From Mycetohabitans endofungorum (GTDB lineage Bacteria; Pseudomonadota; Gammaproteobacteria; Burkholderiales; Burkholderiaceae): a stretch of 64,000 nucleotides of DNA. The stretch spans positions 186,001-250,000 of the forward strand of contig NZ_PRDW01000001.1 in assembly GCF_002927045.1 (NCBI RefSeq). Direction: 5' to 3'. Below the pieces are notes generated by a model, which saw only the letters and a list, made by a program, of their open reading frames with translations, was not told the DNA's origin and searched no databases. Position numbers and translations under genes: made by a program. Shown here piece by piece: positions 1 through 64,000 of the stretch; the stretch's first letter is position 1; each line of letters opens with the position of its first letter.

Positions 1-84
1 GCATCGATTTACAACGCGGTGCCGTTGGACGGCGTAAAGGCGCTCGTCGAATACATGAAGGAATTCGAGCAACGCCGCGCCTGA
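1..84 (+). CDS. serC: Phosphoserine aminotransferase, C-terminal end (partial)
   Basis: The reading frame is open from the window edge and stops at 82-84 (TGA). The last 27 residues include SIYNAVPLDGVKALVEYM, which closely resembles the C-terminus of Burkholderia SerC. SerC transfers an amino group from glutamate to 3-phosphohydroxypyruvate in serine synthesis, using pyridoxal phosphate. It lies 47 bp upstream of pheA on the same strand, the usual serC-pheA order of this family. Only the tail is visible, so the catalytic lysine cannot be checked. Confidence 0.85.
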   Translation, partial: ASIYNAVPLDGVKALVEYMKEFEQRRA

Positions 85-131
85 GGTCGCGTGGACCCAG
101 GGCCGGTTTTTTTCCACGGGCCGATGTTGCG

Positions 132-1214
132 ATGGACGAAGAACTGAATCTGAAACTCAAGCCATTGCGCGAGCGCATCGACGAGATCGACCGGCAATTG
201 ATCGCGCTGCTGAACCAGCGCGCGCAGGTTGTCCTCGGGGTCGGTGAGGTCAAGAAGGCGTATCACGCGCCAGTGTTCTGGCCGGAGCGCGAGCAGCAGG
301 TGATCTCGCGTCTGCAGGCGTTATCCGCCGGGCCGTTGGGCAGCGAGCATATCGCGTTGATCTGGCGCGAGATTATGGCGGCGAGCCGCCAACTCGAGAA
401 AGCGCAGCGGGCTGCGTACCTGGGCCCGGAGGGTACCTATAGCGAGCAGGCGATGCTCGGCTATTTCGGCCAGTCAATGACCGGCCTGCCGTGCGTGTCG
501 ATCGACGAGGTGTTCCGCTCGGTCGAGGCGGGCGCAGCCGATTTTGGCGTCGTGCCCGTCGAGAATTCGACCGAAGGCGCAGTGTCGCGCACGCTGGACC
601 TATTGCTCGAGACGTCGCTGCAGATCAGCGGTGAACTATCGCTGCCGATCCAGCATCATCTGCTCACGCAAAGTGGCACGTTGCAAGGGGTCACGCGGGT
701 GTGTGCGCACGGGCAGGCACTCGCACAGTGCCAGAACTGGCTCTTTGCCAACGCGCCGCTGCTCGAGCGCCAGGCGGTGTCAAGCAATGCTGAGGCTGCC
801 CGGGTGGCAGCGGCGGAGCCCACCGTGGCGGCGATCGCCAGCGAACGCGCCGGGACGCAGTACGGTTTGCAGACCGCGTTCGCGTCGATCCAAGACGATC
901 CGCACAATCGCACGCGTTTCCTAGTCATCGGCGGCGATCCGCCTGGTGCGACGGGCTGCGACAAGACGTCGGTGATCTTCTCGGTGAAGAACGAGCCGGG
1001 TGCAGTGTTCCAGATGCTCGAGCCGCTGGCACGACATAGTGTGTCGATGAGCCGTTTCGAGTCGCGCCCGGCGCGCAGCAGTGCGTGGGAGTATTTTTTC
1101 TATATCGATCTCGAAGGCCATCGGCACGACGCGGCGGTCGCGGCCGCGCTCGTAGAGCTGGAGCGTGCCGCGGCCTATGTGAAGATACTCGGTTCCTATC
1201 CGCGGACCCGGTAG
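132..1214 (+). CDS. pheA: Bifunctional chorismate mutase / prephenate dehydratase (P-protein)
   Basis: This 360-residue protein converts chorismate to prephenate and then to phenylpyruvate for phenylalanine synthesis. An AroQ chorismate mutase helix bundle occupies about residues 1-90 (LRERIDEIDRQLIALLNQR). The prephenate dehydratase domain follows from about 95 to 275, beginning AAYLGPEGTYSEQA and including the catalytic-type NRTRF motif near residue 259. A C-terminal ACT domain carries the phenylalanine-binding ESRP motif near residue 309, so feedback inhibition is likely. Length is normal for the family. The ATG at 132 opens directly on the mutase domain. The next gene downstream, hisC, is only a remnant. 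Confidence 0.95.
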   Translation: MDEELNLKLKPLRERIDEIDRQLIALLNQRAQVVLGVGEVKKAYHAPVFWPEREQQVISRLQALSAGPLGSEHIALIWREIMAASRQLEKAQRAAYLGPEGTYSEQAMLGYFGQSMTGLPCVSIDEVFRSVEAGAADFGVVPVENSTEGAVSRTLDLLLETSLQISGELSLPIQHHLLTQSGTLQGVTRVCAHGQALAQCQNWLFANAPLLERQAVSSNAEAARVAAAEPTVAAIASERAGTQYGLQTAFASIQDDPHNRTRFLVIGGDPPGATGCDKTSVIFSVKNEPGAVFQMLEPLARHSVSMSRFESRPARSSAWEYFFYIDLEGHRHDAAVAAALVELERAAAYVKILGSYPRTR

Positions 1215-1320
1215 GATCCGCGCCGGCGGACCCTCCGGTGGCGGCCGGCGTGTGATCGCCATCGCCTGCCACGGCCGTTGGCCAACCTCGTCGTCGTCAT
1301 TTGTCTGGAGCCTAAACATC

Positions 1321-1420
1321 ATGTCAGCCATGCAATACGGTCCGTCCCACGTGCGTGCGTTTGCCCCAAAACGAAGTGTTCCTCGCCGCGCTGCACAAGG
1401 CGCTGGCACCGAGCAGGATG
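1321..1420 (+). pseudogene. hisC: hisC (histidinol-phosphate aminotransferase) remnant, both ends kept, middle deleted
   Basis: An ATG at 1321 follows a good ribosome binding site (TCTGGAG) and encodes MSAMQYGPSHVRAFAP, which resembles the N-terminus of Burkholderia HisC2. Immediately afterwards, in a different frame (from about 1355), the sequence LPQNEVFLAALHKALAP matches the C-terminus of the same protein. Roughly 330 codons between them are absent, including all pyridoxal-phosphate-binding residues. Position fits: hisC lies between pheA and tyrA in this family. No stop codon separates the tail fragment from tyrA, so it reads in frame into tyrA. The identification rests on two short matches plus synteny. 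Confidence 0.8.
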
Positions 1421-1489
1421 TCGATCGTCGTGACGCCCTCATCCTGGTTCAGCAGGCGCATACCGTGCACCTCATTACGCTATCGTATC

Positions 1490-2410
1490 GTGGCCGCGTT
1501 CTCTTTTAATAAACTTGTCGTCGTCGGCGTCGGGCTGATCGGTGGCTCATTGGCGTTGGCGCTGCGCGAGCGCCACGGCGGCACCGGCACGATCGTCGGT
1601 GTTGGCCGCGGCGCCAGCTCGCTGCGCACGGCGCTCGAGCGGCGCGTCATCGATGAGGCGGTTGTGGTCGACGATGACGCCGCGCTGGCCGGCGCGTTGC
1701 GCGGCGCGGATCTGGTCGTGCTGGCGGCGCCCGTCGCGCAGACCCGTGCGCTGCTCGATGCCATCGCGCCGCACTTGGAGCGATCCACGATCGTTACCGA
1801 CGCGGGCAGCACGAAGCACGACGTCATTGCCGCCGCCCGCGCCGCGCTAGGCGCGCGGCTTGCGCAGTTCGTGCCCGGGCATCCGATTGCCGGGCGCGAA
1901 TCCAGTGGGGTCGAGGCGGCGCTCGCCGACCTGTATGTGGGACGCAAGGTGGTGTTGTGTCCGCTTGCGGAGAACCCGCGCGCCGTGGTGGACCGGGTGG
2001 CCGCCATGTGGGAGGCGAGCGGAGCCTCGTTGCATGAGATGACGGCGCAGCAGCACGATGCGGTTTTTGCCGCCGTCAGCCACTTGCCGCATGTGCTGTC
2101 GTTCGCGCTCGTCGAGACGATCCTACGTGCACCGGATGCGGCGTTGAAGCTGTCGTTCGCTGGCGGGGGCTTTCGCGACTTCACGCGGATCGCGGCGTCG
2201 AGTCCGGAAATGTGGCGCGACATCTGCGTGGCCAACCGTGATGCGCTGCTCGATGGGATCGATGCTTACTCGGCCGTGCTCGCGACAGTGCGCGCAGCGA
2301 TCGCTGCGGGCGATGGTGCGACGCTCGAAGCGCTGTTCGCGCGCTCGCGCAGCGCGCGGGCGCAATGGGGCCGCGAGCGTGACGGGGCTTCCGAGTTTAA
2401 GCGGTGCTGA
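1490..2410 (+). CDS. tyrA: Prephenate dehydrogenase
   Basis: TyrA oxidatively decarboxylates prephenate to 4-hydroxyphenylpyruvate for tyrosine synthesis with NAD(P)+. The dinucleotide-binding loop [10 protein letters not shown] is near residue 13, [11 protein letters not shown] near 120-130, and a conserved histidine region is [20 protein letters not shown] chose the GTG at 1490 ([11 protein letters not shown]) because it gives the usual start of the family, about 10 residues before the nucleotide fold; no clear Shine-Dalgarno site precedes it. The frame is open back to the hisC tail fragment, so initiation at the ATG at 1418 or an upstream fusion is possible. The stop codon overlaps the ribosome binding site of aroA, suggesting coupling. 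Confidence 0.9.
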
Positions 2411-2424
2411 AAGGACCTTCTATC

Positions 2425-3741
2425 ATGGAATACCTCGACCTCGGACCCTACACGCGCGCGACCGGCACGGTGCGCCTGCCAGGCTCTAAGAGTATCTCGA
2501 ACCGCGTGCTGCTGCTGGCGGCATTGGCTGAGGGCGTTACGACGATCGACAACCTGCTCGATTCGGACGATACCCGCGTCATGCTGGCTGCACTCGAACA
2601 GCTGGGCGTCGCGCTGCGGCATGACGCCGCGCAGTTGCGTTGCACCGTGACAGGCGTCGGGAGCGTGTTTCCGGTCAAGCGGGCGGAGCTGTTTCTCGGC
2701 AACGCGGGAACCGCCGTGCGGCCGTTGACCGCGGCGTTGGCAGTCATGGGCGGCGAGTACCGACTGCATGGCGTACCGAGAATGCACGAGCGCCCGATCG
2801 GTGACCTGGTCGATGGCCTGCGGCAGCTCGGAGCACGAATCGACTATGAAGCCAATCCGGGCTTTCCGCCGTTGCTCGTGCATCCGGCGTCGATTCGTGC
2901 GAACGCGCCGATTCGCGTGCGAGGCGATGTATCGAGCCAGTTCCTGACTGCACTGCTGATCACGCTGCCGCTGGTGGAGACGGCCGGCGGCGAGGCGGTG
3001 GTCGAAGTGGAGGGCGAGCTCATCTCCAAACCGTATATCGAGATCACGATCCGCTTGATGGAGCGCTTCGGCGTGCACGTGCAGCGCGACGGCTGGCGGC
3101 GCTTCATCGTGCCGGCCGCCGGCCGCGCGCGTTACCGCTCGCCGGGCCGCATCGTCGTCGAAGGCGACGCGTCGTCGGCGTCCTATTTTCTCGCGGCCGG
3201 CGCGCTCGCCCACGGGCCGGTGCGTGTCGAAGGGGTTGGACGGGCCAGCATCCAGGGCGACGTGCGGTTCGCCGATGCGTTGGCCCGCATGGGGGCCAAC
3301 GTGATGATCGGCGACGATTGGATCGAGGTGCGCGGGGTCGAATCGGATGATGGCAAGTTGCAGCCGCTGGACATGGATTTTAATCTGATTCCGGATGCCG
3401 CGATGACGATCGCAGTCGCCGCGTTGTTCGCCAGCGGCATGACGACGCTGCGCAACATCGGCAGCTGGCGGGTCAAGGAAACGGACCGGATCGCCGCCAT
3501 GGCCACCGAACTGCGCAAATTGGGAGCGCACGTCGAGGAAGGCGCGCACTACCTGCGTGTGGCGCCGCCCGCCGCGCTGACGCCCAATGCCGTGATCAAC
3601 ACGTATGATGACCATCGGATGGCAATGTGTTTCTCACTGGTCAGCCTGGGCAATGTCCCGGTAAGGATTCACGATCCCGGTTGCGTCGGCAAGACGTTTC
3701 CCGATTATTTCGATAGATTTGCCGCGATTGCGCGTCCTTGA
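2425..3741 (+). CDS. aroA: 5-enolpyruvylshikimate-3-phosphate synthase
   Basis: This 438-residue enzyme joins phosphoenolpyruvate to shikimate 3-phosphate, the sixth step of the shikimate pathway. Visible motifs are [10 protein letters not shown] near the N-terminus (phosphate and shikimate binding), [40 protein letters not shown] and [12 protein letters not shown]. The ATG at 2425 has an AAAGGA ribosome binding site about ten bases upstream that overlaps the tyrA stop. The motif spacing and length are those of a full enzyme, so pheA, tyrA and aroA appear functional although hisC in the same cluster is lost. Confidence 0.96.
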
Positions 3742-3809
3742 TGCGGCGCCGGGCCGGTCCGCGTGCGTGCGATCGGCCGTTTGAAGTATTTTAGTCTCCA
3801 AATAGAGTA

Positions 3810-4541
3810 ATGAAGTCCAATCGTCCATTTCATGAACCCGTGCCAGTCATCGCGATCGACGGGCCGACAGCATCCGGCAAGGGCACGGTCGCGCAACTGG
3901 TGGCGGCGCACCTGGGCTTTCATTTGCTGGACAGCGGCGCGCTGTACCGGCTGGCGGCGCTGGCGGCGCAACGCTATGGAGTGGACAAGGACGACGTCGC
4001 CGCGCTGGTGGCGCTGATCGATGACCTCCATATCACCTTTCGCGAAGGCTGCGCGCAATTGGATGGCGTGGACGTTTCGACCGAAATTCGGCATGAGGCC
4101 GTCGGCAAGCTGGCCTCGGCGATCGCAGTTCATGCGCCGGTGCGCGGCGCGTTGGTGGCCCGACAGCGCGCGTTCCGCAAGCCGCCCGGCCTGGTCGCAG
4201 ACGGCCGCGACATGGGTACGGTGATTTTTACCGACGCGGTATTGAAGGTGTTTTTGACGGCAAGCGCGGAGGCCCGCGCGCAGAGACGTTATAAGCAATT
4301 GATACAAAAAGGGTTTCCTGCTAATATCGATGACCTTCTGCGGGATCTGCGCGAGCGTGACGCGCGCGACGCGAATCGCGCAAGCGCGCCGCTGAAACCG
4401 GCGGGGGACGCGCGCCTGCTCGACACGTCGACGTTGTCGATCGGCGAAGCGGTCGACCGGGTCGTAGCCTGGTACCAGCAAATCGAGCCGGCCACCGGTG
4501 CCACGAAGGCGGGCCATGGCCGGCAAGGCCCGCAGGTATGA
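3810..4541 (+). CDS. cmk: Cytidylate kinase
   Basis: Cmk phosphorylates CMP and dCMP with ATP. The P-loop [11 protein letters not shown] begins about residue 19, [12 protein letters not shown] follows, and [10 protein letters not shown] is the nucleoside-monophosphate-binding signature. The protein has 243 residues, slightly longer than usual because of a C-terminal tail (about 15 residues, ending RQGPQV). It sits between aroA and rpsA, the standard order in Burkholderia and many Proteobacteria. The 68-bp gap before it has no recognisable terminator, so it may be cotranscribed with aroA. Confidence 0.95.
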
Positions 4542-4719
4542 GCGTTGCGGCTCACCGGGCAGTGATGCGGCGGGGGCTTCGCAGCGCCCGATGCAGTTGT
4601 AGTGAGTAGCAGTACCGTAAGTATTCCACGGTGACGTGGGATGTGTTTTCAACCCTTAACCCCGCATGCGGTCGTCGGCGATCACGAAGCCGAGTCCCGT
4701 CATGCACCATTTCATTTTT

Positions 4720-6435
4720 ATGTCCGACCTGCAAACCTCTAACCCGAATACCGAATCTTTTGCGGCTCTGTTCGAAGAGTCGCTGACCCGCCAGGACATG
4801 CGTGCAGGCGAAGTGATCTCCGCCGAGGTCGTGCGCGTTGACCACAATTTCGTGGTCGTCAACGCGGGTCTAAAGTCTGAAGCCTACATTCCGATCGAAG
4901 AGTTCCTGAATGATCAGGGCGAGGTTGAGGTGCAGGCGGGCGATTTCGTATCAGTCGCGATCGACGCCCTCGAGAACGGCTATGGCGATACGATTCTGTC
5001 ACGCGACAAGGCCAAGCGTCTTGCTTCGTGGCTTGCGCTTGAAAAGGCGCTGGACAACAACGAGCTTGTGACCGGCACGATCACCGGCAAGGTCAAGGGC
5101 GGCATGACCGTGATGGTCAACGGCATCCGTGCGTTCCTGCCCGGCTCGCTGGTTGACACCCGTCCGGTCAAGGACACGACGCCGTACGAGGGCAAGACGC
5201 TCGAGTTCCGCGTGATCAAGCTGGATCGCAAGCGCAACAACGTCGTGCTGTCGCGCCGCGCGGTGATCGAAGCCACGCAAGGCGAAGAGCGCGCGAAGCT
5301 GCTCGAGACGCTGAAGGAAGGCGCGATCGTCAATGGCGTCGTGAAGAACATCACCGACTATGGTGCGTTCGTTGACCTCGGCGGCATCGACGGCTTGCTG
5401 CACATCACCGACATCGCGTGGCGTCGCGTGCGTCACCCGAGCGAAGTGCTGTCTGTGGGCCAGGAAGTGACCGCGAAGATCCTGAAGTTCGATCAGGAGA
5501 AGAACCGTGTGTCGCTTGGCATCAAGCAGCTCGGCGACGATCCGTGGGAAGGCATTTCGCGTCGCTACCCATCGGGCACGCGGCTGTTCGGCAAGGTCAC
5601 GAACATCACCGACTACGGTGCGTTCGTCGAGGTCGAGTCGGGCATCGAAGGCCTTGTGCACGTGTCCGAGATGGACTGGACCAACAAGAACGTCGCGCCG
5701 AGCAAGGTGGTGCAGCTCGGTGACGAAGTGGAAGTCATGGTGCTCGAGATCGACGAGGACCGCCGCCGTATCAGCCTCGGCATGAAGCAATGCAAGCCGA
5801 ACCCGTGGGATGACTTCAGCCGCAACTTCAAGAAGGGCGACAAAATCACCGGCGCAATCAAGTCGATTACCGATTTCGGCGTGTTCATCGGCCTGCCGGG
5901 CGGGATTGATGGCCTGGTGCACTTGTCGGACCTGTCGTGGAGCGAATCCGGTGAAGAAGCGGTTCGCAAGTACAAGAAGGGCGACGAGGTTGAGGCCATG
6001 GTGCTTGGCATCGATGTCGAGAAGGAGCGCATCTCACTGGGTATCAAGCAGTTGGAAGGCGACCCGTTCAACAACTTCGTGGCGATGAACGACAAGGGCT
6101 CAACCGTCGATGGCACGGTCAAGGCTGTCGATCCGAAGGGGGCCGTGATCCAGTTGAGCGCCGAGGTCGAAGGCTATCTGCGGGCGTCGGAAATCGCGCA
6201 GGACCGTGTCGAGGACGCGCGCAACGTGCTGAAGGAAGGTGACAAGGTCAACGTGATGGTCATCAACATTGACCGCAAATCACGCGGCATCCAGCTGTCG
6301 ATCAAGGCGAAGGATTCCGCGGAGCAGCAGCAAGCGATGCGCGGCCTGCAAGCCGACAGCAGCGCTGCCGCCAGCGGCACGACCAACCTCGGTGCGTTGC
6401 TCAAGGCAAAGCTGGACGGTCAACAGAACCAGTAA
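4720..6435 (+). CDS. rpsA: 30S ribosomal protein S1
   Basis: This 571-residue protein unwinds and holds mRNA on the 30S subunit. Six S1 RNA-binding repeats are visible; repeats three to five contain the typical [21 protein letters not shown]-type core. The ATG at 4720 (MSDLQTSN) is the family start; an in-frame ATG at 4666 would add an atypical 18 residues. No strong Shine-Dalgarno sequence precedes the start, as is usual for rpsA, which represses its own translation in E. coli. The upstream gap 4542-4719 is leader sequence. ihfB follows after six bases. Confidence 0.96.
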
Positions 6436-6441
6436 GGCAGC

Positions 6442-6771
6442 ATGACCAAATCCGAGTTGGTCGCTCAACTGGCGCTGCGATTTCCGCAACTTGTCCTAAA
6501 GGATGCGGATTTTGCAGTCAAGGCGATGCTCGATGCGATGTCCGACGCGCTTGCCAATGGTCATCGCATCGAGATACGCGGCTTTGGCAGCTTTGCACTG
6601 AATCGTCGTCCGGCCCGGGTCGGACGCAACCCCAAGTCTGGCGAGCGAGTCCAGGTCCCGGAGAAATGGGTGCCGCACTTCAAGCCGGGCAAGGAGTTGC
6701 GCGAGCGGGTTGACGGCAAGGCCGGCCAACCGATGAAGGCCGACAGCGTCGATGCGTCGGACGACGCATGA
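6442..6771 (+). CDS. ihfB: Integration host factor subunit beta
   Basis: The 109-residue DNABII protein pairs with IHF-alpha to bend DNA. It starts [17 protein letters not shown] and has the beta-ribbon arm sequence with [30 protein letters not shown], including the proline that intercalates into DNA. A 15-residue acidic tail ([10 protein letters not shown]) extends beyond the E. coli protein, common in Burkholderia. It begins six bases after rpsA and is followed by an intrinsic terminator, so rpsA-ihfB form one transcription unit. Confidence 0.95.
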
Positions 6772-6811
6772 CGGCAATATCGGGATAAGGCCTGCTGTTT
6801 CGGCAACCATG

Positions 6812-6841
6812 GAAAAAGCGCCATTTGGCGCTTTTTCTTTT
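6812..6841 (+). terminator. Intrinsic terminator after ihfB
   Basis: A perfect 11-bp stem (GAAAAAGCGCC / GGCGCTTTTTC) with a four-base loop is followed by further T residues. It lies 41 bp after the ihfB stop and ends the cmk-rpsA-ihfB unit. The rest of the 6772-7072 gap holds a TACAAT -10-like element at 6937-6942 that may start lapA transcription; the matching -35 is weak. Confidence 0.88.
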
Positions 6842-7072
6842 ACTGGCATCGCATGGTGCCGGCGGCTCTGGCGGCCGGGTGTGGCCAAACACGCACGCCG
6901 TTGGGCGCGCCAGTAGGTGAGTGCGAGCGCTTCCATTACAATACGGGCACTTTCTCCGGCCCCGGCCACGGTTCGGTTCCCTGCCACGGCCTGGCCACCC
7001 GATGCGCGGGTGCGGGTCGTTTGTCCAATTCGCTGGCGATCCGCTGTCCGGTCGCCGTCATCGAGATTGCCC

Positions 7073-7366
7073 ATGAAGCTCATTGTCTGGCTGATCCGTG
7101 TCATCGTATTCGTGTTGCTGCTGGTGCTGGCGCTTGCCAACACGCAAGGCGTGACACTGAACTTCCTAGCCGGCTATACGTGGAATGCGCCATTGATCGT
7201 GATCGGGCTCGCATTTTTCGTGGTCGGTCTGCTTGCCGGGCTGGTGTCGGCGCTGCCGGCGGTCTTCCGGCTGCGGTTCGAAAACGGCCGGCTCAAGCGC
7301 GAGCTGAAGACGGCCCGGCAGACGCCGGTGACGGCGGACGAACCGCCGATGCCGCCGATCATCTGA
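7073..7366 (+). CDS. lapA: LapA-family inner membrane protein
   Basis: A 97-residue protein with two hydrophobic membrane segments: about residues 3-22 (LIVWLIRVIVFVLLLVLALA) and 38-60 (LIVIGLAFFVVGLLAGLVSA). A basic cytoplasmic tail (RLRFENGRLKRELK) follows. This is the LapA/DUF1049 architecture; LapA acts with LapB in controlling LPS synthesis and LpxC turnover in enterics. The ATG at 7073 opens directly on the first membrane helix; the longer open frame upstream has no membrane character. lapB follows after 36 bp, as in E. coli. Confidence 0.88.
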   Translation: MKLIVWLIRVIVFVLLLVLALANTQGVTLNFLAGYTWNAPLIVIGLAFFVVGLLAGLVSALPAVFRLRFENGRLKRELKTARQTPVTADEPPMPPII

Positions 7367-7402
7367 CGCGTCCGGCACGCGTATGCTCAACGAATCACAT
7401 TC

Positions 7403-8578
7403 ATGGATCTTGATTTCTGGTGGTTACTCATCATCCCGGTGGCCTTCGGGTTGGGCTGGGTCGCGGCCCGCTATGACCTGAAACACCTGTTGTCCGAGAG
7501 CGCGAACTTGCCGCGCTCTTACTTCCGGGGCTTGAATTTCCTGCTCAATGAGCAACCGGATCAAGCAATCGACGCGTTCATCGAAGTGGTGAAGCTAGAT
7601 CCGGAGACAACCGAGCTTCACTTTGCCTTGGGCAATTTGTTTCGTCGGCGCGGCGAGACGGAGCGCGCGATCCGGGTTCATCAGAACCTGCTGTCGCGTG
7701 AGGACTTGCCGGCCAACGAGCGCGACCATGCGTTGTACGAGCTTGGCCAGGATTTTTTAAAAGCTGGGCTGCTCGATCGGGCGGAAGAGACCTTCCAGCG
7801 GTTGCACAGTGGCGGCTACGCACTCGGTGCGTTGCGGGCGCTGTTGACCATCTTCGAAATCGAGAAGGACTGGCACAAGGCGATCGAGGCGGCGCAACGG
7901 ATCGAGGCGATGGGCGCGCCGCCGCTGGGCAAGGAGATTTCGCAATTCCACTGCGAGCTTGCGCAGGAAGCGTTGCAGCATAAGCGGATAGACGATGCAC
8001 GCAACGCATTACAACAGGCGCTGCGGTGCAACCCGCAGAATGTGCGCGCGACGATCCTGAGCGGCGATGTTGAGATGGCGTGTAACGAGCCGACGCGGGC
8101 GCTCGAGTATTGGCGACAGGTCGAGCAGCAGAATCCTGCCTACTTGCCGCTGGTTGCCAACAAGCTGATGCAAGCGTATGCGGCGACCGGCTGGTCGGCG
8201 CAGGGCGCCGCGCTGTTGACGCACTATGTCGAGGCGTATCCGTCGAACGATCTGCTTGACGCCGCCTACAAGCACATCGCCGAGTTGCGCGGCGCGGATG
8301 CCGCGCATGCGCTGGCGCGTACGCAGATGCAGAAGTCGCCCAACCTGGCGGACATGACGCGGCTGCTCGAAGCGCAGATTGCAGTGGCCGAAGAGCCTCG
8401 CAAGGGCGAACTGGAACTGATGCGCACGTTGATCCGGCAGCGCACGAAGAACCTGCCGCGATATACGTGCCAGAATTGCGGTTTCCGGGCGCGGTTATTC
8501 TACTGGCAGTGCCCCGGCTGCAGCGGCTGGGAAACCTACGCGCCGCGGCGGGTCGAGCCGATCGCGGCGGCGAACTGA
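7403..8578 (+). CDS. lapB: LPS assembly protein LapB (YciM)
   Basis: The 391-residue protein has an N-terminal membrane anchor (about residues 4-20, FWWLLIIPVAFGLGWVAAR), a series of TPR helix pairs, for example AIDAFIEVVKLDPETTELHFALGNLFRRRG, and a C-terminal rubredoxin-type metal site made of CQNCG and CPGCSGW. In E. coli LapB guides FtsH to degrade LpxC and supports LPS transport. Length and domain order match the family. It likely forms an operon with lapA just upstream and is followed by LPS-related ugd and heptose genes. Confidence 0.93.
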   Translation: MDLDFWWLLIIPVAFGLGWVAARYDLKHLLSESANLPRSYFRGLNFLLNEQPDQAIDAFIEVVKLDPETTELHFALGNLFRRRGETERAIRVHQNLLSREDLPANERDHALYELGQDFLKAGLLDRAEETFQRLHSGGYALGALRALLTIFEIEKDWHKAIEAAQRIEAMGAPPLGKEISQFHCELAQEALQHKRIDDARNALQQALRCNPQNVRATILSGDVEMACNEPTRALEYWRQVEQQNPAYLPLVANKLMQAYAATGWSAQGAALLTHYVEAYPSNDLLDAAYKHIAELRGADAAHALARTQMQKSPNLADMTRLLEAQIAVAEEPRKGELELMRTLIRQRTKNLPRYTCQNCGFRARLFYWQCPGCSGWETYAPRRVEPIAAAN

Positions 8579-8588
8579 CGGTGCACGA

Positions 8589-8610
8589 CACGCCGATTGT
8601 GATCGGCGTG
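8589..8610. other. Short perfect hairpin between lapB and ugd
   Basis: CACGCCGAT and ATCGGCGTG form a 9-bp perfect stem around a TGTG loop. There is no T-run on either strand, so it is not an obvious intrinsic terminator. It could pause or protect the lapB transcript 3' end. Confidence 0.4.
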
Positions 8611-8662
8611 CTGCGCGCGGCCCTGGCAAAAGGACCGTGAACCTCATCGGATTTAAATAAGC

Positions 8663-10063
8663 ATGAAAATCACCATTATCGGCACAGGCTATGTTGGCCT
8701 GGTCACTGGCGCGTGCCTGGCGGAGTTGGGTAACGACGTGTTCTGCCTGGACGTGGATCCGCGCAAGATTGAGACTTTGAATGGCGGGGGCGTGCCGATC
8801 CACGAGCCGGGGCTCAAGGAGCTGATCGATCGTAACCGCGCGGCGGGGCGGTTGCAGTTCTCCACGCAGGTGGAAGCGAGCGTGGCGCACGGGGATGTGC
8901 AGTTCATCGCGGTGGGCACGCCGCCGGACGAGGATGGCTCGGCGGACCTACAGTACGTGCTGGCGGCGGCACGCAATATTGGCCGGCACATGCAGGGCTT
9001 CAAGGTGATCGTGGACAAGTCGACGGTGCCAGTGGGCACGGCCGAGCGGGTGGGCGCGGCCGTGGCCGAGGAGTTGGCGCGGCGCGGGGTGGGGCACGGT
9101 TTCTCGGTGGTGTCGAATCCGGAGTTTCTGAAGGAGGGCGCGGCGGTGGACGATTTCATGCGTCCTGACCGGATCGTGATCGGCAGCGACGACGACGAGG
9201 CCGGCGAGTACGCGCGCGAGCAGATGAAGCGGCTGTACAAGCCGTTCAACCGGAACCACGAGCGCACGATGTACATGGACGTTCGCTCAGCGGAGTTCAC
9301 CAAGTATGCGGCCAACGCGATGCTGGCCACACGGATCTCGTTCATGAACGAGTTGGCAAACTTGGCGGACCGGGTGGGAGTGGACATCGAGGCGGTGCGC
9401 CGGGGAATCGGCTCAGACCCGCGCATCGGCTACAGCTTTCTGTACGCGGGGGCGGGCTACGGTGGCTCGTGCTTTCCGAAGGACGTGCAGGCGCTGATGC
9501 GTACGGCGCACGAGTATGGGCGTACGCTGCGGATCCTGGAGGCGGTGGAGGCAGCGAACGACGCGCAAAAGAGCGTGCTGGTGGATAAGATCACGGCGCG
9601 GCTGGGACAGGACTTGAGCGGGCGCACGGTGGCGGTGTGGGGTCTGGCGTTCAAGCCGAATACGGATGACATGCGCGAGGCGCCGAGCCGCACGTTGATC
9701 ATGGCACTGCTCAGGCGCGGGGCGACGGTGCGCGCGTACGACCCGGTGGCGATGCAGGAGGCGCGGCGGGTGTTGGCGTTGGATCTGCGTGATGAGCCGC
9801 AAGCGCAGGCGCGGCTGTCGTTCGTTCCCACGCAGGCCGAGGCGGTGCACGGCGCGGACGCACTGGCAATCATGACTGAGTGGAAGGCGTTCAAGAGTCC
9901 GGACTTCAACGCGCTCAAGCGTGCGCTGAAGGCGCCGCTGGTGTTCGACGGACGCAACCTGTACGAGCCCAATGCGATGGCCGAGTTTGGCATCGAATAC
10001 TACGCGATTGGCCGCGGTGCGGTGCCGGCCAATGCGACGCTCAGTGAGGTGCAGCGTGTCTGA
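8663..10063 (+). CDS. ugd: UDP-glucose 6-dehydrogenase
   Basis: This 466-residue enzyme oxidises UDP-glucose twice with NAD+ to UDP-glucuronate, the precursor of 4-amino-arabinose and of surface polysaccharides. The start [21 protein letters not shown] is the NAD-binding fold. [17 protein letters not shown] holds the catalytic cysteine, near residue 272, and [17 protein letters not shown] is the C-terminal UDP-binding signature. The gene overlaps the start of rfaE1 by eight bases, so sugar-nucleotide and heptose genes are probably cotranscribed. Codon third positions are strongly GC, more so than in neighbours. Confidence 0.95.
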
Positions 10064-11087
10064 CAAGCCGATTTCGCGCTTGGCGCTGCATGCCGCGGAA
10101 GCGGCCATCGCCGGCGCGGCGAGCGCGTCGCAACAGGTGCCGACTGTGCGGCGGCCACAGCTTGCCGCTTCGCGCGTGCTGGTCGTCGGCGACGTGATGC
10201 TGGATCGCTATTGGTTCGGCGATGTCACGCGGATTTCGCCGGAAGCGCCGGTGCCTGTTGTCCATGTGCAGCGCACCGAGGATCGTCTGGGCGGTGCTGC
10301 CAACGTCGCGCGCAACGTATCGGCGCTTGGTGCTCAGGCGGGACTGCTGTGCGTGGTGGGACATGATGAGCCGGGCGAGCGTATCGTCGAGCTGCTCAGC
10401 GAGAGCAGCGTGAACGCGCACCTGGAGCGCGATCCTGCATTGCCGACGACGATCAAGCTGCGCATCTTGTCGCGCCAGCAACAATTGCTGCGGATCGATT
10501 TCGAAAAGACGCCGGCGCACGAGGTATTGCTGGCCGGGCTGGCGAAGTTCGAGACGCTGCTGCCCGGCCATGATGTTGTGTTGTTGTCCGACTACGCGAA
10601 AGGTGGCCTGACGCACGTGAGGCGGATGATCGAGGCCGCGCAGGCGGCCGGCAAGCCCGTGCTGGTCGACCCGAAGGGGGATGACTGGGAGCGCTACCGC
10701 GGTGCGACGCTGATTACGCCGAACCGGGCGGAGTTGATTGAGGTCGTCGGCCGCTGGAAGTCCGAGGCGGAACTGCATGCGCGCGTGGACGCATTGCGCG
10801 CCTCGCTGCAGTTCTGCGCATTGCTGCTGACCCGTTCGGAGGAAGGCATGACGCTGTTCACCGATGCCGGCGTGTTGCACGAGTCGGCGCTTGCACGCGA
10901 AGTGTATGATGTGTCGGGCGCGGGCGATACGGTCATCGCGACGCTGGCGACCATGCTCGGCGCCGGCGTGCCGCTTGCCGAGGCGGTTCGTCATGCGAAT
11001 CGCGCCGCCGGCGTCGTGGTCGGCAAGCTTGGTACCGCGACCGTGAGCTACGACGAACTATTCCCTGACCCGCCGGCATCGGCCTGA
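10056..11087 (+). CDS. rfaE1: D-glycero-beta-D-manno-heptose-7-phosphate kinase (single-domain RfaE/HldA)
   Basis: A PfkB-family sugar kinase of 343 residues that phosphorylates heptose 7-phosphate at C1 for LPS inner-core synthesis. It has [15 protein letters not shown] near residue 48, the substrate loop [17 protein letters not shown], and the PfkB signature [14 protein letters not shown] with catalytic Asp near residue 290. It lacks the cytidylyltransferase half of E. coli HldE, so a separate heptose adenylyltransferase gene must exist elsewhere. I chose GTG at 10056 (VSDKPISRL) because it overlaps the ugd stop; an N-terminal extension of about 40 residues precedes the kinase fold, as in other Burkholderia. 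Confidence 0.9.
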
Positions 11088-11129
11088 CGTGCGGCACGTG
11101 CCTGAACTCATTCCACGGATGCGCAATTC

Positions 11130-12116
11130 ATGACCATCATCGTTACCGGCGCGGCCGGCTTCATTGGCAGTAACATCGTCAAGGGATTGAACGAGCGCGG
11201 CGAACGCCGGATCATCGCCGTCGACAACCTGACACGCGCGGACAAGTTCCGCAACCTCGTCGATTGTGAGATCGACGACTACATCGACAAGCGCGAGTTT
11301 GTCGAGCGCTTGCGCCGTCATGACTTCGGCAAGGTGCGTGCAGTATTCCACGAAGGTGCCTGCTCCGACACGATGGAAACGGACGGGCGCTACATGATGG
11401 ACAACAATTTCACGTACAGCCGCGCGGTGCTGGAAGCCTGCGTCGCGCAGCGTGCACAGTTCCTGTACGCGTCGTCCGCGGCGATCTACGGCGGCTCGAC
11501 GACGTTTGTCGAGGAGCGGAGTTCGGAAAGTCCGTTGAACGTCTACGGCTACTCGAAGTTTCTGTTCGACCAGGTTGTGCGGCGCATGCTGCCCGACGCA
11601 GCAAGCCAGATCGTGGGCTTCCGCTATTTCAACGTCTATGGTCCTCGCGAGACGCACAAGGGGCGTATGGCGTCGGTGGCATTCCACAACTTCAACGAGT
11701 TTCGTGTGCAACGCCACGTCAAGCTATTCGGCGAATACAACGGCTATGCGGCCGGCGAGCAGACGCGGGATTTCGTGTCCGTCGAAGATGTGGTCAAGGT
11801 GAACCTTTTTTTCTTCGATCATCCGGACAAGTCGGGCATTTTCAATCTTGGTACGGGCCGTGCGCAACCGTTCAACGATATCGCGATGACTGTCGTGAAC
11901 ACGTTGCGCGAACTTGATGGCAAGCCGGCGTTGCTGCTTCCCGAACTGGTCCAGGACGGCACGATCGAGTACATCGCATTTCCGGACGCGCTGCGCGGCA
12001 AGTACCAGTGCTTCACACAGGCCGATCTCACCAAGCTGCGCGCCGCCGGCTATGAGGCTCCGTTCCTGACCGTGCAGGAAGGCGTGGCGCGCTACGTGCG
12101 TTGGCTGAACGGCTGA
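11130..12116 (+). CDS. hldD: ADP-L-glycero-D-manno-heptose 6-epimerase
   Basis: The 328-residue short-chain dehydrogenase family enzyme converts ADP-D-glycero-heptose to the L-glycero form used in the LPS core. It starts with the NADP-binding [20 protein letters not shown]. The catalytic YGYSK (Tyr and Lys) is near residue 139 in [12 protein letters not shown], and [11 protein letters not shown] follows. [13 protein letters not shown] is typical of HldD. It sits 42 bp after rfaE1, completing the heptose branch together with that kinase. Confidence 0.95.
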
Positions 12117-12196
12117 CTGCGGCGGCACCCTCGTCCTTCGTAGACTGGCATCCTGTGCCGGCGATGGCCGCCGGTGCGAGTTCGTTGGGGGATTCG

Positions 12197-12526
12197 ATGG
12201 GTACGCTTCTCAATACGCTGAACGCGCCGCGCATGGCGGTGGTGCTGTGGCTGACCGCGGGCCTGGCCGCGGCGGCGCCACGCGTGCAGATCAACGCTGC
12301 GGATGACGCGATGCTGCAGACGATCCGCGGGATCGGTCCGTCCACTGCGCAGGCAATCATCGAAGCTCGGGACGCGCAGGGCCCGTTCAGTAGTGCGCAC
12401 GACCTCGTGCGGCGCGTCAAGCGCGTGGGTGCGAAGTCGGTGGCGAAGTGGCAGGCACAGGGCCTGGTTTTCGATGCCGCGTCGCCGGAACAGTACTGCG
12501 CGCCCGCAGCCGCGAGCGTGCGGTAA
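12197..12526 (+). CDS. ComEA-like helix-hairpin-helix DNA-binding protein
   Basis: The predicted 109-residue product has a signal-peptide-like start (PRMAVVLWLTAGLAAAAPR), then tandem helix-hairpin-helix motifs: VQINAADDAMLQTIRGIGPSTAQAIIEARDAQGPF and LVRRVKRVGAKSVAKWQ. This is the ComEA domain, which in competent bacteria binds incoming DNA in the periplasm. I chose ATG 12197 because GGGGGA lies five bases upstream and the protein then starts at the signal peptide; the frame is open further upstream to 12101. The short length is typical of Proteobacterial ComEA proteins. A role in DNA uptake is inferred from the domain only. Confidence 0.8.
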   Translation: MGTLLNTLNAPRMAVVLWLTAGLAAAAPRVQINAADDAMLQTIRGIGPSTAQAIIEARDAQGPFSSAHDLVRRVKRVGAKSVAKWQAQGLVFDAASPEQYCAPAAASVR

Positions 12527-12573
12527 CCCGCATTGCGGCAACGGTGCGCGAGCGCGCGTGCGCGGTTCCGCTT

Positions 12574-12579
12574 TACAAT
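12574..12579 (+). promoter_or_regulatory. Likely -10 element for cysM
   Basis: TACAAT followed by an A-rich stretch (AAAAAATTG) lies 35 bp before the cysM ATG in an otherwise GC-rich gap. The -35 region is not clear. Proposed from composition and spacing only. Confidence 0.4.
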
Positions 12580-12613
12580 AAAAAATTGCGACCTTTCCCG
12601 GGCAAGTGCAGCC

Positions 12614-13516
12614 ATGGCTTATAAAACAATTCAAGACACAATCGGCAACACGCCGCTAGTTCAACTGGTCAGGCTGCCTGAAGATGACATCCGCAGCCGG
12701 GGCAATGTGATTCTGGCTAAGCTCGAGGGAAACAATCCGGCCGGATCAGTGAAGGACCGCCCCGCGCTGTCAATGATCAGCAAGGCTGAACAACGCGGTC
12801 GCATCAAACCCGGGGATACGCTGATCGAGGCGACCAGCGGTAATACGGGCATCGCGCTGGCGATGGCGGCAGCGATCCGGGGCTACAAGATGGTGCTGTT
12901 GATGCCGGAGGATCTGTCGGTCGAGCGACAGCGGAGCATGGCCGCGTATGGCGCGCAGATCGTGCTGACGCCGGTCAAAGGCGGCATGGAGTATGCGCGC
13001 GACCTGGCCGAGCAAATGCAGCGCGACGGCAAGGGCGTGATACTCGACCAATTTGCCAACCCAGATAACCCGGTTGCACACTACGAGGGCACTGGGTCGG
13101 AGATCTGGCGTGATACCGAGGGGCGCGTCACACATTTCGTCTCGGCCATGGGCACCACCGGCACGATCATGGGTGTGTCGCAATATCTGAAGGAGCAGAA
13201 CGCGCGCATCGAAATCGTCGGCGTGCAACCGGACGAGGATTCCCGTATTCCGGGCATTCGCAAGTGGCCGCACGCCTATCTACCGAAGATCTTCGACCGC
13301 GCGCGCGTGGACCGCATCGAGAATGTGAGCCAGTCGGCATCGGAGGCGATGGCGCGCCGGATGGCCGCCGTCGAAGGCATTTTCTGCGGCATTTCGTCTG
13401 GTGGGGCCTGCGAGGTTGCGCTGCGCATCGCGCGGCAAACGCAGAACGCGACTATCGTGTTCATCGTTTGCGACCGTGGCGACCGGTACCTGTCGACAGG
13501 CGTGTTCTGCGCGTAA
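12614..13516 (+). CDS. cysM: Cysteine synthase B (O-acetylserine sulfhydrylase)
   Basis: This 300-residue pyridoxal-phosphate enzyme makes cysteine from O-acetylserine and sulfide or thiosulfate. The lysine that binds the cofactor lies in NPAGSVKDRPALSMI, near residue 42; TSGNTGIALA binds the substrate carboxylate, and GTTGTIMGVSQYL binds phosphate. The sequence is closer to CysM than CysK: it has the short C-terminus ending GDRYLSTGVF. ATG 12614 opens on the family start MAYKTIQDTIGNTPLVQL. It stands alone with its own likely promoter; mltB on the other strand converges and ends four bases away. Confidence 0.93.
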   Translation: MAYKTIQDTIGNTPLVQLVRLPEDDIRSRGNVILAKLEGNNPAGSVKDRPALSMISKAEQRGRIKPGDTLIEATSGNTGIALAMAAAIRGYKMVLLMPEDLSVERQRSMAAYGAQIVLTPVKGGMEYARDLAEQMQRDGKGVILDQFANPDNPVAHYEGTGSEIWRDTEGRVTHFVSAMGTTGTIMGVSQYLKEQNARIEIVGVQPDEDSRIPGIRKWPHAYLPKIFDRARVDRIENVSQSASEAMARRMAAVEGIFCGISSGGACEVALRIARQTQNATIVFIVCDRGDRYLSTGVFCA

Positions 13517-13519
13517 CTG

Positions 13520-14713
13520 CTACTGCAGCGCGGACGGCGCGGCGGATATTGCCGGCCGAGGCGGTGTCGCGGAAAGGGCTTGCATCTGCGCCTTGACCCG
13601 TTCGCCCAGTTGATACACCGCCAGTGCATAAAAGAAGCTGCGGTTGTAGCGGGTCAACACGTAGAAATTTCTTAACCCGAGCATGTACTGCGTGGGTTGT
13701 CCGGGGGTGGGCAGTTCCACCACGGTCACGGGTGTTCCGGCTTCGCTTGCCGTATCGACGCCGCGTTCATCGAGCAGCATGCCGGCGCGCAACAGTTGTT
13801 GCAGCGCCCAGCGAGGTTCGGCCTGCCCGTGCGCGGCGGCCTGCGCAATGCCAATGCTGCCGGCATCCGTGCGAATGTGCCATACGACCGGCCGGCCGCT
13901 TTCCCAGCCGTGCTGCTTCAGATAGTTGGCGACGCTGCCGATTGCATCGGCCGGGCTGTTGCGTAAGTCGATACGGTGATTGCCCTCGTAATCGAGCGCG
14001 TATTCGATGATGCTGCTCGGCAGGAACTGCGGGATGCCGATTGCGCCCGTGTAGGAGCCCAGCACCGTGGTCGGCTCGATGCCGGCGCTGCGGGTCCAGA
14101 CCAGGAAGTCCTCTAGGTTCTTGCGGAACAGCGCCATGCGTTGCGTGCGATTGGACGTGTCCGGATAATCGAACGCGAGGGTGGTCAGCGCGTCGAGCAC
14201 GCGGAAGTTGCCCATGTACCGGCCATACAATGTTTCGACGCCGATGATGCCGACGATCACTTCCGGCGGCACGCCGAATTGTTCGCTAGCCTGTTGCAGC
14301 ACCGCCTCATTCTGTTGCCAGAACTTCACCCCCGCGTCGATGCGCACCGGTTCAATGAAGCGTGCCTGGTATGCCTGCCAATCCTTGAGTGCTGGCGTTG
14401 GAGCGGGAAGTACCAGCTTGACCGCGGTTTTCGAATACACGGCTTGGTTGAACAGCGCGTGCAGCGCCTTCGAATCGAAATCGTACCGGGCGACCATGTC
14501 GTTGATGAACGCATCGACATTCGGATTGGCCGCATAGCGCTGTGGCACGATTTCCTCCTCGAACGTCTGGCCTGGCGAAACCGGCGTCTCCGGTTGCGCC
14601 TGGGCGACGATCATCGGGTGGGAGCCGCTCGGCGCCGTGCTGCTCGGCGCGGCGAGCGCCGCGCCATGCGCGGTGGCGAGCATGAACAGCAACGCCTGCG
14701 TCCCGCGGGTCAT
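13520..14713 (-). CDS. mltB: Membrane-bound lytic murein transglycosylase B
   Basis: The enzyme cleaves peptidoglycan glycan strands with formation of 1,6-anhydromuramic ends. The catalytic glutamate is in GIIGVETLYGRYMGNFRVLDAL, and SYTGAIGIPQFLPSS is the substrate-binding signature of family GH103. The start at 14713 gives a signal peptide (MTRGTQALLFMLATAHGAALA) and 397 residues. No lipobox cysteine is seen, so it may be periplasmic and soluble. In-frame ATGs at 14782 and 14869 would add a basic leader with no clear ribosome binding site. It converges on cysM. Confidence 0.87.
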   Translation of the reverse strand: MTRGTQALLFMLATAHGAALAAPSSTAPSGSHPMIVAQAQPETPVSPGQTFEEEIVPQRYAANPNVDAFINDMVARYDFDSKALHALFNQAVYSKTAVKLVLPAPTPALKDWQAYQARFIEPVRIDAGVKFWQQNEAVLQQASEQFGVPPEVIVGIIGVETLYGRYMGNFRVLDALTTLAFDYPDTSNRTQRMALFRKNLEDFLVWTRSAGIEPTTVLGSYTGAIGIPQFLPSSIIEYALDYEGNHRIDLRNSPADAIGSVANYLKQHGWESGRPVVWHIRTDAGSIGIAQAAAHGQAEPRWALQQLLRAGMLLDERGVDTASEAGTPVTVVELPTPGQPTQYMLGLRNFYVLTRYNRSFFYALAVYQLGERVKAQMQALSATPPRPAISAAPSALQ

Positions 14714-15007
14714 CACGCGGTTAGGTCTCGATTGAGAACGGGGACAACGGTGGCGCGACAGTAGGTCGAACAAGAAGGTCATGGCAAGGCGTGACAAGTA
14801 AAGCGGCGAACGAATACGGCAGTGCGTTGGTGTTGCCCAGACAATGCGCCGATGCGCAAAGGGCGGCACGCCGGGTGGGCAGGGTCAACGCAGTATAACC
14901 GAGGGTGGTGTGGTAATTTAATCGAAGGGTCGCCGCATGCGGTGGCCGGGACCAATAAAGAGGCGGCGCGTCACGGGCGCGTTCGTTACCCAACCGACCG
15001 TATTGCG

Positions 15008-15931
15008 ATGGCAACAGGTTTCTTCACCCACCCGGAGTGTCGGCTGCACGAAATGGGGCAGTGGCATCCGGAATGCTCGGCGCGCTTGTCCGCGATCGAG
15101 GATCAGCTGATCGCCAACGGCATCGATCCGCTGATCCATCACGAGTGGGCCCCTTTGGCGGAAGAAGCGTCGCTTGCGCGGGTCCATACGCGCGCGTACA
15201 TCGATTTCGTGCGCGACACCGCACCTGAGCAGGGCTACGCGGAAATCGATGCCGATACGCAGATGAATCCTCATAGCTGGCGGGCGGCGCTGCGCGCCGC
15301 CGGCGCGTCAGTGGCGGCCACAGACGCGGTCATTGCGGGCCGCTACGACAATGCTTTTTGCAGCGTGCGCCCGCCCGGCCATCATGCCGAACCGGCGCGG
15401 GCAATGGGTTTTTGCTTCTTCAACAATGTCGCGATCGCGGCGCGTCATGCGTTGGACGTGCACGGGCTGGCGCGCGTGGCGATCATCGACTTTGACGTCC
15501 ATCACGGCAACGGAACCGAAGCCGCATTCGCTGGCGACGAGCGGGTGTTGATGTGCAGCTTCTTCCAACATCCTTTCTACCCGTTCAGTGGCTTTGACAA
15601 TCAGGCACCGAACATGGTGAACCTGCCCATGCCGGCCCGCACCCGGGGCATGGAGGTACGCGAGGCAATCGACTTGATCTGGCTGCCACGACTTGGTGCG
15701 TTCCGACCGCAGATGATATTCGTATCGGCCGGCTTCGACGCGCACCGCGAGGACGAACTCGGCAACATGGGGTTGGTCGAGGATGACTACGCATGGATCA
15801 CGCGGCAAGTGCGTGATGTCGCCGTGCGTTACGCGAACGGGCGCATCGTCAGTTGCCTGGAGGGCGGCTACAGCCTATCGGCGCTCGGTCGCAGTGTCGT
15901 CGCGCACCTGAAAGCGCTGGCCAATTTGTAG
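15008..15931 (+). CDS. Histone-deacetylase-family amidohydrolase
   Basis: The 307-residue protein carries the zinc-amidohydrolase signatures of the acetylpolyamine / histone deacetylase superfamily: RPPGHHAEP (tandem catalytic histidines, near residue 128), IIDFDVHHGNGTEAAF (zinc-binding Asp and His) and FVSAGFDAHREDELG. Bacterial members deacetylate small amines or acetylated lysine; the natural substrate here is unknown. ATG 15008 gives the family start MATGFFTHPECRLHEMGQWHPE. It is divergent from mltB, and the 294-bp gap between holds both promoters. Intact by length. Confidence 0.88.
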   Translation: MATGFFTHPECRLHEMGQWHPECSARLSAIEDQLIANGIDPLIHHEWAPLAEEASLARVHTRAYIDFVRDTAPEQGYAEIDADTQMNPHSWRAALRAAGASVAATDAVIAGRYDNAFCSVRPPGHHAEPARAMGFCFFNNVAIAARHALDVHGLARVAIIDFDVHHGNGTEAAFAGDERVLMCSFFQHPFYPFSGFDNQAPNMVNLPMPARTRGMEVREAIDLIWLPRLGAFRPQMIFVSAGFDAHREDELGNMGLVEDDYAWITRQVRDVAVRYANGRIVSCLEGGYSLSALGRSVVAHLKALANL

Positions 15932-16146
15932 CGCCTGTCATTTGTGGGTCGGCGGCATGCAGGGCCATGGATCGCCAATGTCGCGCGCTTGGCCGCGATG
16001 CAATCCATCGCGGCAAAGAATTTGCGCACTCGCACTCCCGGTCGTAGCGGGACGGTTATCGGTACGCGCGTCTAATTTCTGTAAGTTATAAATTGGCTAG
16101 AAACAATTATTTCCAGCTATGTGGCAGTTTGATAAAATGGCCGGTC

Positions 16147-16207
16147 GAAAAAACGGATCACTGCGGCGGCGGACTGTGGCAACGAGACGGTCGTCCGCCG
16201 TTTTTTC
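16147..16207 (+). promoter_or_regulatory. Leader hairpin with T-run just before metN
   Basis: GAAAAAACGG (16147-16156) is the exact reverse complement of CCGTTTTTTC (16198-16207). A second stem, CGGCGGAC (16167-16174) with GTCCGCCG (16193-16200), competes for part of the same right arm and is followed by six T. The metN ATG is at 16215, and no Shine-Dalgarno sequence is left between hairpin and start. This looks like a terminator-type attenuator in the metNIQ leader. A -10-like TAAAAT sits near 16131-16136. The signal it would sense is not visible. Confidence 0.6.
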
Positions 16208-16214
16208 ATCTTCC

Positions 16215-17249
16215 ATGATCGAACTGCACAACATCTCGCAGCGTTTCCCCGGACCCCGCGGGTGGGTGGAAGCGCTGCACAACGTTACGCTCACGGTGCC
16301 GCCGCGCCAAGTGTTCGGCATCATCGGACGCAGCGGCGCGGGCAAGAGTACGCTGGTGCGCACCATCAATCTGCTGACGCGACCCAGCGAGGGCCGCGTG
16401 ATTGTCGACGGTCGCGACTTGACCGCGTTGTCTGCCGATGGACTGCGCGCGGCGCGGCGCGAAATCGGCATGATCTTCCAGCATTTCAACCTGCTGTCTT
16501 CGCGTACGGTCTACGACAACGTCGCGTTGCCGCTGGAGTTGGCGGGGAAGCGGCGCATGGAGATCGACAAGGTCGTGTTGCCGTTGCTAGAGCTGGTCGG
16601 ATTGTCCGCGCAGCGGGACCGGTATCCAGCGCAGATCAGCGGTGGGCAGAAGCAACGTGTCGGTATTGCGCGGGCGTTGGCGAGCCGGCCAAAGGTATTG
16701 CTGTCGGACGAGGCGACGTCGGCGCTGGACCCGGAAACCACGCGCTCGATACTGGAACTGCTGCGCCAGATCAATCGGGAATTGGGGTTAACGGTCGTGT
16801 TGATCACTCACCAGATGGATGTGGTCAAGCAAGTGGCCGATCGCGTCGCGGTACTCGACGCGGGGCGCTTGGTCGAGCAGGGCAACGTGATCGACGTCTT
16901 TCTGAAACCGCACCACGAGGTCACGCGCGCGCTGATCGGCGACGTGATCGCGCAGGAATTGCCGCCTGCGCTCAAGGACAGGGTCCAGCAGCGGCTAGAG
17001 GCGGGGCGCGACCATTTGTTCCGACTCGCGTTCTCAGGTCGCGGCGTTGAGCAGCCGGTGCTGTCTGAGACGATCCGGCGATATGCGCTCGACTTCAGCA
17101 TTCTGCATGGCCAGATCGATGAGATCCAAGGTCAGGCGTTCGGCTCGCTTGCCGTGCTTGCCAGCGGTGAGCCCGGCAATGTCGGAAAGGCGATGGCTTT
17201 TCTGCGCGAGCAAGGTGTCATTGTGGAGGAGTTGAACTATGTGGAGTGA
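16215..17249 (+). CDS. metN: Methionine ABC transporter, ATP-binding protein
   Basis: A 344-residue ATPase that powers D- and L-methionine import. It shows Walker [10 protein letters not shown] (near residue 38), Q-loop [19 protein letters not shown] signature ISGGQKQR, Walker [13 protein letters not shown] and switch LITHQMDVV. The C-terminal 80 residues form the NIL (C2) domain that binds methionine and causes transinhibition in E. coli MetN. The start [11 protein letters not shown] matches the family. It overlaps metI by 11 bases, and metQ follows, giving the complete importer. The leader hairpin just upstream may control the operon. Confidence 0.95.
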
Positions 17250-17892
17250 AATGTTCGACATGTTCGTGCAGTCGTTCTGGGAGACGCTGATCATGGTCGG
17301 CATTTCCGGGGCGATCGGCGGCGCGATCGGCCTGCCGCTCGGCGTGCTGCTGCACTTGAGCGAGCGTGGCGGCGTGCTGCAGAACGTGATCCTTAATCGT
17401 GTGCTCGGCATGGTGATCAACGCGGTGCGCTCCACGCCCTTCATTATCCTGCTGGTGGCGGTTATTCCGTTCACCCGCTTGGTGGTTGGCTCGTCGATCG
17501 GCACCGCCGCCGCCGTTGTGCCGCTGACGATCGCCGCCGCGCCGTTTGTTGCGCGTCTGGTCGAGACCGCGCTGCGCGAGGTAGATCGTGGCCTGATAGA
17601 AGCCGCGCAGGCGATGGGGGCGACTACGTCGCAGGTCGTGTTCAAGGTCTTGTTGCCTGAGGCCTGGCCCGGTATCGTTGCGGGCTTGACGTTGACGTTC
17701 GTATCGCTGGTTGGCTACTCGGCGATGGCGGGGGCAATCGGCGGCGGAGGCTTGGGTGACCTGGGCATTCGCTATGGCTATCAGCGCTTCCTGCCCGAAG
17801 TCATGCTCGCCGTGGTGTTCGTGCTGATCGTCTTCGTGCAGTTGGTGCAGTCCTTCGGCGATTACCTGGTGCGCCGGCTCAGCCACAAATAG
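17239..17892 (+). CDS. metI: Methionine ABC transporter, permease
   Basis: The 217-residue inner-membrane protein has about five hydrophobic segments and the permease EAA loop [34 protein letters not shown], which docks on MetN. The start codon lies inside the metN end, with GAGGAG about 12 bases upstream, so translation is coupled. Length equals that of E. coli MetI (217). The pore dimer works with the MetN dimer and the periplasmic MetQ. Confidence 0.95.
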
Positions 17893-17981
17893 CGGCACGG
17901 CGCAGATGCGCCGCGGCTTGGCCGGCACGCGCTGCCGCCGGGTGAGAAGTCCCATACTGACTCAGAGAAAAGGGAAAATCG

Positions 17982-18776
17982 ATGCAACGCCGTTTCATGA
18001 TCAAGCTGGTTGCGGCACTGGGGACCGCAGCGTTCTTCATGGGCGCCGCGCGTGCGCAAGACCGGATCAAGGTGGGCGTGACCGGCGGCCCGCACGCGCA
18101 GATCCTCGAGGTTGTGAAGAAGGTCGCAGCCAGGAACGGGCTGAACCTTCAGATCGTTGAATTTTCCGACTACGTGCAGCCGAATGCCGCACTCGCTGCC
18201 GGTGACCTCGACGCGAACAGCTACCAGCATCAGCCCTATCTCGACGCGCAGGTCAAGGATCGCCGCTACAAGATCGTCAAGGTCGCCGATACCGTGATGT
18301 TCCCGATGGGCATCTACTCGAAAAAGGTCAAGTCGCTAAAGGACCTGCCCAGTGGCGCGAGGATCACGGTGCCGAATGACCCGACCAATGGCGGGCGCGC
18401 GCTGCTATTGTTGCAAAAGCTCGGCATGTTGAAGCTGCGCGCGGACGCGGGGCTGAAAGCCACGCCGCTGGACATCGTCGAGAACCCGAAAAAGATCAAG
18501 CTCGTCGAATTGGACGCGGCGCAAATCCCGCGTTCGCTGGCTGATGTCGATGCAGGCGCGGTCAATATGAATTTCGCGATGGAGGCAGGCCTGCAGCCCA
18601 GGCGGGATGCGATCGCGATCGAAGACGCGAATGGTCCGTACGTAAATATCCTTGCGGTGCGCCAGGCTGATCGCGACAAGCCCTGGGTCGCGAAGCTGGT
18701 CGCTGCGTACCATTCGCCGGAAGTCAAGCAGTACATTGATAGCCGATACGGCGGTGCCGTAGCGGCCGGGTGGTGA
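17982..18776 (+). CDS. metQ: Methionine-binding periplasmic protein
   Basis: This NlpA-family solute-binding protein (264 residues) captures methionine for MetNI. It has an N-terminal signal peptide ending about AARAQD and then IKVGVTGGPHAQILEVVKK, with the family core VEFSDYVQPNAALAAGDLDANSYQHQPYLD. Unlike E. coli MetQ there is no lipobox cysteine near the cleavage site, so it is probably a free periplasmic protein. An 89-bp gap separates it from metI with no terminator, consistent with one operon. Confidence 0.93.
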   Translation: MQRRFMIKLVAALGTAAFFMGAARAQDRIKVGVTGGPHAQILEVVKKVAARNGLNLQIVEFSDYVQPNAALAAGDLDANSYQHQPYLDAQVKDRRYKIVKVADTVMFPMGIYSKKVKSLKDLPSGARITVPNDPTNGGRALLLLQKLGMLKLRADAGLKATPLDIVENPKKIKLVELDAAQIPRSLADVDAGAVNMNFAMEAGLQPRRDAIAIEDANGPYVNILAVRQADRDKPWVAKLVAAYHSPEVKQYIDSRYGGAVAAGW

Positions 18777-18826
18777 CCATGGGGGAACGCCCGTCGTCGG
18801 CCCACGCATATGGCAACGGCGACTAC

Positions 18827-18886
18827 GGCTGTGGCTGGGTCGGGGCTGTCGCTGTGGCTGCCGGGGCTATGGTTGGGTCGGGGCTG
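18827..18886. repeat. Imperfect 22-bp direct repeat in a G-rich intergenic stretch
   Basis: GGCTGTGGCTGGGTCGGGGC (start of copy 1, 18827-18848) recurs as copy 2 at 18865-18886 with two mismatches over 22 bases. Between them lie further GGCTGTGGCTG-like pieces, and the strand is unusually rich in G and T. No gene covers it. It sits in the 299-bp gap between metQ and etfB; the remainder of the gap holds the etfB promoter. Confidence 0.6.
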
Positions 18887-19011
18887 CGGTTGCCGCCGGT
18901 GCTACGATGAATCCGCATTAGGCCTGTCGTAGCTTACATGATCGGGCGTCTGGACTAGAGGTTTGAGTCAGGTTGACGGCTTCTCGCCGGTCTTTTTTGT
19001 CATTAAAATAG

Positions 19012-19033
19012 AACGACCGTTCGTCGTTATAAT
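19012..19033 (+). promoter_or_regulatory. etfBA promoter -10 with overlapping palindromic operator
   Basis: AACGAC (19012-19017) and GTCGTT (19023-19028) form a perfect inverted repeat around CGTTC. TATAAT at 19028-19033 is a consensus -10 and shares a base with the right arm, so a bound repressor would block RNA polymerase. The -35 is weak (AT-rich around 19003-19008). The shape fits TetR-family operators; fatty-acid or branched-chain amino-acid repressors of that family control etfBA in other beta-proteobacteria. The protein that binds here is unknown. Confidence 0.65.
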
Positions 19034-19075
19034 GGCCGTTGATGAGTTGCCGTATTCGTAACTTTGGAGCGTGGA

Positions 19076-19825
19076 ATGAAAGTTCTTGTGCCGGTCAAGA
19101 GAGTGGTCGACTACAACGTGAAGGTCCGCGTGAAATCGGACGGCACGGGCGTGGACGTGGCGAATGTGAAGATGTCGATGAACCCGTTCGATGAGATCGC
19201 GGTGGAAGAGGCGGTGCGGTTAAAGGAAGCGGGCGTGGCCACGGAAGTGATTGCCGTATCGGCAGGGGTGCCGGCGTGCCAAGAGACGCTGCGCACCGCG
19301 CTGGCGATCGGCGCGGACCGAGCGATCCTGATCGAAGCCCAAGAGGAGTTGCAGCCGCTGGCAGTCGCCAAGTTGCTCAACGCGCTGGTCGCGCGGGAGC
19401 AGCCGCAACTCGTGATCCTCGGTAAGCAGGCGATCGACGACGACTCGAATCAGACCGGGCAAATGCTGGCCGCGCTGGCCGGCTGGCCGCAGGCCACGTT
19501 TGCCTCAAAGGTGACGGTCGAAGGTGGCCGCGCCACGGTGGCGCGTGAAGTGGACGGCGGCGCCGAGACGCTGTCATTGACGCTGCCGGCGGTGGTGACC
19601 ACTGACCTGCGGCTGAACGAGCCGCGTTATGTGACGTTGCCCAATATCATGAAGGCGAAGAAAAAGCCGCTGGAGACCGTCACGCCGCAGACCTTGGGCG
19701 TGAACGTGGCGCCGCGGCTCAAAACGCTGAAGGTGGCCGAGCCGCCCAAGCGCAGCGCGGGCGTGAAGGTGCCGGATGTCGCCACGCTGGTCGACAAGCT
19801 CAAGAGCGAAGCAAAAGTACTGTAA
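19076..19825 (+). CDS. etfB: Electron transfer flavoprotein subunit beta
   Basis: EtfB (249 residues) binds AMP and, with EtfA, carries electrons from acyl-CoA dehydrogenases to ETF-quinone oxidoreductase. It begins [20 protein letters not shown] and contains [21 protein letters not shown], the ETF-beta signature region, and [33 protein letters not shown] 19076 has a GGAG-type site upstream; an in-frame TTG at 19064 is less likely. It lies 24 bp before etfA. The palindrome over its promoter suggests repression. Confidence 0.95.
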
Positions 19826-19849
19826 CGCACAACGCGCAAAGAGGCAGAC

Positions 19850-20782
19850 ATGACGATACTGGTCATTGCAGAACACGACAACGCGGCGCTCAAGGCAGCG
19901 ACGCTGAACACAGTAGCGGCCGCGCAGAAACTGGGCGGCGAAATCCACGTGCTAGTGGCGGGGCACAACGCGCGCGGCGCGGCCGACGCGGCGGCCAACG
20001 TGGCCGGGGTCGCGAAGGTGCTATTGGCCGATGCGCCGCAGCTCAGCGAAGGATTGGCGGAGAACGTCGAGGCGACGGTGCTGCCGATCGCGCGCGAATA
20101 CACACACATCGTGCTGCCGGCGACCGCATACGGCAAGAACGTGGCGCCTCGTCTTGCCGCTAAGTTGGACGTTGCGCAACTGAGCGACATCACGGCCGTG
20201 GTGAGCGCGGACACCTTCGAGCGACCGATCTATGCTGGCAACGCCATCGCAACGGTGCAATCGGCGGATCCGATCAAGGTCATCACGGTACGAGGCACGG
20301 CGTTCGATCCGGTCGCCGCCGACGGCGGCAGCGCGTCGGTGCAGGCGATCGACGCGGCGCCGGCAGCGCCCGGCGTGAGCTTCGTGAGCCGCGAGTTGAC
20401 CAAGCTGGAGCGCCCGGAACTGACCAGCGCGCAGATCATCGTGTCAGGCGGACGGGGGCTGGGCAGCGGCGAACACTATACGCAGGTGCTCGAGCCGCTG
20501 GCCGACAAGCTCGGCGCCGCGCTGGGCGCTTCGCGCGCGGCAGTCGACGCGGGGTACGTACCGAACGACTACCAGGTGGGGCAGACCGGCAAGATCGTTG
20601 CGCCGCAGCTGTACATCGCGGTAGGGATTTCCGGTGCGATCCAGCACTTGGCCGGCATGAAGGACAGCAAGGTCATCGTGGCGATCAACAAAGATCCGGA
20701 GGCGCCGATTTTCAGCGTTGCCGACTATGGCCTGGTAGGCGATCTGTTCACGCTGGTGCCAGAACTGGTTAACGTGCTATGA
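19850..20782 (+). CDS. etfA: Electron transfer flavoprotein subunit alpha
   Basis: EtfA (310 residues) holds the redox FAD of the ETF dimer. The C-terminal FAD domain is intact: [50 protein letters not shown] and [22 protein letters not shown]. An AGAGG-type site precedes the ATG. Cotranscribed with etfB; an intrinsic terminator lies 44 bp after the stop. In related genomes an acyl-CoA dehydrogenase gene often follows; only a possible start of such a gene is seen here. Confidence 0.95.
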
Positions 20783-20826
20783 GCGGCTGGCACGTCGCGT
20801 GATGCACGCGCGATAGAGCTTGGCAG

Positions 20827-20856
20827 AAGGGCGCATCGTGCGCCCTTTGTCGTTTC
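20827..20856 (+). terminator. Intrinsic terminator after etfA
   Basis: AAGGGCGCA and TGCGCCCTT form a 9-bp perfect stem with a three-base loop, followed by TTTGTCGTTT. It ends etfBA transcription. Confidence 0.8.
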
Positions 20857-20901
20857 TGCGTCGCCATATGACGACATTACACTTTAACCGGGCGGGCAGC
20901 G

Positions 20902-20957
20902 ATGCGTTATGTTCCGCCCGTCAATGGCAGGGTGCTCGTGATCGATCGGCGGCTGCG
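20902..20957 (+). pseudogene. Possible 5' remnant of an acyl-CoA dehydrogenase gene
   Basis: An ATG at 20902 encodes MRYVPPVNGRVLVID, which loosely resembles the N-terminus of the acyl-CoA dehydrogenases that follow etfBA in Burkholderia (M-Y-x-PV-x5-VI). After about 15 residues the resemblance ends, and no further dehydrogenase sequence is present. The match is short, so this is a weak call; chance similarity is possible. Confidence 0.25.
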
Positions 20958-20968
20958 GACCTGCACGC

Positions 20969-22261
20969 TCACGCGCCGACGTAAGCGGGGCGGCGCGAGC
21001 CGGCCCCGTCGGCGAGATAGCGATGCACGGATAGGTCGTCGGCCTGGATCGCGGGTCGCCTACCGGACATCAGATCGGCGAGCAGTTGCCCCGATCCGCA
21101 CGACATGGTCCAGCCGAGCGTGCCGTGACCGGTATTGAGGAACAAATTGGGCATCGGCGTGCGGCCGACGATCGGTGTGCCGTCGGGGGTCATCGGCCGC
21201 AAGCCGGTCCAAAAGCTTGCCTGCACCGTGTCGCCGCTGCCCGGGAACAGGTCGTTGACGCACATTTCGAGCGTGCGGCGGCGCGCATCGCGCAGCGACG
21301 TATCGAAGCCGACGATTTCGGCCATGCCGCCGACGCGGATCCGGTCGTCGAACCGGGTGATGGCAATCTTGTACGTCTCGTCCAGCACGGTCGATACCGG
21401 CGCACGGGCAGCGTCGACGATCGGTGCAGTGATCGAATAGCCTTTGAGCGGATAAACCGGGGCCTTGACGATACCGGCCAGCAGGCGGGTCGAATATGCG
21501 CCCAGCGCGACCACGTAGGCGTCGGCGCGCAGCAACTCGGAGCCGCATTGCACGCCGGTGATCCGGCCGCCGGCGATTGCGAGCGAGTCAATTGGCGTGT
21601 TGAACCGGAATTGCACGCCCAGCGAAATGGCCAATTGCGCTAGTCGCATCGTGAAAAGCTGACAATCGCCGGTTTCGTCGTTGGGCAGCCGCAATCCGCC
21701 GGTCAACTTGTGAGCGACGCGCTGCAGCGCCGGTTCGGCCTTGCCCAACTCGGCGCTCGACAACAGTTCATACGGAACGCCTGCATCCTCGAGTACCGCG
21801 ATGTCCTTCGCGGCATCGTCCAACTGCGCCTGCGTGCGGAACACCTGCAGCGTGCCGCCTTGGCGTCCCTCATACGCGATGCCGGTCTGCGCGCGCAGCG
21901 TTTGTAGGCAGTCGCGGCTGTACTCGGCTAGCCGCACCATCCGGCTCTTGTTGATTGCGTACCGGCTGGCGGTACAGTTCTGCAGCATGTGCCACATCCA
22001 TTTGAGCTGGAATGCACTGCCATCGAGTCGAATGGCCAGCGGCGCGTGCTGCTGGAGTATCCATTTGAGCGCCTTTAGCGGTACGCCCGGCGCTGCCCAC
22101 GGCGCGGCATAGCCCGGCGAGATCTGGCCGGCGTTGGCGAAGCTGGTCTCCAGCGCGGGGCCCGACTCGCGGTCGACCACGGTGACTTCATGGCCTTCCC
22201 GCGCCAGGTAATAGGCGCTTGCCACGCCGACCACGCCACTGCCTAGGACGATGACACGCAT
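20969..22261 (-). CDS. dadA: D-amino acid dehydrogenase
   Basis: This 430-residue FAD enzyme oxidises D-amino acids (chiefly D-alanine) to keto acids and passes electrons to the respiratory chain. The FAD fold is at the very start ([30 protein letters not shown]). Family signatures include [27 protein letters not shown] and, near the C-terminus, [24 protein letters not shown]. Length is typical. It is divergent from an lrp-family regulator across a 128-bp AT-rich gap, a common arrangement in which Lrp controls dadA. Confidence 0.95.
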
Positions 22262-22389
22262 GCGATGCTCCGATTCGCTTGAATCTCGACTCAGTACTGC
22301 AAGTCGGCGGATTGGTAGTAAATCGACCTATCCTATTGCGAGTCATCCAGGTATTGTTATTGTATTTTTATGATTTTTAGTAACTAATC

Positions 22390-22878
22390 ATGAGAACCCA
22401 AAGGCAGCCCGTGCGGGCGCTCGACAAGCTCGACCACAAGATACTGAATCTGTTGCAGGCCGACGGGCGCACGGCAATGAAGGATCTTGCTGAGCGTGTC
22501 GGATTGTCGATTACGCCGTGCATCGAGCGCGTCAGGCGCATGGAGCGCGACGGTGTGATCACCGGCTACTATGCCCGGGTGGATCCGGCCAAGCTTGGCG
22601 CCGGTCTGCTCGTCTTCGTCGAGATCACGCTGGATCACAAAAGCGGCAACATGTTCGGCCAGTTCCGGCGCGAAATCGAGCGTATTGCACAGGTATTGGA
22701 GTGCCACCTGGTCTCCGGTGAGTTCGACTATTTGATCAAGGCGCGCATCGGCGAGATGTCCGACTATCGGAAGTTACTGGGTGACATTCTGCTCCAATTG
22801 CCCGGGGCGGTGCAGTCCAAGAGCTATGTCGTGATGGAGGAAATCAAGGAAACGTTGACGGTTGCGGCGGGTGAGTGA
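22390..22878 (+). CDS. lrp: Lrp/AsnC-family transcriptional regulator
   Basis: A 162-residue regulator with an N-terminal winged helix-turn-helix (LDKLDHKILNLLQADGRTAMKDLAERVGLSITPCIERVRRMERDGVI) and a C-terminal RAM/AsnC effector domain (VFVEITLDHKSGNMFGQFRREI through GEFDYLIKARIGEMSDYRKLLGDIL). It resembles the global leucine-responsive type and sits divergent from dadA, which it probably regulates by binding the AT-rich shared gap. The end of the gene adjoins a broken radical SAM gene. Confidence 0.92.
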   Translation: MRTQRQPVRALDKLDHKILNLLQADGRTAMKDLAERVGLSITPCIERVRRMERDGVITGYYARVDPAKLGAGLLVFVEITLDHKSGNMFGQFRREIERIAQVLECHLVSGEFDYLIKARIGEMSDYRKLLGDILLQLPGAVQSKSYVVMEEIKETLTVAAGE

Positions 22879-22883
22879 TACCA

Positions 22884-23341
22884 AGCCGTCCTATGTGCCC
22901 GAGCCGATCGCGCTGGGCGTCAACACCGACGCCTATCAGCCGGTCGAACGGGATCTGCGGATTACCCGACGCGTGCTCGATGTCTTGAACAGGCATCGGC
23001 ATGCGGTGGCAGCGATCACGAAGTCATTGCTGATCGAACGGGACATCGATCTGCTCGCGCCGATGGCGCACCGTGGGCAGGCGTTGGTCGCGATAACGGT
23101 CACCACGTTGGATGCCGACGTCGCGCGCACCCTCGAGCCGCGGGCCGCGACGCCGTCGCGCCGGCTGCGCACGATCCGGACGCTGGCCGATGCGGGTATT
23201 CCGGTAGGGGTCAGCATTGCGCCGGTTATTCCGTTCATCACCGAGCTGGATCTGGAGCGGGTGCTCGACGCTTGCGCGCAGGCGGGCGCGAGCAGCGCGT
23301 CCTATATCGTATTGAGGCTGCCTTAGGAAGTCGCGCCGCGA
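22884..23341 (+). pseudogene. PA0069-type radical SAM protein, fragment with nonsense codon
   Basis: The frame starting at the GTG near 22872 encodes SYVPEPIALGVNTDAYQPVE and then DVLNRHRHAVAAITKSLLIERDIDLLAPMA, LEPRAATPSRRLRTIRTLADAGIPVGVSIAPVIPF and ASSASYIVLRLP. These match the middle of PA0069-family radical SAM (SplB-like) proteins. The N-terminal part with the Cys-rich iron-sulfur motif is absent. At 23324-23326 a TAG stands where the family has Trp (LPWEVAP), and EVAP continues in frame after it. So both ends are lost and the body is interrupted. Family assignment is by recalled similarity. Confidence 0.78.
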
Positions 23342-23349
23342 TCAAGCAA

Positions 23350-23859
23350 TCACGTTAACGCGCCGAGGCCGACACTGCTCAGCGGCTGGACCGTGGCCTC
23401 GAAGTAGGTCTGGAACGCCAACGCCAGCGCGCCCATCAGCAACATCGCGCCGATGAACAGCGACAGGATCACAATGAACACGACACCCCAGCCGGAACGG
23501 TTCCGGCGGTCGCCGTGCGGGTTGAAGCGGGCGTCCCACTTATCGTCCGGCCGCAGGCCATAGACGATCGCGGCGAGGAACGCAGTCAGGAGTGAGACGG
23601 CACCGGGCACCGATAGTCCCCACCCGGCGACCGATGTTCGCTGCGTCGCGACGAGCCATTGCACGCCGACGACGCCGAGCGCCGTCGCGGCAATATGCAA
23701 GTACGCCAGCGCGTCGCGCGGACCATACAGGTAGAACCGGTGTGCGCCAAGCGAACCGAGCAGGAACGCGGCAAGGGCGGCGCGGTTCTTGGACTTGAAC
23801 CGGGGTGGCGGGGCCGGCGGCACGCGGCCGTCGGACCGCATGCGGGAAGAGATGGACAT
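23350..23859 (-). CDS. TM2-domain membrane protein
   Basis: The 169-residue product has a TM2 domain (KNRAALAAFLLGSLGAHRFYLYGPRDALAYLHI), then three further hydrophobic segments. A conserved polar loop, DDKWDARFNPHGDRRNRSGWG, lies before the last one. TM2 proteins are of unknown function in bacteria. I chose ATG 23859 (MSISSRMRSDGRV) because the frame upstream overlaps a different, older coding pattern on the same strand. It is followed closely by the end of the radical SAM fragment on the other strand. Confidence 0.72.
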   Translation of the reverse strand: MSISSRMRSDGRVPPAPPPRFKSKNRAALAAFLLGSLGAHRFYLYGPRDALAYLHIAATALGVVGVQWLVATQRTSVAGWGLSVPGAVSLLTAFLAAIVYGLRPDDKWDARFNPHGDRRNRSGWGVVFIVILSLFIGAMLLMGALALAFQTYFEATVQPLSSVGLGALT

Positions 23860-23905
23860 GGCGGACAGGAATACGATGACAGGGTCGATATTGTACGTCG
23901 TGCCG

Positions 23906-24133
23906 TTAGCGCCTCGCGTAGGTGACGCGATAGATGGCGCTGGCATCGTCGAGGTTACCCGCGCGCCGCAGTAGCCGACCTTGGTGCTGTCCAGGGGCTC
24001 GATCCGCGACACCGCCGAGATACCGCGCACCATCGTGCCAGGCAACGCCGAGCGGCACCCGGATCGCGTCCACAGGCAGCGCCGCGGCGAGGTGGCACGC
24101 AAGCACGCTGGCCACCAGCACTGTCACCGACAC
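23906..24133 (-). pseudogene. Small exported protein gene with two compensating frameshifts
   Basis: From a GTG at 24133 the frame gives a signal-peptide-like start (VSVTVLVASVLACHLAAALPVDAIRVPLGVAWHDGARYLGG). Codon third-position GC then drops in this frame and is near 100% in the next frame over about 16 codons (SRIEPLDSTKVGYCGA), before switching back (NLDDASAIYRVTYARR) to the stop at 23906. The simplest reading is a conserved small gene carrying two indels that restore frame. The first segment may have begun at an earlier AUG: CTGAAA upstream suggests a lost ATG. Not recognised by family. Confidence 0.5.
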
Positions 24134-24142
24134 GGTAAGTAT

Positions 24143-24171
24143 TTGTTGGAGCGCTATTTTCAGGTTATAAT
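24143..24171 (+). promoter_or_regulatory. Promoter of the rpsP operon
   Basis: TTGTTG (24143-24148) and TATAAT (24166-24171) are spaced by 17 bases. The first T of the -10 is about 77 bp before the rpsP ATG. This is the clearest sigma-70 type promoter in the window and reads across the start of the small gene on the other strand. Confidence 0.75.
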
Positions 24172-24242
24172 CGCGCGTTTCGGCAGATCGAAAACCCGGG
24201 TGTTGCTGGTCAATACCCAGGCTATTTAGGTAAGGACACAGC

Positions 24243-24497
24243 ATGGTCATCATCCGCTTGGCTCGTGGCGGCTCGAAGAAGCGCCCGTTCTACAATATCG
24301 TTGCAACCGATTCGCGCAATCGCCGCGATGGCCGTTTCATTGAGCGCGTCGGTTTCTACAATCCGGTCGCGACAAAGGGCGAATCGCTGCGCATCGCGCA
24401 AGACCGCCTGACGTACTGGCGAGGCGTCGGCGCGCAGCTGTCGCCGACCGTGGCCCGCCTGGTCAAGCAGGCGCAAGCTGCGCAACCGTCCGCGTAA
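24243..24497 (+). CDS. rpsP: 30S ribosomal protein S16
   Basis: The 84-residue protein starts [41 protein letters not shown], the S16 signature, and assembles early in the 30S head. First gene of the rpsP-rimM-trmD-rplS operon, which is conserved across bacteria and drives co-regulation of ribosome and tRNA-modification genes. Confidence 0.97.
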
Positions 24498-24593
24498 CCC
24501 GCTTAATGTAGGCCGTCGGCATTTGTCGAGTGCGGTATCGCGGCATCTGTCGGAGTGCGGTGCGCGAACGGTCAAACGCTGGGATGTGAGCAG

Positions 24594-25250
24594 ATGTCAA
24601 CCCGTGTGTCGTTGACCCGGCCTGTGTCGTTTGGCCATTTTGTGCGCCGTCCGGTGAAGGGTGGTGGCCGTGCGGGTTCGTCCGAGTCCGGCGTCGAGAG
24701 CGTGGCGTCGTTGCCGGACGACGCAATCGAAGTCGGTGCGGTTGTCGATGCCTACGGTGTCAAGGGTTGGTTGAAGATCACGCCGCATGCCGGCGTCGGT
24801 TCGAGTGGCGGTGCGCTGCTGCGTGCAAGATCGTGGTGGCTCGTCAAGGGTGGCGTGTGTCGTGCGGCACAGGTTGTGTCGAGCAAGGCGCATAGCGCTA
24901 ATGTGGTCGTGCAACTTGCCGGGTGCGCGGATCGCGATCAGGCCCTCGCGCTGCGCGGTGCCAAGGTGCACGTGCGCCGCACGGATTTTCCGGCGCTCGG
25001 GCGTGACGAGTACTACTGGGTTGATTTGATCGGCTTGGCGGTCGTCAACGAGTCCGGTGACGCGCTGGGTCAGGTCGTGGACCTGATGGATAACGGCGCG
25101 CACTCCATCCTGCGCGTGGAGTACGACGAGGTCGGGCAGGACGGGCGCGCCACGAAGGCGGAGCGGCTGATTCCGTTTGTCGACGCTTACGTGAAAACGG
25201 TCGATCCGTCGGACCGCCGCATCGTGGTCGACTGGGGAGTCGATTATTGA
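24594..25250 (+). CDS. rimM: 16S rRNA processing protein RimM
   Basis: RimM binds S19 and helps mature the 30S head. The product (218 residues) has an N-terminal tail of about 40 residues, a RimM barrel ([21 protein letters not shown]) and a PRC-barrel ([38 protein letters not shown]). The long N-terminal tail is seen in several Burkholderia RimM proteins. ATG 24594 follows a GAG-type site; the frame is open to 24555. Its TGA overlaps the first possible trmD start. Confidence 0.9.
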
Positions 25251-25261
25251 TGGAGCGCGCG

Positions 25262-26035
25262 ATGCAATTTGATGTCGTCACGCTGTTCCCGGACATGTTT
25301 CGCGCTCTGACCGACTGGGGGATTACCAGCCGGGCCGCTAAGCAACAGCGTTATACGTTGCGCACATGGAATCCCCGCGACTTCACGACGGACAACTACC
25401 GGACGATCGATGATCGTCCGTACGGCGGTGGTCCAGGCATGGTGATGCTGGCCCGGCCGCTCGCCGATGCGATCGCTGCTGCCCGGGGGGCACAATGCGC
25501 GGGTGGGGCTGGGTCACCGCCGCATCGCGCGCGCGTCGTGCTGATGTCGCCGCAAGGCCGGCCGCTAGACCACGCCAAGGTGATCGAGTATGCGGCGCTG
25601 CCCGGGTTGATCGTGTTGTGCGGCCGATACGAGGCGATCGACCAGCGGCTGATCGATCGCGAGGTAGACGACGAAGTGAGCCTCGGCGATTTCGTGCTGT
25701 CGGGCGGTGAGTTGCCTGCGATGGCCCTGATGGACGCGGTGATTCGGCAGTTGCCTGGCGTATTGAACGATGCGCAGTCGGCTGTGCAGGACAGCTTCGT
25801 CGATGGGCTGCTCGACTGTCCGCATTACACGCGCCCGGAGGAATATGAGGGCGTGCGGGTGCCGGACGTGCTGCTCGGCGGGCATCATGCGCAGATTGAG
25901 CAGTGGCGGCGTCGCGAGGCGCTGCGCAATACGCTGGTCAAGCGCCCCGACCTGATCGAGCGTGCCCGGCGTAACAAGATGTTGAGCCGTGCCGATGAGG
26001 CATGGCTCGCAACTCTCGTGGCATCGGAACATTGA
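25262..26035 (+). CDS. trmD: tRNA (guanine-37-N1)-methyltransferase
   Basis: TrmD makes m1G37 in tRNAs to prevent frameshifting. The start [21 protein letters not shown] is preceded by GGAG at 25252-25255, so I prefer ATG 25262 over ATG 25250. The knot region holds [16 protein letters not shown] near residue 50, and EAIDQRLI plus [22 protein letters not shown] form the SAM-binding trefoil knot. 257 residues, normal length. Confidence 0.95.
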
Positions 26036-26159
26036 TGGCCGGTGTGCGAGGGCAAGGCGGTGGCCGAAGTCGGCTGCCGGAAGTCAACCCATCCTCTACC
26101 GGGACCTTGATCGTGATCGGGGTAAGAAAACGCCGGCAAGATGGTTACAGGAGTCAGTC

Positions 26160-26546
26160 ATGAATCTGATTGCAAAACTCGAGCAGGAAGAAATCGAGCG
26201 CGTGCTCGCGGGCAAGACCATCCCGGCCTTTGCGCCGGGTGACACGGTCGTAGTCAACGTGAACGTGGTCGAAGGCACTCGCAAGCGTGTACAAGCGTAT
26301 GAAGGCGTGGTGATCGCGAAGCGCAATCGTGGCCTGAACTCGTCGTTCATCGTCCGCAAGATTTCGTCGGGCGAAGGCGTCGAGCGGACGTTTCAAACGT
26401 ACTCGCCACTGATCGCCGGCATTGTCGTGAAGCGCCGTGGCGACGTACGCCGTGCGAAGCTGTACTACCTGCGCGAGCGTTCGGGCAAGTCCGCTCGGAT
26501 CAAGGAAAAGCTGTCGTATAAGGAACGCCCAGCGTCCCACGATTAA
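26160..26546 (+). CDS. rplS: 50S ribosomal protein L19
   Basis: The 128-residue protein matches L19: [58 protein letters not shown]. It lies at the 30S-50S interface. A CAGGAG ribosome binding site is ideally placed before the ATG at 26160. Last gene of the rpsP operon; a strong terminator follows. Confidence 0.97.
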
Positions 26547-26557
26547 GCACAGCACTG

Positions 26558-26588
26558 GAAAAAGCACCCCCGCCGGGGTGCTTTTTTC
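26558..26588 (+). terminator. Intrinsic terminator of the rpsP-rimM-trmD-rplS operon
   Basis: GAAAAAGCACCCC and GGGGTGCTTTTTT enclose a short loop; the stem includes the A/T tract and is followed by T residues. Strong intrinsic terminator. Confidence 0.9.
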
Positions 26589-26608
26589 GTTGGTGATCCT
26601 ATTGCACC

Positions 26609-27283
26609 ATGAGCCGGCCGATCTTCAATCCTGAGCTGCTGCCCGTTGAGTTGAGCGATACGCCCTTGGCGCTGGTTGCCCCGGGCCGGTTGACGCCGCG
26701 CGGCTTGCGCGAGCGGTTCCAGCAGGAACTGCGCTGGACTGCGGAGCCGCATGAGGTGCGATGGACGCGCGGCGACCCGCGGCAGGCCGCGGTGCTGGTG
26801 CCGTTGGTGATTCGCGACGCTGTCACGGTATTGTTGACGCAGCGCGGAGACATGCTGACCGACCATGCCGGGCAAGTCAGTTTTCCGGGCGGGCGACGCG
26901 AGCCGGATGACGCAGACGCGACCGCGACGGCCTTGCGTGAGGCACGGGAAGAAGTCGGCCTGCCGGGGGATCGCGTCGAGGTGCTGGGGACGTTGCCCGA
27001 GTACCTGACCGGCACGGGATTTCGCGTCACACCGGTCGTCGGCTTGGTTCATCCGCCCTTTTCGACGGTGGCCGACGGCTATGAAGTGGCAGAGATTTTC
27101 GAGGTGCCGCTCGCCTTCCTGATGGATCCGTCCCATCATCAAATACGCGTTTTTCGTTCGGAAAATGCGGAGCGCCGTTTTTTTGCGATGCCGTATCCAC
27201 GACTGGACGGCCGCGGCGACTATTTCATCTGGGGTGCCACTGCAGGCATGCTGCGCAACCTGTATCGGTTTCTGACCGCATAG
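26609..27283 (+). CDS. Nudix hydrolase, CoA pyrophosphatase type
   Basis: The 224-residue protein contains the Nudix box GGRREPDDADATATALREAREEVGL, followed by GTLPEYLTGTGFRVTPVVGLVHPP, typical of NudL/CoA diphosphatases, and preceded by the NudL-type AVLVPLVIRDAVTVLLTQRGDML. These enzymes cleave CoA and related nucleotides to phosphopantetheine and 3',5'-ADP. It begins 21 bp after the rplS terminator and is probably transcribed separately. Confidence 0.85.
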   Translation: MSRPIFNPELLPVELSDTPLALVAPGRLTPRGLRERFQQELRWTAEPHEVRWTRGDPRQAAVLVPLVIRDAVTVLLTQRGDMLTDHAGQVSFPGGRREPDDADATATALREAREEVGLPGDRVEVLGTLPEYLTGTGFRVTPVVGLVHPPFSTVADGYEVAEIFEVPLAFLMDPSHHQIRVFRSENAERRFFAMPYPRLDGRGDYFIWGATAGMLRNLYRFLTA

Positions 27284-27463
27284 CAGCCGGCGTCCCGCCG
27301 TGTGCCGCACGGTTGTGTCGTGCCGTGACCAGCGTTGTCCAACTGCTGTCTATCGCGTCTGCGTAACAAGTTCCAGATCAATGACCGTCGAGCCGAGGCA
27401 CTGTGCTATCTTTACGCCATCTTCATCGGTACTCTTGTACCAAACCGTATTACGGCGCTGCGC

Positions 27464-28402
27464 ATGACCTTTTTTTCCGTATTGCTGGCTCTGATTATTG
27501 AACAGTTGCGGGCGCTGTCGCCGCACAATCCCGTGTCGATGCTGCTTCACTATCACGCGACCAGTGCGGCGCAAGCGTTCGATGCCGGCAAGCGCAAGCA
27601 TGGATTGCTTGCATGGCTTTCCGTCGCTGTTCCATGGACGCTAGCGGTCGCGCTGATCTACTACCTGTTGTATCGGATCAGTTTCGTACTGGCGTTCCTC
27701 TGGAATGTGGTGATCGTCTATTTGACGCTTGGCTTCCGGCAGTTCAGCCATTATTTCACCGACATCCATCTCGCACTGAACAACGATGACGTGCCGCGCG
27801 CGCGTGAAATCCTCGCGCAGTGGACCGGCCTGGACACGGTCGACATGCCGGTCAGCGAGATCGTGCGCCATACGCTGATTCGCGCGGTGATCGCGTCGCA
27901 CCGGCATGTTTTTGGCGTGTTCTTTTGGTTCGTCGTGCCGATCGGACCTGCCGGCGCCGTCCTCTATCGAGTGGCTGAGCATTTGGCGCGGACCTGGAAC
28001 GATACGGTATCGGACCGCACGCCAGCCTTTGCCGCCTTTGCGCGGCAGGCGTTTTTTGTCATCGACTGGCTACCGGCTCGGCTGACCGCCATGGGTTTCG
28101 CGATCGTCGGCAACTTCGAGGACGCGATTTACGCTTGGCGCAATACCACGCAGCAGTGGCCGGATCCGAACGAGGATGTGTTGCTGTCCGCCGGCGGCGG
28201 CGCACTGGGGGCACGCCTGGCGGGCCCGCTGGCCGAGCCGTCCAGCGTCGACGCGCTGTTCTCCACCGATGTCGGCCCGGTACCGGTGGGCGAGGATTGC
28301 ACGCCGCGGACATTGCAATCGGCGGTGGGCCTCGTCTGGCGCGCCGTCATCCTGTGGATGTTGTTATTGCTGATGCTGACTGTGGCGGTGTGGGTCGGCT
28401 AG
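27464..28402 (+). CDS. CobD/CbiB-family membrane protein
   Basis: A 312-residue membrane protein with hydrophobic segments near residues 40-80, 148-170 and at the C-terminus (AVILWMLLLLMLTVAVW). It belongs to the AmpE/CobD-like family annotated CobD/CbiB in Burkholderia, with LGFRQFSHYFTDIHLALNNDDVPRAREILAQWTGLDT and HRHVFGVFFWFVVPIGPAGAVLYRVAEHLARTW. True CbiB forms adenosylcobinamide; no cobalamin genes are nearby, so that function is not assured. ATG 27464 gives the start MTFFSVLLALIIEQLRALSPH. Confidence 0.75.
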   Translation: MTFFSVLLALIIEQLRALSPHNPVSMLLHYHATSAAQAFDAGKRKHGLLAWLSVAVPWTLAVALIYYLLYRISFVLAFLWNVVIVYLTLGFRQFSHYFTDIHLALNNDDVPRAREILAQWTGLDTVDMPVSEIVRHTLIRAVIASHRHVFGVFFWFVVPIGPAGAVLYRVAEHLARTWNDTVSDRTPAFAAFARQAFFVIDWLPARLTAMGFAIVGNFEDAIYAWRNTTQQWPDPNEDVLLSAGGGALGARLAGPLAEPSSVDALFSTDVGPVPVGEDCTPRTLQSAVGLVWRAVILWMLLLLMLTVAVWVG

Positions 28403-28431
28403 GCGAGCGGCATCGTGACGCATCCGCTGCA

Positions 28432-28620
28432 TCAACCGTCGCGTGGATCGCGAGGGGTGTCGCACTGCCAGCACAGCGTGAATTGTGCTTCAAGCCTCTC
28501 GCCACAGCGTGGGCAGTGCCATCCCGGCCGCCGGACGCCGGCATCGCTCGTCACCCCGCGAGCAGCATTTGTCGCGCAAGAGGCGCATCGCGCTCATCGA
28601 CGAGCCATAGTTCCGGCGCG
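28432..28620 (-). pseudogene. DUF2007-type zinc-ribbon protein, 5'-truncated and frameshifted
   Basis: Directly after the rsgA stop the minus strand encodes APELWLVDERDAPLARQMLL, then a TGA. One base over, the frame continues GVTSDAGVRRPGWHCPRCGERLEAQFTLCWQCDTPRDPRDG and stops at 28432. Joined, these give the second half of a DUF2007 (putative signal transducing) protein with a CPRCG...CWQC zinc ribbon. The first half, about 40-45 residues, is missing, and its place is taken by the rsgA end. One-base loss in the GC-run before GTGACG explains the frame change. Confidence 0.72.
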
Positions 28621-29598
28621 CTATCGGACCACCTGGCTTGCTTCGTGCAGCAGCTGCGCATACAACGCATGGCGCGCCGGCGCGATGTGGCCTTGCGCCA
28701 CAGCGTCCAGTATCGCACAGCCCGGCTCGTGCAAATGATGGCAATTGTAGAAACGACAACCGCCGAGCAGCGGGCGGAATTCGGGAAAGGCGCGTTCGAG
28801 TTGGCCCTCGGTCAAATGATACAGTCCGAACTCCTGGAAACCTGGCGAGTCAATCAACGCCCCGCCGTTCGGTAACGCATACCAGCGAGTGAACGTGGTG
28901 GTATGGCGGCCGCTGTTCAGCGCCGATGAAATGTCGCGCGTCGCGGCGTTTGCGTGCGGCACCAGCAGATTCACCAGTGTTGACTTGCCCATACCGGACT
29001 GGCCGAGCAGCAGGGTAGCGCGATGCGCGAGTAGCGGTGTGAGTGTGGCGTGCGTGGCATCGGCGGCACCGGTCGCGGACACCTCGACGACCCGGTAGCC
29101 GAGTGCCGCGTAGAATGCGACGCGTTTGCGGGCAAGCGGCAGTGCGTCGAGCAAGTCGGCTTTGTTCAGCAGCACCACTGGTTCGAGCTGATGGGCTTCG
29201 GCGGCCACCAGTGCGCGGCCGAGCAAATCCTCGCTGAAATGCGGTTCGGTGGCCAGTACGATCAGTAACTGATCGAGGTTGGCCGCAAAGCGCTTTGATT
29301 TGAACTGGTCTGAGCGAAACAGCAGATTGCGTCGCGCATCGGTCGCGACGATGACCCCCTGGTCCGCGGATGTCGCCTCGAAGCTGACGCGGTCGCCAAC
29401 GGCGACTTCGCTCTTTTTGCCGCGTGGAAAGCACTGCAGTAGCGAACCACCCCTGTCGGGCTGAACCACATAATGCCGGCCATGTGCGGCGATGACCCGG
29501 CCCTTGCCGGGGTCCTCTATTCGGTCGTGATCGCCGCCGCGTTGTGTTGCTGCCGGGCCCGTGCGACGCGGTGCGCCGCGCACTGCGCGGCTGCTCAT
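28621..29598 (-). CDS. rsgA: Ribosome small subunit GTPase RsgA
   Basis: RsgA (325 residues) checks late 30S assembly. It has an N-terminal OB fold ([41 protein letters not shown]), a circularly permuted GTPase with NKADLLD (G4), [16 protein letters not shown] (G1) and [13 protein letters not shown] (G3), and a C-terminal zinc site [16 protein letters not shown]. The start overlaps the M48 protease stop by four bases (ATGA), so the two are translationally coupled. Its end abuts the DUF2007 fragment. Confidence 0.94.
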
Positions 29599-30848
29599 GC
29601 GCGTGCGCGTGCCAGCAGCCGCTCAATGCGCTGCGCCGCGGGCGGGTGGGAATAATAGAACGCGCAGTAGACCGGGTCGGGCGTCAGCGTCGATGCATTG
29701 TCCTGATAGAGCTTGACCAGCGCGCTGATCAAATCCTGTGCGCGTGCCTGCGTCGCAGCGAAGGCGTCGGCCTCGAACTCATGCTTGCGCGACGATAGGC
29801 TGGTGAGCGGCGTCACAAAAAACAGGAAGACCGGCATCACGAGAAAGAACAGGATCAATGCAAGCGCGTTGTTCGAGCCGGTCATCGACGGCGTAACGCC
29901 CAGGCCCGTGTAGAACCACGGACGTTGGGCGAGCCAGCCGAGCAACGCGAGCAGCGCGAATGACAAGGCAAACGTGATGATCATGCGCTTAAGCACGTGC
30001 CGGTGCTTGAAATGACCGAGTTCGTGCGCTAGCACCGCCTCGATCTCGCTGCCATCGAGCCGGCTGAGCAGCGTGTCGAAGAACACAATCCGCTTGGCTG
30101 CGCCAAAGCCGGTAAAGTAGGCATTGCCATGCGCGGAGCGCCGGCTGCCGTCCATCACGAACAGCCCTTTGGCGGCGAAGCCGCAACGGTGCATCAACGA
30201 TTCGATGCGCTCACGCAGCGATACGTCGGTCAGCGGCTCGAACTTGTTGAACAGTGGTGCGATTACGCTCGGATACAGGATCAGCACGCCGACGCTGAAC
30301 GCGACCCAGACGAGCCACGCCCAAATCCACCACATCGCGCCGGCCTGCTGCATCAGCCACAGCACGACGAACAACAGCGGCAGGCCAAACAGCGCGCCGA
30401 GTAACGTTCCCTTCACCAGGTCGGCAAAAAAAAGCTTGCGCGACATCCTGTTGAAGCCGAACCGTGCTTCGATGACAAAGTGCCGCGCATAATCGAACGG
30501 CAAATCGACCAGTCCCATGATGGCGGCGACCGCGGCCACCAGCGCAATCTGACCCGCATATCCGCGACCCAGCCATCCACTAAGCAAGGTATCCAACCAT
30601 TGCAGGCCGCCCAACAACGTCAACGCGACCAGCAATGCGCCACCCACGCCGAGTTCCAGCATGGCGAGCCGCGTCAGCGACACCGTGTAGTCGGCTGCGC
30701 GCTGGTGGGCCTGCAGCGAGATCGTGTCGCGGAACCCGTCGGGGACCGCATTACGATGGCTGGCGACGTGCCGGATCTGTCGGCTCGCGAGCCACAGCCG
30801 GGTGGCAATCATCGCGACGAGCGCGACGACAAAGAGGATCGTAAACAT
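29595..30848 (-). CDS. M48-family zinc metallopeptidase (Ste24/HtpX-like)
   Basis: A 417-residue integral membrane protease. Hydrophobic segments occur at residues 1-17, 62-85, 98-115, 150-200 and 295-345. The zinc motif is [13 protein letters not shown] (HExxH) with the third ligand in [13 protein letters not shown]. Bacterial members degrade misfolded membrane proteins; the true substrate here is unknown. It is coupled to rsgA downstream and divergent from orn across a 110-bp gap. Confidence 0.9.
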
Positions 30849-30958
30849 CCGTTATCCATGGGAACGCTGTAATGCGCCTATTCTCGCACGTTCGCTGCGG
30901 GTGTCGCCGCTGCGTCGCTTCGGGCAAAATAGCGAGGAATCCATTTTAAGGCGTTTGA

Positions 30959-31573
30959 ATGAGTCCTGACCTGCAGCAACCCGGCGGCCAGCCCATGTTG
31001 GCCAAAAGCGAATTCAACCTGATCTGGCTGGATATGGAGATGACCGGCTTGCTGCCGAACACCGACCGGATCCTCGAGGTCGCGGTGGTGGTCACCGATT
31101 CGAACTTGGCGGTGGTCGTCGAAGGTCCGGTACTGGCGATCCATCAGTCGGATTCGACGCTGGATGCGATGGATCAATGGAACAAGAGCACGCATGGCCG
31201 CTCGGGCCTGATCGAACGGGTTCGTGCATCGTCGGTCACCGAAGCTGACGCGGCCGCGCAATTGCTCGCGTTCCTGTCGCAATACGTGCCGGCTGGCAAG
31301 TCGCCGATGTGTGGCAACTCGATTTGCCAGGACCGTCGTTTCATGGCGCGCTGGATGCCAGAACTGGAGGCATTCTTTCACTATCGTAATCTCGACGTGA
31401 GCACGCTGAAGGAGTTGTGCCGCCGCTGGCAGCCAGCGGTCTACAAGGGATTCCAGAAGCGCGCATTGCATACCGCGCTGGCCGACATTCATGAGTCGAT
31501 CGACGAGTTGAAGTACTACCGTGAGCATTTCCTGCGAGCGTCCGACGCCGCCGCGATGCCGCAGGTGGGCTGA
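30959..31573 (+). CDS. orn: Oligoribonuclease
   Basis: Orn (204 residues) degrades RNA dinucleotides and pGpG, the final step of RNA and c-di-GMP turnover. DEDDh exonuclease motifs are [39 protein letters not shown] and [21 protein letters not shown]. It carries about 20 extra residues at both ends compared with E. coli Orn. ATG 30959 was used; it lies after a modest ribosome binding site. Confidence 0.95.
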
Positions 31574-31648
31574 CGCGCCGGCTGAAGTCGGCTGTGCTGG
31601 CTGAGTCGGCTGCGCGGGCCGAGCCGGCCGGTACCGCGCGGTCCGCGC

Positions 31649-32278
31649 TCAGGTTGCGGCCGGCGGCTTTGGCCGGATCGCGCTCTTGGGCCGGAATGTG
31701 GCCACATGCGCCGGGTCAGTTTCGATATACGGGCCGCCGATCAAGTCGATGCAGTACGGCACGGCGGCGAAGATGCCATTGACGATCACGTTTCCCCGCG
31801 CGTCACGCACGCCCTCGAGCGTTTCACGGATCGACTTTGGCTGGCCGGGCAGGTTCACGATCAGCGCCGCGTGATCGGCCGTTTCGCGAATGACCGCCAC
31901 TTGGCGCGACAGAATCGCCGTTGGCACGAAATGCAGGCTGATCTGGCGCATTTGCTCGCCAAAACCGGGCATCGTCCGAGTGCTCACCGCCAGCGTCGCC
32001 TCCGGCGTGACGTCGCGCCGGGCGGGGCCGGTGCCGCCGGTGGTAAGCACGAGGTTGCAGTGAGCCTCGTCCACGAGTTCGATCAGCGTGCGTGAGATGG
32101 TGGTTGCATCGTCGGCGATCAGCCGCGCGTGCGCCTGCCACGGACTCGTGAGCGTGTCGCTCAGCCATGCCTGTAGCGCGGGGATGCCCTGGTCCTCGTA
32201 GACCCCGGCACTGGCGCGGTCGCTGATCGAAACCAGGCCGACGACCAGTTTGTCGGCACGGTCATGCGGTGTTGTCAT
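31649..32278 (-). CDS. mog: Molybdopterin adenylyltransferase
   Basis: Mog (209 residues) adenylates molybdopterin so that MoeA can insert molybdate. The MoCF-binding fold shows [44 protein letters not shown] and [18 protein letters not shown] 32278 gives the family start [10 protein letters not shown] and overlaps the yjgA stop by 17 bases. The other molybdenum cofactor genes in the window (moeA, mobA, moaA) are 20 kb away. Confidence 0.9.
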
Positions 32279-32891
32279 CGTCTTGCTCGTCGTCGGAAGA
32301 AGCGGGGACCCCGGCGTGTTCTGCGCGTGGGTCCGGATCACCGGCTACCTCTTTGATCCACTGGAACAGTTCTCTGAAATAGCGCGGCGGCTTGCTTTGG
32401 ACCGCCTCGCGCCGCGCATTGCGGATCAGCGTGCGGCCTTGCTGGACGTCGGCGCCCGGATGGGCGCGCAGAAACTCGGTGAGCGCCTCGTCGCTCGCGA
32501 GCAACTGCGCGCGGGTGCGCTCGACCCAGTGCAATCGCGCCGTCTCGGCTTTGTTCGTGCCGTTGTAGGTGTCCAGCGCGGTGCGCAGTGCTGCCACGTC
32601 GGTGTCCGGCAGCCCGCGCATCAGCCGCCCCACATATTGCAATTGCCGTCGCTTGCCCTCATGGTCCGTGATGCGGCGCGCTTCGCGTACCGCGTCAGCT
32701 AGGTCCTCGGGTAACGGCATGTGCTTGAACGCATCCTTGGGCAGCTCAACAATCTCGGCGCCCAGCGCCTGCAGCGCCGTCATTTCCCGTTTGAGTTGCG
32801 ATTTGCTCGGCCGTGTGTCATCGCGGCCGCCCTGGTGGTCGGCGAGCGGTTGCGGCTGCGTCGCCGCCGTGGTTCGTGTCTTGCGCGTCAT
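32262..32891 (-). CDS. yjgA: Ribosome biogenesis factor YjgA (DUF615/DarP)
   Basis: The 209-residue protein belongs to DUF615, whose E. coli member (YjgA, DarP) joins late 50S assembly. It carries [37 protein letters not shown] and [11 protein letters not shown], all typical, with a highly charged C-terminal tail (SSDDEQDDD). It overlaps mog. Divergent from pmbA; as in E. coli these two genes lie side by side. Confidence 0.9.
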
Positions 32892-32958
32892 GCGCGTATT
32901 TTAGCGCGTGTCGCGTGCCGTCCTCGCGGTTGGGCAAACGGCTTGTTATGATCGCATC

Positions 32959-34341
32959 ATGAAAACCGAGGATCGAACTGACATGGCAGCACACCAGCGC
33001 GTGTTTCCGCACACCCAGGCGCAACTGAAGGACATCGCGGCGGACATCCTGCGACACGCAAAGGCGCTTGGCGCAACCGATGCCGCGACTGAGATCTCGG
33101 AGGGCGACGGCTTATCGGTGTCGGTACGGCGAGGCGAGGTCGAGACAATCGAGCACAACCGCGACAAGACGATGGGGGTGACCGTATTCATCGGCAACAA
33201 GCGCGGCAATGCGAGCACGTCCGATTTTTCGCCGGCGGCGCTGCGCGATACGGTATCGGCCGCGTACAGCATCGCGCGGTTCACCGCGGAGGACAACTGC
33301 GCCGGGCTCGCCGAAGCGGAGCTACTCGAGAGGCATCCGCTGGATTTGGATTTGTTCCACCCGTGGGAGCTGCATGCCGACGACGCGGTCGAGATCGCGC
33401 GCCGCGCCGAACAGGCGGCCTTCGACACCGACCCGCGGATCCGCAACAGTGAAGGCGCGAGCGTGTCCGCGCAGCATTCGCAGTTCGTGCTGGCCACCTC
33501 GCGCGGCTTTGTCGGCGGCTATCCGTACTCCCGGCACTATATCGCCTGCGCGCCGATTGCCGGCAGTGGCCAGCAGATGCAGCGTGACGACTGGTACACG
33601 ACGCGCCGCTGCGCAGCCGAAATGGCCACGCCCGAGGCCGTGGGCCGCTATGCTGCCGAGCGTGCGCTGGCGCGTATCGGCGCACGCCGGCTCGATACCC
33701 GCAAATGCCCAGTATTGTTCGAAGCGCCGCTCGCCGTTGGTCTGCTCGGTGCGTTCGTGCAGGCGACCAGCGGCGGGGCGTTGTATCGCAAGACGAGCTT
33801 CCTGACCGATTCGCTCGGCAAGCCCGTATTCGCGCCGCACGTGCAGGTGCGTGAGGATCCGCATGTGCCCCGCGCGCTGGGCAGTGCACCGTTTGACGAG
33901 GAGGGTGTGCGCACCACGCGGCGCGACGTCGTGCGCGACGGCGTCGTACAGGGGTACTTCCTGTCGACGTATTCGGCGCGCAAGCTGGGCATGCAGACCA
34001 CCGGTAATGCCGGCGGTTCGCACAATCTGTCATTGACCAGCACGCTCACGCGCGACGACGATGATTTCCGCGCGATGTTGCGCAAGCTCGGCACCGGTCT
34101 GCTGTTGACCGAGTTGATGGGGCAGGGAGTGAACTATGTCACGGGCGACTACTCGCGTGGCGCGTCCGGATTCTGGGTCGAGAATGGCGAGATTCAGTAT
34201 CCGGTCGAAGAGATCACGGTCGCCAGCACGCTGCAACAGATGTTTGCGCAAATCGTCGCGATCGGCGCCGATAAGATCGTGCGCGGCACGAAGGAAACCG
34301 GCTCGGTGCTGATCGAGCAGATGACGATTGCCGGCCAGTGA
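32959..34341 (+). CDS. pmbA: Metalloprotease PmbA (TldE)
   Basis: PmbA pairs with TldD to process peptides such as microcins and unfolded proteins. The product (460 residues) contains EISEGDGLSVSVRRGEVETIEHNRDKTMGVTVFIGNKRGNAST and GYFLSTYSARKLGMQTTGNAGG, both family signatures. PmbA/TldE lacks the HExxH zinc site found in TldD, and none is seen here. I chose ATG 32959 (MKTEDRTDM); ATG 32983 (MAAHQRV) is an alternative. Confidence 0.93.
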   Translation: MKTEDRTDMAAHQRVFPHTQAQLKDIAADILRHAKALGATDAATEISEGDGLSVSVRRGEVETIEHNRDKTMGVTVFIGNKRGNASTSDFSPAALRDTVSAAYSIARFTAEDNCAGLAEAELLERHPLDLDLFHPWELHADDAVEIARRAEQAAFDTDPRIRNSEGASVSAQHSQFVLATSRGFVGGYPYSRHYIACAPIAGSGQQMQRDDWYTTRRCAAEMATPEAVGRYAAERALARIGARRLDTRKCPVLFEAPLAVGLLGAFVQATSGGALYRKTSFLTDSLGKPVFAPHVQVREDPHVPRALGSAPFDEEGVRTTRRDVVRDGVVQGYFLSTYSARKLGMQTTGNAGGSHNLSLTSTLTRDDDDFRAMLRKLGTGLLLTELMGQGVNYVTGDYSRGASGFWVENGEIQYPVEEITVASTLQQMFAQIVAIGADKIVRGTKETGSVLIEQMTIAGQ

Positions 34342-34354
34342 GTCGCGCGGCGGG

Positions 34355-34852
34355 TCAGCGGATTCTTTCGTATTCGACGAACGCGTAGTCGAAGTCGTCC
34401 GGTGGGCCCGCGCGATGGGTTTCGCGCGACACCTCCCGCCAGTGCTGCGGTGACGGCGCGGCAAACGTTGCGTCGCCTTCGAACGTGTGATCGATCTCGG
34501 TGACGATCAGTCGCTCGGCGCGCCCGATCCCTTCGCGATACAACTGGGCGCCGCCGATCAGGTATGCAAGTGGCGCATGCAGCGTTTCGCACAGCGCGAG
34601 CGCCGCGTCCAGGCTCGTGACGGTGTCGCAGCCATCGAAGCGTCGCGCCGCATCGCGCGTCACGACGATGTTCCGGCGGCCCGGCAGCGCGCGTCCAATC
34701 GACTCGTGGGTCTTGCGTCCCATGATCAGCGGTGCACCCATTGTGGTGCGCTTGAAGTGCGCAAGATCCTCGGGTAGCCGCCAGGGCAGCGCGTTGTCGC
34801 GTCCGATCACGCCGTTGCGTGCGCGCGCGACGATCAGGCAAAGCGTCGTCAT
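34355..34852 (-). CDS. folA: Dihydrofolate reductase
   Basis: The 165-residue enzyme reduces dihydrofolate to tetrahydrofolate with NADPH, replacing the cofactor used by thymidylate synthase. The start [34 protein letters not shown] contains the substrate-binding Asp/Glu region (LPEDL), and [22 protein letters not shown] and [12 protein letters not shown] follow. It lies just downstream of thyA on the same strand, with a 228-bp gap in which I see no coding sequence. Confidence 0.95.
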
Positions 34853-35080
34853 TGATCCACCGTCAGTTAAACAAGCAGGGTGCGCGAGGGCGGGCCGCGC
34901 ATGCCCGATTGTAGCCGACTGCTCGGTTCAGTTGATTCTTCGACTCAAGCGGCCGCAGCCCGTGCCACCACGCCACGCGAATCCGCATTCGGCGAGCGGC
35001 GGCGGGCATGAGCACGGCAATCGCGGTTGACGCCGCCGGCCGGCCCGGGCCGGGGCCGCTCAGATCCCGGCGCTGTCCGT

Positions 35081-35917
35081 CTACACAGCGATCGGGGCAG
35101 CAATATGGGGATGCGGATCGTAGCCGGCGATCTCGAAGTCTTCGAAGCGGTAGGCGAATAGGGTGTCCGGCTGTCGCTTGATGATCAACCGGGGCAGCGG
35201 CCGCGGCGTGCGGGTGAGCTGCAGCCGGGCCTGTTCGACGTGATTCAGGTACAAGTGGGCGTCGCCGATCGAGTGGACGATTTCGCCGGGTTGCAAGCCG
35301 AGTTGCTGCGCGATCATATGGGTCAGAAACGCCACCGATGCGCAATTGTATGGAATGCCGAGAAACCAGTCGCCGGAGCGCTGGGTCAGCATGCAGCTCA
35401 GCTTGCCGTCGGCAATGTAGAACTGGTACAGGATGTGGCACGGCGGCAGCGCCATGCGGCCCTCGAGCGCGTTCTGCACCGGGGACTTCGACTCGTCGGG
35501 TAGGAACGATACATTCCATGCGTTGAGGATGTGCCGGCGGCTGTCCGGCTTCGTGCGCAGCGAGTCGAGCAGCGCCTGCACCTGGTCGGTCCGGGTGCCA
35601 TCGGGATTGGGCCAAGACCGCCACTGCGCGCCGTACACGGGGCCGAGTTCGCCGTCGGGCGTCGCCCATTCGTCCCAGATCGTCACGCCGTTTTGATGCA
35701 GGTAGCGGATGTTCGTGTCCCCGCGCAGGAACCACAGCAACTCGTGCAGGATCGAGCGCACGTGCAGTTTCTTGGTGGTCAGCAGCGGGAAGCCAGTGGA
35801 CAAGTCATGCCGGTACGACACGCCGAACAGTGAGCGCGTGCCCGTACCGGTGCGGTCGCTCTTGAGCGTGCCGCGTTCGAGCAAATCCTTGAGAATAGAC
35901 AGATACGGTGCATCCAT
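35081..35917 (-). CDS. thyA: Thymidylate synthase
   Basis: ThyA (278 residues) converts dUMP to dTMP using methylenetetrahydrofolate. The catalytic cysteine is in [16 protein letters not shown], the dUMP-binding loop is [18 protein letters not shown], and the start [27 protein letters not shown] is normal for the family. It stands directly upstream of folA, so the two halves of the thymidylate cycle are neighbours. A 185-bp gap to fumC holds only a 25-codon ORF that I do not support. Confidence 0.95.
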
Positions 35918-36102
35918 GGTCTGGAACCGGGTTGCGGACCCGGTCGGGGAAAGTGGCTGGAAACGGCGAATGCACTATTCTACGTGACCGCCATGGACGT
36001 CAGGCAGGCGCTCGATGCGATTGTCGAGCTTAAGCCCGAGGAGTTGACCGACGGCGGCACGAAAGCTTAGGACTGCCGTGCGGGCACCGGCGGTGCGGCC
36101 GG

Positions 36103-37500
36103 CTAGCCACGTGTGCCGATCATGTCCCGCGGTCGAACCCACTCATCGAACTGCTCAGCGGTCAGATAGCCGAGCGCCAGCGCGGCGGCCTTCAGCGTGG
36201 TGCCTTCGTGGTGTGCCTTCTTGGCAATTTGTGCTGCCTTGTCATAGCCGATGTGGGGGTTCAGCGCGGTGACCAGCATCAGCGACTCGTTGAGCAGCGC
36301 GTCGATCCGTGCCCGGTTTGGCTCGATGCCGATCGCGCAGTGATCGTTGAAGCTCAGCACGCCGTCCGTCAGCAGCCGGATTGATTGCAGCACATTGTGC
36401 GCGATCATCGGCCGGAAAACGTTGAGTTCGAAATTGCCGCTCGCGCCGCCGAAATTTACGGCGACGTCGTTGCCGAAGACCTGGCAGCATAGCATCGTCA
36501 GCGCCTCCGCCTGGGTCGGATTGACCTTACCGGGCATGATCGAGCTGCCCGGCTCGTTTTCGGGGATCGTGAGCTCACCCAACCCACAGCGGGGTCCCGA
36601 CGCGAGCCAGCGGATGTCGTTGGCGATCTTCATCAGACTTGCGGCGATCGTTTTCAGCGCGCCGTGCGCGGCCACCAGTGCGTCGGCGGCAGCCATCACC
36701 TCGAACTTGTTCGGCGCGGTGGTGAACGGCAGTCCGGTGAGCCGGCCGATTGCCGCGGCGACCTTTTGCGCGAATTGCGGATGGGCGTTCAATCCGGTGC
36801 CGACTGCGGTGCCGCCAAGCGCGAGTTCGTACAGATGGGGCAGCGTCGCGTCCAGATGGCGCATCCCCTGGTCGAGCTGGGCGACGTAGCCTGAAAATTC
36901 CTGGCCCAGCGTCAGTGGCGTGGCATCCTGCAGGTGCGTGCGGCCAATCTTCACGATGTCGGCAAAAGCGGCGCACTTGTGCGCGAGCGTGTCGCGCAGC
37001 TTGATCAGCGCTGGTTTGAGCCGCGTTGCGATGCCTTGTGCGGCGGCGATATGCATCGCAGTCGGGAACGCGTCGTTGGACGACTGGCCGCGATTCACGT
37101 CGTCGTTCGGATGCACCAGGCGCGCCTCGCCGCGTTCACCGCCCAGATACTCGCTCGCGCGGTTGGCGATTACCTCGTTCAGGTTCATGTTGGTTTGCGT
37201 ACCCGAGCCCGTTTGCCAGACCGCCAGTGGGAATTGCGCCGCGTGCTCGCCGGCGAGGATCTCGTCTGCCGCGGCAATGATTGCGCGTGCCTTATCGGCG
37301 GGCAGCACGCCAAGCGCTTGGTTGACTTGCGCTGCGGCGCGCTTGACGATCGCCAGCGCGTGAATCAACTCCGATGGCTGCTTCTCTGTGGAGATCTTGA
37401 AATATTGCAGCGATCGTTGGGTTTGCGCTCCCCACAGCCGGTCCGCAGGCACGGCGATGGCGCCAAACGTGTCACGTTCCATCCTGACATTTTCTGTCAT
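36103..37500 (-). CDS. fumC: Class II fumarate hydratase
   Basis: FumC (465 residues) interconverts fumarate and malate in the citric acid cycle and contains no iron-sulfur cluster. Motifs are [18 protein letters not shown] near residue 100, [34 protein letters not shown] and the signature [19 protein letters not shown] 37500 ([13 protein letters not shown]) is the family start; a longer frame upstream codes for atypical Cys-rich sequence. Full length. Confidence 0.95.
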
Positions 37501-37564
37501 TTTATGCTCCAGAAGTGCGGACACGAGGTCCATAGTGATCGGACAGGGCTGCCGCGGCGGCCGT

Positions 37565-39208
37565 TCACAGTTGATCACGCAGCGGCAGGAAGAAAAGCAA
37601 GCCGGTGAGCACATTGCGTGCGAGGCCGGCGTCCGGGTCGAAGTTATACATGACGACATGCCCATCCTCGACGTCGGTCCAGACGAGCGGTGAAGCCGGC
37701 GCGCCGACTGCGCGCAACTGTGCCCGTTCCTCGGGCGTGGCCAGGCGTAGTTGGTAGCTGAATTCTGGAGCGATCGCGCGTTCGAACAGCCGCGCCTGCT
37801 GCTCGGCGAGCGCCTTGCTATGGATGAACAACGCCAACTCCGTATTCAAATGGACTGAGCGGGGGTCGAGGTTCATCGAGCCGATGACCAGCGTCTCGCG
37901 GTCGATCACATAGGCTTTTGTGTGCAGGCTCGAACGGGAGCGGGAGCCGCTGATGCCGGGCGTTGTGCGGCCGTTGCCGTTGCGCGCGATCGACTTGAAT
38001 TCGTAGAGCTGTGCGCCGGCACGCAACAGCGGTTCGCGATACGGTGCATAGCCCGCCTGCACGGCGGGGGCGTCGGTTGCCGCCAGCGAATTGGTCAGTA
38101 CCGCCACCCGCACGCCACGGCCAACCAATTGACGCGTCAATGCGATGACGCTATCGCGTGGCACGAAGTAGGGTGAAATCGCCAGCACTTCGCTGCGCGC
38201 GGCAAGAACCCGTTCCATCAGGCGCTTGATCGGCGGACTTTCATAGTGCCCGACTGGCAGCTTCGCCTTGCGCGGGGAATCAACAGCGAGCTGTGCAGGG
38301 GCCCACGTCAAGCCCAACTGGCCGAGACGGATCTGCTGCGCGAGCGGCGTCGCGTTCAACGGCCTCGCGCCGAGCGCATCGGCCGTCTGCCGCCAGTGCC
38401 GACGCAGCGCTACGCGCACCTTATCGATATCGTCCGGATCGAAACGCTGTCGGTTCAGCGCTTTGAGTGGATAGGCCAGGTCGCTGTTCCAGTACGCGTC
38501 GAAGCTTGCCGAGATGCCGGCCACGATCGGGCCGGCGGCGAACACGTCCAAGTCCCGGAAGTCCAGGTCTGTACTGGCGTTGAAGTATGCATCGCCAAGG
38601 TTGCGTCCGCCGATGATCGCGATCTGGTTGTCGGCGATCATCGCCTTGTTATGCATCCGGTGCGTCAGCTTGTCCAGGTTCGTCAGCAGGTTCGTGATTT
38701 TGCCTAGCAAGCCGACCTCGGCGCACGAGAACGGATTGAACACACGGATCTCGATGCTCGGATGCAGGTTCAGCGCGGCCATCGTCTTATCGATGTCCTT
38801 GAAATTCAAGTCATCGACCAGCATGCGTACGCGCACGCCATGATCGGCCGCGTAGAGCGCCGCGGCCAGCAGCAGCTTACCGGTGTTGTCTTCTTCAGCA
38901 ATGTAGTACTGCAGATCCAATGTGCGCGTGGCCGCGTGCGCGAGCGCGACGCGCATCTGCAGCGCGTCGGTGCCGTCGGCGAGCAAGCGGAATCCGTCCA
39001 GGCCGCCATGGGCCAACGAGGCCGCCTGCACGGCGCGCGACAGTGGCGTGACGGTGTCGCCGGACAGCGCACGGGTCACCGGCGCCGCACGCGCGCCAGC
39101 CTGCGGCAGAGGCATCGTGCAGCCGGCACACAGCATCGATGATATCGCGAGCAACAGCATGGCCGGCAGCATCGCCCGCCACCGTGCCGCCGCGCCGGCC
39201 ACGGCCAT
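37565..39208 (-). CDS. Phospholipase D-family lipoprotein
   Basis: The product has two HKD-type motifs: [18 protein letters not shown] and [18 protein letters not shown], the tandem catalytic sites of phospholipase D and cardiolipin synthase-like enzymes. An N-terminal signal with lipobox ([13 protein letters not shown]) predicts an outer-membrane or periplasmic lipoprotein. I chose ATG 39208 ([10 protein letters not shown]); the frame is open to 39427, but that part is Arg-rich and unlike a signal peptide. Exact reaction unknown: phosphatidyl transfer or hydrolysis is likely. Confidence 0.82.
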
Positions 39209-39514
39209 GCGTGTCGCCGCGGCCGCTTGGCGCCTCCGGGGGATCCAGGTGCGAGCCGGAAGGCCCGTGGTTCGGCACCCGCTTGCGCTCACGTTTGCTC
39301 CGATCTGGCCGGTGCGCGCCGGCGTATTGAGTGGCAGCCCGCCGGTACCCGAGCGGTGCTGTCGTGGTTGCCGCGCCGCTTCGCCGCTGCGTGGCGCTGC
39401 GCGCGGTGATTCTGCGCGAATATTCATTTTATTTGAATCCGGCCCGTTGCCGGTATGGCCTGCTGGCCGGTGTGCGCGCTCGCGCGGGCGCCGCCGTTGC
39501 GATCTGCCACGCCG
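39209..39514. other. Intergenic region between the PLD lipoprotein and the MATE gene
   Basis: This 306-bp stretch contains only the possible upstream extension of the PLD frame on the minus strand. I see no other gene, hairpin with T-run, or clear promoter. The MATE gene ends at 39515, so the upstream control of the PLD gene must lie here. Confidence 0.5.
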
Positions 39515-40921
39515 TTATGCCGCGGAGCCACGTCCGAGCGCCCGGCTTTTCCAGTAAAACCGGGCGACCATCAGGCACGCGACCGTGGCCAGCCCCGCGG
39601 CCAGACCCCACCATAATCCCTTCGCGCCCAGGCCGGCATGGAAAGCGAGCCAATAGCCGGTCGGATAGCCGATGCCCCAATAGCCGGTGGCGGCCAGCAG
39701 CATCGGTACGCGCGTGTCGCGCAGCCCACGCAGGCAGCCGGCTCCGACGGTTTGCAGTCCGTCCACGATTTGGAATACAGCCGCCACTGTCAGCAGCGAT
39801 GCGGCCAGCGAGATCGTCGCTGCATTGGATGGCTCATGCGGGTTCAGATAAAGCACGATGATGCCGTGTGGCGCCCACGTCATCACGGCGCCGGACGCCG
39901 CCATGAAGCCACCTCCCAACACCAGCGCGACGAACCCGGCGCGGCGTGCCTCGACGGGATGACGTGCGCCCGCCCAGTACCCGACCCGGACATTGGCGGC
40001 CTGCGCAATGGCCAGCGGCACCATGAAAGTGGTCGATGCGACGTTCAGCGCAATCTGGTGCGCCGCGAGGGCGGCTGCGCCGAGTGTGCCCACCGCCAGG
40101 CTCGTCGCGAGGAATAGCATCGTCTCGACACCGTACGTCACGGCGATCGGCCAGCCGAGCGCGAGCAGCTCGGACATCACGGACCAGCGCGGGCGGCGCG
40201 AGCCAGCGACGAAGTGCCGGAATCGTTCGGGCAGGTGCAACAGCGCGAGTAGCACGAGCGCGGTCAGCCAGATCGTGATTGTCGTGGCCGCCGCGGAGCC
40301 GAGAAACCCCATGCGCGGCAAGCCCCATGCGCCATGGATCAACCCATAGTTCAGCACGCCGTTCAGCACGAGGCCACCCACCGATACCCACAACAGCCGT
40401 CGCGCGGCGCCGATCGCCGGTAGGAACGCGCGCATCATGCCGATGCCGATCAGGCTGCCCAGTGCCGCCCAGCGCAACACGCCCGTGTATTGGCCGACAT
40501 GTTCGGCCAACGCCGACGGCTGGCCTGCTTTCACCAGCAGCGGTGCCGCGAAGCTCAGCAGCACGAACGCCGGCACCGCCAGCGCCAGCGATAGCGCAAG
40601 GCCCGTCCAGTAGATCGACGGCACGCGATGCTCTGCCTGGGCGCCGCGCGCTTGTGCGACCGTCACGCTGACCGACTGGAGCACGCCTTGCAGCAGGGTC
40701 ATGGTGGTGAAAAATAGATTGGCGCCAAGTCCGCCGGCCGCCAGCGCGTCGGGACCCAGTGAGCCGAGCAGGATTGTGTCGGTGACGCCCATCGCCATTT
40801 GCGCCAGTTGTGCGATGGCGAGCGGCGCTGCTAGGCGCGCCGTCGCGGTTGCATGATGAGCGAGCGTAGGCTTGCCGTGATGGTGTGCCAGTGTGCCCTG
40901 GGCAGTACCAAGATTTGTCAT
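39515..40921 (-). CDS. MATE-family multidrug exporter
   Basis: The 468-residue protein has about twelve hydrophobic segments and two homologous halves, as in NorM. Characteristic sequences are APLAIAQLAQMAMGVTDTILLGSLGPDALAAGGLGANLFF and VTYGVETMLFLATSLAVGTLGAAALAAHQIALNVASTTFMVPLAIAQA. MATE carriers export drugs and cationic metabolites using Na+ or H+ gradients. Start ATG 40921 lies near an AT-rich upstream sequence. No regulator is adjacent. Confidence 0.87.
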   Translation of the reverse strand: MTNLGTAQGTLAHHHGKPTLAHHATATARLAAPLAIAQLAQMAMGVTDTILLGSLGPDALAAGGLGANLFFTTMTLLQGVLQSVSVTVAQARGAQAEHRVPSIYWTGLALSLALAVPAFVLLSFAAPLLVKAGQPSALAEHVGQYTGVLRWAALGSLIGIGMMRAFLPAIGAARRLLWVSVGGLVLNGVLNYGLIHGAWGLPRMGFLGSAAATTITIWLTALVLLALLHLPERFRHFVAGSRRPRWSVMSELLALGWPIAVTYGVETMLFLATSLAVGTLGAAALAAHQIALNVASTTFMVPLAIAQAANVRVGYWAGARHPVEARRAGFVALVLGGGFMAASGAVMTWAPHGIIVLYLNPHEPSNAATISLAASLLTVAAVFQIVDGLQTVGAGCLRGLRDTRVPMLLAATGYWGIGYPTGYWLAFHAGLGAKGLWWGLAAGLATVACLMVARFYWKSRALGRGSAA

Positions 40922-41230
40922 TAAAAGCGAACCGGAAGGTAATTGCTGATCTTAACAGCGCAGTCTACTAAGGAAAAAGCTCCGGTTTGGTGTGTCCGCA
41001 TACGAAATGCCGGGGTCGATCACCGGTTGTAAGCAAACGCTGGTGAACGAAACGACAGGTAATAATCGAAACCGCGGCGAACCTCCCGCGCCAGCACGAG
41101 TTAGTTTAAAGGACCGATGCGTGCACGCTATGCTAGGCTGTCACGCACGGGCAGGCCGGCAGGCGCGTGGGAGCGTTTGACCATGCGGCCTTGTGCCGTT
41201 TCATTGATCGACTTCATAGGGAGGCATCTA
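40922..41230. other. Intergenic region with divergent promoters
   Basis: 309 bp between the MATE gene (minus) and a small exported protein (plus). The AT content is higher than around it, and GGGAGG at about 41219-41224 is the ribosome binding site of the plus-strand gene. I see no gene, IS end or strong hairpin. Confidence 0.55.
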
Positions 41231-41635
41231 ATGACTGCAATTTGTCAAATCCGTTGTATCGCGCTGGGCGCCGCGTTGACGGCCGCCACTGTTGCCGCCT
41301 TTGCGCAAACGCTGGTTCAAGGCGGCGAGACCGCTAGCGCAGCCGTTGGCGTGGGCGCGTACAGCGGCGCGGATTCCACGGCGGGCAGCAGTGGCACGGG
41401 CACCGGTCAGCGTATCGTCGCACCGGCTCCAGTCGATCCGCTCGTGCAGAAGCGCGATGCGGACGCGGCGGCCAACGCGGAGTACAGCGCCAACAAAAAG
41501 GCGCTCAAGCAGGAGTACCACAGCCAGTTGAAGGCGGCCAAGCAACAGCGTAAGGCAGCCAAGCGGGACGCGGCCCAGACGCTCAATGAGCAAACGGGCG
41601 GCGCGGCGGCGGCCGACAAGGGCGCGCAGAACTGA
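41231..41635 (+). CDS. Small exported protein of unknown function
   Basis: The 134-residue product has a signal peptide (CIALGAALTAATVAAFAQ) and then a low-complexity Gly/Ser/Ala section followed by a Lys-rich helical section (ANKKALKQEYHSQLKAAKQQRKAAKRDAAQTLNEQ). That part could form a coiled coil. A strong GGGAGG site precedes the ATG. I do not recognise a family. Located at the start of the accessory-looking stretch. Confidence 0.62.
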   Translation: MTAICQIRCIALGAALTAATVAAFAQTLVQGGETASAAVGVGAYSGADSTAGSSGTGTGQRIVAPAPVDPLVQKRDADAAANAEYSANKKALKQEYHSQLKAAKQQRKAAKRDAAQTLNEQTGGAAAADKGAQN

Positions 41636-41764
41636 TCGGTGATGCGGGTGGCGCCGCCGTCGCCGGCGCGCGCCGACCCGTCGCCTGCTGCTCTAATCTA
41701 CCTGGAGTGGTTCCGGCCTGGAGTTGCCTGGCATCGTCCCGGCGATGTCCGCATGAGTCCGCGA

Positions 41765-41989
41765 TGAGCTGGCGGTGGCGTTTGATCCGTCGCTCGCATT
41801 GGCCGAATGCATTTTGCCCGCGCGTGGCCGGCGTTTGCCGCGCTGATCGCCGGCTTGCGCGCGCGGCACGACGGCCGGCCCGGCGTGCTCGATGCAATGC
41901 GCCGCCAGTTATTTTTGGAAGGAGTGGCTCCTGGCCGAACTGACGCCTGATCTGCCCGATGCGACGCGCGAGGAGGTCGGCGTGCCGTA
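41765..41989 (+). pseudogene. Decayed gene of unknown type in three frames
   Basis: Coding-like sequence runs ELAVAFDPSLALAECILPA, then shifts frame to AWPAFAALIAGLRARHDGRPGVLDAMRRQLF, then shifts again to WKEWLLAELTPDLPDATREEVGVP ending in a stop at 41987-41989. Each piece has high GC at codon third positions, and together they look like one protein tail of about 75 residues. I do not recognise the family. The interpretation as frameshifted remnant is inferred from composition. Confidence 0.4.
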
Positions 41990-42003
41990 GCACTTTTGAC
42001 TTC

Positions 42004-42153
42004 TCAACAGATGCCCGGAAATCGGCGCATGTACGTATTATGCATGTGCTTTATCTCGGCCCAGCGGTTGTACTGCTGCGATTCGCACAACAGGTTCGCG
42101 CCCCTGTGCCAATAGCGCGTGGTCTCGGTCGCAGGAGGATCGGCGCCGGGCAC
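42004..42153 (-). CDS. Possible 49-residue ORF immediately after creA
   Basis: A GTG at 42153 starts three bases after the creA stop and encodes VPGADPPATETTRYWHRG continuing to NLLCESQQYNRWAEIKHM and a stop at 42004. Amino acid use (Trp, Tyr, His, Cys) and third-position GC (about three quarters) look like real coding. It may be a small gene cotranscribed with creA or the tail of a longer lost gene. No family recognised. Confidence 0.35.
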   Translation of the reverse strand: MPGADPPATETTRYWHRGANLLCESQQYNRWAEIKHMHNTYMRRFPGIC

Positions 42154-42156
42154 GGG

Positions 42157-42648
42157 TTACCTGAGCGGGATGGACTGGTCCTGCACCGGTACAGCCGTCA
42201 CGCTGTTCTTCGCACTGCCCGACACGACACGATCACTGTAGGTCAGATAGACCAGCGCATTGCGCTTGCGGTCAACCATGCGCACGACATGCAATGTCTT
42301 GAAGATTGGCGATATCCGTTTCGAGAAGACGTCGGTTTGCAGCGGCAGCGGCGCCTTGAATTGCAGGGCGGCAACCTGCCGGCAGGCGATCGACGCTTCG
42401 GTCGGATCCTCGGCAACGCCCAGCGCGCCCTTGACCCCGCCAATACGCGCGCGCGACACGTAACAGGTGACACCGTTGACAGCCGGATCGTCATAGGCCT
42501 CGACCACGACCCGGTCCGACCCGGTAATTCGAAAATTCGTATTGACGCTTCCGATCTCTTCTGCACGGGCCGTCGCGCACCAGCACAGCAGCGCGGCGAT
42601 GGCCAGCGCGACACCCGTCGCCGTTCGCTTGATGCTTGACGAAGCCAT
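42157..42648 (-). CDS. creA: CreA-family periplasmic protein
   Basis: The 163-residue product has a signal peptide (MASSSIKRTATGVALAIAALLCWCATARAEE is the region; cleavage after ARA) and the CreA domain: IGSVNTNFRITGSDRVVVEAYDDP and VKGALGVAEDPTEASIACRQVA. Function of CreA is unknown; in E. coli it is near the creBCD genes, which are not here. ATG 42648 gives a good signal peptide; the longer frame to 42807 is unlikely. Confidence 0.87.
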   Translation of the reverse strand: MASSSIKRTATGVALAIAALLCWCATARAEEIGSVNTNFRITGSDRVVVEAYDDPAVNGVTCYVSRARIGGVKGALGVAEDPTEASIACRQVAALQFKAPLPLQTDVFSKRISPIFKTLHVVRMVDRKRNALVYLTYSDRVVSGSAKNSVTAVPVQDQSIPLR

Positions 42649-43068
42649 CTCAATGTCTGACCGCACGGCGGTCGGCGCGCGGACCCGTGCCGCGGCGACG
42701 GTGGTGGCTGGATCGGGCGCCGCGCGCATCGCCCATACGGCGTTAGGCGGTCGGGCAAAGGAGAATGCAAGGCACGGCATCGAAAGGCAGGATGGCATCA
42801 TGGTCACTTGAAATAAGTCGGCGGCCCCGGGCGGCGCAAGGGTACACGGTTCAATCTACCACCAATGTCGCAACGATCGGCGCCGATGACGCGGGTAACC
42901 CTGCGTAACGTGAAATCGAACCCGGCGTTTTTGGCCAACGGAGCAGCGACGCCGTTCTTCCGTTACGCTATGGTCTCAGTTCGCTGCGCATGCGGGCCAC
43001 AACAAGTATGCGGCGTTATGCCATGCGGGCGGCGCTGATTGAAATCGCCATTTTTCTTGCTTGCCACC
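42649..43068. other. Intergenic region with no supported gene
   Basis: About 420 bp between creA (minus) and a small exported protein (plus). I find no coding sequence with family character, no RNA gene and no strong hairpin. It must hold both divergent promoters. Confidence 0.45.
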
Positions 43069-43434
43069 ATGCGTGTGTTCAAACGATTGTCGCTTTGTTC
43101 CGTCAACGCCCCGCCCCTGTATCGGCGTGCGCCACGTCAGCCCTCTTGCGGTGGCGCGCCGCACCGCGCGCACTCGAGTGCCGCCCTGCTCGCTTGCGCG
43201 GGCGTCGTGACCCTCGTGTTGAGCCTGCCGGCCGAAGCGTGGGCACAAAACAAGCCTGGCGTGCCGGACGGTATTCTGAGCGACCAGTTCCGCTTCAACG
43301 AGCACCCGCAGATGCATTTTGCCGCTTCTGCGCCCGACTCGAAGTTCCAACATGGTCCGCCGGACGAGCGGCGGCGGCGGGCCGATCGAGGCGATCCGTC
43401 CGGCGATGCATGCAATCTGAAATGCGGCAAGTGA
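43069..43434 (+). CDS. Hypothetical exported protein
   Basis: From ATG 43069 the product (about 121 residues) has a long basic N-terminus, then a hydrophobic signal-like segment (AALLACAGVVTLVLSLPAEAWAQ) and a mature part PGVPDGILSDQFRFNEHPQMHF. The C-terminus is Arg-rich (ERRRRADRG). I do not recognise a family, and the long region before the signal segment is odd, so the true start may be internal. Weak call. Confidence 0.4.
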   Translation: MRVFKRLSLCSVNAPPLYRRAPRQPSCGGAPHRAHSSAALLACAGVVTLVLSLPAEAWAQNKPGVPDGILSDQFRFNEHPQMHFAASAPDSKFQHGPPDERRRRADRGDPSGDACNLKCGK

Positions 43435-43472
43435 GCTGATCGGCGCGCCGCATCACCGGTAAGCTGGCGCGC

Positions 43473-43514
43473 TGTGGACAAGCTGGGGATAACTGGCCTG
43501 TCCGCGGTGCATAA
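43473..43514 (+). promoter_or_regulatory. Cluster of three DnaA-box-like 9-mers
   Basis: TGTGGACAA (43473-43481), TGGGGATAA (43484-43492) and GGTGCATAA (43506-43514) each match the reverse complement of the DnaA box TTATNCACA at eight of nine positions, and all point the same way. They lie in a non-coding gap before a helix-turn-helix gene. No initiator gene or AT-rich unwinding region is next to them. Confidence 0.35.
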
Positions 43515-43610
43515 CCCCGGGGAAAACCGCTGGATATCGCGTGGGCAATCCGGGCAGCGGCGTGGCAGTGACCCAGCAAACCTTTGCCTCGATTGTTCGT
43601 GGAGTGATTT

Positions 43611-43825
43611 GATGGCAGGAGGTAAAACCAAGGTGTAAACGCAACGGGAATTTTTGCGAGAGGCGATGCGGTCACTCGAGCTTACGCGATCTGCTTTTGC
43701 CGCACGAATCAGCGTGCCCGAAAAGACGTTAAATAAATGGCTGGCTCTCTTCGATACCGGCGACTATCGAAGCATGCCGGGCGTCGTTTGGGCATATGTC
43801 CGCGAAATCCTCGATGAACCACATG
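43611..43825 (+). pseudogene. Helix-turn-helix regulator-like gene with early stop
   Basis: An ATG at 43611 after GGAGTGA encodes MAGGKTKV and then TAA (43635-43637). The same frame continues TQREFLREAMRSLELTRSAFAARISVPEKTLNKWL and GDYRSMPGVVWAYVREIL, a small helix-turn-helix family seen in Burkholderia (LTRxxFAxRIGVxxxTLDKWL). The stop separates a possible start from the body; initiation at the in-frame TTG 43654 or ATG 43663 is conceivable. The 3' end runs into the IS110-family element, and residues after REIL look foreign. Confidence 0.5.
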
Positions 43826-45090
43826 CTGTAATTGTCTCTGCGACTTACTTTGGAGGCGAACATGGAAACGTATGTGGGTCTCGATGTGTCCCAAAAGATT
43901 ACGGCGATTTGCGTTGTTGATCGCGATGGGAAGACCGTATGGCATGGAAATGTAAGCTCGAATCCTGAAGAGATCGCCCGAGCTATTCGTCTGCATGCAC
44001 CGGAGGCGGTGCGGGTCGGAATGGAAACGGGTCCACTCGCCGTATGGCTATATCATCGATTGCGAGCCAAGGGTATCCCGCTCGATTGCATTCACGCTCG
44101 CCACGTCCACGCGGCTCTGGCGACCCAACTGAACAAGACGGATACCAACGACGCACGTGGCATCGCTCAGCTCACGCGCAGCGGATGGTACCGGGGTGTC
44201 GAGGTCAAGAGCATGGCTAGCCACGAAGTGCGACTTCTGCTGGCCGCGCGCGGAAAACTTGTGAGCATGCGAACCGGTTTATATAACCAGATTCGGGGCG
44301 TACTTAAGACGTTTGGTGTCATCCTGCCGGCAGGTAAAGGTGTGCCATTCGAACGGCTTGTCGAGCAAAACATGCCGCCCTCATCGCTCGTACAAGGCGT
44401 ACTTGATATCCTAATAGACAGCTTGCGCCATATTGGAACTCAAATTCATGCACTCGATCAGGCCATCCGTCGCGTTGCTCAAGCAAGTTCGGTCTGTCGG
44501 CGCTTGATGACCGTTCCCGGCGTGGGCTCACTGACTGCAGTGGCGTTTGCATCGGCTGTTGACAATGCTGAGCGCTTCCGGAGTGTGCGTGACATTGGAC
44601 CCTACCTTGGGCTGACTCCGACAAAATATCAATCCGGCAATGTCGATCGCAACGCAGGCATTTCGAAGGCAGGATGCCGGCTTACGCGCCATCTACTGTT
44701 CGAAGCAGCGTCCTCTCTGATCTGCCGATACCGGCAGGACTGCGATTTGAGACGATGGGCACTAACGCTTATTGCTCGCATTGGCGCTCGCAAGGCGATA
44801 GTCGCCACCGCGCGCAAATTAGCGACCGTACTGCTCTCTATGTGGAAGGGACAAACAGACTTCAAGGCGATCAGATAGTGGATTCGATTTAACTATTTGC
44901 ACTGCCAGAGCCGAACGCTTCATTTAGGCTGATTACGTCGCCGCAGCGATTCCTTCACCCTCTTTGCGGTCCCAACCGCGGCAATCACATCGGAACGCTG
45001 TAGCGACTTTCAAACGGCACGTTGTGGCGCACTGCGACCACGTAGACGACAACGAGACGGCCTCTATGAAGCATTGCAACAGAGAGGGAT
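43820..45090 (+). mobile_element. IS110-family insertion element (approximate limits)
   Basis: One transposase gene surrounded by short non-coding ends. The left end must lie between the helix-turn-helix gene (about 43815) and the transposase start (43862); the right end lies before the TTGACA-like region at 45095. No terminal inverted repeats are visible, as expected of IS110. The non-coding side is downstream (44879 onward), where IS1111-group members carry their guide RNA. Limits are estimates. Confidence 0.5.
43862..44878 (+). CDS. IS110-family DEDD transposase
   Basis: The 338-residue product starts METYVGLDVSQKITAICVVDRDGKTVWHG with the first acidic residue of the RuvC-like DEDD site, followed by METGPLAVWLYHRL and KTDTNDARGIAQLTR holding further acidic residues. 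The C-terminal domain (MTVPGVGSLTAVAFASAVDNAERFRSVRDIGPYLGL, then ISKAGCRLTRHLLFEAA) contains the serine-bearing IS110 region. A GGAGG site precedes the ATG 43862. Full length and apparently intact; GC lower than neighbours in third positions, in keeping with transfer. Confidence 0.88.
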   Translation: METYVGLDVSQKITAICVVDRDGKTVWHGNVSSNPEEIARAIRLHAPEAVRVGMETGPLAVWLYHRLRAKGIPLDCIHARHVHAALATQLNKTDTNDARGIAQLTRSGWYRGVEVKSMASHEVRLLLAARGKLVSMRTGLYNQIRGVLKTFGVILPAGKGVPFERLVEQNMPPSSLVQGVLDILIDSLRHIGTQIHALDQAIRRVAQASSVCRRLMTVPGVGSLTAVAFASAVDNAERFRSVRDIGPYLGLTPTKYQSGNVDRNAGISKAGCRLTRHLLFEAASSLICRYRQDCDLRRWALTLIARIGARKAIVATARKLATVLLSMWKGQTDFKAIR

Positions 45091-45122
45091 CTTATTGACA
45101 GAAATTAGACGACGAAAAAGGG
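44879..45122. other. Non-coding flank downstream of the IS110 transposase
   Basis: No open frame with family character is seen here. On the minus strand short pieces such as SLQRSDVIAAVGTAKRVKESLRRR look coding but are interrupted. The region could contain the element's guide RNA and right end, plus remains of the sequence it entered. TTGACA at 45095-45100 may be a -35 hexamer, but no -10 is well placed for it. Confidence 0.4.
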
Positions 45123-45150
45123 TTGATATACCCCCATCGGGGTATAGTAT
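45123..45150 (+). promoter_or_regulatory. DUF29 promoter with palindromic operator in its spacer
   Basis: TTGATA (45123-45128) and TAGTAT (45145-45150) are spaced by 16 bases. The inverted repeat TATACCCC (45127-45134) and GGGGTATA (45139-45146) with a four-base centre fills that spacer. A-T ends flanking C and G tracts are typical of operators of CsoR/RcnR/FrmR-family metal or formaldehyde sensors. The start of the DUF29 gene is 29 bp downstream. The regulator itself is not in this window. Confidence 0.55.
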
Positions 45151-45178
45151 GGTCCTACGTTTTCAGTGGAGTGCGTTC

Positions 45179-45616
45179 ATGGGAACGAGATATGAACAGG
45201 ACGTGGTGGCGTGGGCAGGCGAGCAAGCTGCGCTGCTGCGTGCTGGCAAGTTGTCAGCCATCGACGTTGAGCATATCGCCGAGGAGATCGAGGACGTGGG
45301 CAAGAGCGAGCAACGTGAACTGGCGAGCCACATGTCGGTTCTCCTTGCGCATCTGCTGAAGTGGCAGTTTCAGCCGTCACGTCGCAGCAAGAGCTGGCAG
45401 TTCACGATCCGCACGCAACGCAAGGAAGTGGCCTACGTGCTCAATGAAGCGCCGAGCCTGCGCGGCAAGTTCAGCGATGCGGCGTGGCTCGATATAGTGT
45501 GGTCAAAGGCGCGTAGCCTCGCGAGCAACGAAACGGGGCTTGACCTTGATGTGTTCCCCGAAGCATTGCCGTGGTCCGTCGATGACGTGCTTGCGCAAGA
45601 ATTTCATCCCGAATAA
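45179..45616 (+). CDS. DUF29-family protein
   Basis: The 145-residue product matches DUF29: YEQDVVAWAGEQAALLRAGKLSAIDVEHIAEEIEDVGKSEQRELASHMSVLLAHLLKWQFQP, then SWQFTIRTQRKEVAYVLNEAPSLRGKF and ETGLDLDVFPEALPW. The family is of unknown function, soluble and mostly helical, common in cyanobacteria and on mobile DNA in Proteobacteria. ATG 45179 gives the right family start. It sits alone, between an IS110 element and tRNA-Asn. Confidence 0.83.
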   Translation: MGTRYEQDVVAWAGEQAALLRAGKLSAIDVEHIAEEIEDVGKSEQRELASHMSVLLAHLLKWQFQPSRRSKSWQFTIRTQRKEVAYVLNEAPSLRGKFSDAAWLDIVWSKARSLASNETGLDLDVFPEALPWSVDDVLAQEFHPE

Positions 45617-45632
45617 CGACCAACAACGAGGA

Positions 45633-45653
45633 ATATTAGACACTGTCTAATAT
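45633..45653. repeat. Perfect palindrome ATATTAGACA-C-TGTCTAATAT
   Basis: Ten-base arms are exact reverse complements around one central C, 16 bp after the DUF29 stop and about 57 bp from tRNA-Asn. No T-run follows, so it is not an intrinsic terminator. It could be a protein- or recombinase-binding site. Part of the arm, ATTAGAC, also occurs at 45104-45110. Confidence 0.6.
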
Positions 45654-45673
45654 AGAAAAGTAACTGAAAGCAA

Positions 45674-45710
45674 AAGGGGTTGCGTTTTCACGCAACCCCT
45701 TGATTTTTTT
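45674..45710. terminator. Intrinsic terminator, possibly bidirectional
   Basis: AAGGGGTTGCG (45674-45684) and CGCAACCCCTT (45691-45701) form an 11-bp stem with a six-base loop. T-runs follow in the plus direction (TGATTTTTTT), and AAAA precedes it so minus-strand reading also ends in TTTT. It can stop both the DUF29 transcript and the tRNA-Asn transcript. Confidence 0.85.
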
Positions 45711-45785
45711 GGCTCCCCGACCTGGGCTCGAACCAGGGACCTACGGATTAACAGTCCGGCGCTCTACCGACTGAGCTATCGGGGA
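45710..45785 (-). tRNA. tRNA-Asn (GUU)
   Basis: On the minus strand the 76-base gene begins TCCCCGATAGCTCAGTCGGT and ends GTCGGGGAGCCA. All arms pair (acceptor TCCCCGA/TCGGGGA), the anticodon loop reads CTGTTAA with anticodon GTT, and CCA is encoded. Standard length without a variable-loop insert. Confidence 0.96.
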
Positions 45786-45891
45786 ACAGCAGAGAAATGA
45801 AATTCTATCGGCGTCTTATCGTCTTGTCAACAGGGTGCGTCCAAGCGTGATGTCATCGATCATCGACGCACCCGGCGCGCGTGCGTCGCGC

Positions 45892-46215
45892 TCATCGCTC
45901 GAGCAGCTTCAGCTTGTCTTTCACGTCTTTCCATTCCTCCGCGTCCGGCAGCGCAGGCTTGGTCCTCGTGATGCTGGGCCAGTCCTTCGCCAGTTCCGCG
46001 TTCAATTGGATGAATTGTTGCTGGTCGCCGGGGACGTCTTCTTCCGCATAGATCGCATTGACCGGGCATTCCGCCACGCAAACCGCGCAATCGATGCACT
46101 CATCCGGGTCGATTGCGAGGAAGTTCGGACCTTCGCGAAAGCAGTCCACTGGGCATACGTCGACGCAGTCGGTATAGCGGCACTTGATGCAGCTTTCGGT
46201 CACAACGTGAGTCAT
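45892..46215 (-). CDS. fdxA: Ferredoxin FdxA (3Fe-4S / 4Fe-4S)
   Basis: A 107-residue ferredoxin with two cluster sites: [18 protein letters not shown] and [13 protein letters not shown]. The start MTHVVTESC is typical of the Azotobacter-type seven-iron ferredoxin, and AGGAGCTTCA gives a perfect ribosome binding site before ATG 46215. Acts as a soluble low-potential electron carrier. It is divergent from pncB and 106 bp from tRNA-Asn. Confidence 0.94.
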
Positions 46216-46415
46216 TGAAGCTCCTGCACTCTGTGTATAGCGATGTGGGCGCGCAATGAAGCCACAGACACCACCATTGTACAAAATAATTATTGTAGCG
46301 CACCGCATTGCCACGTCGCTGTTTCCCGCCCGATGCTGTTATACACTTTGGTGATGTCTTTATATGCGGCGATGCGGCGCGTCCGAGCTTCCGGCCTGTG
46401 TCTGGCTGTGCGACC

Positions 46416-47609
46416 ATGATCATCACTTCGTTACTCGATACCGATCTCTACAAATTCACGATGATGCAGGTCGTGCTGCATCATTTTCCTGCCGCCAGCG
46501 TCGAGTACCGGTTCCGTTGTCGCACGCACGGCATCGACCTGGTGCCATACGTGGACGAGATCCGGGAGCAGATCAGCCGCCTGTGCCAGTTGCGCTTTAC
46601 CGACGACGAGCTAGACTACTTGCGCCAGTTGCGTTTTATCAAGAGCGACTTCGTCGATTTCCTCGCGCTGTTCCAGCTCAATGAGAAGTACATTTGCGTC
46701 TGGCCGTCGCCGAAGGCCAACGGTGAGATCGAGATCGTCGTGCGCGGACCTTGGCTGCATACGATTCTGTTCGAGATCCCGGTGCTGGCGATCGTCAACG
46801 AGGTCTATTTCCGTAATACGCAGCGCTCGCCGGCGTACCACGAGGGACGCGAGCGGCTGACTGGCAAGATGGCGATGCTCGGCGCGAGGCCTGACTACGC
46901 CGATTGCAAGATTGCCGACTACGGTACGCGGCGACGCTTTTCGAAGCAGTGGCACGAGGAGGTCATCCTGACGCTGATGGCGGGGCTCGGTGAGCAGTTT
47001 GCCGGTACCAGCAATGTCTACTATGCGATGAAGCACGGGTTGACGCCGCTTGGCACGATGGCGCACGAGTACCTGCAGGCGTGTCAGGCACTGGGGCCGA
47101 GGCTGCGCGATTCGCAGATCTTCGGTTTTGAGATGTGGGCCAAGGAATACCGCGGCGATCTCGGCATTGCGTTGTCCGATGTCTACGGCATGAAGGCGTT
47201 CCTGCGTGACTTCGACATGTACTTCTGCAAGCTGTTCGACGGTGCGCGGCACGATTCGGGGGACCCGTTTGAATGGGGCGAGCAGCTATTGAAACACTAC
47301 GAGTTGAATCGCTGCGATCCTCGCACTAAGATCCTGGTCTTTTCCGATGCACTTGATATCCCGAAGGTGCTGCAGTTGTACGAGCGTTTTCGCGGCCGCT
47401 GCAAACTGGCATTTGGCGTGGGCACCAATCTGACTAACGACCTGGGCTATGCGCCGCTGCAGATCGTGATGAAAATGGTCCGCTGCAATGGCCAGCCCGT
47501 TGCGAAATTGTCCGACTCGCCGGGCAAAAACATGTGCGACGATCCCGCGTACATCGCGTACTTGCGGCAGGTGTTCGAGATCGACACGCCGTTGGAGGCG
47601 GGCCACTGA
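46416..47609 (+). CDS. pncB: Nicotinate phosphoribosyltransferase
   Basis: PncB (397 residues) makes nicotinate mononucleotide for NAD salvage. It starts [25 protein letters not shown] and contains [47 protein letters not shown] with the phosphorylated-histidine region, and [22 protein letters not shown], a nucleotide-binding signature. The length matches the E. coli enzyme. No NAD synthesis genes are adjacent. Confidence 0.95.
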
Positions 47610-47805
47610 ACCGGTGAGGCCGGCACGCGCGGCACGCGGTGCCCCCCTCTCGCATCGTACTGCGTCGCGCGGGCAGTGTCCCGCTGCAGGCTGGATGCCA
47701 TCATGGCCATCGGATCCCCGATGGCCGTCCGGCCAATGGCCGCGCCGCGCCCGCCGGTATAATCTGCGCGAAGGCGTTGCCGACGCACTAACAGAGGATC
47801 GCTAC

Positions 47806-48141
47806 ATGAACACTTCGGCGGCTCGCCGCAATATCATCGCTCGCATCCGCGCGGCGCAGTGCCGGCCGGCGCAGCCTGGGGCGGTGGAGCACGAGGCGCT
47901 CACCGACTATCTGGTGCGGCACCCGGCCGGCCAGCGTTCCGATCTGCGGGGCGATCTCGTTGAGCTGTTCGTCGGCGGCCTTGAGGACGCGTTTGCATTG
48001 ATGCGTGCCGAGCGCGGCGAATTGCCGAGCTCGGTCAACTTCATTTCAGGTCCGTCGCGTACCGGCGACATCGAACAAACCATTGTGCTGGGTGCGCATG
48101 GTCCTTATCGCGTTCATGCAGTCGTTGTTCGTGACGCGTGA
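47806..48141 (+). pseudogene. lutC: lutC-type lactate utilisation gene with in-frame internal deletion
   Basis: The 111-residue frame starts MNTSAARRNIIARIRAAQCRP and ends EDAFALMRAERGELPSSVNFISGPSRTGDIEQTIVLGAHGPYRVH, which match the N- and C-terminal ends of LutC/YkgG. The middle (about 105-110 residues, including most of the nucleotide-like fold) is missing; the frame passes across the junction near GDLVELFVGGL. Length is half that of the family. lutA and lutB are not next to it. Probably a non-functional product. Confidence 0.76.
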
Positions 48142-48163
48142 TTGCTATTTTCCGATACAACAC

Positions 48164-49585
48164 ATGACGAGGTTTTTTGCTGTCCTGCCGGCGGGTGTAG
48201 TACTCGCCTGTACCCCGCTTGCCGCGTACGCGGCCGACGTCGATGGCGCGCAACTGGGCTTGCACTGGGCACTGCCGTTTGCGGGCATGCTGCTATCCAT
48301 CGCGCTGCTGCCGCTGCTGGCTCCCACGTTCTGGCACCGACACTTCGGCAAAATCGCGGCGGCTTGGGCACTGGCATTCCTGGTGCCGTTTGCCGCGTCG
48401 TTCGGCGCCGGCGCAGCACTCGCATCGCTCGCTCATGCCGTGATTGCCGAATATGTGCCGTTCATCGTGTTGCTGGCTGCGCTGTATACGGTGGCCGGCG
48501 GTATCTGCGTGCGCGGCAATCTACACGGATCGCCTGCGCTCAATACAGGCCTGATCGCGCTTGGCACGCTGCTCGCGAGCATCATGGGAACGACGGGCGC
48601 GGCGATGCTGCTGATCCGGCCGTTGCTGCGGGCCAATGACAATCGCCGGCATGTTGCGCATGTGGTGGTGTTCTTTATTTTTCTGGTTGCGAATGTGGGC
48701 GGCGCGTTGTCGCCGCTCGGCGATCCGCCATTGTTTCTCGGCTTCCTGAATGGCGTCGATTTTTTCTGGACGACCGTGCATTTGGCGTTGCCGGCCCTGT
48801 TCGTTACTGCCGCGGTGCTGTCGATATTCTACATGCTGGATAGCTATTATTTCAGGCGTGACGGCAACGCCGGGCCGGCGCGGGTCGATCTGACATCTGA
48901 CTCGCGCGGTGTTGCAATCGACGGCAAAGTGAACTTCGCACTGCTGGCGTGCATCATCGTCCTGGTGCTGATGAGCGGCGTCTGGAAGCCTCACGTGCAA
49001 TTTGACGTTTTCGGTGTGCCAGTCCAGTTGCAGAACATGCTCCGTGACGCCGGACTGCTGGTCGTGCTGTTCGTGTCGCTGCGCGTGACGCCACCCTCTG
49101 CGCGTGATGGCAATGGCTTTAGCTGGGCGCCGATCGATGAGGTCGCCAAGCTCTTCGCCGGCATTTTCGTGACAATTGCACCGGTGATCGCGATGCTGCA
49201 CGCCGGACAACGGGGCGCGTTCGCCGACGCGGTGCAGTGGACGCTGCAAGACGGCCAAGCCGCCGTACCCTTGTACTTCTGGGCGACGGGGGTGTTGTCA
49301 TCGTTCCTGGACAATGCGCCGACCTATCTGGTGTTCTTCAACATCGCGGGCGGTGACGCACAGACGTTGATGACGTCCGGTGCGTCGATACTCGCGGCGA
49401 TTTCCGCCGGCGCGGTATTTATGGGAGCGAATACGTACATTGGCAACGCGCCGAACTTCATGGTCAAGGCCATTGCCGAGTCGCGCGGCGTGCGCATGCC
49501 GAGCTTTTTCGGCTTCATTGGATGGTCAGCCTGTGTACTGCTGCCGGTATTTGCGATGACGACATGGCTCTTTTTTCGGCATTGA
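48164..49585 (+). CDS. Sodium:proton antiporter (NhaD/CitMHS-like)
   Basis: The 473-residue membrane protein has a signal-like start and about twelve hydrophobic segments. Motifs such as GTLLASIMGTTGAAMLLIRPLLRAN, ANVGGALSPLGDPPLFLGFLNGV and SSFLDNAPTYLVFFNIAGG are typical of the ion transporter superfamily antiporters that Burkholderia genomes annotate as sodium:proton antiporters. ATG 48164 (MTRFFAVLPAGVVLA) is the best start. It follows the lutC remnant by 22 bp. Confidence 0.82.
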   Translation: MTRFFAVLPAGVVLACTPLAAYAADVDGAQLGLHWALPFAGMLLSIALLPLLAPTFWHRHFGKIAAAWALAFLVPFAASFGAGAALASLAHAVIAEYVPFIVLLAALYTVAGGICVRGNLHGSPALNTGLIALGTLLASIMGTTGAAMLLIRPLLRANDNRRHVAHVVVFFIFLVANVGGALSPLGDPPLFLGFLNGVDFFWTTVHLALPALFVTAAVLSIFYMLDSYYFRRDGNAGPARVDLTSDSRGVAIDGKVNFALLACIIVLVLMSGVWKPHVQFDVFGVPVQLQNMLRDAGLLVVLFVSLRVTPPSARDGNGFSWAPIDEVAKLFAGIFVTIAPVIAMLHAGQRGAFADAVQWTLQDGQAAVPLYFWATGVLSSFLDNAPTYLVFFNIAGGDAQTLMTSGASILAAISAGAVFMGANTYIGNAPNFMVKAIAESRGVRMPSFFGFIGWSACVLLPVFAMTTWLFFRH

Positions 49586-49616
49586 GCGCTGGGCACAAAC
49601 TTAGACTGGAGCGCAC

Positions 49617-51113
49617 ATGCTGACAATCATCCTGGCAGTCGCAGTGGCCGTATTGGCCGCCGCGCTACTCATTGTCGCGGCCGCGATGCGGCAACGCGAT
49701 GCCGGCAACGCGACTGAGGCATCGCTGCAAGCGCTCGCGGAGCGGATGCGCGAACTGGGCGACACGCACGCGCGCTCCCAGGAAAGGCTGGAGCGCGAGT
49801 TGCGCGCGGAGCTGATCGAAAGCGCCCGTGTGTCGCGCGCCGATGCCGGCGCTGGCGTCACGCAACTACAACAGGCGCTTGCGGCGCAACTCGCGAGTAT
49901 CGCTACAGTGCAGAACAACCAGATTGACGGCTTCGCGCAGCAACTGGCCAAACTTACGCAGAGCAATGCGCAGCAGCTCGATGCGTTTCGTTTGTCCGGC
50001 CAACAGCAGGCGCAACATGCGCGCGAGGAGCAGGCCGCCGCATTGAAGCGATTCGGCGATACGCTGAACCAGCAATTGGCCGTGCTCTCGGAGAGCAACG
50101 AGCGGCGTCTTGCCGAAGTGCGGGCGACGCTCGAGCAAAAGCTTAAGGATATCGAGGCGAACAATGCGGCCAAGCTCGATGAGATGCGACGCATTGTCGA
50201 TGAAAAGCTTCATGCCACGCTGGAGCAGCGCCTGGGCGAGTCGTTCAAGCTGGTGTCGGACCGGCTCGAGCAGGTCCATCGCGGTTTGGGCGAGATGCAG
50301 ACGCTCGCTGCAGGCGTCGGTGATCTGAAGAAGGTGTTGACCAATGTCAAGACGCGCGGGACCTGGGGCGAGGTTCAGCTCCAGGCGCTGCTCGAGCAGA
50401 TGCTCACGCCCGATCAGTATGCGAAGAACGTGGCAACGGTGCCGCGCAGCAGCGAGCGCGTCGAATTCGCGATCCGGCTACCGGGCCGGGGCGAAAGCGA
50501 CCAACGCAATGCGCAGCCGGTATGGCTGCCGATCGATGCGAAATTCCCTCGTGAGGACTACGAGCGGTTGATTGACGCACAGGATCGGGCTGACCCCGTT
50601 GGCGTCGAGGAGGCGGCCCGCGCGCTGGAAACGCGCGTCAGGCTGGAGGCCAAGGCAATTGCAGACAAGTATGTGTCGCCGCCGCATACGACGGACTTTG
50701 CCCTTCTGTTCCTGCCGACCGAGGGGCTTTATGCGGAAATCCTGCGCCGGCCTGGGCTGACCGACGCATTGCAGCGCGACTACCGGGTCACGATTGCCGG
50801 ACCCACTACGCTGACCGCGTTGCTGAACAGCTTGCAGATGGGTTTTCGTACGCTGGCGATCGAAAAGCGCTCGAGCGAAGTCTGGCAGGTACTCGGCGCG
50901 GTGAAAACGGAGTTCGGCAAGTTCGGCGATGTTCTGGCGAAAACGAAGAACCAGCTTGCGACCGTTGCCCGGTCTATCGAACTGGCTGAGACCCGGACAC
51001 GACAGATGCACAGGAAGTTGCGCGACGTCGAGGCGCTACCTGGCGAGCAGGCTGCCGAGCTGCTGGGCGATGAAGGGCAAGCGCAAGCGACGTTAGACGA
51101 CAGCAGCGAATAA
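49617..51113 (+). CDS. rmuC: DNA recombination protein RmuC
   Basis: The 498-residue product has an N-terminal membrane anchor (LTIILAVAVAVLAAALLIVAAAM), a long coiled coil (about residues 25-215, repeated QLAALNQ-like heptads) and the RmuC nuclease-like domain with LTNVKTRGTWGEVQLQALLEQML and WLPIDAKFPREDYERL. RmuC limits inverted-repeat recombination in E. coli. Length and domain order are normal. Confidence 0.92.
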   Translation: MLTIILAVAVAVLAAALLIVAAAMRQRDAGNATEASLQALAERMRELGDTHARSQERLERELRAELIESARVSRADAGAGVTQLQQALAAQLASIATVQNNQIDGFAQQLAKLTQSNAQQLDAFRLSGQQQAQHAREEQAAALKRFGDTLNQQLAVLSESNERRLAEVRATLEQKLKDIEANNAAKLDEMRRIVDEKLHATLEQRLGESFKLVSDRLEQVHRGLGEMQTLAAGVGDLKKVLTNVKTRGTWGEVQLQALLEQMLTPDQYAKNVATVPRSSERVEFAIRLPGRGESDQRNAQPVWLPIDAKFPREDYERLIDAQDRADPVGVEEAARALETRVRLEAKAIADKYVSPPHTTDFALLFLPTEGLYAEILRRPGLTDALQRDYRVTIAGPTTLTALLNSLQMGFRTLAIEKRSSEVWQVLGAVKTEFGKFGDVLAKTKNQLATVARSIELAETRTRQMHRKLRDVEALPGEQAAELLGDEGQAQATLDDSSE

Positions 51114-51143
51114 GCCGGTGCGGCCGTGGTGGAAGCGGATCCG

Positions 51144-51483
51144 TCAGATCGACGAATCGTCAGGCAGCGCTTGCAGACCCGTGAGACGGTGCCGGGCCTC
51201 TCCGGTCACGCGCACGACGCGCCACTGCGGTAACACGGTTGCGCCCAGTTTCGCGTAGAAGTCTACCGCTGGCGTATTCCAATTCAATACGGTCCACCCG
51301 AAACGGGTGCATTGCCGCTCGATAGCGAGCGTGGCCAGCACGCGCAGCATTTCAGTGCCCAGTCCCGTGCGTGCCTCGCTGCGCCGGTTGCATGTATAGA
51401 TACTCTAGATACAGGCCGCGTCGGCCGGGGTCGCATGGGCGGATCGTCGTGCCGTCCGGCAGCATAGCCAATGGCGAAGTCAT
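51144..51483 (-). pseudogene. GNAT acetyltransferase gene, internal deletion plus frameshift
   Basis: The first codon ATG at 51483 overlaps the stop of the upstream membrane-protein gene (ATGA). The frame encodes MTSPLAMLPDGTTIRPCDP and then jumps to GRRGLYLEYLYMQPAQRGTH, the acetyl-CoA-binding entry of GNAT enzymes. One extra base near 51363 then changes frame to GLGTEMLRVLATLAIERQCTRFGWTVLNWNTPAVDFYAKLGATVLPQWRVVRVTG. About 60 residues between start and GRRGLYL are missing. Matches the GNAT family seen in Burkholderia. Confidence 0.74.
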
Positions 51484-51755
51484 GCCTCCTCCGGTGCATC
51501 GGAGAGCATGATCTCGATGCCGCCGAAGCGCGATGCCACCCAGTTGTATGCGTGACATGCGATCCATAGCAGGACGAAGCCAAGCACGGCGTTGAGTATC
51601 AACGCGCTGAACAACGTTGATAGCTCAACAGCGCCGTAGCGCAAGAATGCTACTAGCATACCGAGCAGGACGATCGGCACGCTGAAGGTCAGGTACACGA
51701 AGATCAGCGCCTTGGCAGTTTGCCCCGGGGCAATGTACGAGATTTGTTTTTTCAT
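51480..51755 (-). CDS. Small membrane protein (DUF3566-like)
   Basis: The 91-residue product has two hydrophobic segments: AKALIFVYLTFSVPIVLLGMLVAFL and LFSALILNAVLGFVLLWIACHAYNWVASRFGGIEIML. The ending YNxxxxxFGGIEI resembles DUF3566. ATG 51755 (MKKQISYIAPGQT) is the sensible start; longer frame upstream is unlike a signal. Its stop overlaps the GNAT remnant start. Function unknown. Confidence 0.7.
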   Translation of the reverse strand: MKKQISYIAPGQTAKALIFVYLTFSVPIVLLGMLVAFLRYGAVELSTLFSALILNAVLGFVLLWIACHAYNWVASRFGGIEIMLSDAPEEA

Positions 51756-51896
51756 ATCGAAGCGTCGGCGGTCATTCGCGAAAAGGGTCGCGCGGGGCGC
51801 GCGCTGAAGTTGTATGAAAACGGCGAGTATGCGTGAGTTCAATCCATCAAAAGGTTAAAGCAGCCCGCCAAAAGACCAGATCAGTCCGTTAAAGGC

Positions 51897-53192
51897 TTAG
51901 ATCAATCCGTCAAAAGGCATGATGTCGACCGTGTCGCCCACGGCCACCGGCCCTCGTTGATGATCCAAAATAACGAAACAATTGGCATCGCTCATCGAGC
52001 GTAGGATACCGGAGCCCTGTGCGCCGGTCAGCGCGACTTCCCAGCGCCCGTCGTCGCGCCGGCGCGCAATGCCTCGCTGATATTCGGTCCGTCCGGGGCG
52101 TTTGCTGATTGGGTCCAGCGCGCTCGCGGCGATCAGCGGCACGGGCCGGGGCAGTGCACCGGTCATCGAAATCAGTGCGTCGCGCACGATCTGATAGAAG
52201 GCGACCATCGTGGCAACCGGGTTGCCCGGCAAGCCGAAGTAGAGCGCATCGTGGCCTTCGCCCACGCGCTTGCCCGACCAGATGCGGCCAAACGCGAACG
52301 GGCGTCCCGGCCGCATCGCGATACTCCAAAATGCGACGTCGCCCAGCCGACCCATCAGTTCACGCGTGTAGTCCGCGTCGCCGACCGATACGCCGCCGGA
52401 ACTGAGTACGACGTCCGCTGACGCCGCCGCGTTGCGCAGCGCTGCTTCCAGCGCGTGCCGGTCATCGGGCACCACGCCGAGATCGATCACCTCCACGTTC
52501 AGGCGGCGCAGCATCCCGTACAGCGTATAGCGATTGCTGTCGTATACGCATCCGGGCGCAAGCGGTTGTCCCAGCGAACGCAATTCGTCGCCGGTCGAAA
52601 AGAAGGCGGCACGCAGGCGGCGTCGGACCGGTACTTCGCCGAGCCCGAGGGAGGCGAGCAGGCCCAGATCGGACGCGCGCAACACACGTCCGGCCAATAG
52701 GGCCGCATGTCCGCTGCGCAGGTCTTCGCCGGCGCGTCGGCGGTTGGCGCCGCGGGCCAGCGCGGCGGCCAAGAATTGGATCGAGCCGTCGCCGTTGATT
52801 GCAACCTGCTCCTGCGGGATCACGGTATCGCAGTCGGCCGGCAATATCGCGCCGGTCATCACGCGAATGCAATCGCCACTGCGTACCCGCGCATCGTATG
52901 CGCGTCCGGCTAGCGCCGTGCCCGCTACGCGCAACCGGATCGTGCCGCCGCGCTCGAGGGTGGCGCCGTCGAACGCATAGCCGTCCATGGCGGAGTTGTC
53001 GTGTGCTGGTACGTCCAGCGGCGATACCACGTCGTCAGCCAGCACGCGGTCCAGTGCGTCACGCAGCGCGAGTCGCTCAATGGTGGCCACCGGCGTTGCC
53101 CACTGGCTCACAATGGCCCGGGCGGCATTCACCGGCAGTGCGTTCGGATCATAGTCGGCGATACAGCTTGCGATGGTTTGCAGCGAGGTCAT
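51897..53192 (-). CDS. moeA: Molybdopterin molybdotransferase
   Basis: MoeA (431 residues) inserts molybdate into adenylated molybdopterin. Signatures are PAHDNSAMDGYAFDG, RVMTGAILPADCDTVIPQEQV, VYDSNRYTLYGMLRRLN, VVLSSGGVSVGDADYTRELM and YFGLPGNPVATMVAFYQIVR. The start MTSLQTIASCIADYDPNALPV matches the family. It lies 57 bp downstream of mobA on the same strand, forming with mobA and moaA a molybdenum cofactor cluster. Confidence 0.95.
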   Translation of the reverse strand: MTSLQTIASCIADYDPNALPVNAARAIVSQWATPVATIERLALRDALDRVLADDVVSPLDVPAHDNSAMDGYAFDGATLERGGTIRLRVAGTALAGRAYDARVRSGDCIRVMTGAILPADCDTVIPQEQVAINGDGSIQFLAAALARGANRRRAGEDLRSGHAALLAGRVLRASDLGLLASLGLGEVPVRRRLRAAFFSTGDELRSLGQPLAPGCVYDSNRYTLYGMLRRLNVEVIDLGVVPDDRHALEAALRNAAASADVVLSSGGVSVGDADYTRELMGRLGDVAFWSIAMRPGRPFAFGRIWSGKRVGEGHDALYFGLPGNPVATMVAFYQIVRDALISMTGALPRPVPLIAASALDPISKRPGRTEYQRGIARRRDDGRWEVALTGAQGSGILRSMSDANCFVILDHQRGPVAVGDTVDIMPFDGLI

Positions 53193-53249
53193 GGCACGGG
53201 GACGGCGGAAACGGGGCGGATGCAACCGGGCAAAGGACGCCAGGCACGC

Positions 53250-53930
53250 TCATTGCCCGATGTCCGGCCGCTCGAGTTTGTATAATTCTTGCAGCGAGTT
53301 GACATTGTAAAACGCGCGCTTGTCGGCGAATGGCACTTGTACCGCCATGTGGCGTGCGTACCACGTGCGCACCCGGCGCTCGCCTTGAGCCAACTGCGTC
53401 GCCAGATCGCCTGCCAGCCCGGTGCGCAGCAGCGCGAATACGAAATGAGCACGCCCGGCTGCCGGCGTGTCGGCCGACGACGATAGAGGCGTGGCGGGCG
53501 CGCCCGGCGCAGTGGCATCGGGCGATGCGGTGCATGCATAAGCAATCGGTGCGTGCGTGACTTCTAGCGCCTGGGCGAGGCGCTGAGCCAGGTTCAACGG
53601 CACGAATGGAGAATCGCATGGCGCGACCAGTAGCGCGCCGTGCATCAGCGCTTGGCTGTCGAGCGCATATAGCCCTTCGAGAATGCCGGCCAGCGGGCCG
53701 GGGAAATCGGACGTGGCGTCCGTTAGCACCTGATCGGCAAACCGGGCATACTGATCAACATGGCGATTGGCGCTGATCAGCAGGCGCGACACCTGTGGCC
53801 GCAAGCGCTGTGCGACATGCTCGATGAGCGGGCGCCCATGCAGCAGTTGCAGCCCCTTGTCCCGTCCACCCATCCGCGTGCCGCGGCCGCCAGCGAGAAT
53901 CAGCCCGATGGTGCTGGCGCGCGAAATCAT
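53250..53930 (-). CDS. mobA: Molybdenum cofactor guanylyltransferase
   Basis: MobA (226 residues) attaches GMP to molybdenum cofactor to form the bis-MGD type. It has the GTP-binding start TIGLILAGGRGTRMGGRDKGLQLLHGRPLIEHV and LLVAPCDSPFVPLNLAQRL. A Pro/Ala/Ser-rich insert of about 20 residues (ASPDATAPGAPATPLSSSAD) is unusual and may be a surface loop. Between moaA and moeA. Confidence 0.93.
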   Translation of the reverse strand: MISRASTIGLILAGGRGTRMGGRDKGLQLLHGRPLIEHVAQRLRPQVSRLLISANRHVDQYARFADQVLTDATSDFPGPLAGILEGLYALDSQALMHGALLVAPCDSPFVPLNLAQRLAQALEVTHAPIAYACTASPDATAPGAPATPLSSSADTPAAGRAHFVFALLRTGLAGDLATQLAQGERRVRTWYARHMAVQVPFADKRAFYNVNSLQELYKLERPDIGQ

Positions 53931-53954
53931 GTGCGGATCACGGTGTGCATCGGC

Positions 53955-55046
53955 CTAGCCGCCGATGTACGACATTTCGACGCGCGGGCCGCCAGCGGCT
54001 TGCCCTCGCAACTGCGAATAGCGGTCCTCGCGAGCTCGCCACAGTCGCGCGATCGCATCGGAGATCTGCTCATCGGTGACGCCGTCGCGCAACAGCGCGC
54101 GCAGATCGTGGCCCGTGTTGGCGAACAGGCATAAATACGCCTTGCCTTCAGTGGACAGCCGTATGCGCGTGCAACTGGAGCAGAATGCACGCGTGACGCT
54201 GGAGATCACGCCGATCTCCCCAGCGCCGTCCACGTATCGCCAGCGCTGCGCGGTCTCGCCCGGATAATGCGCGTCTAGGGGCACAAGCGGCCAATGCGTG
54301 TTGATTCGGTCGATGACGTCGGCGGACGGCAGTACTTCGGCCATGTTCCATCCATTGGTGCAGCCTACGTCCATGTATTCAATGAAGCGCAATACGGCGC
54401 CGGATCCGCGAAAATGTCGGGCCATTGGCACGATTTCGCTGTCGTTGGTGCCGCGCTTGACGACCATGTTGATCTTTAGTGGGCCAAGGCCTGCCGCGTG
54501 CGCGGCCTCGATCCCGTCCAGCACGCTCGAGATCGGGAAATCGGCATCGTTCATGCGTTTAAACAAGGTATCGTCCAGTGCGTCGAGGCTGACTGTCACG
54601 CGCGTGAGTCCAGCGTCTTTCAGCGCACGCGCCTTGCGGGCGAGCAGTGCGCCGTTCGTCGTCAGCGTCAGATCGAGTGCTCGTGCATCGGACGTGCGCA
54701 ACGCAGCAAGGCGTTCGACCAGGCGTTCGAGGTGCTTGCGCAACAACGGTTCGCCGCCGGTTAGGCGGATCTTCTCGACCCCCTGCGCGACAAACAGCCG
54801 CGCTACGCGCTCAATTTCCTCAAAGGTCAGCAGCGCGTTGTGTGGCAGAAAGGGGTAGTCGCGGCCAAAAACGGTTCGCGGCATGCAGTACATGCAGCGA
54901 AAATTGCAGCGGTCGGTGACCGAGATACGCAGGTCGCGCAGCGGGCGGGCGAGCCGGTCAACGACATACCCGCGCGGCGCTCCAGGGGCGCTCGAGAACG
55001 CCGGGACCGCGCTCAGTTCGTTCAGCGGGATGACACGTCGATTCAT
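53955..55046 (-). CDS. moaA: GTP 3',8-cyclase
   Basis: This radical SAM enzyme starts molybdopterin synthesis by cyclising GTP. It has the N-terminal cluster motif [11 protein letters not shown] near residue 49, [15 protein letters not shown], and the second cluster ligands [21 protein letters not shown]. The C-terminal Gly-Gly (SYIGG) needed for activity is kept. ATG 55046 is used; an in-frame GTG at 55055 is possible. First gene of the moaA-mobA-moeA cluster. Confidence 0.95.
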
Positions 55047-55190
55047 GGTTGCCACACAGGCCAGTTCAGCTAAAGATTTTATCCGAATGCGCCGAGTACG
55101 GCGTTGCTGCGGTGCAATGTCCTATATCGCGGTTGCGATGATCGGCGGCAGGGCGAGCAGCGAGCCCGCCGGATAACCGGGGAGGGCCAA

Positions 55191-55216
55191 TAAAAAGCCC
55201 TCGCCGAGGCGAGGGC
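55191..55216 (-). terminator. Intrinsic terminator after rne (minus strand)
   Basis: Read on the minus strand, GCCCTCGCC and GGCGAGGGC pair (9 bp, two-base loop) and are followed by TTTTTA. It stops transcription coming from rne before moaA. Confidence 0.85.
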
Positions 55217-55269
55217 CATCGATTATGAGCCGCAAAGCGGCGCACGACGGGTGCGACGTGCCCGTCCGG

Positions 55270-58200
55270 TTACACCTCGTGTCGGGTCTCGACTTGCTGC
55301 ATCGGTTCCGTGGACGGCGGCGGCAACGGCTTGCGTTCACGGCCGATGCGCAACGGTTCCTGGGCAGCTTGCGCGGCTTGCTGCGCCGCGCGCAGCTTGT
55401 CGGCATCGGTGTTGACCCACACCAGTCCAGCGGACTCTAAGATCGGCGCTAGCGTGTCGATTGATAACGCGCCTGCCGACGGAGCCATTGGGGCGAGGGT
55501 GGCGACCGGGGCTGGTTCGTCGGCGTTGCTCGGTTGGGACGGCGCTTCGTGCGCGCCCGCCGGTGTGTTGCCGACGACGGCTTGCCTATGGCCCGCTTCG
55601 GCGCGGCCGGTTACCGTGTCGTCCGATTGCGCAGCCGGGACCTGAGCCGACGCAGCCGGCGTGTGGGCGTGCGCCGGTATCGCCGATGTCGGCTCGTCTG
55701 CCCTCAGCGGGCTTACCGGTGTCGGCTCATCACCTCGTACTGGCACCGGCTCGTCGCGTCGTGCCGGCGCTGATTCGAGCGGATCCGCTGTCGCGGCGGC
55801 GGTCACCACCGTTGACGTCACCGACGGCTGAGGAAGGGGCGCTTGCTGCCGGGTAACCTCGCCGCTGATGCTGGGGCTTGCACCTGAATCATGCGCCGGC
55901 TCGACAACCCGCGGCTGCGGCTGCGCCGCGACCGCAGCCGGTTGCATAGGCGTGGCTAGGGGCACCTGCACCGTTGCCCGGTGTCCGCCAGCTTCGTTGG
56001 CTTCCCGCGACGCGGGGGATCGGTCCGCGGCGTGTTCGACCGCCGCTTCTGATCTTGGCACTGGCACGTGCTCGCGAGCCGACACTGCGTCATCTGTCAT
56101 CGCGGTGGGGGCGCCAGCCGCGGTGTTCGGTGCAGTGGCACCCGTTTCGCCTTCTCCTTCGGCCACGTCTGCGGCATGAGTCAGGTTGATGCCGTCCTCG
56201 TCGCGTTCGCGGCGACCGCCGCGGCGTCCGCGCCGGCGGCGGCGCCGCTCCTCGCCATCACGCCCGAGATCGGTTTCCGGTGCCGCGCCGGCACTCGGCG
56301 CCGCCTCCCGGCCCTGTTCGACCTCCTGCTCGTCGCGTAGTGACTCGAACGGCGGCTGCTCGAGCTGCTTGCGTTCGCCACGGTCGGCTCGGTCAGGCCG
56401 CTCGGCGCGCTCGTGGCGTTCACCGCGTTCGCCCCGATCCGCCCGTTCACTGCCACGCTCACCCCGATCCGCCCGTTCGCTTCGTTCGGCGCGTTCGCCG
56501 CGTGCCGCCTCGTTGCGGTCACGGCGCTCGCCGCGCTCGGTACGCTCGAAACGTGGCGGCCGTTCGGTGCGCGCTGGTTGTTCTGCCTCCACGCGGGCAT
56601 CGGCTTGCCGTTCCTGGCGGGGGACTCGCGTATCGCGTACGCTCCGCTCGTCGCGCGCAGCGCGTTCGTCCCGCGTATCGCGTTCATCGCGACGCGGCCC
56701 ACGACCCGATTGAGCAGTGACGTCGCGTGGTGCCGCGTCACGGCTACCGGATTGCTGGCCGCGCCGATGGGACCGGTTGCGCTCTGGGCCTTGACGAGCC
56801 TCGCCGCTGGCACGTTCCCCGGTCGGCCGTGCCGGCGTGGCTTTGCCAGTGGCCTGGGCCGGGGGGGCGGAAGGCTCGCCACTGAAGATGCGCTTGAGCC
56901 ATCCGATGAATCCGCCACTTGCCACGGCCGCCGGTGCGGCCGGTGTGCGCGGCTGGGCTGGTGACACCGGGCGTGGCGCGGCGCTGGGCGCCGGCATTTC
57001 CGGCGTAATGCCCTTGACGGCGGCTTCCTGCTTCGGCTTTGCGTCGCCGTCGCGCTTGCTGTAGCCGGTTTCCGATTCCAGTTCGCGCGCCGCTTCTTCG
57101 GCCATGCGCCACGACGCGCGCGGCTCGTCGAGTCGCACGTCGTCATGACGCAGTCGCTCGAGCTTGTAGTGCGGCGTTTCGAGGTGCTTATTGGGAATCA
57201 GCACCACGTTGACCTTGAAACGCGATTCTATCTTATTGATTTCTTGGCGTTTTTCGTTTAACAGGAAGGCGGTCACCTCGACCGGCACCTGGCAATGGAT
57301 TGCCGCGGTGTTCTCCTTCATCGCTTCTTCTTGAATGATTCGCAGCACTTGCAGCGCGGACGATTCGGTGTCGCGGATGTGGCCGGTGCCATTGCAGCGC
57401 GGACAGGTCACATGGCTGCCCTCGGACAGCGCCGGACGCAGCCGCTGACGCGACAGCTCCATCAGGCCGAAGCGGGAGATCTTGCCCATCTGGACCCGGG
57501 CGCGGTCGTGCTTGAGCGCGTCCTTGAGCCGTTGCTCGACTTCACGCTGGCTCTTGGCCGACTCCATGTCGATGAAGTCGATCACGATCAGCCCGCCCAA
57601 GTCGCGCAGCCGCAACTGGCGCGCCACTTCATCGGCCGCCTCCAGGTTTGTGCGCAGCGCTGTTTCCTCGATGTCGGCGCCCTTAGTCGCCCGAGCCGAG
57701 TTCACGTCGATGGCCACCAACGCTTCCGTGTGGTCGATCACGACGGCCCCGCCGGAGGGCAGCGGCACGGTGCGGGAATAGGCGGTCTCGATTTGGTGCT
57801 CGATCTGGAACCGGGAAAACAACGGCACGTCATCATGGTAGCGCTTGACCTTGCCGAGATTGTCCGGCATCACCACTTCCATGAACGCGCGAGCCTGATC
57901 GTGGATATCCGGTGTATCGATCAGGATCTCGCCGATGTCGGGCTGGAAGTAATCCCGGATCGCGCGGATCACTAAACTCGATTCAAGATAGATCAGCAGT
58001 GGCCCGCGCGTGCCGTTCGCCGCTGCCTCGATCGCACGCCACAATTGCAACAGGTAGTTCAAGTCCCACTGCAGCTCTTCGGCGGAGCGACCGATGCCCG
58101 CGGTGCGCGCGATCATGCTCATGCCGTCCGGCAATTCGAGCTGCGCCATCGTTTCGCGCAATTCTTGCCGGTCGTCGCCCTCTATGCGTCGCGACACGCC

Positions 58201-58608
58201 GCCGCCGCGCGGATTGTTAGGCATCAGCACCAGGTAGCGGCCGGCCAACGAGATGAACGTGGTTAGTGCAGCACCCTTGTTGCCGCGCTCCTCCTTTTCG
58301 ACCTGGACGATCAGTTCCTGACCTTCGTGCAGCGCGTCCTGGATGCGCGCGGAGCGCATTTCGACGCCATCCTTGAAATACTGTCGGGCGACCTCCTTGA
58401 ATGGCAGAAAACCATGGCGATCCTCGCCGTAGTTGACGAAGCACGCCTCGAGCGAAGGCTCGATCCGCGTGACGACTCCTTTGTAGATATTGCCTTTACG
58501 CTGTTCGCGTCCGGCGGTTTCGATATCGATGTCGATCAGCTTCTGCCCATCGACGATCGCCACGCGCAACTCTTCCTGTTGCGTCGCGTTGAACAACATG
58601 CGTTTCAT
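55270..58608 (-). CDS. rne: Ribonuclease E
   Basis: RNase E (1112 residues) is the central mRNA-decay and rRNA/tRNA-processing endonuclease. The start [22 protein letters not shown] is canonical; an S1 domain follows. The catalytic aspartates lie in [13 protein letters not shown] and [12 protein letters not shown], and the zinc-link CPRCNGTGH is near residue 403. The unstructured C-terminal half has an amphipathic segment [15 protein letters not shown] (about residues 560-575), possibly membrane-binding, and an Arg-rich stretch (about 630-750) of repeats such as ERADRGERG. The long tail replaces the degradosome scaffold of E. coli. A long leader lies upstream. Confidence 0.94.
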
Positions 58609-59322
58609 TGAACGGCTCCAGTGCGGCTGCGCGTCCCGCCACGGTCCAGAGTGGAACCGGAACGGGCAGCGGCGCGCCGCCTCTTTTTGTCAAAAAAAGC
58701 ACGCTGGAGCGGGAAACTCTGGCTGGGGAGAATTGCCTTGACCGGAACGCGCGCCAACCAAGGCGCGGCGTGCCGCGGGCACCTGCGAATAGGTCAAAAC
58801 CACGGCAAAACACGGCGGTGCAGCCGCGCATTGCGCCATCAAGCGCGTGACGCGCGGCGTCAAACCGTACGATGCACTGCTGCCGGCGGGCCGCCGTCAC
58901 ACAATACGCGCGCGAACCGGATCCTGCGCGGGTGCGCGGACCATTGGCACCGTGGCCCGGGTGTCTCGCTCGTTCGCGCGCGCTGTCTCGATCCGACTGC
59001 TGCGCGCGTGTTATTCGCAATCCGTCCAGCTCGTGCGTGCCACGTCGGCCGACGTGGAAGTGCCGTGAGCTGGGCGCAAAAAATTCTTTATGACCAAAAT
59101 TTCCGTTACCGGCTTGCCGTCGACGATGCCGAATCCGCCTGTGGGCGATATCCCTGCGCCGTGCAACGACATGCGTGCAACTTGCTGCTCTCGCCTTCCA
59201 GGCGAGCAGCCGACCTGGGGTGCAAGGTAGAATAACGCACAGGGCGCTTGCACCGAAACAGCCCGTCGCTTGCCGGGCGGGTCGCCACCGGCGCACGGGC
59301 TGTCTGACAAATTATATGCAGA
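58609..59322. other. 714-bp divergent leader between rne and rluC
   Basis: No supported gene. A hairpin at 59184-59210 pairs CTCGCC with GGCGAG plus GCTG/CAGC, and a second pairs ACAGCCCGT (59258-59266) with ACGGGCTGT (59295-59303) just before rluC. A TTTTTGTCAAAAA inverted tract near 58684-58698 lies on the rne side. Long rne leaders take part in RNase E autoregulation in E. coli; whether that holds here cannot be told. Only weak, basic-rich frames cross it. Confidence 0.5.
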
Positions 59323-60333
59323 ATGAATGAGTTAGGCAAAATATCGCAAAATGGTGCAGCTGCCGACCGTGTTTCGTGGCTGAACGTAGACGACGCGTCG
59401 GCCGGCCAGCGCATCGACAATTTCCTTCTGCGCGTATGCAAAGGGGTGCCAAAAAGCCATATTTATCGGATTTTGCGAAGCGGCGAAGTGCGGGTCAACA
59501 AAGGCCGGGTTGACGCCTCGTACCGGCTCGAGCATGGCGATACCGTGCGCGTGCCGCCGATACGGGTGGCACAGCCGGCTGGCTCCCCGGTGAGCGCGCC
59601 GGCTGCGACGTTCCCGGTGTTATATGAGGACGACTGCCTGATTGCGCTGGACAAGCCGGCCGGCATCGCGGTGCACGGCGGCAGCGGGGTGAGTTTTGGC
59701 GTGATCGAGCAAATGCGTGCCGCGCGTCCTGCTGCCCGCATGCTGGAATTGGTCCACCGGCTCGACCGGGAAACGTCCGGCGTGCTGTTGCTGGCCAAGA
59801 AGCGCGCTACGCTCGTCGGTCTGCACGAGCAGATCCGCGAGGGCCGGCTGGATAAGCGCTACCTGGCGTGCGCGCGGGGCGCGTGGCCCGCGGACTGGGG
59901 CGTGCGCCGCGCGGTGAAGGCGCCGCTGCACAAGTACTTGACTGCCGACGGCGAGCGGCGGGTTCGCGTGCAGCCCGACGGAATGGCCTCGCATACGGTC
60001 TTTAACCTGCGCCGGCGACTGGGCGACTATTTATTGTTGGAGGCGGAACTGAAGACCGGCCGGACCCATCAGATTCGGGTCCACCTCGCGCATCTGGGTT
60101 TGCCGATCGTCGGTGACGACAAGTATGGGGATTTCTCGCTGAACAAGGATCTTGCTCGTCCCGGCGCCCGGCCGGGATTGCGCCGGATGTTCCTGCATGC
60201 GTGGCGGCTGAGCATTAAGCACCCGACCAGCGGCACGCCGCTAGCGTTCGAGGCGCCGCTGCCAGCCGAATGCGGTAATTTTTTGCAACAATTGACGGAT
60301 ACGTTGAGCGCGGATGACACGCAAACAGTTTGA
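59323..60333 (+). CDS. rluC: 23S rRNA pseudouridine synthase (RluC/RluD type)
   Basis: The 336-residue product has an N-terminal S4 RNA-binding domain (QRIDNFLLRVCKGVPKSHIYRILRSGEVRVNKGR) and the RluA-family catalytic domain with the active-site Asp in ELVHRLDRETSGVLLLAKKR. RTHQIRVHLAHLGLPIVGDDKYG is a second signature. The pair rne/rluC in divergent order is conserved in E. coli and Burkholderia, which supports RluC. It overlaps gph by 20 bp. Confidence 0.93.
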   Translation: MNELGKISQNGAAADRVSWLNVDDASAGQRIDNFLLRVCKGVPKSHIYRILRSGEVRVNKGRVDASYRLEHGDTVRVPPIRVAQPAGSPVSAPAATFPVLYEDDCLIALDKPAGIAVHGGSGVSFGVIEQMRAARPAARMLELVHRLDRETSGVLLLAKKRATLVGLHEQIREGRLDKRYLACARGAWPADWGVRRAVKAPLHKYLTADGERRVRVQPDGMASHTVFNLRRRLGDYLLLEAELKTGRTHQIRVHLAHLGLPIVGDDKYGDFSLNKDLARPGARPGLRRMFLHAWRLSIKHPTSGTPLAFEAPLPAECGNFLQQLTDTLSADDTQTV

Positions 60334-60973
60334 CTTGATCGTGTTCGACTGGGACGGCACGCTGATGGACTCGACCGCGCACATCACGCGTAGCATCCAG
60401 CGGGCGTGTCGCGACCTCGGCTTGCCAGTGCCCGACGCGTTGTCGGCGAGCTATGTTATCGGGCTGGGGTTGCGCGACGCGCTGCAGATCGCCGCGCCCA
60501 CGCTCGATCCGATCGACTATCCGCGCCTTGCACAGCGCTACCGGTTCCATTACCTGAGCGGTGATCCGCATATCGAGTTGTTCGCCGGCGTGCGCGAGAT
60601 GTTGGACGAATTACGCGGTGCGGGCTATCTGCTCGCGGTGGCGACCGGCAAATCACGGGTCGGGCTGAACCGCGCGCTGGACTCGGTCCGGTTGATGACG
60701 ATGTTCGATGCGACCCGCTGCGCGGACGAGACGTTTTCAAAGCCCCACCCGGCAATGCTGCATGAATTGACACGGGAATTGGGGCAAGGTGCTACGCGTA
60801 CCTTGATGATTGGCGATACGACGCACGACCTGCAGATGGCGGCTAACGCCGGGGCCGCCGCCGTGGCGGTGTCCTATGGTGCCCATCCAGCCGAGCAACT
60901 GGTTAAGCTGGAGCCGCGCTTTTGCGCCGCCGACGTCACGTCGCTGGCCGATTGGCTGCGCGAGCACGGATGA
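60314..60973 (+). CDS. gph: HAD-family phosphatase (phosphoglycolate phosphatase-like)
   Basis: A 219-residue HAD hydrolase: FDWDGTLMDST (nucleophile motif I), AVATGKS (motif II), and MIGDTTHDLQMA (motifs III/IV with acidic pair). The small cap domain occupies residues about 15-80. Substrate is uncertain, phosphoglycolate being the annotation for this position in the rluC operon. Its TGA overlaps the next ATG (ATGA). Confidence 0.82.
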   Translation: MTRKQFDLIVFDWDGTLMDSTAHITRSIQRACRDLGLPVPDALSASYVIGLGLRDALQIAAPTLDPIDYPRLAQRYRFHYLSGDPHIELFAGVREMLDELRGAGYLLAVATGKSRVGLNRALDSVRLMTMFDATRCADETFSKPHPAMLHELTRELGQGATRTLMIGDTTHDLQMAANAGAAAVAVSYGAHPAEQLVKLEPRFCAADVTSLADWLREHG

Positions 60974-61077
60974 CCCACGAACTCGCCGAACGCGGCCGCG
61001 GCATCCGATGCGCCGCGAAATCCGACCTCTTTCCCTTGAAGCAGGACTTGATTGCGCATGACCGACTATTCGACTGA
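60970..61077 (+). pseudogene. 35-codon ORF, possible remnant of a Rieske-type ferredoxin gene
   Basis: ATG 60970 overlaps the gph stop (ATGA), as coupled genes do, and encodes MTHELAERGRGIRCAAKSDL before stopping at 61077 inside sppA. In related genomes a Rieske-type 2Fe-2S protein gene stands here, and it is absent. The start codon and overlap appear retained while nearly all of the gene is gone. The identity is inference from position; no Rieske motif (CxH...CxxH) survives. Confidence 0.3.
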
Positions 61078-62074
61078 CGACAACCCGCGAACCTCCACGC
61101 CCGCCCAGCGGGGACGGGCCGACGCCACCGGCCGCACGCCCGACGATTGGCAGCGCGATGCGCTCGAGCGCGTCGCGCTGGCGGCCATCCGCGAGCAGCG
61201 GGCGGCGCGCCGCTGGCGGATTTTTTTTCGCGGCGCGTTCCTCGCCGTGTTGATCGCGCTCACTTGGAGCGTGTTCAACCTGTCGGGTGAACGTTCGGTT
61301 TCGGCCGCACGTCATACGGCGCTGGTTTCACTGGACGGTGAGATCGCGGCGAACTCGAATGCGAGCGCGGAGAACATCGATACCGCGTTGCAGAATGCCT
61401 TTGATGACTCGCATACCGCCGGGGTGATTCTGCGGATCAACAGCCCGGGCGGCAGCCCGGTGCAGGCTGGCATCATCAACGCCGAGATCCGCCGTTTGCG
61501 CAACAAGTATCCGTCCAAGCCGCTGTATGTGGTGGTCGAGGACATTTGCGCATCGGGTGGCTACTACGTGGCGGCGGCCGCCGACAAGATTTACGTCGAC
61601 AAGGCCAGTATCGTCGGCTCGATCGGCGTGCGGATGGACGGGTTCGGCGTCACCGGACTGATGGACAAGCTCGGTATCGAGCGCCGGATGCACACGTCCG
61701 GTGAAAATAAGGGGTTCTACGATCCGTTCTCGCCCGAGAGCGACAAAATGAAGCAGCATGCGCAGCGCATGCTCGATGATATCCATGCGCAGTTCATTAC
61801 TGCGGTGCGGCAAGGTCGGGGTAAGCGGCTGAAGGAAACGCCGGACGTGTTTTCCGGGCTATTCTGGACCGGCGACAAGAGCGTCGAACTCGGGCTGGCC
61901 GATGGATTCGGCAGTACCGACTATGTCGCACGCGAGGTCATCAAGGCACCGGGTATCGTCGACTATACGGTCAAGGAGAGCATCACCGATCGCGTCGCTC
62001 GCAAGTTCGGCGCGGCGGTCGGCGGCGCGGCACTTCGTGTGCTGGCGCTCGGTGCCGCGCCAAGCCTACGCTGA
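61058..62074 (+). CDS. sppA: Signal peptide peptidase SppA-type serine protease (S49)
   Basis: The 338-residue protein has an N-terminal membrane anchor (about residues 50-68, FFRGAFLAVLIALTWSVFNLS), then the S49 fold: ILRINSPGGSPVQAGIINAEI and EDICASGGYYVAAAADKIYVDKASIVGSIGV with the catalytic Ser, followed by Lys in the region LMDKLGIERR. It is the short, single-domain SppA that acts as a tetramer or octamer. ATG 61058 (MTDYSTDDN) was chosen. It lies in the rluC-gph-sppA operon. Confidence 0.92.
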   Translation: MTDYSTDDNPRTSTPAQRGRADATGRTPDDWQRDALERVALAAIREQRAARRWRIFFRGAFLAVLIALTWSVFNLSGERSVSAARHTALVSLDGEIAANSNASAENIDTALQNAFDDSHTAGVILRINSPGGSPVQAGIINAEIRRLRNKYPSKPLYVVVEDICASGGYYVAAAADKIYVDKASIVGSIGVRMDGFGVTGLMDKLGIERRMHTSGENKGFYDPFSPESDKMKQHAQRMLDDIHAQFITAVRQGRGKRLKETPDVFSGLFWTGDKSVELGLADGFGSTDYVAREVIKAPGIVDYTVKESITDRVARKFGAAVGGAALRVLALGAAPSLR

Positions 62075-62182
62075 GTCTGGCCGTCAACTTAGGCGTTGGG
62101 CCGTGGACCGGGCACAGTCTTGCCACGCGTTGACTTGGGATGGGCATGCGGGGCCCGGTCGGCCCCGCGTGCCGGGTCACTG

Positions 62183-62893
62183 TCAGTTCGCCAACATCAG
62201 AAAAATGGCCGGTCGTTTATGCAGTTCAATCGGCTCTTTACGCCACACTGACACCGGCCGGGTGACGATTTGCTCATCCGGTAGCGTTAGATCGACGGCC
62301 ACGCACACGAGTGTGTCCGGCGCACACGCGCTTGCCAGCACATCGAGCATCGCACGGTTGCGATAAGGGGTTTCGATAAAAATCTGTGTCTGCCGGGCCC
62401 GGCGCGACTGCTGCTCTAGCTCGCGCAGCTTCTTCGTGCGTTGTGCGGCATCCACCGGCAGGTAGCCGTGAAAGGCAAAGCTCTGGCCGTTCAAGCCGGA
62501 GCCCATCAGCGCCAGCAGGATCGAACTGGGTCCGACCAGTGGCACGACCCGGATGCCGCGCTCGTGCGCCCGGCGCACCAGCAGCGCACCTGGATCGGCT
62601 ACAGCCGGACACCCGGCTTCGGACAGCAGCCCGCCGTCGCAGCCTGCGATGATCGGTGCGAGCAGCGCATCGATTGCGCTCGCCGGCGTATTGACGTTCA
62701 ATTCGCGAATCTCGATGTCCTGGATCGGAACAGTGCCACCCGTTTTTTTCAGGAACGCCCGCGTGCTTTTCGCGTTTTCGCCGACATAATAGGTCAGCCG
62801 CGCCGCGAGCGCGCGCACGGGTTCGGGCAGCACGCCCGCTAGCGCAGCGGCGTCGCCCAACGCATTGGGCACCAGATACAGCACGCCGGTCAT
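62183..62893 (-). CDS. SAM-dependent tetrapyrrole-methylase family protein
   Basis: The 236-residue product belongs to the RsmI/CbiF-like methylase superfamily: GGLLSEAGCPAVADPGALLVRRAHE and VVPLVGPSSILLALMGSGLNGQSFAFHGYLP. It starts MTGVLYLVPNALGDAAALAGVLPE, different from E. coli RsmI, and is shorter, so the exact RNA or other target is uncertain. It overlaps maf by four bases (ATGA) and so is coupled to it. Confidence 0.82.
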   Translation of the reverse strand: MTGVLYLVPNALGDAAALAGVLPEPVRALAARLTYYVGENAKSTRAFLKKTGGTVPIQDIEIRELNVNTPASAIDALLAPIIAGCDGGLLSEAGCPAVADPGALLVRRAHERGIRVVPLVGPSSILLALMGSGLNGQSFAFHGYLPVDAAQRTKKLRELEQQSRRARQTQIFIETPYRNRAMLDVLASACAPDTLVCVAVDLTLPDEQIVTRPVSVWRKEPIELHKRPAIFLMLAN

Positions 62894-63537
62894 CGCGCCT
62901 GCTCCGGTGCTTCGGAGGCGGCGTCGGCGGTGCCCAGCAGCGTCACGCCGGCCTGGCGCAGCATGTCGGTCAGCGCGATCAGCGGCAGGCCGATCAAGGC
63001 CGTGGGGTCGTCGCTGTCGATTGCCTCCAGCAAGGCGATCCCCAGCCCTTCCGACTTGGCGCTGCCGGCGACGTCGTAGGGCCGTTCCATCTGCAAGTAA
63101 GCGTTTAGTTCCGTATCGGGCAAGTTGCGAAAGCGTACCCGTGTGACGACGTCGGTGCAGCGTGCGGTGTCGTTGCGCGGGTCATAGAGGCACAGCGCGG
63201 TGTGAAACTCGACGTCGCGCCCGCGCATCGTGCGTAGCTGCTCGAGTGCGCGCGCGTGGTCCCCAGGCTTGCCGATCTGCCGGCCGGCGAGCGTGGCGAC
63301 CTGATCCGAGCCGATCACCAGCGCATCGCCGCTGCGCGCGGCCACGGCGCGGGCCTTGGCCTCGGCCAGTCGCAGGGCGGTGCCGGCCGGCGCTTCATGC
63401 GGCAATGGCGTTTCATCGATGGCTGGCACGTCAACGTCGAAAGTCACGCGCAACCGCTGGAGCAGTGCGCGCCGGTACGGGGAGCTGGAAGCGAGAATCA
63501 GCCGGCGCGCGGCGATTGGAGCGGATATGGGCTGCAT
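62890..63537 (-). CDS. maf: Maf-family nucleotide pyrophosphatase (YceF type)
   Basis: Maf (215 residues) hydrolyses modified nucleoside triphosphates, the YceF branch preferring m7GTP. Signature sequences are LILASSSPYRRALLQRLRVTFDVDVPAIDE, VIGSDQVATLAGRQIGKPG and RPYDVAGSAKSEGLGIALLEAIDSDDPTALIGLPL. It is divergent from yceD, the family order in Burkholderia. Extra C-terminal residues (TADAASEAPEQAR) are variable. Confidence 0.9.
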   Translation of the reverse strand: MQPISAPIAARRLILASSSPYRRALLQRLRVTFDVDVPAIDETPLPHEAPAGTALRLAEAKARAVAARSGDALVIGSDQVATLAGRQIGKPGDHARALEQLRTMRGRDVEFHTALCLYDPRNDTARCTDVVTRVRFRNLPDTELNAYLQMERPYDVAGSAKSEGLGIALLEAIDSDDPTALIGLPLIALTDMLRQAGVTLLGTADAASEAPEQAR

Positions 63538-63755
63538 GGGCGGAAGCGGTCCGGAATGCGCGATTTGACCACGGCCGGCACCTGGCGCGCGGCGCGTTGC
63601 ACGAGCTCGCGCGGTGCTGGCTTAAGTGATTGACGCGTAAAGACAAAAGCGATATGATACCGGGCTTTTCATCGGTGCGGTCCATAAACGTCGCGGCGCG
63701 GCGGCCGGCGATACCGGCTGCGCCTGTTGGCGGGATGACGCGGGAGGAGGTCCAG

Positions 63756-64000
63756 GTGGCGGAGTCAACGGACAAGCGAAGCGCGTCGACCGGCCGTGAG
63801 GCGGCGCTCAACCTGCATGCGCTGGACCTGTTCGAGTTTGCGCGAACGGGTCGGCAAACGATGGGACAGTTCGACGTTGGCGAGTTGGCCCGGCTGGCAG
63901 CCGAAGTGCCCGCCGACGCGGTGACGCTCGGCGATTATGATCCGGCGTTGCGCTGGCACGCGCAGGGTGGATCGGTGCGCGAACTGCAGCCCGATGGCAC
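63756..64000 (+). CDS. YceD (DUF177) family protein, N-terminal part
   Basis: From GTG 63756 the frame encodes VAESTDKRSASTGREAALNLHALDLFEFARTGRQTMGQFDVGELARLAAEVPADAV and continues past the window end. The central part matches DUF177, a family in the yceD-rpmF-plsX-fabH operon linked to 23S rRNA accumulation. GGGAGGAGG at 63742-63750 is an excellent ribosome binding site for the GTG; an in-frame ATG 63735 is the alternative. Divergent from maf. Truncated by the window edge. Confidence 0.82.
   Translation, partial: MAESTDKRSASTGREAALNLHALDLFEFARTGRQTMGQFDVGELARLAAEVPADAVTLGDYDPALRWHAQGGSVRELQPDG

Follow-up and report, generated by a model that had tools for sequence, protein, structure and literature searches.

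A paralogue of hisC linked to pheA, hisHb, is described as an aromatic aminotransferase in the available text of a 2005 paper (PMC1173090). The same text reports the loss of hisHb in Burkholderia and its loss or absence in P. syringae, P. fluorescens, P. putida, Xylella and Xanthomonas. For the fungal endosymbionts of the genus Mycetohabitans, the accessible part of a second study gives putative pseudogenes as 6.4% to 9.96% of CDS (PMC12696581). Mycetohabitans and insect symbionts are treated as one GTDB grouping in the available portions of two papers (PMC12696581, PMC8692619).

The locus described here lies in a window of 64,000 nucleotides, the whole stretch of DNA that was analysed. It shares with the published hisHb losses the gene, its place between pheA and tyrA, and the outcome. 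It differs in that the gene has left a scar with both its ends, shared by genomes of one genus, and the accessible text of the 2005 paper makes no mention of such a scar (PMC1173090). The genus is probably the same as that of the pseudogene study, whose main text, as far as it is available, does not contain hisC, tyrA or histidine (PMC12696581). No description of the scar in this genus was found in the open-access literature among the matches listed, and a search of the plasmid collection gave no match. The scar is very probably a near-neutral relic of the redundant hisC paralogue (hisHb) after an internal deletion.

Remnants of hisC between pheA and tyrA

The gap between pheA, which ends at 1212–1214, and the conserved tyrA GTG at 1490 is 275 bases long. 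The features in and around it are as follows.

132–1214, + strand: pheA (chorismate mutase/prephenate dehydratase), intact; an ORF with the NCBIfam prephenate dehydratase model and a chorismate mutase domain over cut-off
1307–1310, + strand: GGAG, Shine-Dalgarno-like; read from the sequence and the four-genome alignment
1321–1366, + strand: hisC N-terminal remnant, about 15 codons; profile score 27.0 bits, aligned in four genomes
1363–1372, + strand: deletion junction, exact base not fixed; from the alignment, in which the window has one nucleotide more than genome G007
1367–1411, + strand: hisC C-terminal remnant, about 15 codons, shifted by one frame relative to the N-terminal part; profile score 28.8 bits
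1321–1509, + strand: out-of-frame ORF from the hisC ATG, 62 amino acids, overlapping the tyrA start; from the alignment
1490–2410, + strand: tyrA, probable start GTG 1490, which is conserved in relatives; from the ORF and comparison with relatives
2425–3741, + strand: presumably aroA, named from its place and sequence without a family search; intact, its ATG within the ORF 2404–3741

The hisC frame from ATG 1321 reads MSAMQYGPSHVRAFAP, and its counterpart in the pheA-linked HisC of Trinickia terrae (L058) reads MTTQYGPSYVRAIAP. One frame on, the C-terminal end from 1367 reads QNEVFLAALHKALAP, with ENEAFIAALEKALA as its counterpart in pheA-linked HisC. The profiles that score the two remnants were built from 12 intact pheA-linked relatives. 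None of 1000 dinucleotide shuffles reached the score of either remnant, the best shuffle giving 13.1 for the N-terminal part and 10.0 for the C-terminal part. The site between pheA and tyrA and the match of both termini to intact linked HisC identify the gene as the pheA-linked hisC (hisHb). A query with whole HisC found no match in window bases 1–6000 (tblastn, E 0.01). Since the 12 intact genes encode 370–378 residues, about 1 kb has been lost from the window hisC, the cofactor-binding core included. The roughly 30 codons that are left do not contain the PLP-binding core with its catalytic lysine found in a functional aminotransferase. The coding capacity is gone here and the gene is intact at the same place in relatives, as in a pseudogene formed by internal deletion. 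The GGAG lies 10 nt ahead of the hisC ATG, versus 5 nt in the intact relative T. terrae, and the distance is 10 or 11 nt across the four genomes with the scar.

The preliminary description of this DNA had hisC reduced to its two ends inside an otherwise complete cluster, and its outline holds. The start and the first 15 or so codons are present, the middle is absent, and pheA and tyrA–aroA are whole on either side. The alignment with related hisC genes that it proposed finds both ends matching intact relatives, so the lack of similarity that it gave as a possible refutation does not occur. Two details need correction. The tail does lie in another frame, but it is nearer 15 residues than the 20 given. 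The ribosome binding site, said to be intact, is present as the GGAG but with a wider spacing than in T. terrae.

The scar across the genus

In G004, G001 and G007, the other three large genomes of the genus, these two hisC ends also meet at this site, so the window scar is not an assembly gap. In G007 (L012, reverse strand) the ends share one frame and encode 31 residues, MSAMQYGRSHVRALAPNEVFLATLQKALAPS, in a mini-ORF closed by a stop of its own. The window, G004 and G001 have one base more than G007 at the C/A-rich junction, which puts them out of frame. The shared scar is most simply explained by one deletion in an ancestor common to the four. The window's genome is a draft of 76 contigs, which could raise the suspicion of an assembly or sequencing error. 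Such an error is extremely improbable as the source of the scar, which is present in four separate assemblies, two of them with 2 and 3 contigs, and an assembly artefact is thereby ruled out. The complete hisC that a corrected assembly might have restored, allowed for in the preliminary description, is likewise not seen in any of the four. The 30-bp insertion and stop change described below are specific to the window, and they alone stay open to doubt about assembly.

The scar is found in four of the eight genus genomes, and in the other four (1.1–1.2 Mb) the TyrA search gave nothing at E 0.001. All three of the other large genomes have pheA, and three of the four small ones gave no pheA match. 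One small genome, G006 (1.2 Mb; L151, reverse strand, after pheA), lacks a TyrA match but retains pheA and, 785 bases from it, an aroA-like stretch. Neither hisC end finds a match in these 785 bases. They do contain two weak matches (E 0.045) in tyrA order, perhaps a decayed tyrA.

Histidine synthesis and recurrent loss of the linked paralogue

A full hisC lies on contig C9 (77253–78278), between hisD and hisB, and scores 306 bits against a cut-off of 276.55 (TIGR01141). Exactly one HisC over the curated cut-off is found in each of the eight genus genomes. The preliminary description had held that the cell needs another histidinol-phosphate aminotransferase, or a broad aromatic one, to make histidine. 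That implication fails, and the second hisC copy that it suggested looking for is the one on C9. Histidine synthesis is not at risk: the intact hisC between hisD and hisB is the ordinary enzyme and rules out the need for an unusual substitute, which removes the supposed gap in the pathway. Two proteins of the window's genome also pass the aromatic amino acid transaminase model NF006719 (552 and 526 bits, cut-off 377), so tyrosine and phenylalanine transamination is probably covered too. Because the hisC of the histidine operon is kept, the loss of the pheA-linked copy is an ordinary loss of a redundant gene.

Other Burkholderiaceae have lost the linked gene as well, and repeatedly. It is absent, with pheA next to tyrA, from 36 of 110 tyrA loci, found in 71 and unclassified in 3, where "found" means a HisC match above 100 bits anywhere in the locus and a few of the 71 are cut or rearranged. 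These loci were picked by TyrA similarity in overlapping sets (110 rows, 108 distinct proteins), one of which covers 30 of the 50 genomes with a TyrA match, so the proportion 36 of 110 does not estimate how often the gene is missing in nature. Examples of loss include Burkholderia ubonensis, several Caballeronia, Pandoraea and Ralstonia soli. A TyrA tree made by a quick method (108 rows, 105 labelled) requires 8 changes in the state of the linked hisC, at least 5 of which are forced by starred (well-supported) branches.

The scar was seen in four loci only, all from this genus, and the other 32 of the 36 loci without linked hisC show none. The gap is below 96 nt in 26 of the 36, shorter than a 31-codon mini-ORF with its stop and thus too short to hold such a scar. 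No hisC remnant was found in three Burkholderia sensu stricto loci (L053, L018 and L048), which disfavours a shared loss; as judged from these sequences, the loss in this genus was probably a separate one. Each of the 11 same-family genomes in which the linked gene was seen has no fewer than two HisC matches at E 1e-60, so redundancy probably preceded loss. Among six same-family genomes outside the genus that have lost the linked gene, four (G017, G023, G035 and G036) keep two or three strong HisC matches. Loss there leaves more than one copy, which counts against a simple passage from two copies to one.

In T. terrae, tyrA and aroA share a single open reading frame 771 codons long (L058, 3947–6259). 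The available text of the 2005 paper reports a tyrA–aroF fusion in B. mallei and B. pseudomallei (PMC1173090).

A window-specific insertion, the tyrA start and the fate of the hisC start

Between the scar and tyrA, the window differs from the other genomes in two further ways.

1412–1441, + strand: 30-bp insertion, in the window only among the four genomes; an inverted copy of an aroA segment, with an in-frame ATG at 1418; from alignment and similarity search
2526–2560, − strand: aroA segment matching the insertion on the opposite strand, at 32/35 bases in the window and 33/35 in G004
1445–1447, + strand: TGG where the hisC stop once stood; the other three genomes have TGA, TAA and TGA there

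The insertion matches aroA on the opposite strand and is therefore an inverted copy whose source lies about 1.1 kb downstream. Its next best window match outside that aroA segment scores 17 versus 29, in a scan of 100-base stretches at 50-base steps that covered the window only; the whole genome was searched separately. An insert that matches nearby DNA in inverted orientation is the pattern of template switching, which is the likely cause. Short-range template-switch insertions, in what is available of their description, also place a short inverted copy of nearby DNA at a new site. Here, by contrast, about 1.1 kb separates the donor from the insertion.

The hisC tail frame is open into tyrA (ORF 1355–2410, 351 amino acids from its GTG) in the window's genome alone among the four with the scar. 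Gene finders may well extend TyrA upstream, given the in-frame ATG 1418 supplied by the insertion. Initiation at GTG 1355 or at ATG 1418, the latter adding 24 residues, would give the TyrA of this strain an extension derived from HisC or from the insertion, and the open frame is what makes this conceivable. In the other three genomes with the scar, a stop codon closes the hisC tail ahead of tyrA, and no such extension is conserved among relatives. GTG 1490 is conserved in relatives, and the TyrA model matches of the 351-amino-acid frame begin at least at residue 44, close to GTG 1490. An upstream start is very unlikely on these grounds, and the window TyrA most likely still begins at GTG 1490. 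The run of the tail into tyrA, as first described, is thus real, but a HisC-derived extension of TyrA is unlikely.

A further question is whether the old hisC start is still in use. Across the four genomes, a small sample of low divergence, the C-terminal part (13 of 46 columns variable) and the spacer after it (14 of 48) vary much as fourfold sites do (98 of 333). Ahead of the scar the spacer is slightly slower, with 18 of 85 columns variable (p 0.057), and the stretch from GGAG to ATG varies at 4 of 18. The first 42 nt of the N-terminal part (1321–1362) vary at 3 of 42 columns, which is less than at fourfold sites with p 0.0004 as a single test on a segment chosen with the feature in view. 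Pure neutrality does not predict this value, and it counts against reading the scar as a relic. In a scan of all 241 columns of the pheA–tyrA spacer, the quietest 42-column stretch is 1318–1359, with 2 variable columns, and the scan-corrected p is 0.053 (5.3% of shuffles). Read in the hisC frame, each of the three variable columns of the N-terminal part (1343, 1345 and 1360) alters the encoded residue, which gives no hint of peptide conservation and leaves a conserved mini-peptide unsupported.

The low variation, with the first 22 nt identical in all four genomes, could mean that the scar is kept as a translated mini-cistron, in which the former hisC start recruits ribosomes that then supply a weak tyrA start by coupling. 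This would fit the ORF from the hisC ATG, which ends 17 nt inside tyrA in three of the four genomes, and the fact that no clear Shine-Dalgarno can be read in the sequence ahead of GTG 1490. However, the corrected p value and the amino acid changes at all three variable columns argue otherwise. Neither the frame past the junction nor the position of the stop is conserved, the ORF of G007 ending 42 nt before tyrA, and the GGAG–ATG spacing drifts as well; this drift of frame, stop and spacing speaks for a relic. The 32 loci that lack both linked hisC and scar also weigh against a mini-cistron, though most of the 36 gaps are too short for one. Such a mini-cistron is unlikely, and a retained leader or coupling role for the weak excess conservation of the first 42 nt is possible but unlikely. 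A more specific proposal holds that selection maintains the dead hisC start as a leader on which ribosomes load and which governs tyrA expression, and that the window insertion begins to join this leader to TyrA. This appears decidedly unlikely.

If the scar is a near-neutral relic, the common ancestor of the larger genus genomes would have had the usual beta-proteobacterial order pheA-hisC-tyrA-aroA plus a further hisC within the histidine operon. Roughly 1 kb would have been deleted from inside the pheA-linked hisHb, joining its first 15 or so codons to its last 15 or so. The join may then have drifted, with the 1-nt difference at the C/A-rich junction separating G007 from the other three. 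In the window lineage, the 30-bp inverted aroA copy would have entered just before the old stop, as template switching predicts. The change of that stop to TGG would then have opened the frame into tyrA by accident.

The scar is an ordinary small feature, probably in a genus undergoing gene loss. It offers a clean example of one of two paralogous aminotransferases being dropped from a conserved operon with its ends left behind as a marker. If the start region is under selection, it would also indicate that a cistron can persist as a signal for translation after its coding function is gone.
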